Origin: Vibrio aerogenes
Lineage (GTDB): Bacteria > Pseudomonadota > Gammaproteobacteria > Enterobacterales > Vibrionaceae
NCBI RefSeq assembly: GCF_024346755.1
Contig: NZ_AP024861.1
Location: 496,001 to 560,000, forward strand
Direction: 5' to 3'
Length of the DNA stretch: 64,000 nucleotides
The position numbers and the translations under genes were made by a program. Below the pieces are notes generated by a model that was not told the origin of the DNA, did not search any database, and worked only from the letters and a program-made list of their open reading frames with translations. Below are positions 1-64,000 of the stretch, piece by piece. Positions within the stretch are counted from its first letter, which is position 1. Each line of letters begins with the position of its first letter.

Positions 1-477
1 TCTGCGACTGCTGCTGTGTCAACACTGGCTTTGCTGAATGTCTCCGGCCGGGTTGCTGCGGGGGTGCTTTCCGATAAAATCGGCCGGGTCAACACGCTGG
101 CGCTGGCCTGTGTGCTTTCTGTGGCTGGCTTGTATCTGTTGTATATCGCCGGGCAGGGCGATGTGAAGACATTCTACGCAGGTATCTCTGTAATTGGGGT
201 CTGCTTCGGTGCTTTTATGGGGGTCTTCCCCGGATTAACGGCCGATCAGTTCGGGACCAAACATAACAGTGTCAATTTTGGCATTATGTTCTGTGGCTTT
301 GCGATTGCCGGTTACGTCGGCCCGACCATCATGCGACAAGTCTTCGATGCGACCGGCAGTTTTAAAGGCGCATTCTTAATCGGCATCGGGTTCTGTCTGG
401 CCGGGTTTGTACTGACCGGTATTTATCATCTGCTGCATCAGAAAGCCCGGCGGATGAAAGTGGCTGCGGAGCATTGA
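1..477 (+). CDS. MFS transporter, C-terminal part (oxalate/formate antiporter-like)
   Basis: This is the last 158 codons of a major facilitator superfamily permease; the frame is open from the first base and the start lies outside the window. The residues GRVAAGVLSDKIGR form the loop motif that opens the second half of MFS proteins, and four to five hydrophobic segments follow. The stretch NSVNFGIMFCGFAIAGYVGP resembles the oxalate/formate antiporter (OFA) family, whose members exchange small carboxylates across the inner membrane. The tail is basic and cytoplasmic (QKARRMK). The substrate cannot be told from this part. The gene converges on the oxidoreductase at 654-1223, with a hairpin between them. 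Confidence 0.8.
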   Translation, partial: SATAAVSTLALLNVSGRVAAGVLSDKIGRVNTLALACVLSVAGLYLLYIAGQGDVKTFYAGISVIGVCFGAFMGVFPGLTADQFGTKHNSVNFGIMFCGFAIAGYVGPTIMRQVFDATGSFKGAFLIGIGFCLAGFVLTGIYHLLHQKARRMKVAAEH

Positions 478-508
478 TCATTCGATATGTCAGCGCTGTT
501 TTCACCGC

Positions 509-542
509 GCCGGATCCTGCCCGTCACTGAGCAGGATCCGGC
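509..542. terminator. Hairpin between convergent genes
   Basis: A perfect 12-bp inverted repeat (arms 509-520 and 531-542, core CGGATCCTGC) with a 10-base loop sits 31 bases after the MFS stop codon. No T-run follows on either strand, so it may act as a weak or bidirectional terminator or as a stabilising 3' hairpin. Confidence 0.45.
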
Positions 543-585
543 CGGCACTGATGTATGTCACAGAAAGTATCTGAAACAGAGCATA

Positions 586-650
586 TCCATAAAGCAGGAC
601 TTGCCCGTAAAACAGAACTTACCCGTAAAACAGACATATCTGTAAAACAC
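586..650. repeat. 18-bp imperfect tandem repeat
   Basis: About three and a half copies of an 18-bp unit of the form CCCGTAAAACAGAACTTA lie just past the 3' end of the oxidoreductase gene. The clearest copies start at 604 and 622; a diverged copy starts at 586 and a partial one at 640. The block lies between convergent genes and I see no coding role for it. Confidence 0.6.
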
Positions 651-653
651 GCC

Positions 654-1223
654 CTACGCAAATGCATTGACGAGATCGTCAATTTTACTGAGGAGGCGAA
701 CCGCATGATCGCGGGCGCGTGTTTCTACGCCTTCCTGCGTGTTGTACACCCCCGGAATATAAACCATACGGTGGGTATAAACCGGCGGCTGATAAATCAT
801 GCCGGACAGGTAAGCTAACTGCTGCATCGGGTGTGATAATTGTTCAATCGTAAAGTGATTATGGCCCAGCGGATCATAAGATTCTTTCGGGCCCCCAATC
901 GTGAAAGACAGAATAAAGTGTTTGTTTTTCAGCTTGTCTCCTTCCGGCCCGTACGCAAAATTAAATTCAAACACATCATCAATCCACTTTTTGAGCAATG
1001 CAGGAACGGAATACCAGTAATACGGGTATTGTAAAATGATGATGTCAGCTTTTATCAGTGCGTTTTGTTCGGCTTCAATATCGATTTTATAATCCGGATA
1101 TTGCTGATCCAGATAACGAATATCAATGCTTTCAACCTGTTGATCCAGTTGTTGCAAGATGATTTTGTTGGTCCATGACTTCTCTAAGTTCGGGTGACCG
1201 GAAATGACAACGACGTGACTCAT
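654..1223 (-). CDS. NAD(P)H-dependent oxidoreductase, flavodoxin-like fold (KefF/MdaB type)
   Basis: This 189-residue soluble protein belongs to the Flavodoxin_2 family of FMN- or FAD-dependent NAD(P)H quinone reductases. The N-terminus (VVVISGHPNLEKSWTNK) is the phosphate-binding beta-loop-helix of the fold. The segment QYPYYWYSVPALLKKWIDDV, around residues 86-105, is the family signature, and GGPKESYDPLGHNHFTIEQL matches the later flavin loop. Length is normal for the family. The gene is transcribed away from the LysR gene at 1356, with an inverted-repeat operator between them, so it is probably that regulator's target. Quinone or electrophile detoxification is likely, but the substrate is unknown. 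Confidence 0.85.
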   Translation of the reverse strand: MSHVVVISGHPNLEKSWTNKIILQQLDQQVESIDIRYLDQQYPDYKIDIEAEQNALIKADIIILQYPYYWYSVPALLKKWIDDVFEFNFAYGPEGDKLKNKHFILSFTIGGPKESYDPLGHNHFTIEQLSHPMQQLAYLSGMIYQPPVYTHRMVYIPGVYNTQEGVETRARDHAVRLLSKIDDLVNAFA

Positions 1224-1310
1224 ATTGACTCCAGGGCTAAATCTTGTCTCTGTGATAAGTGTATTTTAGAGACTCCGGTAGCAATAACCAGATGACAGTC
1301 ACCTAATTAA

Positions 1311-1331
1311 TTGTTAGCTTTTGCCTAACAA
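1311..1331. promoter_or_regulatory. Probable LysR operator between divergent genes
   Basis: TTGTTAG-N7-CTAACAA is a perfect 7-bp inverted repeat midway between the divergent oxidoreductase and LysR genes. It contains the T-N11-A pattern typical of LysR-type regulator sites. That it binds the neighbouring regulator is inferred from position. Confidence 0.65.
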
Positions 1332-1355
1332 AAATCGCGTGTCGCAGGCAGATAA

Positions 1356-2270
1356 ATGAAAAGTTCCGGAGCCAGTTATAATCAGATCATGATATTTCAC
1401 TCGATTGCCCGTGAAGGCAGTATCCGGGGCGCAGCCCGTCAACTGGAAATGGCCGCGCCTTCGGTGAGTCAATCCTTAAAACGCCTCGAAAGCAAACTCG
1501 GGCTGCCGTTGTTTAGCAGGTCGACCCGACAGATGAACCTGACGGAAGCGGGCAGGTTTTTACTGGAAAATACCAAAGAAGCCATGACAACCCTGGATTG
1601 TGCGCTGGAGGGTGTCCGTGATCTCCGTCGTGCGCCCTCCGGCAAGGTGAGCATGACGATTCCGCGATTTGTTTATCAAAGTATGATTCAGCCTGTTTTT
1701 GCTGACTTTTGCCGTCTGTATCCGGATATCGAACTGGAGATCTCGGTGTCTGAAGCGCTGGTTAATATTTCTCAGGAGGGGATTGATGTCGGCATCCGGT
1801 TTGGTGACCTGATTGAGGAAGGCCTGGTCGCGCGGAAACTGACCGGCCCTGTTCAGGAATCATTCTTTGCTTCACCCGCTTATCTGGAGAAGTACGGTAC
1901 ACCTCAATCACCTGAAGATCTTGAAAACCACAAACTGATTCAATACCGGTTTGGCGCTTCAAACCGACTTGCTCCGACACGGATGAAGCAAGCGGGAAGC
2001 ACCGTGACCGTAGACATACCCGGAGCAATGATCGTGAACGACACCGACATCATTATAGACGGTGCGGTTGCAGGCATCGGTATCGGACGTTTTCTGACAC
2101 CGTTGATGGCAAAATATTTTGAACAGGGCGTGTTAGTGCCTATTCTTCAGCCTTACTGGTTTGAATATCCGGGCCTTTATCTCTGTTTTCAGCAAAACAG
2201 TCAAAAAGCGAAAAGGATCCGGGTGCTTATCGATTTTCTCCTTGAGCATGCACAATTAAGAGCGCTTTAA
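1356..2270 (+). CDS. LysR family transcriptional regulator
   Basis: This 304-residue protein has the standard LysR layout. A winged helix-turn-helix occupies roughly residues 8-67 (FHSIAREGSIRGAARQLEMA, then SVSQSLKRLESKLGLPLFSR). The effector-binding domain includes VDVGIRFGDL-like strands and AVAGIGIGRFLTPLM near the C-terminus, as in the regulators that control nearby quinone reductases or dehydrogenases. It is divergent from the flavodoxin-fold oxidoreductase, and the shared spacer holds a palindromic site, so autoregulation plus control of that gene is likely. The effector is unknown. A hairpin with a T-rich tail terminates it before the nif promoter. Confidence 0.88.
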   Translation: MKSSGASYNQIMIFHSIAREGSIRGAARQLEMAAPSVSQSLKRLESKLGLPLFSRSTRQMNLTEAGRFLLENTKEAMTTLDCALEGVRDLRRAPSGKVSMTIPRFVYQSMIQPVFADFCRLYPDIELEISVSEALVNISQEGIDVGIRFGDLIEEGLVARKLTGPVQESFFASPAYLEKYGTPQSPEDLENHKLIQYRFGASNRLAPTRMKQAGSTVTVDIPGAMIVNDTDIIIDGAVAGIGIGRFLTPLMAKYFEQGVLVPILQPYWFEYPGLYLCFQQNSQKAKRIRVLIDFLLEHAQLRAL

Positions 2271-2343
2271 GTACTCGCTTTTGGGGTGATAAATTCATCG
2301 TTTCCAGTGCTTCAAATCCTGCCAACAACAAGCATACAATCTT

Positions 2344-2359
2344 TGTTAAAAAACAGACA
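2344..2359 (+). promoter_or_regulatory. NifA-type upstream activating site
   Basis: TGT-N10-ACA, the NifA consensus, lies 84 bases upstream of the -24 element of the nifH promoter. That is within the usual range for an enhancer acting by DNA looping. No nifA gene is in the window. A match this short can occur by chance, but its position supports it. Confidence 0.6.
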
Positions 2360-2398
2360 ATCGACATTCTGTTGGTTGTCTGTTTTATATTTTTTCTT
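2350..2398 (+). terminator. Intrinsic terminator of the LysR gene
   Basis: Arms AAAACAGACAA (2350-2360) and TTGTCTGTTTT (2376-2386) pair perfectly over 11 bp and are followed by a T-rich stretch. It should shield the nif promoter from read-through. Its left arm overlaps the proposed NifA site. Confidence 0.65.
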
Positions 2399-2441
2399 TT
2401 TATTTTATTGATTTTTAATGAAAAAATATCCTTCCCTAAGT

Positions 2442-3388
<947 letters not shown>

Positions 3389-3438
3389 GCTGGTTTGTTC
3401 AGTGCTTTCCATAAAAATCATTGCATGAGGGAAACTAT

Positions 3439-4911
3439 ATGTCGATGAGTAAAGAACAAGCTCAGGCGCTGATCGATGAAGTGCTTGAAGTTTATCCTGA
3501 AGCTGCGAAGCAGGATCGTGCCAAACACATGGTGGTGAATGACAGCAGTGAAGACAGTGCAAAGTGCATTGTATCCAACCGTAAATCCGTTCCCGGTGTG
3601 ATGACGGTGCGTGGTTGTGCTTACGCCGGTTCGAAAGGTGTGGTCTGGGGACCGGTCAAAGATATGATTCATATCTCACATGGTCCGGTGGGTTGTGGTC
3701 AATACTCCCGTGCGGGACGCCGGAATTACTATACCGGAACCACGGGCGTCGATTCATTCGGTACGCTGAATGTCACCACGGATTTTCAGGAACGGGATAT
3801 CGTCTTCGGCGGAGACAAAAAACTGTCTTCAGCGATTGATGAGCTTGAACAATTATTCCCGCTGACCAAAGGGATTTCTGTTCAGTCCGAATGTCCGGTG
3901 GGCTTGATCGGGGATGATATTGAAGCAGTTGCCCGTCTGAAGGGTGAAGAAATTGGAAAGAAAATCATTCCGGTTCGCTGTGAAGGTTTCCGTGGGGTGT
4001 CTCAGTCTTTAGGTCACCACATTGCCAACGATACCTTCCGGGATTACGTATTTGAAGACGATCATGAATCTCCGGTGGAAACGACCGATTACGATGTGGC
4101 AATTATCGGTGACTATAACATCGGTGGTGACGCATGGTCTTCGCGGATCATTCTCGAAGATATGGGGCTGCGGGTGGTGGCTCAGTGGTCTGGTGACGGT
4201 ACATTACCTGAACTGGAAAATACGCCGAAAGTCAAACTGAACCTGGTTCACTGTTACCGTTCAATGAACTACATCGTGCGTTACATGGAAGAAAAACATG
4301 GCATTCCATGGGTCGAATATAACCTGTTTGGTCCGGCTAAAATAGAAGCCTCCATGCGCAAGATAGCTTCTTACTTCGATGAAAAGATTCAGAAACAAAC
4401 TGAAGAAGTCATTGCCCGTTATAAAGAACAGTGGAATGCAGTCATTGAGAAATACCGTCCACGTCTTGAAGGGAAAAAAGTCATGCTTTATGTCGGTGGT
4501 CTGCGCCCGCGCCATATTATCGGTGCTTACGAAGATCTGGGCATGGAAGTGGTTGGTGCCGGTTATGAGTTTGCTCATAACGATGACTATGTCAAAACCA
4601 CACCGGATGTCAAAGATGCCACGTTGCTGTTTGATGATGCCAGTGCCTATGAACTTGAGGAATTTGTGAAACGCCTTAATCCGGACATCGTTGGCTCCGG
4701 GGTGAAAGAGAAATACGTGTTCCACAAAATGGGTTATCCGTTCCGTCAGATGCACAGCTGGGATTACTCCGGTCCTTACCACGGTGTGGATGGTTTTGCC
4801 ATTTTTGCCCGTGACATGGATATGACGATTAACAACCCATGCTGGAAAAAATTGCAGGCACCATGGCTGGCAGAAAAGTCTGAAGATGATGCATTAGCGA
4901 AATCTGCTTAA
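3439..4911 (+). CDS. nifD: Nitrogenase MoFe protein alpha chain
   Basis: NifD is the alpha subunit of the alpha2beta2 dinitrogenase and carries the iron-molybdenum cofactor. I start it at the ATG at 3439, eight bases after a GAGGG ribosome site; an in-frame TTG at 3421 lacks one. That gives 490 residues. P-cluster ligands are Cys60 (RGCAYAG), Cys86 (GPVGCGQYS) and Cys152 ([11 protein letters not shown]). The cofactor ligands are the Cys in [10 protein letters not shown] and the His in [12 protein letters not shown]. All are present, so the protein looks functional. The homocitrate- and FeMo-co-building genes nifE, nifN, nifB and nifV are not in this window. Confidence 0.98.
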
Positions 4912-5002
4912 GGGTCTTTACCCCGAACCTTTCAGGAAAGGATTTCCAATTAATTTAACCGGGCCGGCGTTCACGGATTAGTGGCACGGCAGGAGAAGAC
5001 TC

Positions 5003-6574
5003 ATGACTCAAAAAGTTGAAGATATCAAAGCTGGGTACAAATTATTCCAGCAACCGGAGTATCAAAAGCTTATTAAAAATAAGCGGGATGCCTTTGAAAA
5101 TGCTGTCGACGCAGCCAAAGTGAAAGAGACCTTTGAGTGGACCACGACAGAAGAATACAAAGAACTGAACTTTGCCCGTAAGCATGTCACGATTGACCCG
5201 GCGAAAGCCTGTCAGCCTCTGGGCGCAGTGTTGTGTTCTCTCGGGTTCGAAAAAACATTGCCGTATGTGCATGGTTCTCAGGGATGTGTGGCCTATTTCA
5301 GAACGTATTTTAACCGTCATTTCAAAGAGCCGGTGGCGTGTGTTTCTGACTCAATGACTGAAGATGCCGCGGTATTTGGCGGACAGGACAATATATTTAA
5401 TGGGTTGGAAAATGCTTATGCGTTGTATAAACCAGAAGTGATTGCGGTTTCCACAACCTGTATGGCAGAGGTCATCGGGGATGACCTGAATGCCTTTATC
5501 GGTAATGCGAAAGATAAAGGTCATCTGCCATCAGAAGTACCCACGCCATTTGCCCATACGCCAAGTTTTGTCGGCAGTCACACCACTGGCTGGGACAATA
5601 TGTTTGAAGGGATTCTCAAATACTTTACGGCGCAGTCAATGGACGACAAAACGCCCGACAGCAACGGAAAAATCAACATTGTACCGGGATTTGAAACGTA
5701 TCTGGGTAACTACCGGGTGATCCGCCGGATGCTCGATGAGATGGATGTGGATTATTCATTCCTGTCTGATCCATCTGAAGTGCTCGATACACCGGCTGAT
5801 GGTGAGTACCGCATGTACGCTGGCGGAACACCGATTGCTGAAGTCAAAGATGCACCCAATGCAAAAGCCACGCTGTTGCTGCAACCATCACAGCTGGTTA
5901 AAACTAAAAAGTTCATTGAAACCGTCTGGCAGCAGGATGTGCCTAAATTCAACATTCCGATGGGCCTTGAATGGACCGATGATTTTGTCATGCAAGTCGC
6001 TGAGTTAACCGGAAAGCCAATCCCGGAATCGATCACCAAAGAGCGGGGTCGTTTAGTCGATATGATGACCGATTCTCATACCTGGCTGCACGGTGTCACC
6101 GTGTCGCTGTACGGTGATCCGGATTACCTGATGGGGATGTGTAAGTTCCTCACTGAACTGGGTTGTGAAATCAAACATGTGCTTTGTCATAACGCCAACA
6201 AACGCTGGAAGAAACAGATGGAGGCACAGCTGGCAGAATCACCTTACAGTGAAAATGCACAGGTCTTCTTCAATAAAGACTTATGGCATCTGCGTTCTCT
6301 GATGTTTACCGAGAAACCTGATCTGTTGATCGGTAATTCATACGGTAAATTCATTCAGCGCGATACGCTGGCAAAAGGGGCTGAGTTTGAAGTACCGCTG
6401 GTACGCATCGGCTTCCCGATCTTTGATCGTCATCACCTGCACCGCCAGTCAACACTGGGCTATGAAGGCGCGATGTATATTTTGACAACACTGGTGAATC
6501 AGGTGTTAGAAAAACTGGATCGTGACACGATTGAAATGGGCAAAACCGATCTCGGATTCGATTTGGTTCGTTAA
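5003..6574 (+). CDS. nifK: Nitrogenase MoFe protein beta chain
   Basis: NifK is the beta subunit of dinitrogenase and shares the [8Fe-7S] P-cluster with NifD. It is full length at 523 residues. P-cluster ligands are Cys70 (DPAKACQPLG), Cys95 (GSQGCVAYFR) and Cys153 (STTCMAEVIGDD), the same numbers as in Azotobacter NifK. An AGGAGAAG ribosome site lies close before the ATG. The 91-base spacer after nifD has no convincing promoter. A short hairpin with four Ts after the stop may reduce transcription into nifT and nifY. Confidence 0.98.
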   Translation: MTQKVEDIKAGYKLFQQPEYQKLIKNKRDAFENAVDAAKVKETFEWTTTEEYKELNFARKHVTIDPAKACQPLGAVLCSLGFEKTLPYVHGSQGCVAYFRTYFNRHFKEPVACVSDSMTEDAAVFGGQDNIFNGLENAYALYKPEVIAVSTTCMAEVIGDDLNAFIGNAKDKGHLPSEVPTPFAHTPSFVGSHTTGWDNMFEGILKYFTAQSMDDKTPDSNGKINIVPGFETYLGNYRVIRRMLDEMDVDYSFLSDPSEVLDTPADGEYRMYAGGTPIAEVKDAPNAKATLLLQPSQLVKTKKFIETVWQQDVPKFNIPMGLEWTDDFVMQVAELTGKPIPESITKERGRLVDMMTDSHTWLHGVTVSLYGDPDYLMGMCKFLTELGCEIKHVLCHNANKRWKKQMEAQLAESPYSENAQVFFNKDLWHLRSLMFTEKPDLLIGNSYGKFIQRDTLAKGAEFEVPLVRIGFPIFDRHHLHRQSTLGYEGAMYILTTLVNQVLEKLDRDTIEMGKTDLGFDLVR

Positions 6575-6585
6575 TTGCCGTTCAG

Positions 6586-6618
6586 GCAGGGCCGGCGCAG
6601 CAGTGTCGGCCTGCTTTT
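6586..6618 (+). terminator. Possible partial terminator between nifK and nifT
   Basis: GCAGGGCCG (6586-6594) pairs with CGGCCTGC (6607-6614) with one bulged G, followed by TTTT. The short U-run suggests incomplete termination, which would fit a need for more NifHDK than NifT or NifY. The regulatory role is inference. Confidence 0.4.
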
Positions 6619-6658
6619 CTGGTTAAACAGTCTTACAAAGAACAGGGATGGAACTGAT

Positions 6659-6877
6659 ATGGCTAATGTAATGATTCAATATAACGAGCAGGGAAAGCTT
6701 TCGCTGTATTTGGCTAAGAAAGATTTAGAAGAAGAAATTACTCACTTTGAATTTGATGAAGAGAATAAGTGGGGCGGTGAAGTGCACCTGAGTGGCGGCG
6801 CGATTTATTACATCGACCCGATGGACAGGCCTAAACTGCCGATTACCGTCAGGGCCAAAAGATTGCAGGCAGCCTGA
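6659..6877 (+). CDS. nifT: NifT/FixU family protein
   Basis: NifT is a 72-residue acidic protein of unknown function, almost always encoded directly after nifK. The ATG at 6659 begins MANVMIQYNEQGKLSLYLAK. The family core is visible: a beta-rich N-half, then KDLEEEITHFEFDE, WGGEVHLSGG and a basic tail (PITVRAKRLQAA). The longer reading frame that starts at 6575 has no ribosome site and is not used. In Klebsiella, nifT mutants still fix nitrogen; a role in MoFe protein maturation has been proposed but not settled. Confidence 0.92.
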   Translation: MANVMIQYNEQGKLSLYLAKKDLEEEITHFEFDEENKWGGEVHLSGGAIYYIDPMDRPKLPITVRAKRLQAA

Positions 6878-6997
6878 CTGCTTTTATTTTAAACGAAAAG
6901 GCTATTTTAAACAGACACAGAACCGGATATTGCAAACAGTACCGGGAGATGAGAACGGGAATTGCACAGATTTTCACATCGTCAGGAGGCAATGAAG

Positions 6998-7684
6998 ATG
7001 CAACAATCTTATATTTCAGAACAGGCAGCCTTACGGGTTGCGATAGCAACCCGCCTGCTGCCCAATGTCGGGATGAGCTCTCTGCTGGGGTTGCTGATTC
7101 AGCATCTGGGAGAACCTTTGTCGGAAGAGAAACTGGCCGGCATTTCACCCAAAGCATTTCGTGTGATGGTGAATTCTTTGGGAGAAGGGCCCAGCCGCAA
7201 AGATGTCACAAACGCACTGGCTGCATTGACTAATTCTGAAGCCAGTGATGTCGAAGCGCCGGTCGTTTCCTCCGTCGTTCCTCTCAAGGGGCCGACCATT
7301 CAGGTTGCGGTGACATCAAATCAGGGAGAAATGATCAATGGTCATTATGGCTCATGCATGCGGGTATTGGTTTATGAAGTTGGTACAACGAGTCACCAGT
7401 TAGTGGATGTCCGGAGTATCCGGGCGGACCTGACCGGGGAAGCCCGATCTACTTATATGGTTGATCTGATTCGGGATTGTCAGATGCTGTTTACACTGTC
7501 GATTGGTGGCCCGGCAGCGGCCAGAGTCACCCGCGCGAATATTCATCCGATCAAGAAAGCGACGCCTGTTCCGGCCGCGCAGGTGTTAACGGAACTGTCT
7601 GGTGTACTGGGTAACCATCCACCGCCATGGCTGAAGAAAATCATGGGCATCTCGTCTTCTCCGCAGCTGATGATGGAGGGGTGA
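6998..7684 (+). CDS. nifY: NifY, FeMo-cofactor/apodinitrogenase-binding protein
   Basis: NifY (NafY family) binds FeMo-cofactor and apodinitrogenase and helps cofactor insertion. I chose the ATG at 6998 because AGGAGG (6984-6989) is eight bases upstream; the ATG at 6992 is too close and an in-frame TTG at 6962 is unsupported. The product is 228 residues. The N-terminal helical domain (RVAIATRLLPNVGMSSLLGL) is followed by the NifX/NifB-C/NafY domain: INGHYGSCMRVLVYEV with the conserved His, then DCQMLFTLSIGGPAAARV, and the usual PPWLKKIMG end. It overlaps the next gene's ribosome site, so the two are probably coupled in translation. Confidence 0.93.
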   Translation: MQQSYISEQAALRVAIATRLLPNVGMSSLLGLLIQHLGEPLSEEKLAGISPKAFRVMVNSLGEGPSRKDVTNALAALTNSEASDVEAPVVSSVVPLKGPTIQVAVTSNQGEMINGHYGSCMRVLVYEVGTTSHQLVDVRSIRADLTGEARSTYMVDLIRDCQMLFTLSIGGPAAARVTRANIHPIKKATPVPAAQVLTELSGVLGNHPPPWLKKIMGISSSPQLMMEG

Positions 7685-7689
7685 CTGAG

Positions 7690-7983
7690 ATGCATCACAG
7701 ATTGCAGTCCGCAGGGGTGAGTCCACAGGTCATTACACAAATTGGACACTGGCTTGAATCCCATCCCTGTCAGTCTGAAAGCGGGCTGATTCCCCTGAAA
7801 GCACAGTATCCTGATTTGGTATTCACGTTGTGTTCAGAAGATGACATGGGGTTTCACGACCCTTGGCACTCCTTTTCATATTTTGACCTTCACCTCGTGG
7901 CACATAGTCTCAGTGGTTGTAGCTCACTGACACCCAGCCCCGGGATGTGTTCAGGTCTTGTGATTGCGCTTCACGAAGAGTGA
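7690..7983 (+). CDS. Small nif-operon protein (DUF6129-like)
   Basis: This 97-residue protein starts at the ATG at 7690, nine bases after a GGAGGGG ribosome site inside the nifY tail. A GTG at 7681 directly abuts that site and is unlikely. The C-terminal half is conserved-looking, with SEDDMGFHDPWHSFSYFDLHLVAHSL and CSSLTPSPGMCSGLVIALHEE. From memory, small proteins of this look accompany nifTY in other diazotrophs and are annotated as DUF6129; I could not confirm the family. Function is unknown, with NifY-linked cofactor handling a guess from position. An intrinsic terminator overlaps its stop codon, so the operon ends here. Confidence 0.75.
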   Translation: MHHRLQSAGVSPQVITQIGHWLESHPCQSESGLIPLKAQYPDLVFTLCSEDDMGFHDPWHSFSYFDLHLVAHSLSGCSSLTPSPGMCSGLVIALHEE

Positions 7984-8000
7984 GGCGCTTTTTTCTTTTC
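7966..8000 (+). terminator. Intrinsic terminator of the nif operon
   Basis: GCGCTTCAC (7966-7974) pairs with GTGAGGCGC (7980-7988), nine pairs including one G-U, with a 5-base loop, followed directly by TTTTTTCTTTT. It overlaps the last codons and the stop of the preceding gene. Confidence 0.88.
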
Positions 8001-8282
8001 CTGCGTGTCCCCCGTGTTCCTGGTTGAACCTAACAAAAAGAATGACTATAAATTATATAATTGTCATAAAAATTTAAATAATGCATGGCATGAATCTTAT
8101 TATCATCAATTAATTTAAATATTTTTACTGTGAATACATTGATTATCAATATTGTTTAATATATTTTGAATTGCGTTCAATTTATTGCTTTGGCGTTTTA
8201 AACAATATTTTATTGTTTTTTTGTCTTTATTTTGAATTGCGTTTTATTTTATTTTTTATTTATTAAATAATTGGTGTTAAGT
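7984..8282. other. AT-rich leader of the trypsin-fold gene with repeats
   Basis: This stretch is strongly AT-rich, unlike the nif genes before it. It holds a 15-bp direct repeat ATTTTGAATTGCGTT at 8163-8177 and 8229-8243. Between the copies is a hairpin with arms AAACAATA (8200-8207) and TATTGTTT (8211-8218). Such DNA suits an H-NS-silenced promoter of an acquired gene; that is inference. Confidence 0.5.
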
Positions 8283-9800
8283 ATGAAAAAATATATTCCA
8301 TTATTGATTACAGGTCTTTCATTACCTGTGATTGCGATGGCTTCATCACAAGTAAATGGTGTTTCAACAAATCCTGCGCCACAAGTTATCCCCTCTCAAT
8401 TACCTGGCTCACCATTGATGGCTGCTATAGTTCACCGGCTCCCATCATCATATGATGGGATGAATAAACATTTTTGCGATGCTGTTTTTCTTGGCGGACG
8501 TTACTGGCTGACTTCGGCTCAGTGTGCCGACCTGATTATGTTTGGTCCCGAAGTGAATGCAGATGTGATTGTCGGTATTAAAAATCTCGATCAGATGGAG
8601 ACAGACGGGAAGAAAATTGCGATCAAAAATATTTACAGACATCCGCTGGCAAAAGATCTGGACACAACTCAAGATGGGCTATATGACTATAATATCGCCG
8701 TGCTTGAACTGGATGAAGCGGTAGCAGGTACAGCAATTGAGCCTGCTTCTGCTGAACTGGTCAATTCGCTGGTTTCCGGTCAGCCACTTCAACTGACAGG
8801 TTGGCGTGAGCTGGGAGATGCATCTACCGGCGTTCTTTATTCTGCCACACAACATCAAACGGAAGTATCTTACGTTGAACGCAGCACCTGCCAGAATGTC
8901 GGCGAATACTACGCTTCCACTGGAGGATATTTCGAGTCTATGGCAGAACTTTACGCTTCTATTGAAAAAGACTACGCTTCTCTCGGCGAAGATGTGATTT
9001 GTGCGGGCGATTATATTCATGCCGCTGTTGGTGACCGGGCAAGCCCTTTAATTATCAATGATCAGGGCACCCCAAAACTGGCCGGAATTACCAGTTGGGG
9101 TAATAAAAGCTTCTCTGATACCCCTTATGGTGTTTACACCAATGTTGGCTTGGTCCATGACTGGATAGAAAATATTATTACGGGTCAATGGGCAACACCA
9201 ATTAAGGCAGACTCTTATTCTGATGAGAAAGTTGTCCTGGTCGATGTGCCTGTTGAGAATCATAGCCAGCAACCTTTCACAATCACTGATATTAACTTAC
9301 CTGAAGGTGTGACGCTTGACAGTAATTGGTGTGATTCCGAATTACAGGTTGATGAGAGTTGCAGTCTGACCTTCCGTGTCAATAAAGAGGAAGCAGGCCA
9401 TATGCGGGAGAATTTTGACTATGAAATACAGGCGGGTCTTTTCGTTGAAGGTGCGCCATATAGTTATATCCCGGTTTCATTATGGATGACCTATGGCTAT
9501 CCAATCAAGGTGTCATCAAATTCTGACAATAACGTCACTTTGGTGACGGTTCCGGTGGATAATCAACATGACGAACCTTTCTCTGTCACTGAAGTGTATC
9601 TGCCAGATGGCGTAACGATTCATGATAATCATTGTCGTACCCCGGTCGCACCTGCCAATACCTGTAATATCACTTTCCGCGTGAATAAAGAAGAAGCGGG
9701 TATAGAACCCGGTGATGTTTTTAATGATCTGAGTGTACTTATGGTGACTGATAATGCACCATACTCTGTCCGTGCCATATTAACGATGAATAATGGCTAA
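8283..9800 (+). CDS. Secreted trypsin-fold pseudoprotease with two C-terminal repeat domains
   Basis: This 505-residue exported protein has an S1 (trypsin) fold. The ATG at 8283 begins a signal peptide (MKKYIPLLITGLSLPVIAMA), cut near residue 20. The trypsin-like domain runs to about residue 300, but all three catalytic positions are replaced: the His of TAAHC is Gln80 (TSAQC), the Asp of DIALL is Asn137 (YNIAVLEL), and the Ser of GDSGGP is Arg252 (GDRASPL). Cysteines and strand motifs (LTGW, ICAGD, AGITSWG) remain, so the fold should hold. Residues 310-505 are two copies of a roughly 95-residue beta domain, each with a Cys pair and FRVNKEEAG. It is probably a binding or inhibitory protein rather than an enzyme. 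Confidence 0.85.
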   Translation: MKKYIPLLITGLSLPVIAMASSQVNGVSTNPAPQVIPSQLPGSPLMAAIVHRLPSSYDGMNKHFCDAVFLGGRYWLTSAQCADLIMFGPEVNADVIVGIKNLDQMETDGKKIAIKNIYRHPLAKDLDTTQDGLYDYNIAVLELDEAVAGTAIEPASAELVNSLVSGQPLQLTGWRELGDASTGVLYSATQHQTEVSYVERSTCQNVGEYYASTGGYFESMAELYASIEKDYASLGEDVICAGDYIHAAVGDRASPLIINDQGTPKLAGITSWGNKSFSDTPYGVYTNVGLVHDWIENIITGQWATPIKADSYSDEKVVLVDVPVENHSQQPFTITDINLPEGVTLDSNWCDSELQVDESCSLTFRVNKEEAGHMRENFDYEIQAGLFVEGAPYSYIPVSLWMTYGYPIKVSSNSDNNVTLVTVPVDNQHDEPFSVTEVYLPDGVTIHDNHCRTPVAPANTCNITFRVNKEEAGIEPGDVFNDLSVLMVTDNAPYSVRAILTMNNG

Positions 9801-9875
9801 GATAAAAATGATACTTATGATCCAGGAATTAACCCTGAATAATAAGCAATGATATTTATCAAATAATATTTGAAT

Positions 9876-9900
9876 AAAGGGGCAATTAAGCCCCTTTCAT
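9876..9900 (+). terminator. Hairpin terminator after the trypsin-fold gene
   Basis: AAAGGGGC (9876-9883) pairs perfectly with GCCCCTTT (9890-9897) around a 6-base loop, 75 bases past the stop. The T-run is short, and it could also serve the opposite strand. Confidence 0.6.
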
Positions 9901-9930
9901 ATATTTCCATCCCGGAATACGATAATTATC

Positions 9931-10131
9931 TCAGGTTCTGGCTTGATGTTGTAAATATTCAACAAACACCGGGATTTTTTTCGCCAAATGTTTCCCGGAA
10001 GAGTAAAAAGCATACAACACCAGATCTTCGGGTTCATATTCCAGTGGTACAACGGAAAGATAGCCGGTACGTATCTCTTCCCGGCTTTTCAGCACAGAAT
10101 ATGCTGAAAAGCGTATAGTTGCCCAAGCACT
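9931..10131 (-). pseudogene. C-terminal remnant of a LysR-type regulator
   Basis: On the minus strand, 66 codons from 10131 down to a TGA at 9931-9933 read as the tail of a LysR effector domain: SREEIRTGYLSVVPLEYEPE, then LVLYAFYSSGKHLAKKIPVF and VEYLQHQART. This matches the usual LysR ending of a '(E)G.L..VLP.Y.P....LYA.YP..RHL..KV..F.DFL' form. An in-frame TAA lies immediately upstream, and the rest of the gene is missing where the hipBA promoter now begins. The remnant has no start and should be inactive. It suggests that hipBA arrived by replacing or disrupting an older LysR gene. Confidence 0.65.
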
Positions 10132-10139
10132 TTAAAAAG

Positions 10140-10155
10140 TTAGCTATATAGCTAA
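10140..10155. promoter_or_regulatory. hipBA operator 1
   Basis: TTAGCTATATAGCTAA is a perfect 16-bp palindrome 55 bases before hipB. A second copy follows 39 bp further on, centre to centre. Paired palindromes before a HipB-type gene are typical autorepression sites. Confidence 0.7.
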
Positions 10156-10177
10156 TTTTGGTTAACTATTATATTAT

Positions 10178-10195
10178 GTTAGCTATATAGATAAC
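10178..10195. promoter_or_regulatory. hipBA operator 2
   Basis: GTTAGCTATATAGATAAC repeats the first operator with one mismatched pair. It lies between the likely -10 region and the hipB start, where bound HipB would block transcription. Confidence 0.65.
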
Positions 10196-10209
10196 TTCTG
10201 GGTGTTTGT

Positions 10210-10470
10210 ATGGCAAGTCGGGTATCAATGGGTAAGCAAGTTGCGTATCAACGTAAACAGCTTGGAATGACACAACAAAAAATGGCGGAAAAAACAGGGA
10301 TTCATAAAACAACGCTTTCAGAAATCGAGAATGGGCGCTTTACCGGATCACTGGACATTTTTGAACGTTATCTCGATGCTGTTGGCTTAGAACTTCAGGT
10401 TGAGGTTAAACGACATAAGCTGCCGGACTGGGATGAGATTGAAGAACTGTTTCGGGAGGAGAATGAATGA
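10210..10470 (+). CDS. hipB: HipB-like antitoxin, XRE-type DNA-binding protein
   Basis: This 86-residue protein has a Cro/C1-type helix-turn-helix over roughly residues 12-60: AYQRKQLGMTQQKMAEKTGI then HKTTLSEIENGRFTGS. As in HipB, it should neutralise the HipA kinase and, as a dimer, repress its own promoter through the two palindromes upstream. The C-terminal tail (LPDWDEIEELFREENE) is acidic. Its stop overlaps the start of hipA by four bases (ATGA), which couples their translation. Base composition is AT-richer than the flanking nif and gts genes, which suggests horizontal transfer. Confidence 0.85.
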   Translation: MASRVSMGKQVAYQRKQLGMTQQKMAEKTGIHKTTLSEIENGRFTGSLDIFERYLDAVGLELQVEVKRHKLPDWDEIEELFREENE

Positions 10471-11693
10471 TGATACCTGAGAAGCTACCGTCTAAAATTG
10501 ATAAAATTGATGTGTATTCGGGGGAGCAGGCGCTGGGTATCTTAACCCATGGTTCTGTGTATCATTACCAACCGACTCAAAGTCAGCGATATGTGTCTCT
10601 GACGATGACTAAAAAAAACCTTGATGGTTATTCTTCAGGTGCACTTCATCCTATATTTTCGCAAAATCTTCCGGAAGGATTTAACCGCCGGTATATTTCT
10701 GAAAAACTGGCCCGATATGCCAGAGTTAATGATATGTATTTGCTTGCTTTGCAGGGAGAGCAGGGTATTGGCTTACTTGCTTATCACAGTGAATTAAATT
10801 TGTCTGAAGCAGAATCGATCTCTCTTGATGAAATTCTCCGGTATAAAAGCAAAGAACCTCTCTTCCCCCGGTTACTTGAAAAATACTATCTCAGGAACAC
10901 GCTTGCAGGTGTTCAACCGAAAGTCAGTCTCCCCAGAACGAACCGGACTCTGGAGCAGAAAGACTTGATCGTTAAATCATTTGACGAAGAGTTTCCATTA
11001 CTGACTGTGAACGAGTTTGTTTGTATGGAAGCCGCAAGATATTGCGGGTTAAATCCTCCTAAAGTTTATTTATCTGAAAGCCTTGAAGTTTTCGTAGTGG
11101 AACGTTTTGATAAGATTGATGACGCAGGGAAAGAAGTCAGAATGGGGTATGAAGACTTTACTACTTTACTGAAAAAGCCTAACCATCCCGATGCAAAATA
11201 TTCCGGTAGCTATGAGACATTGCTGAAAGCAACACATCTGTATACAAACAGTCATGAAGAAGTACGTAAAATGTACCAGTACATTGTATTTAACTGTCTG
11301 ATTGGTAATGGTGATGCGCATCTGAAAAACTTTGCACTTCAGTATACACCAGATATGAATCACATTTTTGTATCCCCTCCCTTTGATATCACGCATACCC
11401 TGATTTATGACACCATCGATAATAAAATGGCACTGAAACTGGCAAACAGTAAAGTATTTCCGGACAAGGCTCATCTTCTCAGGATTGCTGAATCAAAAAC
11501 ATTCAAAATCAGGGATGCAGAGGCAATTATTGATCAAATGGCCGAGTCTATTCAGATGTATCTGAGAGATTCTGATGAAGTGATGCTTTTTCGCGGCCTT
11601 CGGGAATCTATTGAAAAGTCAGTATCCCGGGTGATGTCATCAACCTATAGCCGTAAACCTTACCGGCATGATAAGAAGCGAAAATATGAATGA
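10467..11693 (+). CDS. hipA: HipA-like serine/threonine kinase toxin
   Basis: This 408-residue protein matches HipA toxins, which phosphorylate glutamyl-tRNA synthetase (or related targets) and cause growth arrest. The N-terminal HipA-N1 part carries GALHPIFSQNLPEGFNRRYI. The kinase part has a LAGVQPKVSL phosphate loop, IVKSFDEEFPLLTVNEF, the catalytic GNGDAHLKNF (Asp283, Asn288), and a magnesium-binding Asp307 in PPFDITHT. These residues look intact, so the toxin is probably active. It is translationally coupled to hipB. Translation could begin at either of two adjacent ATGs (10467 or 10470). Confidence 0.88.
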   Translation: MMIPEKLPSKIDKIDVYSGEQALGILTHGSVYHYQPTQSQRYVSLTMTKKNLDGYSSGALHPIFSQNLPEGFNRRYISEKLARYARVNDMYLLALQGEQGIGLLAYHSELNLSEAESISLDEILRYKSKEPLFPRLLEKYYLRNTLAGVQPKVSLPRTNRTLEQKDLIVKSFDEEFPLLTVNEFVCMEAARYCGLNPPKVYLSESLEVFVVERFDKIDDAGKEVRMGYEDFTTLLKKPNHPDAKYSGSYETLLKATHLYTNSHEEVRKMYQYIVFNCLIGNGDAHLKNFALQYTPDMNHIFVSPPFDITHTLIYDTIDNKMALKLANSKVFPDKAHLLRIAESKTFKIRDAEAIIDQMAESIQMYLRDSDEVMLFRGLRESIEKSVSRVMSSTYSRKPYRHDKKRKYE

Positions 11694-11779
11694 GTCTGAG
11701 AGATACGATCTGTATCGATAAACCTTAACCGCGCACCAAATAATCCTGAAACAGCCAAAACCTCCGGAAACCTGCAATA

Positions 11780-11847
11780 GTGCTATGTAGCACACTCTTT
11801 GGTGACATTTTTATATACGTTGCGCTATTTAGTGATATTTTTATATA
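11780..11847 (+). promoter_or_regulatory. Repeats upstream of the response-regulator gene
   Basis: Two near-identical 17-mers, GTGACATTTTTATATA-like, start at 11801 and 11831, exactly 30 bp (about three helical turns) apart. A short inverted repeat GTGCTA-TG-TAGCAC lies at 11780-11793. Direct repeats of this kind suit an OmpR-type regulator, possibly the gene's own product; that is inference. Confidence 0.4.
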
Positions 11848-11877
11848 TAAAGCGTATCTCAGGAAATCATAATAATA

Positions 11878-12615
11878 ATGAAGAGACATAATCACATACT
11901 GGTCGTAGATGATGATGCAGAAATCCGGGAGCTGCTCGATACCTATTTAACGCAGATGGGGTACGTGGTCAGTGTCGCAAAAGATGGCGATGAATTACAC
12001 CGCCATCTTGAACAGCACGGTTATCCTTCGCTGATTTTACTTGATGTGATGATGCCCGGAGACGATGGCTTCTCGCTCTGCCAAACCATCCGTAAAACAT
12101 CCGATGTGCCCATCATTATGCTGACCGCCGTGTCCGATGACACGGAGCAAATTATCGGCCTTGAAATGGGTGCTGATGATTATATTGCCAAGCCGTTTAA
12201 TCCCCGCCAGCTGATTGCCCGTATCAAAGCCGTATTGCGCCGGGCTCATCCGCCGGCATCTGAGAAAGATTTGCCGCCTAAATCGATCTCTTTCGGCGTC
12301 TGGCAGCTGGATACCCTGTCTCATCGTTTACATCATCAGGAAACGTCAGAGACCTATGAACTGTCAGGCAGTGACTTTTCACTGTTGATGCTGTTTTTAT
12401 CCCGCCCCAATGAAGTGTTGGACCGGGATACAATTAGTTGTGTGACCCGCGGAAGAGAAGCCATGCCTTATGAACGGGCAATTGATGTACAACTCAGCCG
12501 TCTCAGGCAGCGGTTAGGCGATGATGGTAAAACCAATCAGTACATCAAAACCATGCGGGGCAACGGCTATATTTTTGTCGCTTCTGTCACCTATCATGAC
12601 CAGAGTCTGAATTGA
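11878..12615 (+). CDS. gltR: OmpR-family response regulator (GltR-like)
   Basis: This 245-residue regulator has a receiver domain (residues 5-120) with the acidic pocket DDD at 11-13, the phosphoacceptor Asp56 (LILLDVMMPG) and the conserved Lys of DYIAKPF. An OmpR/PhoB winged helix follows, ending GDDGKTNQYIKTMRGNGYIF. It is followed by a histidine kinase gene, with the stop and start overlapping (TGATG). In Pseudomonas the GltR-GtrS pair sits beside the glucose ABC transporter genes and controls them; the same order here supports that name. The symbol is by synteny rather than by direct comparison. Confidence 0.85.
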   Translation: MKRHNHILVVDDDAEIRELLDTYLTQMGYVVSVAKDGDELHRHLEQHGYPSLILLDVMMPGDDGFSLCQTIRKTSDVPIIMLTAVSDDTEQIIGLEMGADDYIAKPFNPRQLIARIKAVLRRAHPPASEKDLPPKSISFGVWQLDTLSHRLHHQETSETYELSGSDFSLLMLFLSRPNEVLDRDTISCVTRGREAMPYERAIDVQLSRLRQRLGDDGKTNQYIKTMRGNGYIFVASVTYHDQSLN

Positions 12616-14069
12616 TGAAGGCCAAGGCTCAGTCTCTGTTATCGAGAACCTTCATCCTGACGCTCCTGGCTATTTTGCTGGCACAGGGGATTGCTTCTCT
12701 GATTTGGTACAGCCAATCCAGACAGAAAGATACGCAGGGCGCACAAGCCACGGCAGAAAGCATGGCTGCAACCATCGCCTCCTCTGTATACTTTTTTCAG
12801 TCTTTGCCGGTGGATTACCGGCACATCATTCTTGACCAAATCCGTAATATGGGCGGCACGCGTTTTTTTGTCTCATTTAACCGCACGCACCTGACGATTG
12901 AACCCATACGTCCTGACCGGCGGACGACGGTGATCGTTGATGCGGTGCGCCGGGTATTACAAACACAGTTACCGGCACTGCCCAAAACAGAAGTGGCTTT
13001 CTCTAGTCCGGAGCGGTTACGGGTGTTCAAAAACGATATTTTCCTGAATGAGCTGCCCCGTTCCTGGGCACATGAGACGCTGACACTCCCCGCCGTGAAG
13101 CCGCCGATACTGGTGGTGCAAATTCAGCTGGCACCTGATGAATGGCTGTATATCGCCGGGCTGATGCCTGCACCTTATGTCACCCTGGATAACCCGCTGA
13201 TTAGTGAAGAGCAGGTGCTGTTTCTGATCGTCTCCACGCTCATATTAAGTCTGACTCTTTACCTGTTACTGCGGCGTCAGGTGCGGCCATTGAAGCGATT
13301 ATCCGAAGCGGCCAATGAGATGAGCCTTGATATTCATCAGCCGCCTCTGGCAGAAGAAGGCGCGACCGAACTGGTCACGGCGACCCGTGCATTTAACCGG
13401 ATGCAACAGCGGATTCGTCTTTATATCCATGATCGGGAGCGCCTGTTTTCTGCGATTTCCCATGATCTGAAAACTCCGATTACCCGCTTGCGACTGCGGG
13501 CTGAACTACTGGATGACCCCAAAACTCAGGGCCATTTTCACCGGAATCTGGATGAGCTGGAAATGATGGTCAACGGCGCATTACAAGCCGTGAAAGAGAC
13601 CGACATTCACGAAAATATCACCCTGATTGATATCCGGCTGCTATTGTCAGATATTGCCGAATCTTATAATCAGCAGACTGACGTTGTCACAATTTCTCCT
13701 GAAGAGCACCCGCATATTGCCGGACGCCCGCTTGCGATCAAACGCGTTTTAACCAACCTGATCGGGAACGGGGTGAAATATGGCGGAACAGTTGATGTCC
13801 GGACCCGCTTATCCGAACAGTGGCTGACGATCATTATCTCTGATCAGGGACCGGGGATTCCGGAAAAGCAACTCGATGCAGTGTTTGAACCTTATGTCCG
13901 GCTTGATCACACCAAACCCGGTCATGGATTAGGGCTGGGAATCTGCCGCAACGTGCTCCATGCACACGGTGGAGATCTCATTCTTTATAATTTGTCTCCG
14001 CGTGGCCTGTGCGCGGAAGTCTATATACCACGGTGGACGGACGAGAATGTAACAGGTGTGTTACATTAG
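12615..14069 (+). CDS. gtrS: Sensor histidine kinase (GtrS-like)
   Basis: This 484-residue inner-membrane kinase starts at the ATG at 12615, overlapping the regulator's stop. A transmembrane helix (about residues 12-31) and a second (202-220) enclose a periplasmic sensor domain of about 170 residues. HAMP follows, then the H-box ISHDLKTPITRLRLRAE with His283, an N-box (NLIGNGVKYGG) and G-boxes (DQGPGIP, GHGLGLGICR). Its partner is the preceding response regulator. In Pseudomonas, GtrS senses 2-ketogluconate; whether this one has the same ligand is unknown. The sugar transporter genes downstream are the expected target. Confidence 0.87.
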   Translation: MKAKAQSLLSRTFILTLLAILLAQGIASLIWYSQSRQKDTQGAQATAESMAATIASSVYFFQSLPVDYRHIILDQIRNMGGTRFFVSFNRTHLTIEPIRPDRRTTVIVDAVRRVLQTQLPALPKTEVAFSSPERLRVFKNDIFLNELPRSWAHETLTLPAVKPPILVVQIQLAPDEWLYIAGLMPAPYVTLDNPLISEEQVLFLIVSTLILSLTLYLLLRRQVRPLKRLSEAANEMSLDIHQPPLAEEGATELVTATRAFNRMQQRIRLYIHDRERLFSAISHDLKTPITRLRLRAELLDDPKTQGHFHRNLDELEMMVNGALQAVKETDIHENITLIDIRLLLSDIAESYNQQTDVVTISPEEHPHIAGRPLAIKRVLTNLIGNGVKYGGTVDVRTRLSEQWLTIIISDQGPGIPEKQLDAVFEPYVRLDHTKPGHGLGLGICRNVLHAHGGDLILYNLSPRGLCAEVYIPRWTDENVTGVLH

Positions 14070-14206
14070 TGTTACCTTTTGTTTCTTTTGTGTTCCTCTT
14101 GAACGATTAGGATGAAATGAAGTCATGTGAAAGCCCGGCTCCTGCCGCTCTCATTGATGAGTCAGCCTGATGAGTGAGGTGCATGCGCCATCACATGACC
14201 TGATAA

Positions 14207-14332
14207 AACCCATAACTTAATACCCATAACTTAATACCCATAACTTAATACTAATAACTTAATACCCATAACTTAATACTAATAACTTAATACCCATAAC
14301 TTAATACTAATAACTTAATACCAATAACCTAA
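14207..14332 (+). repeat. Nine tandem copies of a 14-bp repeat in the gts leader
   Basis: Nine consecutive 14-bp units, consensus TACCCATAACTTAA, fill 14207-14332. Units alternate between TACCCATAACTTAA and TACTAATAACTTAA, and the last is TACCAATAACCTAA. The block ends 24 bases before the start of the sugar-binding protein gene, so it would be part of the leader or promoter. Unit number could change by slippage. Confidence 0.95.
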
Positions 14333-14356
14333 TCACATAAACAATGGACAAGAAAG

Positions 14357-15607
14357 ATGAATATAAAAACAACCCTGCTCACACTGTCCCTCTCGTTGTC
14401 GTCTTCAATGGCACTGGCCGCAGGTCAGGTTGAAGTCTTGCACTGGTGGACTTCCGGCGGCGAAGCAAAATCGGTCGCTGTTCTGAAAAAAATGCTCGAA
14501 GAACAAGGTTATCAATGGAAGGACTTCGCTGTTGCCGGTGGTGGTGGCGACAATGCCATGACGGTACTCAAAGCACGTGCAGTGTCTGGTAACCCGCCCG
14601 CTGCGGCACAAATCAAAGGTCCCAGCATTCAGGAATGGGGTGAACTCGGCTTTTTAGCCAACATCGATGATGTCGCGAAAGCCAATCACTGGAATGATGT
14701 TTTACCGGCGGTCGTCTCCAATGTCATGAAATATCAGGGTCACTATGTTGCTGTGCCTGTTAACGTTCACCGGGTGAACTGGCTATGGGCCAATAAAGCG
14801 ATCTTCGATAAGTTAAACCTCAAAGTGCCAACCACCATGGATGAATTTTTTACCGTTGCCGACAAAATCAAGGCTGCGGGTTATATCCCTCTGGCGCATG
14901 GTGGTCAGCCCTGGCAGGATGCCACTGTATTTGAAGCGATTGCTTTAGATGTGCTTGGCTCTGAAGATTACCGGAAAGCATTCGTTGATCTGGATATGGA
15001 TGTTTTAGGCGGAGACAAAATGGTCAAAGTCTTTGAGTTGTTCAGAAAAGTGCACAGCTACATCGATAAAAATGCACCGGGCCGTGACTGGAATATCGCG
15101 ACTTCTATGGTCATCAATGGCAAGGCCGCGATGCAAATCATGGGCGACTGGGCCAAAGGTGAATTCACCGCTGCCGGTAAAGTGCCCGGCAAAGATTATA
15201 TTTGTGCGCCAACGCCAGGCACATCGAATCAGTTCACTTACAACATAGACAGCTTTGCTTTCTTCAAAATCAAGAACAAAGCCGACCAGAAAGCACAGGA
15301 TGCCTTAGCTGCGACGATTCTGACGCCTGAGTTCCAGCAGATCTTTAACCTGAACAAAGGCTCGATCCCGGTCCGGCTGGATGCGGATATGTCGAAGTTT
15401 GATGCCTGTGCCGTGCGTTCTATGAAGGATTTCAAAGCGACGGCTAAATCGGGCGATCTTGTGCCGAGTATGGCGCATGGCATGTCAACCACCAGCTATG
15501 CTCAGGGTGCGATTTATGATGTCGTGACCTTCTTCTTTAATACGCCAAATGCCGATCCGAAACAGACGACAGAAATGCTCAAAAAGGCGGTAAAAGCGGC
15601 GCTTTAA
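14357..15607 (+). CDS. gtsA: Sugar ABC transporter, periplasmic binding protein (GtsA-like)
   Basis: This 416-residue exported protein is a CUT1-type solute-binding protein. The signal peptide ends MALAAG near residue 23. [40 protein letters not shown] and [15 protein letters not shown] are typical of the glucose/mannose-binding proteins of the GtsA (GltB) group. Length is normal. It is first in a gtsABCD-like operon, and hairpins just after it could stabilise its mRNA so that it is made in excess over the membrane parts. Control by the GltR/GtrS pair upstream is likely from order. The exact sugar is not certain. Confidence 0.88.
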
Positions 15608-15679
15608 TTCCTGTGATCTGGCATCTTTGATTCCTCAATGAGTCACAGATGCACCGGACAGGAATGAAGCAGAGACAGG

Positions 15680-15774
15680 GCTGATGTACGTTGCAGGTCA
15701 CGTTATACCTGCCGGACATCAGCTTTCCCTGATGACCATGCCGATCTGAGCGATGTCCGTGCACCAGTGCACGG
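15680..15774 (+). other. Intergenic hairpins between gtsA and gtsB
   Basis: A long hairpin pairs GCTGATGT (15680-15687) with ACATCAGC (15716-15723) and, inside it, GCAGGT (15693-15698) with ACCTGC (15707-15712). A second pairs CCGTGCAC (15757-15764) with GTGCACGG (15767-15774). Such structures after binding-protein genes usually protect the upstream mRNA and lower downstream expression. Confidence 0.6.
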
Positions 15775-15815
15775 GCCAGATCTGCTGTCTGTGATGAATA
15801 ATTTCGGAGCCTGTT

Positions 15816-16727
15816 TTGAAATCATCTCAAATCGTTTCAGTGTCCCGGCCCGGTTTTCAGGACCGGCTGCAACACTGGTTACCTAAAATCGTACTGGCAC
15901 CGTCGATGATCTTAGTGCTGGTGTGCATTTATGGGTATATTTTCTGGACGGCTTATTTGTCGGTGAGTAACTCCCGCTTTTTACCGTCTTACAAGTTTGT
16001 CGGCACGATTCAGTATGAAAAGCTGATGGAAAATGACCGCTGGCTGACCGCGATTACCAATCTGGGTATTTTCGGCCTGTTATTCATTCTGATTGCCATC
16101 GTACTTGGCGTTGGGCTGGCGATTTTACTTGACCAGCAAATCCGTCAGGAAGGCGCGATCCGCACCATTTATCTCTACCCGATGGCGCTGTCTTTTATCG
16201 TGACCGGTACGGCCTGGAAATGGATGCTGAATCCGGGGCTGGGTCTGGAAAAACTGATGCATGACTGGGGGTTTACCCAATTTCACTTTGACTGGCTGAT
16301 TAATACCAACATGGTGATTTATACGCTGGTGATTGCCGCGGTATGGCAATCTTCCGGCTTTGTGATGGCGATGTTTCTGGCCGGGTTAAGAGGGATTGAT
16401 GCCTCGATCATGCGGGCTGCTCAAATCGATGGCGCCAGTCTGCCGGTCATTTACTGGCGGATTATTCTGCCTTGTTTGCGCCCGGTATTTTTCAGCGCGG
16501 TGATTATCACGTCTCATATCGCAATTAAGAGCTTCGATTTAGTCACCGCCCTGACTGCGGGTGGTCCGGGATATGCTTCCGACTTACCGGCACTGTTCAT
16601 GTACAGTTACTCATTTACCCGCGGGCAAATCGGCCTCGGTGCCGCCAGTGCCATGATGATGCTGATGAGCGTGCTGGCAATTCTGGTGCCTTACCTCTAC
16701 TCAGAACTGCGGGAGAAAAAATCATGA
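15816..16727 (+). CDS. gtsB: Sugar ABC transporter permease (GtsB-like)
   Basis: This 303-residue MalF-type permease has six predicted transmembrane segments. The conserved EAA loop that docks onto the ATPase is MRAAQIDGASLPVIYWRIIL. The likely start is a TTG at 15816, with CGGAG six bases upstream; no in-frame ATG or GTG fits better, and the N-terminal tail MKSSQIVSVSRPGFQDRL is typical of the family. The weak start codon should lower yield compared with the binding protein. It forms the membrane channel with GtsC, whose ATG overlaps this stop by four bases. Confidence 0.88.
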   Translation: MKSSQIVSVSRPGFQDRLQHWLPKIVLAPSMILVLVCIYGYIFWTAYLSVSNSRFLPSYKFVGTIQYEKLMENDRWLTAITNLGIFGLLFILIAIVLGVGLAILLDQQIRQEGAIRTIYLYPMALSFIVTGTAWKWMLNPGLGLEKLMHDWGFTQFHFDWLINTNMVIYTLVIAAVWQSSGFVMAMFLAGLRGIDASIMRAAQIDGASLPVIYWRIILPCLRPVFFSAVIITSHIAIKSFDLVTALTAGGPGYASDLPALFMYSYSFTRGQIGLGAASAMMMLMSVLAILVPYLYSELREKKS

Positions 16728-17578
16728 AATCAATGACTTTATCCCGTGTATTGATTTATGCGACGCTGCTTATATTTTGTGTGATCTACTTAATGCCCTT
16801 GTTCGTCATGTTGATCACTTCTTTTAAAACCTTGCCCGATATCCGCAGTGGTAACCTGTTATCCCTGCCGACCGAATGGGCATTCGGGGCATGGTATAAA
16901 GCCTGGGATTCGGCCTGTACCGGGGTTTCCTGCGAAGGGCTGAAAGGCTACTTCTGGAACTCTTTCCAGATGGTGATTCCGGCGGTTGCTATTTCAACCT
17001 TATTGGGTGCGTTTAATGGCTATGTCATCAGTAAATGGCAGTTCAGAGGATCGAACCTGTTTTTCAGTGCGATGTTATTTGGCTGTTTTATCCCGTTTCA
17101 GGTGATTTTGTTGCCGATGGCAACCACGCTGGGGCATTTGGGGCTGGCAAACACCACGGTAGGGCTGGTGGCTGTGCATGTGATTTATGGTCTGGCTTTC
17201 ACCACGCTGTTCTTCCGCAATTTCTATGTTGGTGTGCCGGATGAGTTAATCAAAGCCGCCCGTCTGGATGGCGCAGGCTTTTTCACGATTTTCTTCAAAA
17301 TCCTGCTACCGCTGTCTGTCCCGATTATTATGGTCACAGTGATTTGGCAATTTACGGCAATCTGGAATGACTTCCTGTTCGGGGTGGTTTACTCGGGTCC
17401 GGATACCCAGCCGATCACCGTTGCACTGAATAATCTGGTCAATACCAGCACCGGTGTTAAAGAATATAACGTGGATATGGCCGCCGCCATTATCGCTGCA
17501 CTGCCCACGCTGGTGGTTTATGTACTGGCAGGTAAGTATTTTGTCCGTGGTTTAACCGCAGGCTCAGTCAAAGGATAA
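16724..17578 (+). CDS. gtsC: Sugar ABC transporter permease (GtsC-like)
   Basis: This 284-residue MalG-type permease has six predicted transmembrane helices. The EAA loop is IKAARLDGAGFFTIFFKILL, followed by PLSVPIIMVTVIWQFTAIWN. The insert CTGVSCEGLKGYFWNSFQM in the first periplasmic loop, with two Cys, is characteristic of the glucose/mannose group. It overlaps gtsB by four bases and stops six bases before gtsD, so the genes are translated together. It pairs with GtsB to form the pore. Confidence 0.88.
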   Translation: MKSMTLSRVLIYATLLIFCVIYLMPLFVMLITSFKTLPDIRSGNLLSLPTEWAFGAWYKAWDSACTGVSCEGLKGYFWNSFQMVIPAVAISTLLGAFNGYVISKWQFRGSNLFFSAMLFGCFIPFQVILLPMATTLGHLGLANTTVGLVAVHVIYGLAFTTLFFRNFYVGVPDELIKAARLDGAGFFTIFFKILLPLSVPIIMVTVIWQFTAIWNDFLFGVVYSGPDTQPITVALNNLVNTSTGVKEYNVDMAAAIIAALPTLVVYVLAGKYFVRGLTAGSVKG

Positions 17579-17584
17579 TTATTG

Positions 17585-18697
17585 ATGGCAACTCTTCATT
17601 TAAAACAAATTCGTAAAACATATAAAAATGCGGCCATTGAAACCCTCAAAGGCATTGATATTCAGATTGAGTCCGGCGAGTTCCTGATTCTGGTCGGCCC
17701 TTCCGGGTGTGGAAAATCCACCTTAATGAACACCATTGCTGGTTTGGAAGATATCAATGCCGGAGCGATTGAAATTGATGGTGTTGACGTGTCGCAGGTC
17801 GCTCCCAAAGACCGGGACATTGCGATGGTGTTTCAGTCCTATGCGCTGTACCCCAATATGACCGTGGCGGGGAATATCGCCTTTGGATTAAAAATCCGTA
17901 AAGTGCCCAAAGCGGAGATTGATGCTGAAGTGAAGCGGGTCGCTGAAATGCTGCAAATCGAACCTCTGCTGAATCGTAAACCTGCGCAGCTGTCTGGTGG
18001 TCAGCGGCAGCGGGTTGCGATGGGGCGGGCGCTAGCCCGGCGGCCTAAGCTGTATCTGTTCGATGAGCCGCTCTCGAACCTCGATGCCAAGCTGCGTGTC
18101 GACATGAGACATCAGATCAAGCGTCTTCACCAGCAGCTCAATACCACCATTGTGTATGTGACTCATGATCAGATTGAGGCGATGACACTGGCAGACCGCA
18201 TTGCGGTGATGAAAGATGGTGAATTACAGCAACTGGGCACGCCGAAGGAGATTTATAACCAGCCTGAAAATATGTTTGTGGCCGGTTTTATGGGCTCACC
18301 GTCGATGAACTTTATCCGGGGGACAGTCACCCTTGATGTACAGAATCGTCCGATCCTTGAAGTGCAAGATGCTGCCGGGAAGATCCTGCCGCTGCCGCTG
18401 CCGGAGCGGATGAAAGACATGTTGCATCAAGACATCGTTATGGGGCTCCGGCCTGAACATATTTCCGATCATCTGGAAAACGGCACACCGCTTTTCACAA
18501 CACATGCACTGACCATGGAAGTGCTTGAGCCGACCGGACCGGATATTATCGGCATGATTAAAGTCAATGACGAAGACGTCGCCTGCCGTCTGTCTCCGAC
18601 ATTTGAAGGCCGGGCGGGAGAAGCGGCGACACTGTATTTCGATATCTCAAAAGCCGTTTATTTTGATGCAGAGACAGAAAAGCGGCTGGATGATTAG
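17585..18697 (+). CDS. gtsD: Sugar ABC transporter ATPase (MalK/UgpC type; GtsD-like)
   Basis: This 370-residue ATPase energises the GtsBC permease. Walker A is GPSGCGKST, the signature is LSGGQRQRVAMGRAL, Walker B is LYLFDEPLSNLD, and the switch His lies in VTHDQIEAMTL. After about residue 240 comes the regulatory TOBE domain of MalK-type ATPases (MGLRPEHI, then EVLEPTGPDIIGMIKV). ATG at 17585 is preferred over an in-frame TTG three bases earlier. ATPases of this type often serve several sugar transporters. Confidence 0.9.
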   Translation: MATLHLKQIRKTYKNAAIETLKGIDIQIESGEFLILVGPSGCGKSTLMNTIAGLEDINAGAIEIDGVDVSQVAPKDRDIAMVFQSYALYPNMTVAGNIAFGLKIRKVPKAEIDAEVKRVAEMLQIEPLLNRKPAQLSGGQRQRVAMGRALARRPKLYLFDEPLSNLDAKLRVDMRHQIKRLHQQLNTTIVYVTHDQIEAMTLADRIAVMKDGELQQLGTPKEIYNQPENMFVAGFMGSPSMNFIRGTVTLDVQNRPILEVQDAAGKILPLPLPERMKDMLHQDIVMGLRPEHISDHLENGTPLFTTHALTMEVLEPTGPDIIGMIKVNDEDVACRLSPTFEGRAGEAATLYFDISKAVYFDAETEKRLDD

Positions 18698-18707
18698 CAG
18701 CTGATGA

Positions 18708-18733
18708 GACTCCCTCGCCGGGGCGTGGGAGTC
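18708..18733. terminator. Hairpin at the end of the gts operon
   Basis: GACTCCC (18708-18714) and GGGAGTC (18727-18733) pair perfectly around a GC-rich loop, between the convergent gts operon and the LysR gene. No T-run follows on either strand. Confidence 0.45.
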
Positions 18734-18783
18734 CGTTGATTGAGTTGACAGCGATATTATCTTTATCTGCAAGACAGGCCACA

Positions 18784-19662
18784 CTAAAAAATCTCCCCCA
18801 GCCAGTCGATAAATACTTTCACCCGTGAGGCGTATTTCCGGTTGCGCGGATAAAGCACCGAAACCGGTGAGGGCGCAGGCGGGCAGTCTTCCAGTAGCGG
18901 CACTAAGCGCCCTTCGATGATATCCTGCGCGACATGGTAGCGGGGCACCTGAACAATCCCCAATCCGCTGCGCGCCGCCATCACCAGCGTCTCTGCTGAA
19001 TTGACCGTCAGCGATGTATTGATTGACCGGGTGTGCGTTTTGCCGCCGATGCAAAATTCCAGTGGCATCGGTGTGCTGCTTCCGGTCGCCCGAAAGCCGA
19101 TCATCTGATGCTGCTCCAGCGCCCGATAATCTGAAGGTAAACCGAACTGCTGGATATACTGCGGTGAAGCGACGGTCACTTCTTCGAGTGTAGCAATCTG
19201 TTTGGCTACCAGCTCCTGAGACTGAATATTTCCAACCCGCAGCACACAATCAATCCCTTCGCGGATCACATCGGCAATCCGGTCGCCTTCGCTGAGAAAT
19301 AAATCAATCTCCGGATATGTTGCCAGAAACGACGGCAGTTTTGGCATCAGAAAGTGCCGGGCCAGTGTGCCGTGCACATCGACCCGCAAAGCCCCTTTGG
19401 GGCTTGCGCCGGATAAAAAGGTTTCTGCGTCTTCAACGTCCTGAATGATCGACAGACAGCGATGATAAAACGCTTTGCCATCAATCGTCGGTGTGACCTG
19501 ACGGGTCGTCCGCTCCAGCAACACCACGCCGACTTTTGCTTCCAGCTTTTTGATGACATCGGACACGGTCGAGGCGGGAAGGTTGAGATCTTCAGCCGCA
19601 GCACTGAAGCTTTTTCGCTCAAAGACGCGGGTAAAGACTTTCATTGTGTCGATTCTGTCCAT
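18784..19662 (-). CDS. LysR family transcriptional regulator
   Basis: This 292-residue LysR protein begins MDRIDTMKVFTRVFERKSFS and has its helix-turn-helix at about residues 17-60 (SFSAAAEDLNLPASTVSDVI, then LERTTRQVT). The effector domain shows LVMAARSGLGIVQVPRYHV and the tail VKVFIDWLGEIF. It resembles the large group of LysR regulators that control a divergent oxidoreductase. Here the divergent neighbour is the short-chain dehydrogenase at 19792, 129 bases away, which is the probable target. Effector unknown. Confidence 0.88.
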   Translation of the reverse strand: MDRIDTMKVFTRVFERKSFSAAAEDLNLPASTVSDVIKKLEAKVGVVLLERTTRQVTPTIDGKAFYHRCLSIIQDVEDAETFLSGASPKGALRVDVHGTLARHFLMPKLPSFLATYPEIDLFLSEGDRIADVIREGIDCVLRVGNIQSQELVAKQIATLEEVTVASPQYIQQFGLPSDYRALEQHQMIGFRATGSSTPMPLEFCIGGKTHTRSINTSLTVNSAETLVMAARSGLGIVQVPRYHVAQDIIEGRLVPLLEDCPPAPSPVSVLYPRNRKYASRVKVFIDWLGEIF

Positions 19663-19791
19663 GAAGATCCTCAGCGTCTGATTGTTCGGTTTTTCCGGAT
19701 ACTGTTACCAAATATTAGCTGATTATCCGTTTTTCAGGAAATGATAAGTTTGTCTGCGATTTAAACAGTCATTCAATCAAAGGATACAAAT

Positions 19792-20529
19792 ATGTCAGAG
19801 TTAACCAAAATCGCTTTAGTTACCGGGGCTTCAAGAGGCATTGGTGTCGAAATTGCCAAACGCCTTGCCAGCGATGGCTTCCGGATTGTGGTCAATTATG
19901 CCGGGAATACGCAGGCGGCTGATGAGGTCGTGCAGGCCATTCAATCATCCGGCGGTGAGGCGGTGGCTTTTCAGGCGGACGTGTCAGATGCTGCTGCGGT
20001 GTCGCAGCTGTTTGAATTTGTCGAATCCACCTGGGGGCAGGTCAGTGTGTTGGTGAACAATGCCGGGGTGATGGAGCTGAAAACGTTCGCCGATGCCAGT
20101 GACGCGCATGTCAATAAGATGGTGGATATTAACCTCAAAGGCACGATTCATACGCTGAGAGAAGCGGCAACCCGCCTGGCACATGGTGGCAGTGTGGTGA
20201 ATTTCTCGACCTCCGTGGTTGGTCTGAAGCTGGAAAGTTACGGCGTGTATGCGGCAACCAAAGCTGCTGTTGAAACGCTGACCGCGATTATGGCCAAAGA
20301 AATGCGGGGCAAAAACATCACTGTCAACGCGGTTGCTCCGGGCCCGACAGCAACGGAGCTGTTCCTGAAAGGCAAACCGGATGAGCTGGTTGAGCGCATG
20401 GCGAAGATGGCGCCGTTGGAAAGATTGGGTACGCCGGAAGATATTGCCGCTGTGGTGTCCTTTTTAGCCGGTCCGGACAGTGGCTGGATCAATGGTCAGG
20501 TTTTACGCGCCAACGGCGGTTTGATTTAA
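19792..20529 (+). CDS. Short-chain dehydrogenase/reductase (SDR)
   Basis: This 245-residue classical SDR has the NAD(P)-binding motif TGASRGIG at residues 11-18, NNAG in the fourth strand, and the catalytic YAATK (Tyr-x-x-x-Lys). The Ser lies in NFSTSVVGL, and the C-terminal FLAGPDSGWINGQVLRANGG is typical. The Arg in TGASRGIG and an Asn at the end of strand 2 hint at NADPH preference, which is weak evidence. It is divergent from a LysR gene that probably controls it. The substrate is unknown; the FabG-like group covers many ketones and aldehydes. Confidence 0.9.
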   Translation: MSELTKIALVTGASRGIGVEIAKRLASDGFRIVVNYAGNTQAADEVVQAIQSSGGEAVAFQADVSDAAAVSQLFEFVESTWGQVSVLVNNAGVMELKTFADASDAHVNKMVDINLKGTIHTLREAATRLAHGGSVVNFSTSVVGLKLESYGVYAATKAAVETLTAIMAKEMRGKNITVNAVAPGPTATELFLKGKPDELVERMAKMAPLERLGTPEDIAAVVSFLAGPDSGWINGQVLRANGGLI

Positions 20530-20559
20530 TGGAGGCGGATGTTATTTATAGTACTGAAA

Positions 20560-20815
20560 TTAAAGGGAAAATAGACGGGACTTGCAGCTAACGCTTCGCT
20601 TTTTGTGGTGGTTTTGTTTCGGAAGATTCTGGCTTTGGTGACTGGTTTGGTGCGCTATTGGGGTTGTTGATCCAAGTGGCGCATGGTACACGCGCCCCAG
20701 TCCCTTTTCACGGCGGAAAAGGGGCGAAAACGCCTTTTGGTGATCGCTGGCCGGAGCGGTTTTGTAAGTGCATCCTGCACACAAAACCTGAAAAATCCAT
20801 CCATGGATTTTCCTC
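20560..20815. repeat. Hairpin-rich non-coding block, probable dispersed repeat
   Basis: The 427 bases after the SDR gene hold no convincing gene. They contain a chain of hairpins: CCCTTTTC/GAAAAGGG (20702-20723), GGCG-AAAA-CGCC-TTTT (20723-20738), GGTTTTGT/ACAAAACC with an inner GTGCA/TGCAC (20758-20788), and AAAATCCAT/ATGGATTTT (20792-20811). A 74-codon minus-strand frame covers it, but its Arg/Lys/Ser-rich product looks like repeat DNA read as protein. I recall similar blocks recurring in vibrio genomes; copy number here cannot be checked. Confidence 0.5.
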
Positions 20816-20956
20816 CTGAATCATGTGGTTTTTGATTGCTGTGCTAGCTTTTTGTTATGGGGTTGGTGGGATAGATTTGGTTGGGTGACTTGAAATTGCC
20901 TTATTCCAAGTTAGTTATTGAATCAAGCCTACGGGTTTACTTATCAGAGAGCACAC

Positions 20957-21316
20957 ATGGAATTAATCATCAGTTGCATTTCAAAAATACCGAATGTTGT
21001 GTGGAGCGCTGTCATAGCATCCTTATTAACATTTCTGGGAGTACTATGGACAAACAAAGGAAATGAAAAAAGGCAAGCAGCCTTACTGATTCACGAGGAA
21101 AATAAATTCAAATTTGAGCAAAAGATATCACTTAAAAAGGATGTCTTCTTGGAAGTTGCTGGCTCATTTGCGAATGTATTAGGTATAATTCCAAAGCTAA
21201 TGAACTTAAACTTTACGCATGAAGATATAAATAAACTGATGGGAGATCACGGAGCTATAGTTGCGAAGATATATCTTCCTGCAAATGAAGCTACTGTTGC
21301 AGAGATATTAAATTGA
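20957..21316 (+). CDS. Hypothetical membrane-anchored protein, possibly shortened at an IS boundary
   Basis: I do not recognise this 119-residue protein. The ATG at 20957 starts an N-terminal transmembrane helix (about residues 3-28, VVWSAVIASLLTFLGVLW), followed by a basic stop-transfer (TNKGNEKRQ). A charged, probably helical cytoplasmic part follows (HEENKFKFEQKISLKKDVFL). This resembles small single-span proteins carried in accessory DNA. It ends 14 bases before the proposed left end of an IS481-type element, so the original gene may have been longer and cut by the insertion. Codon use is AT-rich. Confidence 0.55.
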   Translation: MELIISCISKIPNVVWSAVIASLLTFLGVLWTNKGNEKRQAALLIHEENKFKFEQKISLKKDVFLEVAGSFANVLGIIPKLMNLNFTHEDINKLMGDHGAIVAKIYLPANEATVAEILN

Positions 21317-21329
21317 ATTAGTCACGACT

Positions 21330-22498
21330 TAATCTGACACCTCTTCTTGAAAAGTTGAGAGTTACCCGTTTTGATAAAGGTGCTGAATCTTCAATCAAAA
21401 CAAAAAGAGGCAACTCTCATGCTTCATACTAACAATCCCATTATCAAACACAAAGCCGGTTTATTAAATCTGGCGGAAGAATTAGGCAATGTCTCCAAAG
21501 CCTGTAAGGTCATGGGCGTATCCAGGGATACGTTTATCGCTATCAGGAGCTTGTCGAACAAGGCGGGATTGATGCTTTAGTGAATCAGTCCCGCAGGGCA
21601 CCCAATATCAAGAATCGGGTTGATGAATCGACAGAAAAGGCTGTGGTTAGTTACGCCATCGAATTTCCAGCTCATGGTCAGGCGCGTACCAGTAATGAAC
21701 TCCGTAAAAAAGGGATATTTGTTTCCGGCAGTGGTGTCCGTTCCATCTGGCTGCGCAATAACCTGGAGAACTTCAAAAAACGACTGGCCGCTTTAGAAGC
21801 CAAAGTCGCCAGTGAAGGGATTATTTTGACTGAAGAGCAAGTTGCAGCGCTGGAGAAAAAGAAACAGGATGATGAAGTTTGTGGTGAAATCGAGACACAT
21901 CATCCCGGCTATCTGGGGTCACAGGATACATTCTACGTTGGTAATCTGAAAGGTGTTGGCCGGATTTATCAGCAGACCTTTGTCGATACGCATAGTAAAG
22001 TGGCCTTCGCAAAACTTTACACCACGAAAACACCGATCACATCGGCAGATTTACTCAATGATCGCGTCTTACCGTTCTTTGAAGCCCATCAGCTTCCATT
22101 GTTGAGGATTTTGACGGACAGAGGCACTGAGTACTGTGGAAAAGTGGAGCAGCACGACTATCAGTTGTATCTGGCGATTAACGATATCGACCATACAAAA
22201 ACAAAAGCCAGACACCCGCAGACAAACGGTATCTGTGAGCGTTTCCATAAAACAATTCTTAACGAGTTTTATCAGGTGACGTTCAGGAAAAAACTCTGCA
22301 GCACACTGGAAGAGTTACAAAAAGATCTGGACGAATGGCTGGATTATTACAACAATGTTCGAACCCATCAGGGAAAGGTGTGCAATGGCCGGACGCCATT
22401 AGCAACATTACTGGATTGAAAAAAGATTTGGGCAGAAAAGAATTTAGCTCAAATCTAATCTGACGAAAGCACCGGAAAAATGGGTAACTGTCAGATCA
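21330..22498 (+). mobile_element. IS481-family insertion sequence, defective
   Basis: The element is outlined by TAATCTGACA at 21330-21339 and its near-complement TGTCAGATCA at 22489-22498, one mismatch in ten. Inside, GAGTTACCC on the left matches GGGTAACTG on the right. It holds one transposase reading frame, interrupted by a frameshift. I found no clear target-site duplication, so the ends are approximate. Confidence 0.65.
21419..22419 (+). pseudogene. IS481-family DDE transposase, frameshifted
   Basis: The first frame encodes a helix-turn-helix start (MLHTNNPIIKHKAGLLNLAE then VSKACKVMGVSRDT) and then goes out of frame near 21532-21535. The second frame resumes YRYQELVEQGG and runs through the integrase core (DTHSKVAFAKLY, LRILTDRGTEYCGK, HPQTNGICERFHKTILNEFY) to DYYNNVRTHQGK at the end. 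The DDE residues are D (VDTHSK), D (LTDRGTE) and E (NGICERFH). One missing base in ACGTTTATCGC explains the break (TTT TAT CGC expected). The product is split and probably inactive unless ribosomes shift frame there. Confidence 0.8.
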
Positions 22499-22635
22499 GG
22501 TCTGAGCTAGTACATACCGGGCAGTTGCCACCCGATACGATAAATTAGCAAGAAATTACAGCAGTACAGTGGCTCTATCTTTTGTCATGATGTGGTTGCC
22601 GATGTTCTGCTGAATAAATAATAAACAAAGATCAA
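22499..22635. other. Short spacer between two insertion sequences
   Basis: This 137-base stretch between the IS481-type and IS110-type elements has no start codon with a ribosome site and no recognised gene. It may be the remains of the sequence into which both elements inserted. Confidence 0.4.
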
Positions 22636-22722
22636 CGATGAGATGGTCTCCTCCCTTTAACGGCATCGCAATGTGCCAAACTTGGATTTGAGGATTCAAG
22701 TTAACAAGGCGAGGAGACCTAT

Positions 22723-23751
22723 ATGAATATTACAACTGTTGGACTGGATTTGGCAAAAAATGTAAGCCATGTCGTGTGTTGTAACCAAGCTGGAAAAATA
22801 GTCAGGAAAAGAATGCTCCGCCGTTCAGAAATACTGACCTTTTTCACAAAATTACCTAAGTGTTTAGTTGGTGTAGAAGCTTGTGCGACAGCACACTATT
22901 GGGCAAGAGAAATTCAGAAGTGTGGGCATGATGTTAAACAGATAGCCCCACAACATGTGAAGCCATATGTTCGTGGCAATAAGAATGATTACAATGATGC
23001 TCTGGCTATCGCTGAAGCCGTTGTGCGGCCAGAAATGCGCTTTGTACGAACTAAAAGCCAAGAGCAGTTAGATATCAAAGCGCTGCATGTTCTTCGTAAA
23101 AAATGTGAACGTGACAGAACAGCTAATTGCAATGGTATTCGCGGGATTCTGGCTGAGCAGGGGATTGTCATACCTCTGGGGGTTAGTCATGTTTACAAGC
23201 GGTTACCTGAGTTATTTGATAGTCAAATAGACAATGGTTTAAGTAAACTGTTCAAAGAGTTACTGAAGCATCACTATCAGAAGTTAGTCGAGCTTAAAAA
23301 TCATTTAGATTTTTATACACAAAAAATTAAACAGCTTAGCCAGTGTGAAGAATGCCAGCGGCTACAGAGTGTTCCGGGAATCGGCCCGATAGTGGCAAGC
23401 GCTGTTTATGAGTATATTGGTGACGGTAGCGGCTTTAAGAATGGTAGAGCTGTTTCAGCTTCAATAGGTTTAGTCCCCAGACAACATAGTTCTGGAGGAA
23501 AACATAATCTATTAGGTATCAGTAAGCGTGGCGATGGCTATTTAAGGACTTTGCTTATTCACGGAGCAAGAGCTGTGATTAGAGTGAGTGCAGGGAAAGA
23601 CACTCCGCTGGCAAAATGGATTGAACGCCTGATACTCACTCGGGGAAGAAATAAAGCTGCAGTAGCTTTGGCTAATAAACTTGCACGAGTGAGCTGGGCC
23701 ATACTTAAGAATGGCAGCTGTTACGACGAAGAGTATTTAGTAGCAGCTTAG
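22723..23751 (+). CDS. IS110-family transposase (DEDD recombinase)
   Basis: This 342-residue protein is complete. The N-terminal RuvC-like domain has the four acidic residues: Asp9 (VGLDLAKN), Glu (GVEACATAHYW) and two Asp in NKNDYNDALAIAEAV. The C-terminal Tnp domain has the helix-hairpin LQSVPGIGPIVASAVYEYI and the conserved catalytic Ser region RQHSSGGKHNLLG. GGCGAGGAGACC before the ATG gives a strong ribosome site and also resembles the terminal repeat. Enzymes of this family use a structured non-coding RNA from the element to choose target DNA. Confidence 0.93.
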   Translation: MNITTVGLDLAKNVSHVVCCNQAGKIVRKRMLRRSEILTFFTKLPKCLVGVEACATAHYWAREIQKCGHDVKQIAPQHVKPYVRGNKNDYNDALAIAEAVVRPEMRFVRTKSQEQLDIKALHVLRKKCERDRTANCNGIRGILAEQGIVIPLGVSHVYKRLPELFDSQIDNGLSKLFKELLKHHYQKLVELKNHLDFYTQKIKQLSQCEECQRLQSVPGIGPIVASAVYEYIGDGSGFKNGRAVSASIGLVPRQHSSGGKHNLLGISKRGDGYLRTLLIHGARAVIRVSAGKDTPLAKWIERLILTRGRNKAAVALANKLARVSWAILKNGSCYDEEYLVAA

Positions 23752-23759
23752 TAAAAATA

Positions 23760-23987
23760 AATTGTCGTTCTCTTCCGAGGATTGCTGGATAAGTAGAAGT
23801 GATGACAGAGAGGTAAAACCTGCATATCGAAAACCTGATAGGGCGTTTGGATTAAAATCCGTGTCAACGATAAGGACGATATGTGCGAAGTTCATCGAGG
23901 CTCGAAGTATGAATACTTCAAATAGAAGCCGGATATACGAACGCAAACCTATTTACTGTCAAAATGACTAATTATCCTTGCAATGAT
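23760..23987 (+). ncRNA. Candidate bridge/seek RNA of the IS1111-type element
   Basis: The 3' non-coding end holds small hairpins, including GAAGTA-TGAA-TACTTC (23904-23919), AGGT-AAA-ACCT and GGATT-AAA-ATCC-like elements, but no open reading frame that looks real. In IS1111-group elements the target-selecting RNA is encoded in this position. The exact RNA ends and guide loops cannot be fixed from one copy. Confidence 0.4.
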
Positions 23988-24086
23988 GGAGGAGACCATA
24001 TACAGCCTCTAGGGGAGTCCAGGAAATTTAGTACCAGGAAAGTTATGCTGTACTTTCCCGGTGACAGAAAGAAAAGTTACTGAGTA

Positions 24087-25373
24087 TTACTCTTGGTCAG
24101 GTTTGGTTTCAAGTTTTTTAGCTTTCTCGATCATTGGTGTGATGGTTGACCCCTGGACCAGTATTGAAAAGACGACCACAGCGTATGTCATGACAAGGAT
24201 AAGCTCTTTTACGTCTATCAGCTTGTCAGGGATGACCAGAATCCCAGAAGGGATAGATAGTGCCATCGCCAAAGCCAGTCCTCCTCTGAGTCCACCCCAG
24301 GTTAAAATATTTATTGACCAGGGGTTATATTCGCGATAACGCTTAAAACCGATATAAGCTATAAACACGCTAATATATCGGCCTGCCAAAACAAGAGGAA
24401 TAGCAATAGCCATTAAAATCCAGTCTTCTTCGTGAAACTTGAACAGCAGCATCGACATCCCGATTAACAGAAACAGAACACCATTCAGAAATTCATCCAC
24501 TAATTCCCAAAAGTGATCTAAGTGTTCTTCACTTTCTTTAGAGAAACCAATAAATCGAGTCCAGTTTCCTATCATAATACCGGAAACAACCATTGCCAGC
24601 GGCCCTGATACGTGGATGACCTCTGCGAAAGCATACCCTGCGGTTGGGACCCCGATGGTGAGCAGGAGTTCCATGGAGTGATCATTTGTTGAACTGATCA
24701 GATAGTGGAAGAGAACGCCCAAGGCAAAACCATAGATAACCCCTCCAATTGCTTCCTGAATAAATAATAAAGTGACACTACCGACTGTCGGAGTTGTTGA
24801 ACCAAAGGCAATAGAAAACAGCGTGACGAAGATAACTAAGCCAAATCCGTCATTAAAAAGTGATTCACCTTCAATCTGTGTTGATATTCTCCGTGGTGCA
24901 TTCAGTTTTTTTACAATTGCAAGAACAGCGATAGGATCCGTTGGAGAAATTAATGCGCCAAACAGCAGGCAATAAATCAAATCTAAGTTAATGCCAATAA
25001 CAAGACAAATACCATAAAGCACAAAACCAATGAAGAAAGTTGAGACCAGTGTCGCTCCTAAGGCTAAGATTGTAATCTCCCACTTTTGGCCTTTCAGATT
25101 GGGGAGTTTGATTCCTAACCCGCCAGCAAAGAGCAGGAATCCTAATATTCCTTTCAGCAGAAAGTTCTCAAAATTAATATCTGTAACCGTTTCAGTTGCA
25201 ATTTGGGTCAGATGAAACCAATTGTTTTGCCCGGCTACGAGTATAATCAATGAAAGAATCATTGATCCTGCCGTAATAGCAATTGTTGTTTGCATACGGC
25301 TGATTTTGCTGTTGACAAACGCGATGAGCATAGCGGCTGCAGCAAGAAAGCATAAAGTGTGATAGACCGACAT
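24087..25373 (-). CDS. nhaP: Na+/H+ (cation/proton) antiporter, NhaP type
   Basis: This 428-residue CPA1-family antiporter has about 12-13 predicted membrane helices. The ion-binding region is visible as GALISPTDPIAVLAIVKKLN and EGESLFNDGFGLVIF, with the conserved Asp of the ND motif. GPLAMVVSGIMIGNW and WGGLRGGLALAMALSIP are also family hallmarks. It exchanges Na+ or K+ for H+ at the inner membrane, in salt and pH balance. There is only a short hydrophilic C-terminal tail. It is divergent from metH, and its 3' end meets the IS110-type element, so this marks the start of the core chromosome block. Confidence 0.9.
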   Translation of the reverse strand: MSVYHTLCFLAAAAMLIAFVNSKISRMQTTIAITAGSMILSLIILVAGQNNWFHLTQIATETVTDINFENFLLKGILGFLLFAGGLGIKLPNLKGQKWEITILALGATLVSTFFIGFVLYGICLVIGINLDLIYCLLFGALISPTDPIAVLAIVKKLNAPRRISTQIEGESLFNDGFGLVIFVTLFSIAFGSTTPTVGSVTLLFIQEAIGGVIYGFALGVLFHYLISSTNDHSMELLLTIGVPTAGYAFAEVIHVSGPLAMVVSGIMIGNWTRFIGFSKESEEHLDHFWELVDEFLNGVLFLLIGMSMLLFKFHEEDWILMAIAIPLVLAGRYISVFIAYIGFKRYREYNPWSINILTWGGLRGGLALAMALSIPSGILVIPDKLIDVKELILVMTYAVVVFSILVQGSTITPMIEKAKKLETKPDQE

Positions 25374-25488
25374 TACTTATTCTTCTTGTTAATAATAAGA
25401 TCTGAAATTTTCCTTTGATGATGGGTAAATATCAATCATTTTTTCCTGTAAAGATTACCTGTAGCAACTATTTTTCTTATATCCATAT

Positions 25489-25504
25489 AGACGTCTAGAT
25501 TTCT
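25489..25504. promoter_or_regulatory. MetJ operator (two met boxes) upstream of metH
   Basis: AGACGTCT, the exact met-box consensus, at 25489-25496 is followed directly by a weaker box AGATTTCT at 25497-25504. MetJ binds tandem 8-bp boxes and represses with S-adenosylmethionine. The site is 53 bases before the metH start. Confidence 0.72.
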
Positions 25505-25556
25505 GTATTGGGTGTGATAGGATTGATACAGTCAAGGAATTTAACAGGAAAGACAC

Positions 25557-28500
25557 ATGGCGAGTGAAGTGAAGCATCCAATAACTGAACAGTTAGAGAA
25601 GCGTATTCTTCTGATCGATGGTGGTATGGGAACCATGATTCAGGCGCATAAACCTAGTGAAGAAGAATACCGTGGTCAACGGTTTGCTGATTGGCACTGT
25701 GATTTAAAAGGAAATAATGATTTATTGGTTTTAACTCAGCCAGAGTTGCTCCGGGATATCCATGCCGCTTATCTTGAAGCGGGTGCTGATATTCTGGAAA
25801 CCAACACATTTAATTCAACATCAATCGCAATGGCTGACTATGATATGCAGTCACTGAGTGCTGAAATTAATTATGCAGCCGCAACTCTCGCAAAATCTGT
25901 CGCAGATGAATGGACTCTGAAAAATCCCGATCACCCCCGTTTTGTGGCAGGAGTCTTGGGTCCGACAAACCGAACCTGTTCTATTTCTCCTGATGTGAAT
26001 GATCCCGGCTATCGCAATATAAGCTTTGATGATTTGGTCGAAGCCTATTCTGAGTCAACCCGGGCTTTAATCAACGGTGGTGTTGATTTAATTCTCGTTG
26101 AAACGATTTTTGATACCTTAAATGCCAAAGCATGTCTTTTTGCCGTGGAATCGGTCTTTGATGAGCTTAAGGTTGAATTACCCATCCTGATCTCCGGAAC
26201 TATTACCGATGCATCCGGCAGAACACTGTCTGGGCAAACCACGGAAGCATTCTACAATTCATTACGCCATGTGAATCCACTTTCTTTTGGGTTGAATTGT
26301 GCGCTTGGTCCTGATGAACTTCGCCAGTATGTTGAAGAAATGTCCAGGATTTCTTCAACATATGTTTCGGCTCACCCAAATGCTGGATTACCGAATGCTT
26401 TCGGAGAATATGATCTTTCACCAGAAGATATGGCTGCGCATATTGAGGAATGGGCCAAGAGTGGTTTCCTTAATCTTGTGGGCGGATGTTGCGGAACAAC
26501 ACCGGAACATATCCGTCAGATGGCGCGAGCGGTTGCTGGTGTATCTCCACGCCGGTTGCCTAAACTACCGGTTGCTTGTCGTCTCGCTGGTTTAGAGCCA
26601 TTGACAATAGAAAAAGAGACCCTATTCGTTAATGTCGGGGAAAGAACAAATGTGACTGGCTCCGCTCGTTTTAAACGGTTGATCAAAGAAGAACTGTATG
26701 ATGAAGCCTTAGAAGTTGCCCGACAACAGGTTGAGAATGGTGCACAAATTATTGATATCAACATGGATGAAGGGATGCTGGATGCACAAGCATGCATGGT
26801 TCGATTCTTAAATCTGTGTGCTTCAGAGCCTGATATCGCGAAAGTACCTATTATGGTGGACTCATCTAAATGGGAAGTCATTGAAGCCGGCTTGAAATGT
26901 ATTCAGGGAAAGGGAATTGTCAATTCAATATCTTTGAAAGAAGGAAAAGAAAAGTTTGTTGCGCAGGCTCGCCTGATTCGTCGCTATGGTGCTGCCATAA
27001 TTGTCATGGCTTTTGATGAAGTCGGGCAGGCTGATACCAGAGAAAGAAAGCTGGAAATATGTACAAAGGCATACCGTATACTTGTTGATGAAGTTGGGTT
27101 TCCGCCTGAGGACATTATTTTTGACCCAAATATTTTTGCCATCGCAACAGGGATTGAAGAGCACAACAATTATGCCGTTGATTTTATAAATGCGGTTGCT
27201 GATATCAAGCGAGATCTGCCTCATGCTATGATTTCTGGCGGTGTCTCGAATGTGTCTTTTTCATTCCGGGGTAATAACTACGTTCGTGAAGCGATTCATG
27301 CTGTTTTCCTGTACCACTGTTTCAAAAATGGTATGGATATGGGGATTGTGAATGCGGGACAGCTTGAGATTTACGACAATGTTCCTGAAAAACTACGTCA
27401 TGCTGTTGAAGATGTGGTTATGAACCGCCGTTCGGATGCCACAGAAAGACTTCTCGATTTGGCGGACGAGTACAGAGAAAATGCCGTTGGAAAGCATGAA
27501 GATGCCTCTGCACATGAATGGCGCTCATGGGATGTGGCAAAACGACTTGAATATGCATTGGTGAAAGGTATTACAGAATTCATCACTGAAGATACTGAAG
27601 AAGCCCGACAGCAGGCCGTGAAAACATTAGATGTGATCGAAGGTCCGTTGATGGATGGTATGAACGTTGTTGGTGATTTGTTTGGGGAAGGTAAAATGTT
27701 CCTCCCACAGGTTGTGAAGTCTGCACGGGTGATGAAGCAGGCCGTTGCTTATCTTGAACCCTTTATTAATGCCGAAAAAGCCGAAGGTACTTCTAATGGA
27801 AAGATCCTGATGGCAACAGTCAAAGGTGATGTTCATGATATCGGTAAGAATATCGTCGGAGTCGTTTTGCAGTGTAACAACTATGAGATTATTGACCTTG
27901 GTGTGATGGTGCCTTGTGAAAAAATATTAAAAGTCGCCAGGGAAGAGAATGTCGACATTATAGGACTGTCTGGCTTGATCACGCCTTCTCTGGATGAAAT
28001 GGTACATGTGGCGAAAGAGATGGAGCGCCAGGGATTTACCATTCCATTAATGATTGGAGGTGCAACGACCTCGAAGGCGCATACAGCAGTAAAAATTGAA
28101 CAAAACTATAAACACCCGGTTGTATATGTGAGTAATGCATCAAGAGCTGTTGGTGTTTGTTCATCACTGTTATCGGATGAGCATCGTCCGGCATTCATTG
28201 AAAAGCTCGATCTGGATTATCAAAGAGTTCGCGAACAACATGCCCGTAAGACTCCCAGAACAAAACCTGTGACTTTAACTGAAGCCAGAGCAAATTCAGT
28301 GAAAATCGACTGGGATAACTATACTCCGCCTGTCCCTGCCAATAGCCAGATTCAGATCTTTGATGATTTTGATGTTGCCGTGCTACGCCAGTACATTGAC
28401 TGGACACCATTTTTCATGACGTGGTCTCTTTCAGGGAAGTATCCTGCGATTTTAGAACATGAAGAAGTCGGTGAAGAAGCGCAGAGGTTGTTTAAAGATG

Positions 28501-29237
28501 CAAATGATTTTTTAGATCGTATCGAAAAAGAGGGTTTAATCAAGGCCAGAGGCATTTGTGCATTGTTTCCTGCATCCAGCCTGGGAGATGATATTCAGGT
28601 GTTTACTGATAATAGCAGAACAGAAATTGCCTGTACTCTGCATCATCTGCGTCAACAGACAGAAAAACCGAAAGGGGCTAATTATTGTCTTTCGGATTAC
28701 ATCGCCCCTTTATCTTCTGGTAAGGAAGACTGGATTGGCGCATTTGCAGTGACTGCCGGCATTGGGGAAAGGGAGCTATCTGATGCTTATAAAGCTGCCG
28801 GAGATGATTATAATGCGATTATGATCCAGGCTGTTGCCGATCGTTTGGCTGAAGCGTTTGCTGAATATTTACATGAACGGATAAGAAAAGATATCTGGGG
28901 ATATGCGACTGATGAGCATTTGTCTCAGGATGAATTAATCCGGGAAAAGTATCAGGGAATTCGTCCTGCACCCGGTTATCCTGCTTGCCCTGAACATACT
29001 GAGAAAGAAGCAATCTGGCAGCTACTTGATGTTGAAAAAAATATTGGCATGTCTCTGACAACGAGTTATGCCATGTGGCCGGGGGCTTCAGTATCTGGTT
29101 GGTACTTTTCTCATCCTGATTCCAGATATTTTGCTGTTGCAAAGATTCAGGAGGATCAGGTTGATGATTATGCGGTACGAAAAGGCTGGAGCCGGGAAGA
29201 AGCAGAAAAATGGCTGGCGCCAAATATGACTGATTAA
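25557..29237 (+). CDS. metH: Cobalamin-dependent methionine synthase
   Basis: MetH transfers a methyl group from methyltetrahydrofolate to homocysteine through cobalamin. The 1226-residue protein has all four modules in order. The homocysteine domain (about 1-340) has zinc ligands in LNCALG and GGCCGTT. The pterin domain follows ([17 protein letters not shown]). The B12 cap and binding domain carries [11 protein letters not shown], whose His is the lower cobalt ligand. The activation domain (about 900-1226) has [15 protein letters not shown] and [20 protein letters not shown]. Length equals the E. coli enzyme. A MetJ operator upstream implies repression by methionine supply. Confidence 0.98.
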
Positions 29238-29250
29238 TTATGATGGATTA

Positions 29251-29282
29251 AAAAAATGGAGGCGGGTTTTCAGCCTGCCTCC
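29251..29282 (-). terminator. Intrinsic terminator of lysC
   Basis: Read on the minus strand, GGAGGCAGG (29282-29274) pairs with CCCGCCTCC (29266-29258), nine pairs with one G-U, and runs into a T7 tract (complement of the A-run at 29251-29256). It lies between the convergent metH and lysC genes and may also cap metH mRNA. Confidence 0.82.
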
Positions 29283-29315
29283 CAAAGATACATTCATCGT
29301 TATTGTTATCTTTTA

Positions 29316-30668
29316 TTATTCAGCTTCGAATAGTTCCTGATGCAGTTTTTGGATCACATGATTCGCTTCATCTGCATCGACAAGAAAACAGAGATTATGG
29401 TCACTGGCACCATAACAAATCATACGTAAATTATAGTCACCTAATGTACTGAATACTTTTTTAGCATAGCCTTGTGTTTCCATCTGATTACCAATCAAAG
29501 CAATTAAACTAAGATTTCGTTCAACTTCAACATGTGCCAGCTCTTCCAGTTCAGCACGAACAGCCAGAGGTAATTCAGGAGAACCTCCGGATGTGTCTGT
29601 TTTATCCAGTGTAATAGAGACGCTAATTTCAGAGGTTGTCACCAGGTCGACAGAAATTTTGTGCTTTGCCAGAATCTCAAATACTTTTGCAAGAAAACCG
29701 TATGCATGAAACATCTTCGCACTGCGGATTGTGACCATTGTTTGATTTGCCCTGAGTGCCAGAGCCCGGAAAAGAGGAGAGCTTGTTACACGTTTGCGAA
29801 TCCAGGTACCACCGTTCGCAGGTTCACGGGAGGAGCCGACAAAAACAGGAATGCCATGACGAAGAGCCGGGAGCAGGGTTGATGGATGAAGAATCTTCGC
29901 ACCAAAATTGGCCATTTCTGAAGCTTCGCTGAAGCTTATTTCCGGAATTGGCATGGCTTTTGGCGCAATTCGGGGATCGGTTGTATAAATACCCGGGACA
30001 TCTGTCCATATTTCCAGCCCGGAAGCCTGAACTGCTTCTGCAATCAAGGCCGCTGAATAGTCACTGCCACCGCGTCCAAGAGTTGTTGTATTTCCTTCTT
30101 CATCTGAGCCGATGAACCCCTGAGTAATGACGATATGATCATGACATAATGGTGTTAGCTTTTCTTTGGCTAAGGCTGCAGTTGATTCGACCTGAGGTTC
30201 AGCTCTGCCATAGTTATCATCAGTGCGTAAGACTTCCCGTATATCAAACCTGACAGTATCAAGTCCTCTTTCTCTCATCAATTGCGTCAAAATATGGGTG
30301 GACATGAGTTCACCACAGGCAACCAGATGATCTGTCAGTTTACTTGTTGACTGGACAGAAGCCGCTTCTGAAAAACTGTTTACCTTGTCGAGAATGAACA
30401 AAAGATCATCCTTAACCTGAGATTGTTCTTTGAGTTGGTCCACAATTGAGAAATGAGTTTGATGCAATTGTTCAATTAAAGCGGCTCTTCTGTCGGTATC
30501 CTGAACACCATTGGCCAGTTCAACTAATATATTTGTTACCCCTGAACAGGCACTGCTCACAACGAGTCTGGTCTTAGGGTTATTTTCAACAATGGCTGCA
30601 CAACGACTCATTGCTTCAAAGTCGGCGACGCTTGTTCCGCCAAATTTGGCGACATTAAATGCACTCAC
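29316..30668 (-). CDS. lysC: Lysine-sensitive aspartokinase III
   Basis: LysC phosphorylates aspartate, the first step towards lysine, threonine and methionine. I start it at the GTG at 30668: GGGAG lies nine bases upstream and the product (450 residues, VSAFNVAKFGGTSVADFEAM) matches the 449-residue E. coli LysC. The longer frame upstream lies inside the leader. The kinase domain shows KFGGTSVADF, SSACSGVTN, LGRGGSDYSAALIAEA and WTDVPGIYTTDPR. Two ACT domains at the C-terminus (SVDLVTTSEISVSITLD and RMICYGASDHNLCFLVD) bind lysine. A lysine riboswitch in the leader adds a second layer of feedback. Confidence 0.95.
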   Translation of the reverse strand: MSAFNVAKFGGTSVADFEAMSRCAAIVENNPKTRLVVSSACSGVTNILVELANGVQDTDRRAALIEQLHQTHFSIVDQLKEQSQVKDDLLFILDKVNSFSEAASVQSTSKLTDHLVACGELMSTHILTQLMRERGLDTVRFDIREVLRTDDNYGRAEPQVESTAALAKEKLTPLCHDHIVITQGFIGSDEEGNTTTLGRGGSDYSAALIAEAVQASGLEIWTDVPGIYTTDPRIAPKAMPIPEISFSEASEMANFGAKILHPSTLLPALRHGIPVFVGSSREPANGGTWIRKRVTSSPLFRALALRANQTMVTIRSAKMFHAYGFLAKVFEILAKHKISVDLVTTSEISVSITLDKTDTSGGSPELPLAVRAELEELAHVEVERNLSLIALIGNQMETQGYAKKVFSTLGDYNLRMICYGASDHNLCFLVDADEANHVIQKLHQELFEAE

Positions 30669-30777
30669 GGCATGGTTCTCCCACGATATCTTAGAATAGT
30701 AAAACAGTAACTGATCATCACGACCAGAATTCGAAGAGAGTATTTCCCAGAGCAAGTATAGAGGTGATACACGGCAG

Positions 30778-30955
30778 GTGACCTCAGAAGCTCTTCATTA
30801 GTGTGATACTAATGACAGTTGAAGGGATTCAGCCCATTCAACCGACAAGCCAAATCCACAATTTTGACTCATCTCGGCACTGCTCCCCCTGAATGTTTTG
30901 TATTAGAGTTGAGGCTCTACAAAACATCTGCCTGGGCAGTGCTCCTCTTCCGCTG
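30778..30955 (-). promoter_or_regulatory. Lysine riboswitch (L box) in the lysC leader
   Basis: On the minus strand the leader reads GGAAGAGGAGCACTGCC, then CAGGGGGAGCAGTGCCGAG, GGGCTGAATCCCTTCAACTG and CTTCTGAGGTCACC. These match, in the same order, the conserved core of the E. coli lysC lysine riboswitch (GAAGAGG.GC..TGCC; GGGGG.GCA..GCCGAGG; GGGGCTGAATCCCC; CTTCTGG). A U-run terminator is not visible before the GTG start, so control is probably at translation initiation. The expression platform spans about 30669-30777. Confidence 0.9.
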
Positions 30956-31025
30956 GATAGCATCGCTATTGAACGTGTTTGTTCGATAGATGTCAATGAA
31001 AAATTATGTATAAATAATGAATAAT

Positions 31026-32714
31026 TTATTTATCAGAAGCGCTTGTATTTTTTGGTACACGCTGGTGCTCAAAATCAGGGAACAGGTACAGCGCCTCCAG
31101 CCGGGTCTGCTCCGCATGGTTTACATCTCCCATTTTCCGGTAGAGCTCGATAAGGGAGCGATAATGTTCTGGTCTTGGTTCTTTTCTGATGAGATTAAGC
31201 AGCCAGGGCTTGAATGAACTCAGTTGATCTGTCCCGGCTTTTTTAAGGGCATCACTAAGCCGGGCTTGCATCAGTTTATCCTTCCAGATAAAAGGGTAAT
31301 GAATGGTGTTTAACCAACGTGTATCATGTGTATCCTGATACAAGCTGAATACATATTGAGTTGTAAGAATTCCGCCCATATAGCAACATGTTGTGGCTGG
31401 GAGTATGTAGATGAAAAGATATATTAACCGGAGCGCAACCGGTTTGAGATCAATATTTTTATATTTAGCAACACGTTGATCAGTCCAGAACAATAAAATG
31501 ACAAAAGTTATCCAGTGGATACTCGAAAGTGCAAAAACATTATCCAACTGGCTATGCAGTGCGACAGGAAACAATAAGGATAACGTTGCCAGGCGGGTTT
31601 TAGATTTTGCGTAATAAATTCTGAGCAATATAAATAATACTGCCAGCATCATTGCCAGTACAGGAATAACACCCCCTTCTGTTCCCCAGTATAATATTTC
31701 ATTATGAGGGTGACTCAGGGCCGGATACGGTGGTGGATAGTCTGGATTCAGTTGATGTTGACGGGCGCTATACAAAACATACTCTTCTTCGAAGTGACCA
31801 TATCCATATCCGGTAAATGGTTTTTCAATGAACATGTCAGACGTTTGTTCAAGCGTTTTTTTTAAAGGTTCTATACCTTTAAAACTATCCGGATAAAAAG
31901 ATTGAGGGTGAAACAGATTCAGGAGAATGCAGCCCAGAATAATTCCCGTAACCGTTGATGCGGTCCATCCCCATAATCGTTTTCTGCTGGCAAATCTGTA
32001 TAAATAAGGAAATATGATACAAACACCTAATAGCGCTGAACTCCAGCCAATAAGAGAGTATGTCATTATTATCGGCGGTATACAGACTAATGGTGTCAAA
32101 TATAACAGACTGACGATGCTGACCTGCTTTTGATATTTTTTTAAATGTCTGCAGAGTAAATAACCTGATGCAAGAAGCCCGGTAGACAAAAATGTAGCAA
32201 ATGTATTTGCTGTAGGAAAAATACCCCAGGCTATGCCATAAGTCATTGTTTGGTAGTAAGCAACCAGGCCCTCAATTAAACAAGCTAAAACGATGAACCA
32301 AATGAGTCTGTTCTTTTGTTTATTCGAAAAGATGAATTGTTGAATGGATAAGAAGAGCAGGAACCCTCCCCAAAGTGCAAGAATCCTGTGAATACTCCCT
32401 TCAACGGAAGACTGACTGTACACAACAGGCAGGGTCATCAGCAGGCAGCAAAGGCACAATCCTATTGATAGTTTGGAGTATCTTACTTGTTTTGTCCGGA
32501 TACATTGGAATAAACCAATTGATATACAGAAGCTTACAGATATCCAGCTTATGACATTTCCGGGAATCTCCAGTCCGCTTCCCGGAAAATGGCGCAGCGG
32601 AAAATGAAAAGCAATCAGATATATAAACCCTAAAGCATATATAAAAGAACGATTCAGAGGTAGTTTCTTGGGGGACGGTGCAAGATTCGTCCCCCGGACA
32701 AGTACTATCGCCAT
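31026..32714 (-). CDS. pglL: PglL-type O-oligosaccharyltransferase / O-antigen ligase family protein
   Basis: This 562-residue polytopic membrane protein has about 11-13 hydrophobic segments and a large loop holding the Wzy_C/ligase motif SHPHNEILYWGTEGG, whose His is typical of O-antigen ligases and PglL enzymes. A soluble C-terminal tail (about 470-562) looks helical and TPR-like (YRSLIELYRKMGDVNHAEQT). V. cholerae has a PglL protein at this locus next to uvrA, which transfers lipid-linked glycans to protein Ser/Thr in the periplasm. The start at 32714 has a weak ribosome site. Alternative reading: LPS O-antigen ligase; sequence alone does not separate them. Confidence 0.8.
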   Translation of the reverse strand: MAIVLVRGTNLAPSPKKLPLNRSFIYALGFIYLIAFHFPLRHFPGSGLEIPGNVISWISVSFCISIGLFQCIRTKQVRYSKLSIGLCLCCLLMTLPVVYSQSSVEGSIHRILALWGGFLLFLSIQQFIFSNKQKNRLIWFIVLACLIEGLVAYYQTMTYGIAWGIFPTANTFATFLSTGLLASGYLLCRHLKKYQKQVSIVSLLYLTPLVCIPPIIMTYSLIGWSSALLGVCIIFPYLYRFASRKRLWGWTASTVTGIILGCILLNLFHPQSFYPDSFKGIEPLKKTLEQTSDMFIEKPFTGYGYGHFEEEYVLYSARQHQLNPDYPPPYPALSHPHNEILYWGTEGGVIPVLAMMLAVLFILLRIYYAKSKTRLATLSLLFPVALHSQLDNVFALSSIHWITFVILLFWTDQRVAKYKNIDLKPVALRLIYLFIYILPATTCCYMGGILTTQYVFSLYQDTHDTRWLNTIHYPFIWKDKLMQARLSDALKKAGTDQLSSFKPWLLNLIRKEPRPEHYRSLIELYRKMGDVNHAEQTRLEALYLFPDFEHQRVPKNTSASDK

Positions 32715-32783
32715 TTTCTGCTGACTTTATTTATGTATGTTCATATTTGAGAAACTGAACATTCAACATGTGTATGAATTTAT

Positions 32784-35606
32784 CTATCTTAACATAGGTT
32801 GCAGAAATCTTGCGGTGTGAGAGCCAGCAATTTCAGAGACCTGCTCCGGGGTTCCCTGAGCTATAATTTCTCCGCCCCCTTGTCCTCCTTCCGGACCCAA
32901 ATCGACAATCCAGTCTGCGGTCTTAATTACATCAAGGTTATGCTCAATGACAATGACAGTATTCCCATGATTTCTTAACCGGTGAAGCACGCTCAGTAGT
33001 TGCTGTATATCATGAAAATGCAGACCAGTTGTTGGTTCATCTAAGATATATAACGTTTTTCCCGTATCACGCTTAGAAAGCTCACGGGCGAGCTTAATTC
33101 TCTGGGCCTCACCACCGGAGAGGGTTGTGGCTGCTTGCCCAAGTCGTATGTAAGATAAACCGACATCAATAAGCGTTTGTAATTTTCTTGCGATGACAGG
33201 AACAGGATCAAAAAATACTCTCGCATCCTCGACAGTCATACTTAACACTTCGTCGATTGTTTTTCCTTTGTATTTAACTTCAAGGGTTTCCCTGTTATAG
33301 CGTTTTCCTTTACAAATATCACAAGGCACATAAACATCCGGTAAAAAGTGCATTTCTACTTTGATGACACCATCACCCTGACAAGCTTCACAGCGCCCAC
33401 CTCTGACATTAAAGCTGAAACGCCCGGGCTTATATCCGCGGGAGCGGGATTCTTGAGTGCCGGCAAACAGCTCGCGGATCGGAGTAAATATGCCGGTGTA
33501 TGTCGCTGGATTAGAGCGTGGAGTACGACCTATCGGACTTTGATCAATATCGATAACTTTATCAAAGTGTTCAAGTCCTTTAATCTTTTTATAAGCTGCG
33601 GGTTCAGCTGTTGTTGCTCCGTTTAGAGCGGTATGTGCGATCTTGAAAAGCGTGTCATTGATCAGTGTTGATTTACCCGAGCCCGACACACCAGTAATAC
33701 AAGTAAATAGTCCTACCGGGACAGACAGATTCACCTGTTTCAGGTTATTTCCGCTTGCCCCCATTAATTCAAGTACTTTGTCCGGGTTTTTAGGGGTTCT
33801 TTCTGCCGGAATCTCAATTTTTTTGCTTCCGTTCAGATAACATCCGGTCAGGGATTCTGGCTGATTAATAATGTCTTCTAATTTACCTTCAGCAACGACA
33901 TGACCACCGTGTACACCTGCACCAGGACCAATATCAATAATATGATCTGCTGAACGAATGGCATCTTCATCGTGTTCAACGACAATCACCGTATTACCTA
34001 AATCTCTGAGATGAGTCAGTGTTTTCAGGAGTCTCTCATTGTCTCGCTGGTGCAGACCAATTGAAGGTTCATCTAAAACATACATCACACCAACCAGACC
34101 GGCACCTATTTGGCTGGCCAGACGGATGCGCTGCGCTTCACCGCCTGAAAGAGTCTCTGCACTTCGGGATAAATTGAGATAATTCAGTCCTACATTGACC
34201 AGAAATTGCAAACGATCATTGATTTCTTTCATGACTTTTTCTGCGATTCTGGCTTTTTGTCCTTCCAGATGGAGGGAATCGAAGAAATGTAGTGCATCAG
34301 AAATACTGAGTTCTACGATTTCAGGTAACGTTGTTTCACTGACAAAAACATGGCGGGCTTCTTCACGGAGGCGGGTTCCGTGACAGGTCGCACAGGGTTT
34401 GGTGGATATGAATTTAACTAACTCTTCCCGAACACTATTGGATTCAGTTTCTTTATATCGTCTTTCGAGGTTATTCAGAATGCCCTCGAAAGGATGTCGT
34501 TTCACCCGAATATCTCCCCGATCATTGACATATTTAAATTCAATCGATCTGGTTCCTGAGCCTTTTAAAATAATATCCTGAATCTTTTTCGGCAGTGTTT
34601 CAAATGGACTATCGAGATCGAAACCATAGTGTTCTGCTAAAGATGTCAGCATTTGGAAATAGTAAAAATTTTTCTTATCCCATCCCCGAATCGCTCCCTG
34701 AGCCAGACTCAGGGATTTATCCTGAATTACCCTTGAAGGATCAAAATACTGCTGAACACCTAAACCATCACATGTATGGCAGGCACCCGCCGGGTTGTTA
34801 AATGAAAAGAGCCGGGGCTCTAATTCTTGCATGCTGTAGCCACAGTGAGGACAGGCAAAGTTAGATGAAAAAACAATTTCATCACCGGAGCCGTCCATCG
34901 GGCTGACAACAACCACACCACCGGAAAGTTCCAGCGCTGTTTCAAATGATTCTGCCAGACGTTGTTTCAGTTCATCGCGAACCTTAAATCTATCGACGAT
35001 GACTTCAATTGTATGTTTTTTATGTAGTTCCAACGTCGGTGGATCCGATAAATCACATGTTTCCCCGTCAATTCTGGCTCTGATAAATCCTTGTGCTGCA
35101 AGGTTTGCCAGTGTTTTTACATGTTCACCTTTGCGCTCTTTAATGATTGGAGCAAGCAGCATCATTTTAGAACCTTCAGGAAGTTCTAATACTTTGTCCA
35201 CCATCTGGCTGACTGTTTGTGCGGCTAAAGGGATTTTATGTGTCGGACAGCGTGGTTCGCCAATCCGGGCATAAAGAAGACGAAGATAATCGTAAACTTC
35301 GGTAATTGTGCCGACAGTAGAACGAGGGTTGTGGGACGTAGACTTTTGTTCGATAGAAATTGCAGGAGACAGCCCTTCAATATGTTCAACATCAGGCTTT
35401 TCCATCAGAGAAAGAAACTGTCTTGCATAGGCAGACAGGGATTCAACGTAGCGCCTCTGTCCTTCTGCATACAGGGTATCAAATGCAAGAGATGATTTGC
35501 CTGAACCTGACAGCCCGGTAATGACAATGAGTTTATCCCGGGGAATTGTCAGGTTGATATTCTTGAGGTTATGAGTTCGGGCACCTCTGACTTCTATACT
35601 ATCCAT
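32784..35606 (-). CDS. uvrA: Excinuclease ABC subunit A
   Basis: UvrA is the damage-recognition ATPase of nucleotide excision repair and loads UvrB on lesions. At 940 residues it is full length. Walker A motifs are [10 protein letters not shown] (about 31-40) and [10 protein letters not shown] in the second half. ABC signatures are [12 protein letters not shown] and [12 protein letters not shown]. Zinc fingers show [26 protein letters not shown] and [10 protein letters not shown]. It starts at the ATG at 35606; a LexA box lies 69 bases upstream. In E. coli uvrA and ssb share one divergent SOS promoter; here galU and qstR separate them, as in other vibrios. Confidence 0.98.
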
Positions 35607-35674
35607 CTTCGTCGCTCTGTATCACATGAGATGGGTTAGTATTACACAGAGTCGTAAATCTGCAAGTTATTTTA

Positions 35675-35690
35675 CTGTATAAAATTACAG
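35675..35690. promoter_or_regulatory. LexA (SOS) box of uvrA
   Basis: CTGT-ATAAAATT-ACAG fits the LexA consensus CTGT-N8-ACAG with an AT-rich centre, flanked by TA on each side. It is 69 bases upstream of the uvrA start, so uvrA should be SOS-induced. Confidence 0.88.
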
Positions 35691-35748
35691 TAAATTAAAT
35701 CACCGTATCATTAAAAGGCAACCGAATAACTGGCTGCCAGATGATGAA

Positions 35749-36621
35749 TTAGTCTTCTTTCGTTGTTGAGTGTTGATCTAATGCCACTTTTTTCTGGTTT
35801 TGCTTGTATAGATGTTCGTAACAATAGTTTGTGGCTTCGATATAACCTTCGACGCTACCACAATCAAACCGTTTTCCTTTAAATTTATAAGCCAGAACAC
35901 AGCCAGACTGAGCCTGTTTGAGTAATGCGTCAGTAATTTGAATTTCTCCACCTTTTCCTGGCTCGGTTTGTTCAATTAAATCGAAGATATCTGGTGTCAG
36001 AATATAGCGGCCAATAATAGCGAGGTTACTCGGTGCTGTTCCGGGTTCTGGCTTCTCAATCATGTCATCAACCCGGAAGATATCGTCTTTGATCATTTCA
36101 CCCGAGATAACACCATACTTGTGGGTTTCATTTTCCGGAACTTCCTGAACGGCAACAATGGAACAGCGAAACTGTTTAAACAGTGATACCATTTGCGCCA
36201 GAACACCGTCAGTTTCATTAACGCACAGGTCATCGGCTAAGACCACAGCAAAAGGTTCATCACCAACCAGCTCTCTGCCGGTCAGTATTGCATGACCTAA
36301 TCCTTTCATTTCTCTTTGGCGGATATAAGTAAAATGAGTCGTTTCAATGATCTGACGAATATCGATCAACAGATCTTCCTTATTTGTGCCTTTAATTTGA
36401 TGTTCTAATTCATAATTAGTATCAAAGTGATCCATGATGGAATGCTTGCCTCGTCCGGTAACAATACACATCCCATCCATACCAGCTTGTATTGCTTCAT
36501 CAACACCATATTCTATCAGTGGTTTATTTACCACTGGCATCATTTCTTTCGGCATGGATTTGGTTGCCGGAAGAAAGCGGGTTCCATAACCGGCAGCAGG
36601 AAAAAGACACTTTCTGATCAT
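35749..36621 (-). CDS. galU: UTP-glucose-1-phosphate uridylyltransferase
   Basis: GalU makes UDP-glucose from UTP and glucose-1-phosphate, for LPS core, capsule and galactose use. The 290-residue protein has the nucleotide-binding start IRKCLFPAAGYGTRFLPATK, the PKEMMPVVNKPLIEYGVDEA motif, and VLADDLCVNE for metal and sugar-nucleotide binding. AYKFKGKRFDCGSVEGYIEA near the C-terminus is typical of bacterial GalU. Length and motifs are normal. It lies between uvrA and qstR on the same strand, with its own spacer of about 120 bases. Confidence 0.97.
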   Translation of the reverse strand: MIRKCLFPAAGYGTRFLPATKSMPKEMMPVVNKPLIEYGVDEAIQAGMDGMCIVTGRGKHSIMDHFDTNYELEHQIKGTNKEDLLIDIRQIIETTHFTYIRQREMKGLGHAILTGRELVGDEPFAVVLADDLCVNETDGVLAQMVSLFKQFRCSIVAVQEVPENETHKYGVISGEMIKDDIFRVDDMIEKPEPGTAPSNLAIIGRYILTPDIFDLIEQTEPGKGGEIQITDALLKQAQSGCVLAYKFKGKRFDCGSVEGYIEATNYCYEHLYKQNQKKVALDQHSTTKED

Positions 36622-36740
36622 ATTGCAAACGCCTTATTTATCTCTGAAATTTTTATCTGTTTAATTCTTGATTATGAGAAGTGTTACTCTATCACTTTTA
36701 GAGTAGGACACCATCATATCTATGCAAATATATGAAAAAT

Positions 36741-37388
36741 CTAGGTCTGAAGATTTTGTCTGGCCCATGAAATTGCCTGAGCTCTGTTTTTAACCGATAT
36801 CTTTTTAAATATCTGATGTAAATGAGATTTAACTGTATATTCGCTGATAAACAGGTTGTCTGCAATTTCAGTGTTACGGGCGCCGGATTGCAAACAGCGC
36901 AAAATTTCAATTTCTCTTGCAGTGAGTGAGATGATGGCTGACACATTATGGTGATGCAGTGCATAGCGATAATAATGAAGCAACTGACTGGAGATATGCC
37001 GTGGAAGCCAGTTCCTCCCTGCGATGATTTCCCGGAGTCCCATAATGATTTTTTGTACAGAATCATTTTGATAAAACAGCCCTTTCAGGTTTCCTAATGC
37101 TAATAATGCTTCGGTGTTTAATCGTTGCTCAACATTAAGTACAACGGTTTCGTAGTGTTGTTGTCTGCTATACCCGTCATGAATACAGGGAAGCAGTGAT
37201 ATCCGGTGATGATACGTAAAAATCAAAATTTTGTGCCGATCCTTTGTGCCACTGACCAACAGGGCTTCCGGAGTGATTCTGGGTAACGTATATCCCAGAA
37301 AGTTTTCTATCTCTTCGTATATGCCCGGAAGTTTTTCTCCCTCTGGATACAGGATGTAAAGTGTCCGGGCATAATTGTTTTTGCTCAT
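36741..37388 (-). CDS. qstR: LuxR-type competence/T6SS regulator QstR
   Basis: This 215-residue regulator has a degenerate receiver-like N-terminus and a LuxR/FixJ helix-turn-helix at about 153-210 (LTAREIEILRCLQSGARNTE, then LFISEYTVKSHLHQIFKKIS). I use the ATG at 37388, six bases after ACGGAG; an upstream in-frame extension lacks a ribosome site. In V. cholerae the LuxR-type gene between galU and ssb is qstR, which links quorum sensing (HapR) and TfoX to DNA uptake and type VI secretion. Position and size match. Residues 127-130 are WLPR, where the related c-di-GMP-binding VpsT has a W-x-T/S-R motif. Confidence 0.82.
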   Translation of the reverse strand: MSKNNYARTLYILYPEGEKLPGIYEEIENFLGYTLPRITPEALLVSGTKDRHKILIFTYHHRISLLPCIHDGYSRQQHYETVVLNVEQRLNTEALLALGNLKGLFYQNDSVQKIIMGLREIIAGRNWLPRHISSQLLHYYRYALHHHNVSAIISLTAREIEILRCLQSGARNTEIADNLFISEYTVKSHLHQIFKKISVKNRAQAISWARQNLQT

Positions 37389-37580
37389 TTTTTTCTCCGT
37401 AGTGTTGTTGAAAGGAAAATATGACAAAAACAAGAAAAACATTCTAATTCAGTTGCTTATCGCCCGTGTTTCTTCAAAGAAATAAAGGAAAACTGATGTG
37501 AGTTTCTGCTAAAATCTAAGAATCAGGTCGAAAAATTAAATATGGGAAGGCGCTTTTAAAGATAATTTACAGCGGTCTGG

Positions 37581-37610
37581 TTGAGACCTTTACCAAGCGT
37601 GGTATCCTAT
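37581..37610 (+). promoter_or_regulatory. Probable sigma-70 promoter of ssb
   Basis: TTGAGA (37581-37586), a 16-base spacer and TATCCT (37603-37608) lie 43 bases before the ssb start. No LexA box of the CTGT-N8-ACAG type was seen in this spacer. Confidence 0.55.
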
Positions 37611-37650
37611 AGCGTTTATCAGACACACATGAGTAAAGACGGAGCAAAAT

Positions 37651-38184
37651 ATGGCCAGCCGTGGAGTAAACAAAGTCATCTTAGTGGGTAACCTTGGCGG
37701 GGATCCTGAAGTTCGTTATATGCCGAATGGCGGTGCCGTTGCAAACATTACGATTGCAACGTCTGAGTCATGGCGTGATAAAACAACGGGCGAACAAAGA
37801 GAAAAAACAGAGTGGCACCGGGTTGCTTTGTTTGGAAAACTGGCCGAAGTCGCTGGTGAATACCTGCGTAAAGGTTCTCAGGTGTATATTGAAGGACAAC
37901 TGCAGACACGTAAGTGGCAGGATCAAAGTGGTCAGGATCGTTATACCACTGAAGTTGTGGTACAAGGGTTCAATGGTGTGATGCAAATGTTGGGAGGTCG
38001 CGCTCAGGGTGCAGGTCAACCAGGTATGCAGCCACAATCAGCACCACAACAAGGTGGATGGGGGCAACCTCAACAGCCTGCAATGCAGCAGCCTCAGCAG
38101 CAATCCGCCCCCCAAAAGCCACAACAGCAACAGCCTCAATATAATGAGCCACCAATGGATTTTGATGACGATATTCCGTTCTAG
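37651..38184 (+). CDS. ssb: Single-stranded DNA-binding protein
   Basis: SSB coats single-stranded DNA in replication, repair and recombination. The 177-residue protein has the OB-fold domain at about residues 1-112 ([20 protein letters not shown], then [20 protein letters not shown]), a Gln/Pro/Gly-rich linker ([19 protein letters not shown]), and the universal acidic tip MDFDDDIPF that recruits partner proteins. Length is normal for a vibrio SSB. A strong intrinsic terminator follows 50 bases after the stop. Confidence 0.98.
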
Positions 38185-38228
38185 GCTTCCAGGATTAAAA
38201 AGTGTAAAGACGCTTTCTATCTAAGAAT

Positions 38229-38489
38229 CTACAAGCCCCGCAAAGCGGGGCTTTTTTGTGTGATGGATAATATGTCCGGGTATCCCACAATTACATTTGC
38301 TTGTCGGTATTGAAATGACTGCTGCTTAAAAATATTCATTCTGTATGGTTCTGATTTTGTCCGCTTATGTTGTTTTATGTCATGACTGTCTGCCGGTTTA
38401 GAAGATACGTTATATCGCAACTTCATGATGTCTGAAGTGAGACTGTCGAGTCTAGACACTTTTGTCGATTCGACGTTGTTTATAGACAT
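38229..38489 (-). CDS. Small hypothetical protein, convergent to ssb
   Basis: This 86-codon minus-strand frame starts at an ATG with AAAGGA nine bases upstream, so translation is possible. The product (begins MSINNVESTKVSRLDSLTSD) is polar and basic, with no membrane segment, motif or family that I recognise. Its last seven codons (SPALRGL) run through the ssb terminator hairpin, which is unusual for a conserved gene. It could be real, a remnant, or chance. Confidence 0.3.
   Translation of the reverse strand: MSINNVESTKVSRLDSLTSDIMKLRYNVSSKPADSHDIKQHKRTKSEPYRMNIFKQQSFQYRQANVIVGYPDILSITQKSPALRGL
38234..38257 (+). terminator. Intrinsic terminator of ssb
   Basis: AGCCCCGC (38234-38241) and GCGGGGCT (38245-38252) pair perfectly around an AAA loop and run into TTTTT. 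It is a textbook terminator, and its reverse complement also has an upstream purine-rich flank. Confidence 0.93.
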
Positions 38490-38573
38490 GATATGAATTC
38501 CTTTGAATTATAAACTCATTTAAAAACCTTATATTTCATAGTATTAAACGGATTTCTTTATGGTATTCAAGGT

Positions 38574-38589
38574 TGGCACATCTTGTGCG
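38574..38589 (+). promoter_or_regulatory. Sigma-54 promoter of hydN-fdhF
   Basis: TTGGCACATCTTGTGC has TGGCAC at the -24 position and GG/GC exactly ten bases apart (38575-38576 and 38587-38588). It is 78 bases before hydN and fits control by the FhlA-like activator encoded downstream. Confidence 0.78.
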
Positions 38590-38665
38590 TAGGACTGGTT
38601 TCCATTCAGAATAAAAAAGTGAACTGGTATAAAAATTTACCAGTGATTACACATAAGGAAGCAGC

Positions 38666-39214
38666 ATGAATCGATTTATTTTTGCTGACGCCAATAAGTG
38701 TATTGGTTGTCGAACTTGTGAGCTTGCATGCGCGATTTCTCATCAAAATGAAGACATTGGAACTCTGGCAGATCCTAAAAATTTCACACCAAGACTGAGC
38801 GTGATAAAAAATGCACAGGTGACAGTACCTGTCATGTGTCGTCAATGCGATGATGCACCTTGTGCTCAGGTTTGTCCGAACAATGCAATCGTGCATGAAG
38901 ATGGTTATATCAAAGTCATTCAGTCCCGTTGTATTGGTTGTAAGACATGTGCAATTGCATGTCCTTACGGAGCAATGAACATAGAGACTACGATGGTCGA
39001 AAATCATTCAGGTTATTCGGGCCTTTTCCAAAGAAAAACACCTCAGTCACAGGCAGTTAAATGTGATTTATGTTCCCACAGTGAAGCTGGACCAGCTTGT
39101 GTGCAGGTTTGTCCGACTCAGGCGATTAAGTTGATGGTTCCTGAAGAAGTTGAGTTGAGTACTCAACAGAAACGGGAAGCTGCCGCAACCAGTGCTTCTG
39201 TCATTTCAGTGTGA
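38666..39214 (+). CDS. hydN: HydN-type electron-transfer ferredoxin (four [4Fe-4S])
   Basis: HydN is an iron-sulfur protein that accompanies formate dehydrogenase H and probably carries its electrons towards hydrogenase. The 182-residue protein has four cysteine clusters of the HycB/HydN type: CIGCRTCELAC near residue 12, CRQCDDAPCAQVCP, CIGCKTCAIACP and CDLC...CVQVCP. E. coli HydN has the same plan and 175 residues. It lies 26 bases before fdhF in one operon, behind a sigma-54 promoter, so it should be made anaerobically when formate accumulates. Confidence 0.93.
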   Translation: MNRFIFADANKCIGCRTCELACAISHQNEDIGTLADPKNFTPRLSVIKNAQVTVPVMCRQCDDAPCAQVCPNNAIVHEDGYIKVIQSRCIGCKTCAIACPYGAMNIETTMVENHSGYSGLFQRKTPQSQAVKCDLCSHSEAGPACVQVCPTQAIKLMVPEEVELSTQQKREAAATSASVISV

Positions 39215-39240
39215 TCGGATAAAATTCGGAGAGGGTTAGA

Positions 39241-41385
39241 ATGAAAAAATCTATCGTAGTTTGTCCTTACTGTGGTACGGGCTGTAAACTGAAACTATTA
39301 GTCAAAGATAACAAAATTGTTGGTGCTGAACCTGCTAATGGCCGGACCAATGAAGGCCAGCTGTGTTTAAAAGGTTACTACGGCTGGGACTTTTTGAACG
39401 ATACTAAGTTGCTGACACCACGTCTGAAACAGCCAATGATTCGCCGTTCCAGAGAGAGTAAGCTTGAAGCTGTAAGCTGGGATGAAGCAATTGACTTCGC
39501 TGCTGAAAAACTCCAGTCCATCAAAGATAAATACGGTCCTGATGCAATTATGACCACAGGTTCAGCCCGTGGTCCGGGTAATGAATCAAACTATGTAATG
39601 CAAAAATTTGCCCGGGCAGTGATTGGGACAAATAATGTTGATCACTGTGCACGTGTTTGTCATGCACCGTCTGTTTCTGGTTTGGAATCGACAGTGGGCA
39701 ACGGAGCGATGAGTAATTCAATTCCTGAAATTGAAGAAACTAAATGTTTATTGATTTTTGGATACAACGTTGCGGACTCACACCCTGTTATTGCGAAAAG
39801 AATTTTTAAAGCCAAGGACAATGGTGCCAAAGTCATTGTGTGTGATCCACGCAAGATTGAGTCTGTCCGGATCGCTGACCAATGGCTTCAGTTGAAAAAT
39901 GGTGCCAATATGGCGCTGGTTAATGCGATTGCTTATACCCTGATCGATGAAGATCTGTATGACAAAGCTTATGTTCAGAACTTTACTGAAGGATTCGAAG
40001 AGTTCCGTAAAATTGTCATGGATTATGCGCCGGAAAAAGTTGAACATATCACCGGCTTGAAAGGTAGTGATGTTCGTCTGGCTGCGAGAACCTATGCTGC
40101 AGCATCTGAAGCTATGATTTTATGGGGAATGGGGGTCACTCAGTTTGGGCAGGCTGTTGATGTGGTTCGGGGTCTTGCTGCTCTGGCATTGATGACTGGA
40201 AACTTTGGCCGCCGTGGTGTGGGTGTGGGTCCTGTCCGTGGACAGAATAATGTGCAAGGGACATGTGATTTAGGCATGTTGCCTCACCAATATCCTGGTT
40301 ACCAGTCTGTTAAAGATGATGCAATTCGTGAAAAATTCGAGAAAGCCTGGGGTGTGAAACTGTCGTCTGAACCTGGCTATCGTTTGACTGAAGTCGGTCA
40401 TAAAGTGGATGAAGGTGCATGTAAGGCATTTTATATTTTCGGCGAAGACCCAGCCCAGACGGAAGCTGATTTGAGTGCGATGCGTGAAACGATGAAAAAA
40501 ATGGAACTGGTCATCGTTCAGGACATCTTTATGACAAAAACGGCTGAAATGGCTGATATTGTTTTCCCTTCAACCAGTTGGGGCGAGCATGAAGGGGTTT
40601 ACACTTGTGCTGACCGCGGGTTCCAACGCTTTTATAAAGCAGTCACACCACCTGAAGGTGTGAAACCTGACTGGGAAATCTTTGGTCTGATGGCAACCCG
40701 GATGGGATATCCAATGCAGTATAAAAATACTGAGGAAATCTGGGATGAAATGCGTTCTCTGGCGCCACTTTTTGCTGGGGCATCTTATGAGAAAATGGAA
40801 GGTGAAAAGTCCGTTCTTTGGCCTTGTCCAACAGAAGACCATCCTGGTACACCATTCCTGTTTGAAGATAATAAATTTGCGACTGAATCAGGTAAAGCTT
40901 TGTTCATCGGTGCTGAGTGGCGTCCACCACTGGAAAAAATTGATGAAGAATATCCTTTAATTTTGTCAACAGTGCGTGAGATTGGACACTATTCATGTCG
41001 TTCAATGACAGGCAACTGTACCGCACTTGCTACATTGGCTGACGAACCTGGATTTATTCAGATGAACCCTGAAGATGCGAAAGCGTTGGGAATTGTTGAT
41101 CAACAATTAGTATGGGTTTCATCTCGTCGCGGGAAAGTCATTACCCGGGCTAACTTCTCTGAGCGTGTCAATAAAGGCGCAGTCTATATGACTTATCAGT
41201 GGTGGGTTGGTGCATGTAATGAATTAACTATCGAGCATGTTGATCCAATTTCAAGTACACCTGAATTCAAATTCTGTGCAGTCAAAGTTGAATCAATTGA
41301 AGATCAGTCATGGGCTGAGAATTATGTTCAAGTAGAATATAGTAATATGAAAGCACGTCTTAATTCTCACGTAGAATATGCCTGA
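39241..41385 (+). CDS. fdhF: Formate dehydrogenase H, cysteine form
   Basis: FdhF oxidises formate to CO2 with a molybdopterin cofactor and a [4Fe-4S] cluster. The 714-residue protein has the cluster motif CPYCGTGC-x-L near residue 8, with a fourth Cys in GQLCLKG. At residue 140 (NVDHCARVCHAPS, codon TGT at 39658-39660), where E. coli FdhF has selenocysteine, it has cysteine. Molybdopterin-binding segments such as GYNVADSHPVIAKRIFKAK and EDPAQTEAD, plus GQNNVQGTCDLGMLPHQYPG, are intact. The length equals the E. coli enzyme. It is cotranscribed with hydN and followed by a strong terminator. A partner hydrogenase is not encoded in the window. Confidence 0.96.
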   Translation: MKKSIVVCPYCGTGCKLKLLVKDNKIVGAEPANGRTNEGQLCLKGYYGWDFLNDTKLLTPRLKQPMIRRSRESKLEAVSWDEAIDFAAEKLQSIKDKYGPDAIMTTGSARGPGNESNYVMQKFARAVIGTNNVDHCARVCHAPSVSGLESTVGNGAMSNSIPEIEETKCLLIFGYNVADSHPVIAKRIFKAKDNGAKVIVCDPRKIESVRIADQWLQLKNGANMALVNAIAYTLIDEDLYDKAYVQNFTEGFEEFRKIVMDYAPEKVEHITGLKGSDVRLAARTYAAASEAMILWGMGVTQFGQAVDVVRGLAALALMTGNFGRRGVGVGPVRGQNNVQGTCDLGMLPHQYPGYQSVKDDAIREKFEKAWGVKLSSEPGYRLTEVGHKVDEGACKAFYIFGEDPAQTEADLSAMRETMKKMELVIVQDIFMTKTAEMADIVFPSTSWGEHEGVYTCADRGFQRFYKAVTPPEGVKPDWEIFGLMATRMGYPMQYKNTEEIWDEMRSLAPLFAGASYEKMEGEKSVLWPCPTEDHPGTPFLFEDNKFATESGKALFIGAEWRPPLEKIDEEYPLILSTVREIGHYSCRSMTGNCTALATLADEPGFIQMNPEDAKALGIVDQQLVWVSSRRGKVITRANFSERVNKGAVYMTYQWWVGACNELTIEHVDPISSTPEFKFCAVKVESIEDQSWAENYVQVEYSNMKARLNSHVEYA

Positions 41386-41397
41386 TTAGATCAATGC

Positions 41398-41441
41398 AGG
41401 CTCTTTACACTTGTGTAAAAATACGGGGTAAAGAGCCTTTG
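41398..41441 (+). terminator. Intrinsic terminator of hydN-fdhF
   Basis: AGGCTCTTTAC (41398-41408) pairs perfectly with GTAAAGAGCCT (41428-41438) over 11 bp, followed by TTT. It separates fdhF from the fhlA-like gene. Confidence 0.82.
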
Positions 41442-41464
41442 ATTGATTGATTGTATTATTATTT

Positions 41465-43524
41465 ATGAACAGAATAGCTCAGGAGTTAATGATATTTTCA
41501 AAAGCAATGCTATCAGTTCACGATACATCTGACTTATTGAAATTTATTAACGATGAAGAATGCTCATTTCTGCAAGTAGAAAGAATTAATATTATCTTGA
41601 ACCGCGATCATCAGAATGAAGCGGTTCTTTATTATGTAAATAATGGCGAAGTATGTTCGGAGGTTTTTAATCGTCAGGAAACGGATTTATATAATCAGAC
41701 TTATGATGACGGTATTTACGAGCTGGATGGAAAACGTTTTTGCTATTATTACCCTCAATTTTCTGATCATCCTGCCTATAAAAATCTTAGCCACTATCGT
41801 CGAATGCCGTTAAATACGGTGAGTCATCAATTAGGAGAAATTGAATTTATTAATCCTGAAATTGATGACATGGTCGATGAAGAAAAGCATTTTCGTTTGA
41901 TAAATAGCATGCTGGTTTCTTTTGTTGCTCATGTGATCGAGCATGAGCTCGCGTCCAGTAAAGCTCAGCAGTTGAGTGATGAGCGGGATAATTACCATAT
42001 CCTGGTGGATGTCACAAATGCTGTCATTAGTCAAAGCAGTAAAGAGAGCTTGCTTAATTCGCTGCTTCGTTGTTTGAACCAGCATTTTTCTATGTGTGAT
42101 TTATCCCTGATTGAAAAGTATCAGGGTCATTACATCCAGCACTCAAGTCGTCTGGATAAAGATGAACTGGTCTACCAATGTCATTTTTTCAGCGATGATT
42201 CTGCCTTTGAACAAGCAGTTACAAGTGATGAACCTGTTTGTTTGAGTGGGCATCAACTTCGTCAGGTTTTTTTCCGGAAAAATACTATTGAGCTGGATGA
42301 AAGTGTGGATCAAGTTATCATCATTCCCATGGTATTTCGTACCTGCAAGGTCGGTTATATTGCTTATGTGATGAAGAAATGTGTAGAAGCTCAATGGTGT
42401 AATACGGAACTATTGCAACAGATTGCTGCAAGGGTTGCCATGGCAATGCATAGCCTGAGTGTTCATGAAGCACATACAAAAGCTATTCCTCAAAATGAGT
42501 ATATTTCAATTGGAGTTCATGATGAAAGGCACCAGATTTTTGATGATATCATCAGTCAAAGTGAAGCAATGAATCGGGTGCTTGATCAGGTTGCGATGGT
42601 TGCTGATTGTGACAGTACCGTATTGATATTAGGAGAAACAGGCACTGGTAAAGAGCTGATAGCAAGAGCTATTCATAAAATGAGTCGCCGTAGCAAAAAA
42701 CGGATGGTGAAAATGAATTGTGCGGCTGTGCCTGAAGGATTGTTTGAAAGTGAACTGTTCGGGCATGAAAGAGGGGCTTTTACCGGAGCGATTCATCAAA
42801 GGGTCGGACGCTTTGAGCAAGCGAATCAGGGAACACTGTTTTTAGATGAAATTGGTGATATGCCATTAGAACTTCAGCCCAAGTTACTGAGGGTATTGCA
42901 GGAGAATGAAATTGAGCGTGTTGGTAAGAACCAGCTCATCCCTGTGGATGTAAGAATTGTTGTTGCGACGAATGCTGATCTGGTTTCAATGGTTCAGAAG
43001 AAAACATTCAGGAACGATTTATATTACCGGCTTAATATTTTCCCGATTGAAATCCCCCCCCCCTGCGGGAGAGACCGGAAGATATCCCATTACTGGTCAA
43101 ATATTTCAGCCGGGTTATTTCAAAGCAAATGGGTAAAAAAATAACAGCGATAACCAATGAAACGATGCGAGCTTTGACCGAGTTTTCGTGGCCGGGTAAT
43201 GTCAGACAATTAAGAAATTTTATCGAGCGTTCGGTGATATTAACCCGTGGTGATGTATTAAATGCACCTTTAGAAGAGTTAGTTAAGTTAGGTTTACATA
43301 TTTCTTTACCTGAAAGTGATAATCCTTCTCCACGCAATAACAACTCACGTGATTATCCGGCAGCGATTGATCGGGAGTCAATCATTCAGGCCTTAAGAGA
43401 AAGTAATGGTATTGTTGCGGGTGTTCGTGGTGCGGCTGCAAAGTTAGGCTTGAAAAGGACGACTCTTTTATCCCGGATGCAGAAAATGGGTATCAGTAGT
43501 AAAGATTATTTACCAGAGATGTGA
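41465..43524 (+). pseudogene. fhlA: FhlA-like sigma-54 activator, frameshifted at a poly-C tract
   Basis: This gene matches FhlA, the formate-sensing activator of the formate hydrogenlyase regulon. The first frame has GAF-like sensor domains (about 1-340), then the AAA+ domain: ILGETGTGKELIARAIHKMS, the sigma-54 contact GAFTGA, LFLDEIGDMPLELQPKLLRV, and FRNDLYYRLNIFPIEIPP. There, at ten C residues (43054-43063), the frame changes. The next frame continues the expected protein (RERPEDIPLLVKYF, FSWPGNVRQLRNFIERSVIL) and the C-terminal HTH (GVRGAAAKLGLKRTTLLSRM). Eight or eleven Cs would restore one 680-odd residue protein. As read it is truncated after the AAA+ core at 43144. Confidence 0.88.
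43054..43063 (+). repeat. Run of ten C inside fhlA
   Basis: Ten consecutive C bases lie at the exact point where the fhlA reading frame breaks. FhlA-type proteins have I/L-P-P-L-R-E-R here, which needs eight Cs, or eleven for one extra Pro. Mononucleotide runs of this length are prone to slippage. Confidence 0.95.
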
Positions 43525-43547
43525 GTTCATATTGATGGAGAACTTTT

Positions 43548-44384
43548 ATGTGCAGAGCTGACGGGAAATTTGGCACAAACTCAGCCAGTAAAAAGCAAAT
43601 TATTCGTTACAAGCAGGGCGCTTTTCAGAAAAACGCTGAAGATGTGGTGGTTCAGGAAGTGCCTGTTGCGCTGGAATATAACGGTATTGCTTATACCGTT
43701 ATGATGTGTACACCGATTGATCTGGAGTTCTTTGCCGTTGGTTTTTCTGTCACGGAAGGCATTATCGATCATGACAGGGATATCCATAATATAGAAATTC
43801 AGGAAGATGCTGAAGGGATTACCCTGTCAGTTGAAATTGCGAATCGTTGTATCAGCAGATTAAAAGAAAAACGCCGCTCTTTAATGGGAGTAACTGGCTG
43901 TGGTATCTGTGGTGCTGAGCAGTTAAATGGTGTTCGCCGGTGTGTGACTCCTGTGGCTGATTCTACCCGGTTCGATATTGAGAAATTAGATCCTGTGTTG
44001 ATACAATTGAATGAAAAGCAATCTTTAAATCAGCAAACCGGTGCCAGTCATGCCGCTGCTTACATTGATGTCGATGGTAACATTCAAGCTGTTTTTGAAG
44101 ATGTTGGTCGCCATATTGCACTGGATAAACTAATTGGGTGGATACTCAGGCATCATTGCAGTCAGGGGGCTGTTTTAGTCACGAGTCGTGCCAGCTTTGA
44201 AATGGTTCAGAAAGTTGCAGTATGTGGTATTGAAATATTGTTGGCTGTCTCTGCAGCGACACATATGGCGATTGAACTTGCAGAGCGTATGAATATTACT
44301 TTATGCGGCTATTGTCGTCCGGGAAAGGCAAATATATATACTCACGGAAGCCGAATTACCGATAATCATGTGGTTAATCATTAA
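43548..44384 (+). CDS. fdhD: Formate dehydrogenase accessory sulfurtransferase
   Basis: FdhD passes sulfur from IscS to the molybdopterin of formate dehydrogenases, needed for activity. The 278-residue protein has the catalytic CxxC loop at Cys118 and Cys121 (VTGCGICG) and the conserved FEDVGRHIALDKLIGW. SRASFEMVQKVAVCGIEIL and the tail CGYCRPGKANIYTH also match the family. The gene follows fhlA by 23 bases. The cysteine-type FdhF upstream is the obvious client. Confidence 0.94.
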   Translation: MCRADGKFGTNSASKKQIIRYKQGAFQKNAEDVVVQEVPVALEYNGIAYTVMMCTPIDLEFFAVGFSVTEGIIDHDRDIHNIEIQEDAEGITLSVEIANRCISRLKEKRRSLMGVTGCGICGAEQLNGVRRCVTPVADSTRFDIEKLDPVLIQLNEKQSLNQQTGASHAAAYIDVDGNIQAVFEDVGRHIALDKLIGWILRHHCSQGAVLVTSRASFEMVQKVAVCGIEILLAVSAATHMAIELAERMNITLCGYCRPGKANIYTHGSRITDNHVVNH

Positions 44385-44585
44385 ATTAAGATACGTTATG
44401 ATTTTCATCCAGTTTGCCCAAATTTGAGTGTCAGATTTTTTAATATATACATTGACTCTGAATATAAAGACTTGGTTAATTATGCTTATTTTATATATTG
44501 ATGGGCAATTAATATGAGTTTTAAATTGGCATGTGATGAATAATCTAAATTGATAAATTTAACTTGATGGAAAAAGAAGATTTGA
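44385..44585. other. AT-rich spacer before hupE
   Basis: About 200 AT-rich bases between fdhD and hupE hold no gene. A promoter for hupE-hyp is expected here, but I found no sigma-54 pattern with the right GG-N10-GC spacing and no clear FNR site. Confidence 0.35.
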
Positions 44586-45167
44586 ATGATGAAAATTAAA
44601 TATGTAATTTTTACTCTGTTGGCCTTAATTTCTCCATTTGCAATGGCACATTCTGGCCATATTGGTAATCATGGCTTTGAAAGTGGCTTGATGCATCCTT
44701 TAACTGGTATTGATCACCTGTCAGTCATGATTTCTGTTGGTCTTTTAGCGGCTCTGTTCGGGAAATCTTTTCGGTGGATAATGCCGGTTGCATTTGTACT
44801 TTGTATGATTGTCGGAGGTATTCTGGGAGTAACAGGCATCGTCATTCCCTATGTGGAAGCCGGAATTATTCTCAGTGTCGTTATTATGGGTATGATGTTG
44901 TTTCGCGGAAATATTATTTCTCACAAAGTTGTTATTGGTTTTGTGAGTCTTTTTGCCATATTTCATGGCATGGCTCATGGCGCTGAGATGCCGCTTGACA
45001 GCCATGCCTTGTACTATTTCAGTGGCTTTGTTTTATCAACATCTTTACTGCATTTATCCGGGATTATATTGGGTGAAATGATCTTAAGCTTTTCAGCACA
45101 TGGCCGGTTCACAAAAGCAATCGGAGCAGTGATTGCTTTGTTAGGTTATTCAATGATCTTCTCTTAA
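44586..45167 (+). CDS. hupE: HupE/UreJ family nickel permease
   Basis: HupE proteins are small membrane proteins that bring nickel in for hydrogenase or urease. This one has 193 residues with a cleavable signal peptide (ends AMAHSGH near residue 23) and about six membrane helices. The family metal motif HPLTGIDHL is at about residues 38-46, and a second His motif is FHGMAHGAEMP. Two adjacent ATGs (44586, 44589) could start it. It directly precedes hypF, so it probably feeds Ni2+ to HypA/HypB for hydrogenase maturation. No urease gene is near. Confidence 0.88.
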   Translation: MMKIKYVIFTLLALISPFAMAHSGHIGNHGFESGLMHPLTGIDHLSVMISVGLLAALFGKSFRWIMPVAFVLCMIVGGILGVTGIVIPYVEAGIILSVVIMGMMLFRGNIISHKVVIGFVSLFAIFHGMAHGAEMPLDSHALYYFSGFVLSTSLLHLSGIILGEMILSFSAHGRFTKAIGAVIALLGYSMIFS

Positions 45168-45186
45168 AATCTGGATATCAGAAGTA

Positions 45187-47469
45187 ATGGATCAACGCCG
45201 TCTAATTATTATTTCCGGTATTGTTCAGGGAGTTGGTTTCCGCCCTTTTATTTACCAGCTGGCTACGAAGTATGCTTTGTCCGGATGGGTTAATAATGAT
45301 TCTGGTGGCGTTCAGATTGATGTTCAGGGGACACCGGATAATATTGAATCATTTTCACAGCATATCATCAGCAATCCGCCTGTTTTAGCGAGGATTGATG
45401 CATTCAATAGTTCTGATCTGAGCCCGGTTGAACGGGATGGATTTTATATCCATCATAGTCATCGTGAACAGGATATCTCAGTTTTTATTACGCCGGATCA
45501 GTCTGTATGCCACGAGTGTCTGGAGGAGTTACGTCATCCTCAGTCACGCTATTATCAATATCCGTTTACAAATTGTACAAACTGTGGTCCCAGATATACG
45601 ATCATTGAGCAATTACCCTATGATCGTTGCAATACGTCAATGACACAATTTGAGATGTGCCCCGAATGTCGGCAGTCATATCAAAACCCTTTGGACCGGC
45701 GTTATCATGCTCAGCCGGTCAGTTGTGCTCAATGTGGTCCTTCGGTTAGCTTGCTTGACCCATCCATGAGAGAAATCTCATCCGGGCAGGATGCGATTTC
45801 CATAACCGCGCAATTGTTATCACAGGGAAAGATAGTCGCCATCAAAGGAATTGGTGGTTTTCATCTGGTCTGTGATGCTCTCTGTAAAGATGCGGTCATT
45901 CATTTGAGAGAGCTTAAACATCGTCACCTGAAGCCATTCGCAGTTATGGCAGAAAATATATTAGCAGCAGAAGAATATGTGACCGGGAGTCCCCCGGAAT
46001 GGGCTGCATTGTCATCTTCTGTCGCACCGATTGTATTAATGAAACGGAAAAACAATGCCCGGTTAGTTTCTGAAGTTGCGCCTGTCGGGCCATATATAGG
46101 TATGATGCTGCCATATACACCGCTGCATGTTCTATTGTTCGATGCATTGAAATCAATGAATGCAACACATCTTTTAGTCATGACAAGTGCCAATCGCAGT
46201 GGCTTACCTTTAGCGATTCATCGCGATGAGATTGAAAATCAGTTTGGTCAGTCCCTTGATGGCATTCTTGACCATAATCGCCCGATCGTTCATCCGTGTG
46301 ACGATAGCCTGGTTCACTTTGCCGGAGAGCATGTCCGGGTTATCCGGATGGCCAGAGGTTATGCACCATTGAGTCTTAAAACAGATTATGCAGGTCAGAC
46401 TTTGTTGGGGATGGGGGCACAACAAAAAGCAACCATTGCGCTGGCAACTCAGGGACAGTGGTTTTTATCTCCTCACATTGGTGATACTGACAATCTGGAT
46501 ATTCAGACCAGATACCAGCAGGTTACACATGATTTCCTGTCTGTGTATCAATGTCAGCCATCGGCTTATATTCATGATAAACATCCGGGATATTTTTCAT
46601 CGCAACTTGTCTCTGAAACAAAGAAACCGCATCAGGCTATTCAACATCATTATGCACATATTTTGGCTGTGATGGCTGAACATGGTCTGGAGGACAAAGT
46701 CATTGGCTTCGCTTTTGATGGCACGGGGTGGGGAGATGATGAAACAGTATGGGGCGGTGAAGTTATTTTAGCTGATACACAAGGGTTTCAAAGATGTGGA
46801 CATTTACGTCCATTCCGGTTAATTGGCGGAGAAAAAGCGATTCGTGAGCCGGCAAGGTTACTGTTTGCGATGTTGCTTGAATGCTATTCCCCTGATGAAA
46901 TAAAAATGCTGAAACATCCGGCTTTTGCACATTGGTCTGACGTTTATTTTCAGAACCTGTACCAGCTTTGGGCCTCAGGCAGTCATTCTCCCTATTGCAC
47001 TTCTGTGGGCCGGTTATTTGATGTCTGGGCCTGCTTGCTTTTGCTCATAGAAAATGTCGATTTTGAAGGAGAAAGCGGGTTAAGGATCGAAGATGCAGCC
47101 AGCCGGGCTTCTGTATCTGATATGACTTTAAAACTCGCTTTTCCCTGGACAGAGTCACAGGTTTTAGACTGGGAACCAGCCTTGGTGACTTGCATTGAAC
47201 AGCGAATCTGGGTGCAGCAATCCGGAGATGTTAGGGCTTGTCTGGGGCTAATTCAGGGGCTTGTCGCCGCTATCATTCAGATGGCAGAAAATTTTCACAT
47301 GTATCCGGCTGTGTTATCTGGTGGCGTATTTCAAAACCGGTTAATCATGGATTCATTATGGCAGCAATGGCCTTCTGAAATACAACCTTTTTATAGTGGA
47401 GAATTGATTCCCGTAAATGATGGTGGTATCGCTGCCGGGCAGGTTTGGTATGGCATGCACCAGATTTGA
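45187..47469 (+). CDS. hypF: Hydrogenase maturation carbamoyltransferase
   Basis: HypF makes the cyanide ligands of the NiFe active site from carbamoyl phosphate, passing a carbamoyl group to HypE. The 760-residue protein has an N-terminal acylphosphatase domain (SGIVQGVGFRPFIYQLA, about 8-90) and zinc-finger pairs (CHECLEEL...CTNCGP, CPECRQSY...CAQCGP). A YrdC-like domain follows (VAIKGIGGFHLVCDA), then the C-terminal Kae1-like domain (QHHYAHILAVMAEH, GFAFDGTGWGDDETVWGGE, SGGVFQNRLI). All modules are intact. It starts a hypFCDEAB set. Confidence 0.95.
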   Translation: MDQRRLIIISGIVQGVGFRPFIYQLATKYALSGWVNNDSGGVQIDVQGTPDNIESFSQHIISNPPVLARIDAFNSSDLSPVERDGFYIHHSHREQDISVFITPDQSVCHECLEELRHPQSRYYQYPFTNCTNCGPRYTIIEQLPYDRCNTSMTQFEMCPECRQSYQNPLDRRYHAQPVSCAQCGPSVSLLDPSMREISSGQDAISITAQLLSQGKIVAIKGIGGFHLVCDALCKDAVIHLRELKHRHLKPFAVMAENILAAEEYVTGSPPEWAALSSSVAPIVLMKRKNNARLVSEVAPVGPYIGMMLPYTPLHVLLFDALKSMNATHLLVMTSANRSGLPLAIHRDEIENQFGQSLDGILDHNRPIVHPCDDSLVHFAGEHVRVIRMARGYAPLSLKTDYAGQTLLGMGAQQKATIALATQGQWFLSPHIGDTDNLDIQTRYQQVTHDFLSVYQCQPSAYIHDKHPGYFSSQLVSETKKPHQAIQHHYAHILAVMAEHGLEDKVIGFAFDGTGWGDDETVWGGEVILADTQGFQRCGHLRPFRLIGGEKAIREPARLLFAMLLECYSPDEIKMLKHPAFAHWSDVYFQNLYQLWASGSHSPYCTSVGRLFDVWACLLLLIENVDFEGESGLRIEDAASRASVSDMTLKLAFPWTESQVLDWEPALVTCIEQRIWVQQSGDVRACLGLIQGLVAAIIQMAENFHMYPAVLSGGVFQNRLIMDSLWQQWPSEIQPFYSGELIPVNDGGIAAGQVWYGMHQI

Positions 47470-47598
47470 ACCGCCAATTTACTGTGATCCATATCATCTG
47501 GTGACAGGTTGTATTGCGCTATGTTACACAGAGATGATGGCTTGGGCCGACTTATTACAGCCAGGGTCAACAGACCCTAATGATTTGAGAGAGAAATT

Positions 47599-47850
47599 AT
47601 GTGTTTATGCATTCCTTCCTGTGTTATTGAGGTCAGGCCAGACACACAAACTGCTTTAGTAGAAACTATGGGAGTTGTGAAAGAAGTAAGTACTCATCTT
47701 ATTGCTGAGCCTGTTCATGTTGGTGAACACCTGTTAATTCATGTTGGCTTTGCAATTAGCAAAATCGATCAGGAAGAAGCAAGAAAAAGTCTCGAGACGT
47801 ATCAGAAATTAATGGACGAAATCGATCCGGAACAAGCATGGATTGGTTAA
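47599..47850 (+). CDS. hypC: HypC/HybG hydrogenase assembly chaperone
   Basis: HypC binds HypD and the hydrogenase large-subunit precursor and carries the Fe(CN)2CO group. The 83-residue protein has the essential N-terminal MCLCIPS (Cys2 after Met removal) and the conserved small beta-barrel. The later part (HVGEHLLIHVGFAISKIDQE) is typical. GAGAGAAATT gives the ribosome site. It lies 129 bases after hypF, a spacer with small hairpins but no clear promoter. Confidence 0.93.
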   Translation: MCLCIPSCVIEVRPDTQTALVETMGVVKEVSTHLIAEPVHVGEHLLIHVGFAISKIDQEEARKSLETYQKLMDEIDPEQAWIG

Positions 47851-47856
47851 TGAGTG

Positions 47857-48996
47857 ATGTTGAATAAATCTAAAAAATTATATCAGGACTTTCGTGCACC
47901 AAGAGCGGTAAAAACGCTGGCTGAAGAGATTAAGCGACAAGCGGAAAAGCTGACGCAGCCACTGTATATGATGGAAGTGTGTGGCGGTCATACCCACACC
48001 ATCATGAAGTATGGGCTAAAGTCTTTACTGCCGGAGCATCTGAATTTTATTCATGGTCCGGGGTGTCCGGTCTGTATTATGCCGAAAGAGCGTATTGACC
48101 ATGCAACAACACTGGCGATGCATGAAGGTGTGATTGTCGTGACTCTTGGCGATATGATTCGGGTGCCTGGTTCACGGGAATCATTGGGGCAATGCAGAGC
48201 ACGTGGTGGTTCGGTAGAAGCGATTTATGACCCGATGGATGCACTGACTATCGCAAGAGAAAATCCCGACATGCAGGTTGTCTATTTTGCGATAGGGTTT
48301 GAAACCACCACACCAATGACAGCCGTTTTAGTTCAACTGGCAGAAAAACAGCAGATTAATAATTTATATTTTCATATTAACCATGTACTTGTGCCCCCGG
48401 CAATGCATGCTGTGATGAATACTGAGCAATCTTTGGTGAACGCTTTTATTGGCCCATCTCATGTGAGTGTGATTACCGGATCATCAATCTATCAGCCCAT
48501 CGTTGACCAATATAATACACCGGTCGTTGTTTCTGGCTTTGAACCTGCGGATGTACTCGAATCTGTTTTGATGCTGGTGAGGCAGGTGGCTGACGGTCGT
48601 TCCGAATTAGAAAACCAGTATACCCGGGCCGTCTCATCATATGGAAACCTTGCTGCAAAGCGGTTAACTGACGATGTGTTTGAGGTGCGGGAATCTTTTA
48701 ACTGGCGGGGGTTAGGCACGATTCCGGATTCTGCGCTCAGACTGGGTGCTGATTTTTCCGGCAGAGATGCAGAAGTTATTTTTGGGCCTGTTTTGCCAAC
48801 CAAGGAAATTCCGGATCATAAGGTTTGCCGTTGTGGAGATATCCTGAGAGGACTGGCGGGTCCGGAGGACTGTAAAGTATTCGGCAAGGCATGTCGGCCT
48901 GACCGGCCGATGGGTAGCTGTATGGTCAGCTCTGAAGGTGCATGTAATGCCTACTACAGGTATGGTGGTTTAGAGGAAATCAATATTTATGAATAA
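47857..48996 (+). CDS. hypD: Hydrogenase maturation factor HypD
   Basis: HypD is a [4Fe-4S] scaffold on which the Fe(CN)2CO unit is assembled with HypC. I start it at the ATG at 47857; an in-frame GTG three bases earlier is possible. It has about 379 residues. The Cys motifs are in place: MEVCGGHTHTIMKYG, IHGPGCPVCIMPKE (Cys of the active disulfide), YFAIGFETTTPMTA and the C-terminal cluster ligands CRCGDILRG, CKVFGKAC and GSCMVSSEGAC. Its stop lies inside hypE (8-base overlap), so the two are coupled. Confidence 0.95.
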   Translation: MLNKSKKLYQDFRAPRAVKTLAEEIKRQAEKLTQPLYMMEVCGGHTHTIMKYGLKSLLPEHLNFIHGPGCPVCIMPKERIDHATTLAMHEGVIVVTLGDMIRVPGSRESLGQCRARGGSVEAIYDPMDALTIARENPDMQVVYFAIGFETTTPMTAVLVQLAEKQQINNLYFHINHVLVPPAMHAVMNTEQSLVNAFIGPSHVSVITGSSIYQPIVDQYNTPVVVSGFEPADVLESVLMLVRQVADGRSELENQYTRAVSSYGNLAAKRLTDDVFEVRESFNWRGLGTIPDSALRLGADFSGRDAEVIFGPVLPTKEIPDHKVCRCGDILRGLAGPEDCKVFGKACRPDRPMGSCMVSSEGACNAYYRYGGLEEINIYE

Positions 48997-49990
48997 TCAG
49001 AATTTTATTCAGCTCAGTCATGGTGGCGGTGGCCTGGAAACAAACCAGCTGATCCAACATTTGTTTTTCAGATACTTTGGTAATGACATTTTAAACCGTA
49101 ATGAGGATGCAGCAACTTTATCGTTCCAGGGGCCGGTGGCTATGACAACCGACAGTTTCACGGTTTCCCCTTTATTTTTTACGGGCGGCAATATCGGCAC
49201 ACTGGCTGTTGCCGGAACATGTAATGATCTGGCAATGGTCGGTGCAAAGCCGCAATATCTGAGCTGCAGTTTTATGATTGAAGAAGGGATGGCATTGAGT
49301 GAACTGGAAAGTGTGGTGGCTTCAATGTCAGATACGATGAATCAGACAGGAAGTCTGATTGTCTGTGGTGATACGAAAGTTGTTCCCAAAGGCGCTGTAG
49401 ACAAATTATTCATCAATACGACAGGTGTAGGGGAAATTTTACGCGAAAACATTTCTGCACATCAGATCAAACCCGGAGATGTAATTTTAGTCTCGCGGGA
49501 TATTGGTCGTCACGGCGCCTGTATCCTTGCAGCCAGAGAATCTTTGCGTTTAGAACAACCCATTGAGAGTGATTGTGCTGTGCTATGGCCAGTCGTTGAG
49601 GAATTACTGAAACAGCAGGTCGAATTACATGCCATGCGTGATGCGACCCGTGGGGGGCTTGCTGCTGTATTGAATGAGTGGTGTCAGACCTCCGGGATTC
49701 AAATGGCATTAGAAGAATCTGCAATTCCCGTCGATGATAGTGTTCGTGGTTTGTGTGAATTATTTGGTTTTGAACCCTATGACCTGGCAAATGAAGGAAG
49801 CTTTGTTTTAGCGGTTCCGGAGCGACATGCACAGAAGGCACTTGATGTGTTGCAGCAGTTTCATTCTGAGGCGGCCTTGATCGGACAGGTTTCAGCCGGC
49901 ACAACAAACAGACCAGTGCTCCACTCGCCATGGGGAAGCCGTCGTTATCTGGATTTTCCGGCGGGAGAGTTATTGCCCAGAATTTGTTGA
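48989..49990 (+). CDS. hypE: Hydrogenase expression/formation protein HypE
   Basis: HypE dehydrates the carbamoyl group on its C-terminal Cys to a thiocyanate, giving the CN ligands. The 333-residue protein ends PRIC, the obligatory reactive cysteine. The PurM-like ATP-binding fold is seen in LSHGGGGLETNQLIQ, MTTDSFTVSPLFFTGGNIG and VCGDTKVVPKG, and later in HAMRDATRGGLAAVLNEW. It overlaps hypD by eight bases and is followed closely by hypA. Confidence 0.96.
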   Translation: MNNQNFIQLSHGGGGLETNQLIQHLFFRYFGNDILNRNEDAATLSFQGPVAMTTDSFTVSPLFFTGGNIGTLAVAGTCNDLAMVGAKPQYLSCSFMIEEGMALSELESVVASMSDTMNQTGSLIVCGDTKVVPKGAVDKLFINTTGVGEILRENISAHQIKPGDVILVSRDIGRHGACILAARESLRLEQPIESDCAVLWPVVEELLKQQVELHAMRDATRGGLAAVLNEWCQTSGIQMALEESAIPVDDSVRGLCELFGFEPYDLANEGSFVLAVPERHAQKALDVLQQFHSEAALIGQVSAGTTNRPVLHSPWGSRRYLDFPAGELLPRIC

Positions 49991-50002
49991 GGTATACGAA
50001 AT

Positions 50003-50344
50003 ATGCATGAGCTATCTATTAGCCTGAGAACGGTTGATATTGTCGTGGAACAGGCAAAGAAACATCATTTCCGTAAAGTTACAGCGATGACTCTGGGGAT
50101 TGGTTCATTATCGTGTATTGAGCCGGAAGCGCTGAGAGTCGGTATTGAATTTGCCAGCAGAGAAACCATAGCTGAAAGTGCCAGAGTGCAACTTGATATG
50201 ATTCCGGCAACAGCATGGTGTCATCAATGCCAGAAAAAAACGGAGATTCATTCCTACCTTTCAAGCTGCCCATATTGTAATAGTGAGCAGCTCAGGATTG
50301 AGACCGGCGAAGAATTAAAAATTAAGAGTATAGAGGCAGAATAA
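50003..50344 (+). CDS. hypA: Hydrogenase nickel insertion protein HypA
   Basis: HypA delivers nickel to the hydrogenase large subunit, with HypB. The 113-residue protein begins MHELS, whose N-terminus and His2 bind Ni2+. The zinc site is CHQCQKK...CPYCNSEQL (two CxxC). The order hypE-hypA-hypB differs from the E. coli order hypABCDE. It is two bases before hypB. Confidence 0.94.
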   Translation: MHELSISLRTVDIVVEQAKKHHFRKVTAMTLGIGSLSCIEPEALRVGIEFASRETIAESARVQLDMIPATAWCHQCQKKTEIHSYLSSCPYCNSEQLRIETGEELKIKSIEAE

Positions 50345-50346
50345 AA

Positions 50347-51327
50347 ATGTGTAGTGTTTGCGGCTGCGGTGATAGCCATATTGAAGCACATGATCATCAC
50401 GATCATGATCACCATCATCACGCTCATCATGAGCCTGTTCACCATCACGCTCAGCCACAACAAGCGAGCGTACATCATCACTATTACCACCATGGTGATG
50501 TTCACCATCATGTGCATTATCATGGTGTTGAGCAAAAGGAAAGTTCATCCCCATCCTCAGGCCATCACCACCATCATGAACCAGAAAAAACACAACAGGG
50601 TGATCTTCACTATGGTCAGGGTGCGGCCCAAACCCATGTTTCCGGGGTGTCACAACGTCAGCTCCTGACTCTGGAGCAAGATATTCTGGGGCATAATAAT
50701 CATATTGCTGAACATAACAGGAGTCATTTTACACAGCATCATCAACTTGTTCTGAATCTGATGTCGAGCCCCGGTTCAGGGAAAACGACTTTGCTGGTCG
50801 ATACACTAAACCGGCTAAAATCCAGCTGTCATTGTGCGGTTATTGAAGGTGATCAGCAAACCAGTCAGGATGCGGATCGTATCCGGGCAACAGATATTCC
50901 CGCGATTCAGGTGAACACAGGAAAAGGCTGTCATCTGGATGCAGATATGATTCATCAGGCATATCATGAGCTGGAGATGAAAGAATCCGGTATTTTGTTT
51001 ATTGAAAATGTCGGAAATCTGGTTTGTCCTGCGAGTTTTGATTTAGGAGAACATTTCAAGGTGACGATCCTGTCTGTCACTGAGGGCGCTGATAAGCCAC
51101 TGAAGTATCCGAATATGTTTGCTGCCTCTCAACTTATGATCATTAATAAAATTGATCTGTTGCCATACGTTAATTTTGATTTGGATGCATGTATTGATCA
51201 TGCCAGGAGGATTAACCCCAATATTCAGATTATTCAGCTCTCTGCGACAACGGGTGAAGGGATGGATGAGTGGTTACAGTGGTTGAGTACCCGGCAGGAA
51301 ATCCTTCAGGCTCAATCAGAGAATTGA
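50347..51327 (+). CDS. hypB: Hydrogenase nickel incorporation GTPase HypB, His-rich form
   Basis: HypB is a SIMIBI-class GTPase that stores and loads nickel. The 326-residue protein starts MCSVCGCG, the high-affinity nickel site of the CxxCGCG type. Then comes a very His-rich region: I count 29 His within residues 11-77. The G domain has Walker A SPGSGKTT at about 141-148, EGDQQTSQDADRI, ENVGNLVCP and NKIDLLPY. The His-rich stretch resembles nickel-storing HypB proteins of other bacteria and is richer than in E. coli HypB. It is the last gene of the hyp set. Confidence 0.95.
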   Translation: MCSVCGCGDSHIEAHDHHDHDHHHHAHHEPVHHHAQPQQASVHHHYYHHGDVHHHVHYHGVEQKESSSPSSGHHHHHEPEKTQQGDLHYGQGAAQTHVSGVSQRQLLTLEQDILGHNNHIAEHNRSHFTQHHQLVLNLMSSPGSGKTTLLVDTLNRLKSSCHCAVIEGDQQTSQDADRIRATDIPAIQVNTGKGCHLDADMIHQAYHELEMKESGILFIENVGNLVCPASFDLGEHFKVTILSVTEGADKPLKYPNMFAASQLMIINKIDLLPYVNFDLDACIDHARRINPNIQIIQLSATTGEGMDEWLQWLSTRQEILQAQSEN

Positions 51328-51404
51328 AAATATCCGGAAGCTTCCCGAGATGTATCAGGTGTCCTGGATTATAATCACAGGTAATATGTGATCTATGTGA
51401 TTTT

Positions 51405-51432
51405 AATAGCTGCTGTTCCGGCAGCTATTTTT
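51405..51432 (+). terminator. Intrinsic terminator of the hyp operon
   Basis: AATAGCTGC (51405-51413) and GCAGCTATT (51421-51429) pair perfectly around a 7-base loop and run into a T-run. It closes the formate/hydrogenase island before csrD. Confidence 0.88.
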
Positions 51433-51513
51433 ATATCATGATACGATACTTTTCCGGTTGAAAAAGTATCGTGCCAAAAGGAATCGGGTGAATATAAAAG
51501 GAATTTGCTATTC

Positions 51514-53523
51514 ATGAGATACACACCAACAATCAAACTGAGTACGCGTTTGGTTGCTTTTGTTACAATGATCGTGACCTGTGCGATGTTTATTTTGTTT
51601 GTTGGAGGAAGTTTATCTTTCCAGCAACTGGGACGCCAGTATCTGAACCATTACCTGAATGGCATTGTTGATGTGATTGATCAGGAAATGGAAACGGCAG
51701 ATTCAACTGAGGCAATGAAGCATTGGCTTCCCAAGCTGCTACAGGCCAGTAATATCGTCGAAATGAAATTGAATTCAAAGGCCGGCACGCTATATCACTT
51801 TCAAAGTACTAAACAGCAATATATTGATGAGGAACGATTTTATCTAATCGATCTCCCGCTGAAGCGCAATCAGGGCTATACACTTCATTTTAAAATCCTT
51901 CCGCCTTATGTTGGTTTTACATACTCATTTAGTGCGATGTGGTCGACAACTCTTGCGATCGTATTAATTATTTTTTGTCTGATTCGGGGAGTCAGATGGC
52001 TTCAGGCCCAGTTACTGGGATCTGAATTACTGGAAGAGCGCGGCAGAATGATATTAGCCGGTCAGGTGGAACGTTTCGCAAAAGGTGACTCAAGGGAGTG
52101 GCCATATACGGTCAGTGAAGCTTTAGATCGGTTAATTGAAGAGTTAAGGGATGCACGTCAGGAAAGAAGTCGTTTTGATACTTTTATCCGTACTCAGACT
52201 TTTTTAGATCAACTCACCGGTACGGCAAACAGAGTTCTCTTTGATAATAAACTGGAATCATCTTTGCTCGAAGGAGGAGCAAGTGGTGGACTTTTGATGA
52301 TCTGTATTGAGGATCTGGATGAAGCGACAGAAGAAAATGACAAAACAGATGTTGACGCCTTGATTGTAAATGTCGGTGAATGTATTTCCAACATTATTCA
52401 ACGTTACCCGGATGGAATCTTGTCACGGTATTACGAATCTGTTTTTGTTGTGCTGATTCCTCATCAGGGGCCGAAAGAGGTGTCGTCTGTTGCTGTTCAA
52501 TGTCTTAAAGCGATCAATAAAATTGTGCCTCCGGCACCAATGGATAAAAGTAATTGGTGTCATATGGGGATCAGTATGTACAGTGAAGGTGACCGGAGAG
52601 GACGAATTCTTGATGAAGCAGAAATCGCGGTAAAATCTGCACGTTTAGAAGAAGTGAATGCCTGGAGTAGTTTTCATAAAGATAAATCCGATGATAATGA
52701 ACTCAGTAATGTCCGTTGGAGAACATTATTTGAAAAGTATTTGAACCCGGATAAAATACATTTGTTTGCGCAGGATTGTTATCTGACAGAAAACACCGGA
52801 CAGCCCCGCTCTATCCATAAAGAGATTTTTGTCCGTATTCCTGAAAATGGTCGTTACATTAAATTTTCCCGCTTTAGTTCAGCTATTGTTAATATTGGCT
52901 TTGAATCTGTATTAGATCGCTTGGTTTGTCAGTGTATGGTCCGTTATCTGGCCCGACAAAAAGATGACTCACAAGTTTACTCAATTAATTTGTATGTCAT
53001 TCCCTTTTCGAATCAACGTTACTTCAAGTGGTTCCGCTATTTACTGCTCGGCTTAACGCAAAAACAGCGCGCCCGTTTATGTTTTGAGTTTAATGAAAGT
53101 CAGCTGGTCAGGCATCTGGACTATATGCGGCCTGTGATCAGAATGATTTCTGGTTTTGGATGTAAGGTCATCGTCAGTGAAGCTGGCAGAATGATAGTAA
53201 GTACTCATTACATTAAAGACCTGAAAGTTGATTATCTGAAGTTGCACCGGAGCCTGGTGAAAAAAGTTGAGCACCGGCACGAAAATCAGCTCTTTGTGCG
53301 AAGTATGCTTGGGGTTTGCCGGGGCAGTGAAACAAAGGTGATTGCTGTTGGTGTTGAGTCGGAAGAGGAATGGGAAATTTTAAAATCTTTAGGGATTCAT
53401 GGTGCTCAGGGGCGCTTGTTTGCTCAGGAAAAGCAGTTGATACCTCCGCCTCAACCTGACATCAAGGTAAAACCCGGCAAAAGGAAACGCTGGAAAACCA
53501 GCTCAGTTGCTCATCACAAGTGA
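51514..53523 (+). CDS. csrD: RNase E specificity factor CsrD (MshH)
   Basis: CsrD promotes decay of CsrB/CsrC-type small RNAs by RNase E and so controls CsrA activity. It is a membrane protein with degenerate GGDEF and EAL domains. This 669-residue protein starts at the ATG at 51514 (AAGGA 12 bases upstream; the earlier TTG is too close to it). Two membrane helices (about 13-35 and 145-165) flank a periplasmic part. In the GGDEF domain the GGDEF motif is replaced by RYYES. In the EAL domain EAL is EIF-like. Both are expected to be inactive, as in E. coli CsrD. In V. cholerae the gene is called mshH. Confidence 0.9.
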   Translation: MRYTPTIKLSTRLVAFVTMIVTCAMFILFVGGSLSFQQLGRQYLNHYLNGIVDVIDQEMETADSTEAMKHWLPKLLQASNIVEMKLNSKAGTLYHFQSTKQQYIDEERFYLIDLPLKRNQGYTLHFKILPPYVGFTYSFSAMWSTTLAIVLIIFCLIRGVRWLQAQLLGSELLEERGRMILAGQVERFAKGDSREWPYTVSEALDRLIEELRDARQERSRFDTFIRTQTFLDQLTGTANRVLFDNKLESSLLEGGASGGLLMICIEDLDEATEENDKTDVDALIVNVGECISNIIQRYPDGILSRYYESVFVVLIPHQGPKEVSSVAVQCLKAINKIVPPAPMDKSNWCHMGISMYSEGDRRGRILDEAEIAVKSARLEEVNAWSSFHKDKSDDNELSNVRWRTLFEKYLNPDKIHLFAQDCYLTENTGQPRSIHKEIFVRIPENGRYIKFSRFSSAIVNIGFESVLDRLVCQCMVRYLARQKDDSQVYSINLYVIPFSNQRYFKWFRYLLLGLTQKQRARLCFEFNESQLVRHLDYMRPVIRMISGFGCKVIVSEAGRMIVSTHYIKDLKVDYLKLHRSLVKKVEHRHENQLFVRSMLGVCRGSETKVIAVGVESEEEWEILKSLGIHGAQGRLFAQEKQLIPPPQPDIKVKPGKRKRWKTSSVAHHK

Positions 53524-53583
53524 GTAAATAGTATTCAACTCATTCCCCCAGGATGATAAAAAAGTGCCAAACTTGGGGGATGA

Positions 53584-54756
<1,173 letters not shown>

Positions 54757-54804
54757 TGTCGAGTCTGAAGTAATGAAGATTCAACACAAAACAGGATGTG
54801 CAGC

Positions 54805-55692
54805 ATGAAGCCAATTTTTGGGCGCGGGCCGTCTCTTTCACTTCGCTTATTTTTTGCAGTTGTATTATCAGCCAGCCTCATGCTGGCTGATAACCGTTTA
54901 AATGCCTTTTCTCAGGTGCGTTATGTGCTGAACAGTGTCGTCGCTCCGATACAGTATGCAGCGAATTTACCCCGGGTTGTATTTGATGGGCTTTATGAAC
55001 GTTTGAATAGTTATCAGAACTTGCTGGAAGTCAACCGGCAGTTGAAAAAAGACGTTCTGACTCTGAAGAGTGATTTAGTCTTACTGAATCAGTATGAGGA
55101 GGAGAATCAGAGGCTCAGGAAACTGTTGGGATCATCCTTTGTCCGGGACGAGAAAAAAATGGTCACGGAGGTGATGGCTGTTGATACCTCTCCATATACA
55201 CATCAGGTTGTGATTGATAAAGGTAAAATCGACGGTGTTTATGAAGGCCAGCCAGTGATTAATGAGAAAGGTGTCGTTGGCCAGGTCACATTTGTTGCTG
55301 CGCATAACAGTCGGGTCTTACTGCTAATTGATGCCAACAGTGCGATTCCGGTCCAGGATTTAAGAAATGATATCCGCGTTATTGCGTCTGGAAATGGTCA
55401 GTCAGAATATATTCAACTAGAACATATTCCGGGAAGTACCGATATTGAAGAAGGGGACTTGTTGGCTTCTTCTGGTCTGGGTGGTGTTTATCCCGAAGGA
55501 TATCCGGTTGCAAGGGTGACAAGAGTTGATCGGGATACCCGCAGAGAATTTGCTGTGATTGAGGCTGTACCGGTTGTGGAATTTGATCGGTTACGTTATT
55601 TGTTGTTGGTATGGCCAAACGAGGAAAGGCAGCAAAAAGCAAGGTTATCCTCTCCTGAACAATTTGGTAAAGGGGAAAAGCATGGGGACTAG
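54805..55692 (+). CDS. mreC: Rod shape-determining protein MreC
   Basis: MreC is a single-span inner-membrane protein whose periplasmic part contacts the elongasome enzymes. I use the ATG at 54805, eight bases after AGGA; the earlier ATG at 54796 overlaps that site. The 295-residue product begins MKPIFGRGPSLSLRLF and has a membrane helix at about 12-30. A coiled coil follows (about 65-110, RQLKKDVLTLKSDLVLLNQY), then the beta domains (VVIDKGKIDGVYEGQPVINE). Its stop overlaps the start of mreD by 11 bases. Confidence 0.95.
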   Translation: MKPIFGRGPSLSLRLFFAVVLSASLMLADNRLNAFSQVRYVLNSVVAPIQYAANLPRVVFDGLYERLNSYQNLLEVNRQLKKDVLTLKSDLVLLNQYEEENQRLRKLLGSSFVRDEKKMVTEVMAVDTSPYTHQVVIDKGKIDGVYEGQPVINEKGVVGQVTFVAAHNSRVLLLIDANSAIPVQDLRNDIRVIASGNGQSEYIQLEHIPGSTDIEEGDLLASSGLGGVYPEGYPVARVTRVDRDTRREFAVIEAVPVVEFDRLRYLLLVWPNEERQQKARLSSPEQFGKGEKHGD

Positions 55693-56170
55693 TGTTTTTC
55701 GTGGCCATCTGGTGATTTGGGCCTCTTTTCTTTGTGCTCTGATTTTACAGACAATCCCCTGGCCCGGTACTTTGGATCTTCTTCGTCCGTCATGGATTTT
55801 ACTGATTGTTTGTTATTGGGTACTGGCATTGCCTCACCGGGTGAATGTCGGTACGGCTCTGATTCTCGGATTACTTTGGGATTTGATTTTAGGTTCGACA
55901 CTGGGAATCCGTGGCATGATGATGTCTGTTGTTGTGTATCTGGTTGCAATGAACTTTTTGATACTCAGGAATATGGCATTGTGGCAGCAGGCCGTGGTGA
56001 TGGGGCTGCTGACGATATTCCTGGATTTACTCATTTTTGCCGGAGAGTTTATGGTCCGGATGGTTGAATTCAATCCCTTATCGCTATGGAGTGGGGTTAT
56101 CAGCTGTGTTTTATGGCCCTGGATGTTTTTATTACTCCGCAGGGTGAGACGCTACTGGAATATCAAATGA
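55682..56170 (+). CDS. mreD: Rod shape-determining protein MreD
   Basis: MreD is the polytopic membrane partner of MreC and RodA. The 162-residue protein has about five membrane helices. The ATG at 55682 lies inside the mreC tail (11-base overlap). [20 protein letters not shown] is the family signature. Its stop TGA overlaps the ATG of maf (ATGA). Confidence 0.93.
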
Positions 56171-56745
56171 CAACATCACAACTCTTTCTTGCATCAGCCT
56201 CTCCAAGACGAAAAGAATTATTGACTCAACTGGGCTATCAGTTTGAAATCCTTGTTTCTGATATTGAAGAAAAAAGAAAAGAACATGAATCGCCCGAGGC
56301 TTATGTTTCGCGCCTGTCGGTTGAAAAAGCGGATGCTTGTCTGAAACAAACAAAGCTGCCTCAAGCTGTTATCCTGGGGGCCGATACCATTGTGGTTACA
56401 GCCGGAAAAGAAATTCTGGAAAAACCAGATAATTTTGCCCATTCACATCAAATGCTGCGATTGTTATCCGGAAGCTGCCATGAAGTGATGACAGCGATAA
56501 CTGTGATGAATTCACATCATTCGGAAACCATGCTTGTAAAAACGAAAGTCTGGTTCAAAGATTTATCTGAACAGGACATTGAGCAGTACTGGTTATCCGG
56601 AGAACCATGCGACAAAGCCGGCAGTTATGGGATTCAGGGAATTGGTGGAAAATTTGTAACCAGAATTGAAGGAAGTTATCACGCAGTGGTTGGGTTACCT
56701 TTATATGAAGCAGACCTGCTTTTGCATCAGTTTTTATCCGATTAG
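56167..56745 (+). CDS. maf: Maf/YhdE nucleoside triphosphate pyrophosphatase
   Basis: Maf proteins hydrolyse dTTP, UTP and modified pyrimidine triphosphates and limit their use. From the ATG at 56167 the product has 192 residues. It has [19 protein letters not shown] (phosphate-binding SxxRRxxL), ILGADTIVV (catalytic Asp), EKPDN and [20 protein letters not shown], which places it in the YhdE (dTTPase/UTPase) group. It overlaps mreD by four bases and is 18 bases before rng. Confidence 0.93.
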
Positions 56746-56763
56746 AATAATGAAGGGGCGCTC

Positions 56764-58233
56764 ATGAGTGCTGAGTTGTTGTTAAATGTAACGCCAAGTG
56801 AAACGCGTGTGGCGATGATAGAAGATGGTATCCTGCAGGAAATCCACATTGAGCGTGATGCGAAGCGTGGGATTGTAGGGAATATCTATAAAGGTAAAGT
56901 CAGCCGGATTTTACCTGGAATGCAGGCCGCATTTATCGACATCGGACTTGATAAAGCCGCATTTTTACACGCATCGGATATCGTGCCGCACACCGAGTGT
57001 GTTGCAGAAAATGAAAAACAACAGTTTCAGGTTCGTGATATTTCAGAATTAGTCCGGCAGGGACAGGATATTGTTGTTCAGGTGGTCAAAGATCCTTTGG
57101 GGACCAAAGGCGCTCGTCTGACGACCGATATTACTTTGCCTTCGCGGTATTTGGTTTTTATGCCGGGAGCCAGTCATGTCGGTGTTTCCCAGAGAATTGA
57201 GAGCGAGAAAGAACGGGAGCGTCTGAAAGACATCGTTTCTCATTATTGTGATGAGCTGGGTGGATTTATCATCCGGACTGCAGCCGAAAGTGCCGATGAA
57301 AAAGAGCTTTCTCAGGATGCAGCATTCCTCAAGCGTTTGTGGTCTAAAGTTCTTGAGCGTCGGTCAAGATATAAGACACGAACCAAATTGTACGGGGAAC
57401 CGGGATTATCTCAGCGCATTTTAAGAGATTTTGTTGGAGCCGATCTGACCAAAGTATTAGTTGATTCCCGTCTTGAGTATGAAAATTTAAAAGATTTTAC
57501 TTCTGAATATGTTCCGGAGCTTTTTGATAAGCTGGCTCTCTATGAAGGTGATAAGCCGATTTTCGATATGTACGATATTGAGAACGAAATTCAGCGTTCT
57601 CTGGATCGGAAAGTTAACCTTAAATCAGGTGGTTATCTGATTATCGATCAAACCGAAGCGATGACGACGATTGATATTAATACCGGCGCTTTTGTTGGCA
57701 GAAGAAATCTGGAAGACACTATTTTTAACACCAATATTGAAGCGACACAGGCGATTGCCCGTCAGCTCAGGTTAAGAAACCTTGGGGGGATTATTATCAT
57801 TGATTTCATTGATATGTCTTCAGATGAGCATCGTCAACGTGTGCTGGCTTCACTGGAAATGGCGTTAGCTTCTGACCGGGTCAAAACGAATGTGAATGGC
57901 TTTACTCAGCTTGGTTTGGTCGAAATGACCCGAAAACGGACCCGTGAAAGTATTGAACATGTGCTTTGTTCTATATGTCCGGCCTGTGAAGGTCGTGGTT
58001 ATGTGAAAACTGTTGAGACCGTCTGTTTTGAAATCCTCAGAGAAATTACCCGGGTCAACCGGGCTTATGACTCAGATAAGTTTGTGGTTTATGCTTCTCC
58101 TGCTGTTGCCGAAACCTTACAGGGTGATGAATCTCATGCTTTAGCTGAACTGGAAGTCTTTATTGGTAAGCAAGTCAGGATTCAAACTGAACCTTTGTAT
58201 GTTCAGGAACAATTTGATGTTGTGATGATGTAG
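56764..58233 (+). CDS. rng: Ribonuclease G
   Basis: RNase G is a single-strand endonuclease that matures the 5' end of 16S rRNA and degrades some mRNAs. The 489-residue protein has an S1 domain at about 35-125 (GNIYKGKVSRILPGMQAAFI). The catalytic DNase-I-like part includes MTTIDINTGAFVGRR and IIIIDFIDMSSDEHRQRV, whose Asp residues bind Mg2+. The zinc-link CSICPACEGRGYVKT bridges subunits. It has no C-terminal scaffold, unlike RNase E. Length is equal to E. coli RNase G. Confidence 0.97.
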   Translation: MSAELLLNVTPSETRVAMIEDGILQEIHIERDAKRGIVGNIYKGKVSRILPGMQAAFIDIGLDKAAFLHASDIVPHTECVAENEKQQFQVRDISELVRQGQDIVVQVVKDPLGTKGARLTTDITLPSRYLVFMPGASHVGVSQRIESEKERERLKDIVSHYCDELGGFIIRTAAESADEKELSQDAAFLKRLWSKVLERRSRYKTRTKLYGEPGLSQRILRDFVGADLTKVLVDSRLEYENLKDFTSEYVPELFDKLALYEGDKPIFDMYDIENEIQRSLDRKVNLKSGGYLIIDQTEAMTTIDINTGAFVGRRNLEDTIFNTNIEATQAIARQLRLRNLGGIIIIDFIDMSSDEHRQRVLASLEMALASDRVKTNVNGFTQLGLVEMTRKRTRESIEHVLCSICPACEGRGYVKTVETVCFEILREITRVNRAYDSDKFVVYASPAVAETLQGDESHALAELEVFIGKQVRIQTEPLYVQEQFDVVMM

Positions 58234-58253
58234 TTCGGGGAGCGTTGGACATT

Positions 58254-61200
58254 GTGCGTATCGTTATTTCCCATGTTGTACAATATCTACTGTGGTTGCT
58301 GATTAGCACTTTAGTTTTACTGGCTTTGGTGATAACGGCACTCCGGGTTGTGCTGCCACACATGAATCAGTACCAGGCTTCAATTACTGAATGGATCGAG
58401 CACCAAACAGGGATTGAGACGTCAGTCGATGAAGTTGGGGGAACGTGGAAAAATACCAGTCCGTCTTTGTCTCTTCAGGGAGTAAAGGCACATCTGCCCG
58501 ATGGTTCAGATATATCGCTTCATGTTGACAGTATTGATCTTGAATTTGACTTGTTAAAGTCACTGCTCCAGTGGCAGCCGGTTATCGCTAATCTGAAAAT
58601 TCATAATTTGCGTCTGGATATATCGTCAGTTGATTTAATGGCTCTCTATGATGATGAAGAGCTTGCTCCGGCCGGGACGCATAATAATGACTCCCAGCGC
58701 GAAACTATCCGGTTACTTGATAATGTATTTTTACGGCAGCTTGATGATTTTTCTGTTCTTGACTCTGCAATTCGATACCGGGCGATTTCCGGTGAAGTCC
58801 GGCAGTTAAATATTGAACGTTTGAAATGGCGTAATGACGATCATCGTCATCAGGCCCGTGGAATAGTCAGTATTGCAAACACAGGCATCAACTCTCTCTC
58901 CGTCAGTGCTGATTTCAGAGATTTTGATTCTTTCAGGGATATTTCAGGTCAGTTTTATCTGAGCTCAGACAATATAGAAATCGGGTCCTGGATTACTCAG
59001 TATTCTAAAAAAGAGACCGGAATTAAAGGCGGGCAGCTGAGCTTCAATGCATGGCTGACTTTAAAGCATAATCAGCCAGTCGATGGCTATGTTCAGCTAC
59101 ATCCCTCAACAATTCGGTTATCAGAAGATCAGGATGACCAGCTTCAGTTTGGCAGCGGTGTTTTTAAATTAGTTCCTGATAAAAAAGGCGTTGTTGTTCA
59201 GGCAGAAAATATACGAATTGCCTATGATAAACAGCAATGGCCCGCGCTTAGCTTTTTGCTGGAGTGGCAGCCTTCTGGCTGGAAAATTAATTTGCCGCGA
59301 CTGGATATTGGCGCTATGACCCGGTTTGCCAGGCAGCTTCCTGTCTCTGCTCAGGTCAAAAAAATACTGCATAGCCTGAACCCGCAGGGGCAACTGAATG
59401 ATATCCGTATTGCCGGTACCCCCTCAGACATTCGCTATTCTGCACAATTGACTGATGGTGCAATCTCTCAGTGGTATTTGTTGCCGGAAGCACATCATTT
59501 GCAGGCAAGGATTTCCGGTAACAGCCATAAAGCCGTGATTTCGGCGGATTTGATTGATGAAAAATTGCCATATGGTGATGTTTTTCAGGCACCGCTGCGT
59601 ATTCATCAGGGGCATGTGAATTTAGTCTGGGAGTCTGGTCATGACGGATGGTCTTTGTGGTCGGATAAGGTTGCGGTAGAAACACCGGATTTAAAGGTAC
59701 TTGGTGCATTTAAACTGGATTTTCCGGAAGGGAAAAGTCCGTTTTTGTCATTTTACACTGAAGTTGACCTGGTCAAAGCCGGAGAAGTATGGCGCTATTT
59801 ACCGATCCGCGCGATCAGCGATAATTTGACTGATTATCTGTCTGCCGCATTTCAGGCCGGGCAGGCCAAAACATCAAAATTACTCTGGTATGGTGCTCTG
59901 GACGCTTTTCCTTATGCACATCATAATGGTGTATTTCAGGCGGCCGTTTCTTTAAAAAATGCCCGTTTCAGCTATGACACGGCATGGCCTCCTTTAACTA
60001 ATCTTCAGGCAGATATTCTGTTCCAGAATGAGTCAATGTCTCTGGCGTCTGAACATGCAGAGCTGATGAATGTAAAAGCGCAGCATGTCACAGGCAGAAT
60101 TCCCCGTCTGGTTAGTGACGGACATATTGATATTGAGGTGAAGGCGCAGGCAAAAGGGAATGATGTCCGGGATTTTATGACATCGACACCATTAGTGGAC
60201 ACGGTTGGTGCTGCGCTGACGGCTGTTCAGGTGAGAGGAAATGTTCAATCTGAATTTAAGCTGAAAATTCCGTTTGAAAGTCATCATGATGAGAGAGCAT
60301 GGGGATGGGCCGATTTAAAAAATAATCGTGTTGAAATTCAGTCTCCTTCAATTGATTTACAATCGGTTTCCGGGCGTATTTACTTTGATAATGATGTCCT
60401 GAAAGCACCAAAGTTGCGCGGAAAGCTTCTGGGACAGAAGATCGCATTAGATTTTAATGGTGAGAGTGGTAAAAAGGGTTATAACGTTCACATCAATACC
60501 GGCGGGCTGTGGCAGGTTCGCCCACTGGAAAAGTATCTTGAGAAGAAGTGGATTCAGCCACTTAAAGGTCAGTCTTTGTGGGGGATGGGAATTGACCTCC
60601 AGCTCCATGATATCGGATTCTCTTATCAGATGAATTTGGATGCAGACCTGAAAGCTGTTTCAAGTCAATATCCATATCCTTTAAATAAACCGGCAGGTAA
60701 GGCAGGAAAGGCTATTCTGCAGGTTTCCGGAAATCAGGAAACTATCAGTGCGCGTGTTCAGGTCCCCGGTGGGAAGTTTCAGACTGAAATTGATATAACC
60801 CAAGCGAAACCTGTACTGGATGCGACCTACTGGCTGATTGGTAACGGCAGCTTTAAAGTGAGCCCGGTTGTTGGCAATTCAGTTTTGGTCCGCACAGATC
60901 GTTTCAATTTTGATCAATGGCTTGAACTAACCTCAGCTGAAAAACCTGCTTCTGAGAGACCGTCTTCTGAAAAAACTTCTGCTGATAACCCGCCTGCATC
61001 ATCTTCTGCGATGCCCGACATTCCGGTGCCTGATCATGTGGACTGGAAGGTGAAGGAGCTGACACTGGCTACTCTGGAATGGCATGATGTTGAGTTTCTT
61101 GCCCGAAGAAAAGGCCTGGGATGGCGGATGGATTTATCCAGTCAGGAGGCGACAGGAAAAGCGAATTATATTGAACCCTATGATCTGAGTGTATCACTCG

Positions 61201-62183
61201 ATCAACTGCATCTGTATATTCCTGCTTTAGAAGACAGAACAGATGAGTCCTTGTTTATTGATGAGAGCAGGAAAAACGCCTCAGAAATCACCCGTTTTGA
61301 TCGTCGCTTTCATCAGTTGATGCCAAATCTGACATTGGTGATCGATGACTTTTGGTTTCAGGGTTATAAAGTTGGCCATTTAAATATGGACTTTCAACGA
61401 CAGGGAAAAGTGTTGTCGTGGAAGAAAATTGATATTACCAGCGGAACGAACGAGGTTCATGCGACGGGAGAGTGGTTGCTGGACGGGAACAAGAGTCATA
61501 CCAAACTGGACTTGACTCTGAAAGGCGAGAACAATAGTGATCTGATGGAGCGGTTTGGGATTACTTCAGGTATTCAGAAAGCACCATTTTCGATGACAAG
61601 TCAGGCCGAGTGGGAAGGCGCTCCATGGTCGATGCAGCTGAATACCCTGAAAGGAGAAATCAGCTCTGAATTAGGCAAAGGAACTGTATCAGATGTGAGT
61701 GGTGCGGCTCGTTTACTGGGTATTTTCAGTCTTGATTCCATTATTCGTAAAATGCAGCTGGACTTTAGTGATGTGTTTGATCAGGGAATGGCATTTGATT
61801 CCATTGAAGGCAAAGGAACCATTTCTCAGGGCGTTTTTGTCACGAATAATATCTCAATGGATGCTGTTGCTGGCGATATGCAGATTAAAGGTATTGTGGA
61901 TTTGAATACCCGGATGATTGATGCAGAAGTCCATTTTGTTCCTGATATTACCTCTGGTATTCCGGTTTTGAGTGCGTTTGCTGTTACGCCGCAAACTGCA
62001 TTATATGTTTTGGCGATTACAACGGTGATTTCTCCTGTTGTTGAAGTCTTTACTGAGGTTGATTACTCAGTGAAAGGGCCGATCGATAACCCTGTTGTGA
62101 AAGAAATCTCCAGGCGTAAAGGAGAATTTAAATTACCGGAGAAGTTCCGGAGTAAAGCAAAGAAACAGGAGGCCACCAAATGA
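58254..62183 (+). CDS. yhdP: YhdP, AsmA-like inter-membrane bridge protein
   Basis: YhdP is a very long envelope protein of the AsmA/TamB group, anchored in the inner membrane. It spans the periplasm and helps move phospholipid to the outer membrane. The product has about 1309 residues. The start is uncertain: a TTG at 58245 is only two bases after GGGGAG, while the GTG at 58254 is 11 bases after it; I chose the latter. A membrane helix is at about 10-33, then a long run of beta-strand repeats. The C-terminal AsmA-like core includes DVSGAARLLGIFSLDSIIRK. A low-complexity stretch (about 895-915) is rich in Ser, Glu and Pro. It overlaps the next gene by four bases. Confidence 0.88.
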   Translation: MRIVISHVVQYLLWLLISTLVLLALVITALRVVLPHMNQYQASITEWIEHQTGIETSVDEVGGTWKNTSPSLSLQGVKAHLPDGSDISLHVDSIDLEFDLLKSLLQWQPVIANLKIHNLRLDISSVDLMALYDDEELAPAGTHNNDSQRETIRLLDNVFLRQLDDFSVLDSAIRYRAISGEVRQLNIERLKWRNDDHRHQARGIVSIANTGINSLSVSADFRDFDSFRDISGQFYLSSDNIEIGSWITQYSKKETGIKGGQLSFNAWLTLKHNQPVDGYVQLHPSTIRLSEDQDDQLQFGSGVFKLVPDKKGVVVQAENIRIAYDKQQWPALSFLLEWQPSGWKINLPRLDIGAMTRFARQLPVSAQVKKILHSLNPQGQLNDIRIAGTPSDIRYSAQLTDGAISQWYLLPEAHHLQARISGNSHKAVISADLIDEKLPYGDVFQAPLRIHQGHVNLVWESGHDGWSLWSDKVAVETPDLKVLGAFKLDFPEGKSPFLSFYTEVDLVKAGEVWRYLPIRAISDNLTDYLSAAFQAGQAKTSKLLWYGALDAFPYAHHNGVFQAAVSLKNARFSYDTAWPPLTNLQADILFQNESMSLASEHAELMNVKAQHVTGRIPRLVSDGHIDIEVKAQAKGNDVRDFMTSTPLVDTVGAALTAVQVRGNVQSEFKLKIPFESHHDERAWGWADLKNNRVEIQSPSIDLQSVSGRIYFDNDVLKAPKLRGKLLGQKIALDFNGESGKKGYNVHINTGGLWQVRPLEKYLEKKWIQPLKGQSLWGMGIDLQLHDIGFSYQMNLDADLKAVSSQYPYPLNKPAGKAGKAILQVSGNQETISARVQVPGGKFQTEIDITQAKPVLDATYWLIGNGSFKVSPVVGNSVLVRTDRFNFDQWLELTSAEKPASERPSSEKTSADNPPASSSAMPDIPVPDHVDWKVKELTLATLEWHDVEFLARRKGLGWRMDLSSQEATGKANYIEPYDLSVSLDQLHLYIPALEDRTDESLFIDESRKNASEITRFDRRFHQLMPNLTLVIDDFWFQGYKVGHLNMDFQRQGKVLSWKKIDITSGTNEVHATGEWLLDGNKSHTKLDLTLKGENNSDLMERFGITSGIQKAPFSMTSQAEWEGAPWSMQLNTLKGEISSELGKGTVSDVSGAARLLGIFSLDSIIRKMQLDFSDVFDQGMAFDSIEGKGTISQGVFVTNNISMDAVAGDMQIKGIVDLNTRMIDAEVHFVPDITSGIPVLSAFAVTPQTALYVLAITTVISPVVEVFTEVDYSVKGPIDNPVVKEISRRKGEFKLPEKFRSKAKKQEATK

Positions 62184-63013
62184 GTTGTGTTGGTTTGATT
62201 CAGATGACATCCGTTCCTCAGCCAGAGATCAATATTTCATTGATTGAATCGCAGGTTTCATCCTTGGTATCTCAGGGAGCTCAGTGGATTGTGACACCTG
62301 AAAATGCAATCGTGTTTGGTACAAAACAAGATTATCATACGCATGCAGAGTATCTAAATCAGGGACCAGTTCAGAAATCATTGTCGGATATTGCGCGTCA
62401 ATACTCGGTTTGGCTGGTGGTTGGCAGCTTTCCTGTCCGGACTCAGCATGGTGTGACTACCACTATGCTCGTTTATAACGACTGTGGTGAATTAGCTGCA
62501 TCTTACGATAAACTACATATGTTTGATGTGGATGTTGAAGACAGTCATCGTCGCTACCGGGAGTCTGAAATATTTCATCCCGGAGATCAGATTCGGGTGG
62601 TTTCAACACCATTTGGTGAGCTTGGGTTATCAATTTGTTATGATGTTCGTTTTCCCCATTTATACTCTGCACTACGTCATGCAGGTGCACAGATAATTTT
62701 GGTCCCGGCTGCTTTTACTGCGGTTACCGGGCGGGCTCACTGGGAGGTACTGCTTCGGGCCAGAGCTATTGAGACACAATGCTGGATTGTTGCTGTCAAT
62801 CAAGGTGGCATTCACCCCGGAGGCCGCGAAACCTGGGGCCACTCGATGGTCATTGATCCATGGGGAAATATTGTCGCGGGCTCAGATCAAGCGCCTGAAA
62901 GTTTCGTTACCCAAATTGATCTTGGCTTATTGAATGAAGTAAGGACATCGATGCCGGTTGTTACACATTCAAGATTTGAAAATCATTTTTTACCAAAAAA
63001 GAGCGAATTATGA
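62180..63013 (+). CDS. Nit-type amidase (carbon-nitrogen hydrolase)
   Basis: This 277-residue protein belongs to the Nit branch of nitrilase-like amidases, which hydrolyse deaminated glutathione in metabolite repair. The catalytic triad is visible: Glu in [10 protein letters not shown] (near 42), Lys in [11 protein letters not shown] and Cys in [30 protein letters not shown] follows as usual. Its start overlaps yhdP and its stop overlaps tldD (ATGA), so the string is translationally coupled. The substrate is inferred from the family. Confidence 0.9.
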
Positions 63014-64000
63014 CCATTAAGCATATAGAGGATGCTTTGCTTCATCCCACCGGATTGACAGAACAGCATCTGGAGCAGACGTTATCAGAAATGATGACAA
63101 GACAAATTGATTATGCAGATATTTATTTCCAGTCCAGCTGGCATGAATCGTTAGTTTTGGAAGATGGTTTGATCAAAGATGGCTCTTTTAATATCGACCG
63201 GGGAGTGGGTGTCCGGGCTGTAGCCGGAGAGAAAACCGGTTTTGCTTATTCAGATCAACTGACTACAGAAGCATTATCTCAGAGTGCCAATGCAGCCCGG
63301 GGTATTGCCAGACAAGGGAAAAATGGTCAGCAAGCCGCATTCTCCCGTCAAGATCATCCGGCCGCTTATGGTGATGTCAATCCGTTAAACAGTTGGGAAA
63401 AAGAGCAAAAAACGGCGTTGTTAAAAGAATTAGATGCTTATATCCGGACAAAAGAGCCATTAGTGCAGGAAGTGAGTATTAGTCTGACTGGTGTCTATGA
63501 ACAAATACTTGTCGCAGCCACTGATGGAACTTATGCCGGAGACGTTCGTCCACTGGTGCGTTTATCGATTAGTGTACTGGCTCAAAGGGGCGATCGGCGT
63601 GAACGTGGCAGCTCTGGTGGTGGTGGAAGGTTTGGATATGACTATTTTCTGTCAGATGAATCCGGAAGCAAAATCGCATACCAGTACGCAGATGAAGCTA
63701 TCCGGCAGGCCATGGTGAATCTGGATGCTATCGATGCACCGGCAGGAACAATGCCTGTTGTTCTGGGTGCTGGCTGGCCTGGTGTTTTGCTTCATGAAGC
63801 GGTCGGACATGGTTTGGAAGGGGATTTTAACCGCAAAGGTTCCTCTGTTTTTTCCGGGAAAATGGGCCAGCAGGTTACATCAAAACTATGTACGATTGTC
63901 GATGATGGCACCTTAAAAGATTTAAGAGGCTCTTTAAACATTGATGATGAAGGTGTGCCCGGACAATATAATGTTTTGATTGAAAATGGACAGCTGAAAG
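63010..64000 (+). CDS. tldD: Metalloprotease TldD, N-terminal part
   Basis: The gene starts at the ATG at 63010 and is still open at the window end, so 330 codons are present of about 480 expected. TldD forms a heterodimer with TldE (PmbA) that cuts unfolded peptides, for example CcdA and microcin precursors. The zinc motif HEAVGH (HExxxH) lies in [34 protein letters not shown] and the N-terminal [20 protein letters not shown] also match. It overlaps the nit gene by four bases. The end lies outside the window. Confidence 0.95.

What the first reader, a model, noticed from the sequence alone, without database searches (positions are those of the whole stretch)
43054..43063. Poly-C tract switches the reading frame of the formate regulon activator FhlA
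The fhlA-like gene is intact on both sides of a run of ten C, but the two halves lie in different frames. The protein needs eight Cs (I-P-P-L-R-E-R) or eleven. A mononucleotide run at the exact break, inside the master activator of formate hydrogenlyase, is what a phase-variable (contingency) locus looks like. In the present state the activator lacks the end of its AAA+ domain and its DNA-binding domain, so hydN-fdhF, which has a sigma-54 promoter, should be off. Tract length would then switch gas production. A fixed mutation or a sequencing error at the homopolymer are the main alternatives.
Basis: partly seen in the sequence, partly recalled or inferred. Interest (0 to 1): 0.8.

Follow-up and report, generated by a model that had tools for sequence, protein, structure and literature searches.

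The report
Frameshifted fhlA in a mutS-deleted Vibrio
A run of ten Cs puts the two halves of the gas-production activator FhlA out of frame in this marine Vibrio, and the likeliest reason is that the strain has lost its DNA mismatch-repair gene mutS, not that the run is an evolved on/off switch.

Summary
Ten Cs lie at 43054-43063 and fhlA-like sequence changes frame there. It is the longest C/G run in the 5.37-Mb genome. Both halves are otherwise intact (dN/dS 0.026 and 0.043 against the sister species). No second FhlA was found.

The phase-variation reading is not supported. None of 15 relatives read at the site has more than three consecutive Cs there, so the tract is private to this genome.

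The genome offers another cause. A ~2.6-kb deletion relative to the sister removes the last codons of nlpD, all of rpoS and the 3' half of mutS. Of 227 genus genomes, 226 have the MutS ATPase domain; this one does not. Other genes are split at homopolymers: fliI, oadA, a polyketide synthase, an EamA transporter, a GH53 glycosidase and, on weaker evidence, an ATP-grasp gene.

Best explanation: slippage in a mismatch-repair-null strain, making fhlA a casualty. The tract may still flip often in this strain. Assembly error is the main rival; reads were not available.

The parts
38574..38589 (+). possible sigma-54 (-24/-12) promoter before hydN
   Evidence: TGGCAC-N5-TTGCW with 2 mismatches, 77 bases before the hydN start; number of such hits in the window is at chance
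38666..39214 (+). hydN-like 4Fe-4S electron-transfer protein (presumed FhlA target)
   Evidence: best NCBIfam match NF007658 HydN, 207 bits, below cut-off 260
39241..41385 (+). fdhF-like formate dehydrogenase alpha subunit
   Evidence: TIGR01591 Fdh-alpha 908 bits, over cut-off
41489..43051 (+). fhlA upstream piece: N-terminal sensory region and complete Sigma54_activat core
   Evidence: NF011958 FhlA positions 99-547/692; PF00158 1-168/168
43054..43063 (+). run of ten C where the frame changes; not found in relatives
43064..43144 (+). out-of-frame tail read by the upstream ORF to its stop
   Evidence: 565-aa ORF 41447-43144
43078..43524 (+). fhlA downstream piece: AAA+ lid and Fis-type HTH (ORF from ATG 43129)
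   Evidence: PF25601 over cut-off, PF02954 at cut-off, PF18024 just below; NF011958 574-689/692; same length as the sister's downstream piece, dN/dS 0.043
43548..44384 (+). fdhD, formate dehydrogenase accessory sulfurtransferase
   Evidence: TIGR00129 254.5 bits, over cut-off
45187..47469 (+). hypF hydrogenase maturation, open
   Evidence: TIGR00143 714 bits
47854..48996 (+). hypD hydrogenase maturation, open
   Evidence: TIGR00075 501 bits
48989..49990 (+). hypE hydrogenase maturation, open
   Evidence: TIGR02124 438 bits
50347..51327 (+). hypB hydrogenase maturation, open
   Evidence: NF007775 432 bits

Best explanation
The frame break in fhlA is a recent real slippage mutation in a private C-run, in a strain without mismatch repair. 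Shown: a deletion of about 2.6 kb relative to the sister removes the last codons of nlpD, all of rpoS, a 129-aa ORF and the 3' half of mutS including its ATPase domain. Shown: genes at several other long C/G runs are split in the same way. Inferred: synonymous third-position changes happened to create a long C-run in this lineage; without MutS, slipped copies of the run were not repaired; the out-of-frame length reached the assembly by drift or because FhlA and RpoS are dispensable in culture. The FhlA product lacks the AAA+ lid and the HTH, so FHL genes should not be activated (inferred from the domain order of FhlA). The tract is a casualty of the mutator and not an evolved switch, though in this background it should keep changing length.
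For: MutS: TIGR01070 matches only positions 1-498 of 840 here and 1-840 in the sister. The deletion is a blastn gap between syntenic flanks with a 4-base ACTT overlap at the junction, so it is not a homopolymer artefact; the sister's missing stretch holds RpoS over its cut-off. No MutS_V domain in the genome, against 226 of 227 in the genus search. No RpoS over cut-off. The remaining mutS part shows dN/dS about 0.04 (first 1500 bases), so the loss is recent. Splits at runs: of 21 C/G runs of 8 or more, 5 split a gene on domain or homologue evidence (fhlA, fliI, PKS, EamA, GH53), 1 more on weak evidence (ATP-grasp), 2 alter a gene's end, 9 are in frame, 4 lie at boundaries or are unclear. Of the sister's 18 such runs, none was recognised as splitting a gene, 13 are in frame, 5 intergenic or unclear, from ORF lists only. 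Fisher p = 0.041 for 5 v 0, 0.018 for 6 v 0, 0.004 for 8 v 0; sorted by eye. In an 800-kb comparison, four clear breaks in this genome, each at a homopolymer: C10, G9, G6, A8. In Vibrio fischeri and V. cholerae deletion of mutS raised single-base indels 473- and 334-fold, mostly in homopolymers and rising with run length (PMC5854121, passages). A 524-aa oadA fragment with 100% identity lies on 2 contigs and no intact copy of this species is among the 120 best rows, hinting that a second deposit has the same break.
Against: The number of C9 matches here (8) is unremarkable among the 227 genomes, many of which have more, so long C/G runs as such are not in excess. The 800-kb census alone is not significant (4/446 v 0/450 p = 0.06; v 1/450 p = 0.22), and the run comparison weakens to p = 0.08 if one sister run were a split (6 v 1). 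A homology-free frame-switch scan was weak: 4 switches of 21 here, one of them an ordinary gene boundary and fhlA itself scored unclear, v 0 of 18 in the sister. No reads were available, and a long-read assembly could make homopolymer errors independently of the mutS deletion. The order of the mutS deletion and the fhlA change is unknown. MutH was not checked.
Confidence: 0.64

Rival explanations
1. Assembly or base-calling error at homopolymers: the cell has an intact fhlA and the published sequence miscounts the run.
For: The clear breaks are at homopolymers; both fhlA halves are under strong purifying selection; frames are also lost in genes one would expect to be needed, such as fliI and oadA. 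How the genome was sequenced is unknown.
Against: The mutS-rpoS deletion cannot be a homopolymer miscall. In the first 400 kb, 0 of 257 A/T runs of 6 or more in conserved coding sequence were at a clear break, v 3 of 22 C/G runs; but in the second 400 kb one A8 run was. The oadA fragment appears on 2 contigs, which might however be copies of one assembly.
Confidence: 0.23
2. Evolved phase-variation (contingency) locus: tract length is kept by selection to switch FHL and gas production.
For: Longest C/G run of the genome, inside a master activator, at the exact frame break.
Against: No relative read has the tract: at most 3 consecutive Cs at the site in 15 of 15, including the 94%-identical sister. 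FhlA controls metabolism, not a surface structure (usual targets of contingency loci, recalled). The lost mutS explains instability without selection on the tract.
Confidence: 0.06
3. Ordinary fixed loss of fhlA by drift or selection, unrelated to mutS; gas production is being lost in this lineage.
For: Another genus genome, G095, has fhlA split at about codon 282 with no homopolymer there, so fhlA can break in other ways.
Against: The break lies at the longest C-run; other genes are split at runs too; the FHL structural and maturation genes looked at are open; no further decay in fhlA.
Confidence: 0.07

Closest known systems
Mismatch-repair-deficient (mutS) mutator strains, e.g. Vibrio fischeri and V. 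[quoted passage not shown]
   Same: Loss of MutS; frameshifts at homopolymers, more at longer runs
   Different: Here the loss is a deletion seen in a genome sequence that also removes rpoS; mutation rate not measured
Vibrio splendidus 12B01 hypermutators (PMC5296598, abstract and passages seen)
   Same: Marine Vibrio turned mutator by mutS inactivation; the mutS-rpoS region is described as unusually variable
   Different: There a mobile element excises from mutS at the HTPMMQQ motif leaving a 2-bp scar; here that motif is intact and a ~2.6-kb deletion cuts the gene from its 3' side
Simple-sequence contingency loci (poly-C/poly-G phase variation of Neisseria, Campylobacter; recalled, with a search listing)
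   Same: Poly-C run in a coding sequence at a frame break
   Different: Tract not found in relatives, gene is a metabolic regulator, no length variation shown
FhlA of Escherichia coli (NF011958; PMC11291172 abstract)
   Same: Sensory N-terminus, AAA+ core, C-terminal DNA-binding domain; gene near hydN, fdhF and hyp genes
   Different: Split by a frameshift here; the upstream piece scores 373 bits, below the whole-protein cut-off of 830

Membership tests
Phase-variable (contingency) locus | Repeat tract inside the gene or promoter at which frame or expression changes | tested here: met
   C10 at the frame break
Phase-variable (contingency) locus | Tract present, with variable length, in relatives | tested here: not met
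   0 of 15 relatives have a run over 3 Cs at the site
Phase-variable (contingency) locus | Reversible, high-frequency length change within one strain | not testable with these tools
   needs reads or colonies
MutS-deficient mutator | Inactivating lesion in mutS (or mutL, mutH) | tested here: met
   mutS lacks its 3' half, ATPase domain absent; MutL open, profile 1-551/555; MutH not tested
MutS-deficient mutator | Frameshifts at homopolymers across the genome | tested here: met
   5 firm and 1 weak of 21 C/G runs split genes v 0 recognised of 18 in the sister, p = 0.041 or 0.018; census alone p = 0.06
MutS-deficient mutator | Raised mutation rate measured | not testable with these tools
   needs culture
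FhlA (NF011958) | Whole-protein score over cut-off 830 bits | tested here: not met
   pieces score 373 and 111 bits; the sister's intact copy reads through the site
FhlA (NF011958) | Genomic neighbourhood with hydN, fdhF and hyp genes | tested here: met

The most novel reading that the evidence does not exclude
One deletion that removed both rpoS and mutS turned passive C/G runs across this genome into working reversible switches: gas production (fhlA), flagellar export (fliI), oxaloacetate decarboxylation (oadA) and secondary metabolism would each flip by slippage in the same culture. Phase variation would then be acquired genome-wide in one step, without selection on any tract, and fhlA, holding the longest C/G run, would flip fastest.
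Probability: 0.25. Interest if true: 0.6.

Novelty: new member of a known kind. Interest (0 to 1): 0.4.

Why it matters
It shows how a striking homopolymer break can be misread as an evolved switch when the cause lies elsewhere in the genome. If confirmed, the genome held for this species is that of a mutator that has also lost rpoS. Its apparent pseudogenes (gas production, flagellar export, oxaloacetate decarboxylase) should then not be taken as species traits, and the strain would be a ready test of how fast homopolymers in coding sequence flip without mismatch repair.

Tried and rejected
Second FhlA copy as backup: rejected; the other 20 matches of the upstream piece in the genome cover only the AAA+ part or little more.

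Excess of long C/G runs in this genome: rejected; 8 C9 matches is unremarkable by eye among 227 genomes.

Tract kept in relatives: rejected.

Census candidates sorted by eye. One search gave 9 in this genome. I kept 4 (539058, 629712, 760833, 856976). I dropped 569559 and 782700 (sister ORF extended upstream of the likely start), 776868 (no recognisable protein), 930145 (repeat-like, 11-base shift) and 1137016 (ParE-like, no run, possibly a real break). In the sister it gave 7 rows. I dropped 629438, 722653 and 825962 (upstream extensions), 921124 twice (looks like the rRNA region, by eye) and 931023 (looks phage-like), and left 1102115 as a possible break. An earlier 400-kb version gave 7 and 4 rows.

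My confidence in the best explanation went from 0.66 to 0.64 for that, the rest going to the artefact and drift rivals.

Strain comparison: the protein database hides members of 90% clusters, so whether another strain has an intact fhlA could not be read off (P0001 has 3 members, P0053 has 2). Species name: the sister is labelled Vibrio quintilis (P0001, identical to L009); that the window is Vibrio aerogenes is recalled and untested.

Literature: no paper on a phase-variable fhlA is among the 12 listed of 64 papers holding at least two of three terms; other searches. I saw abstracts or passages only.

Full report
Observation. The run of ten C lies at 43054-43063 and is the only C/G run of ten in the 5.37-Mb genome, which holds 21 runs of 8 or more. 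The first-order expectation for a C-run of 10 or more is 0.011 per 64 kb. Upstream, 41489-43051 matches the FhlA model up to position 547 of 692 and contains a full Sigma54_activat core. Downstream, the ORF from 43129 carries the AAA+ lid and marginal Fis-type HTH matches and fits the same model at 574-689. The pieces are in different registers. Both are otherwise intact and under strong purifying selection against the closest relative G127 (dN 0.029, dS 1.14 upstream; dN 0.058, dS 1.33 downstream). The break is therefore recent, or not real.

Relatives. Of 227 genus genomes, 15 match the upstream piece at E of 1e-100 or better, this one included. Thirteen of the other 14 have open frames of 680-697 aa. 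G095 shows only 402 aa because its fhlA is split at about codon 282, away from any homopolymer. Adding a Photobacterium locus (L023), 15 relatives were read at the site: the longest C-run is 3. The tract is thus private as far as seen. Synonymous differences from the sister surround it, and synonymous sites are near saturation at this distance, so a long C-run arising by chance in this lineage is not strange.

Function. No second FhlA copy was found. A hyf-type hydrogenase operon at C1 about 1,060,000-1,072,000 and the hyp genes in the window have open frames; subunit B scores over its hydrogenase-4 cut-off, the HycI protease and small-subunit-type domains match Pfam, and the other operon genes are named by eye. 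Among the FHL genes looked at, the activator is the one broken. A sigma-54-like site lies 77 bases before hydN, but such sites occur at chance frequency in the window. Loss of lid and HTH should abolish activation; this follows from the domain order of FhlA (abstract of PMC11291172) and is inferred.

The cause outside the window. MutS matches its family only over positions 1-498 of 840. Comparison with G127 shows why: G000 sequence up to about 750,104 aligns to the sister up to 740,802, and from 750,101 onward to the sister from 743,446. The missing stretch holds the last codons of nlpD, all of rpoS, a 129-aa ORF without a family match and the 3' half of mutS; the junction has a 4-base overlap. 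In the sister RpoS and MutS score over their cut-offs and MutS is full length; NlpD is the best match of its gene, below cut-off. The MutS ATPase domain is absent from the genome and present in the other 226 genomes of the genus search. No RpoS is found over its cut-off; the best match is a 637-aa frame well below it. MutL is open; MutH was not checked. The mutS remnant shows no decay.

Frameshifts elsewhere. In 800 kb compared with the sister (446 matched ORFs one way, 450 the other), four clear breaks occur in this genome, at C10 (fhlA), G9 (fliI), G6 (oadA) and A8 (a PAS-type sensor, by eye), and none that is clear in the sister (dropped rows are listed under Tried and rejected). This difference alone is not significant (p = 0.06, or 0.22 if one doubtful sister case is counted). 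Of the 21 C/G runs of 8 or more, 5 split a gene by domain or homologue evidence (fhlA, fliI, a ketosynthase-acyltransferase gene, an EamA transporter and a GH53 glycosidase), 1 probably splits an ATP-grasp gene, 2 alter a gene's end (an oligopeptide permease and an EhuR-like regulator), 9 are in frame and 4 are boundaries or unclear. Of the sister's 18 runs none was recognised as splitting a gene, 13 are in frame and 5 intergenic or unclear, judged from ORF lists only. Fisher p is 0.041 (5 v 0), 0.018 (6 v 0) or 0.004 (8 v 0), and 0.08 if one sister run were a split. These sortings were made by eye after seeing the data. A blind coding-potential scan points the same way but weakly (4 switches of 21, one an ordinary boundary and fhlA unclear, v 0 of 18). 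The number of C9 runs is not unusual.

Literature. In V. fischeri and V. cholerae mutS deletion raised indels 102- and 142-fold, and single-base indels 473- and 334-fold, mostly at homopolymers with rate rising with length (PMC5854121, passages). A marine Vibrio mutator by mutS inactivation is known, and the mutS-rpoS region is described as variable (PMC5296598, abstract and passages). V. aerogenes and the other Gazogenes-clade species are described as stable gas producers (PMC3873509, passages), so a broken fhlA would be atypical if the window is that species, which is untested.

Artefact or real. The deletion cannot be a homopolymer miscall. A 100%-identical 524-aa oadA fragment lies on two contigs with no intact conspecific copy among the 120 best rows, which hints that a second deposit has the same break, though the two contigs could be copies of one assembly and cluster members are hidden. 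The fhlA C-terminal ORF is listed on one contig only. Without reads the artefact reading keeps rather more than one chance in five.

Verdict. A real and recent lesion in a mutS-null, rpoS-null strain is the best-supported reading; an evolved contingency locus is not. In such a strain the run should remain unstable, so practical flipping is possible and testable.

Noticed in passing
G000:C1 about 750,101 (outside the window; junction in L184): Deletion of about 2.6 kb relative to the sister removing the last codons of nlpD, all of rpoS and the 3' half of mutS, with a 4-base overlap at the junction.
   Followed up: yes
L146:1753-3113: fliI, the flagellar export ATPase gene, is split at a run of nine G.
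   Followed up: yes
L185:692-2484: oadA (oxaloacetate decarboxylase alpha) is split near its start at a run of six G; its fragment is on two contigs in the protein database.
   Followed up: partly
L150:1347-3999, L159:1432-2404, L160:1522-2675, L161:1414-2632: A polyketide synthase, an EamA transporter, an ATP-grasp gene (weak evidence) and a GH53 glycosidase are split at runs of eight or nine C/G.
   Followed up: partly
L140:9117-11131: fhlA of another genus genome (G095) is split at about codon 282, away from any homopolymer: an independent break.
   Followed up: partly
window 2507-6574: nifH, nifD and nifK, each over its NCBIfam cut-off; the next gene, 6962-7684, looks nif-related by eye but has no match at 1e-30.
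   Followed up: partly
window 39241-41385: The FdhF-like enzyme has cysteine where E. coli FdhF has selenocysteine (position recalled).
   Followed up: no
window 21580-23751: An rve-type integrase-core transposase and an IS110-family transposase.
   Followed up: partly
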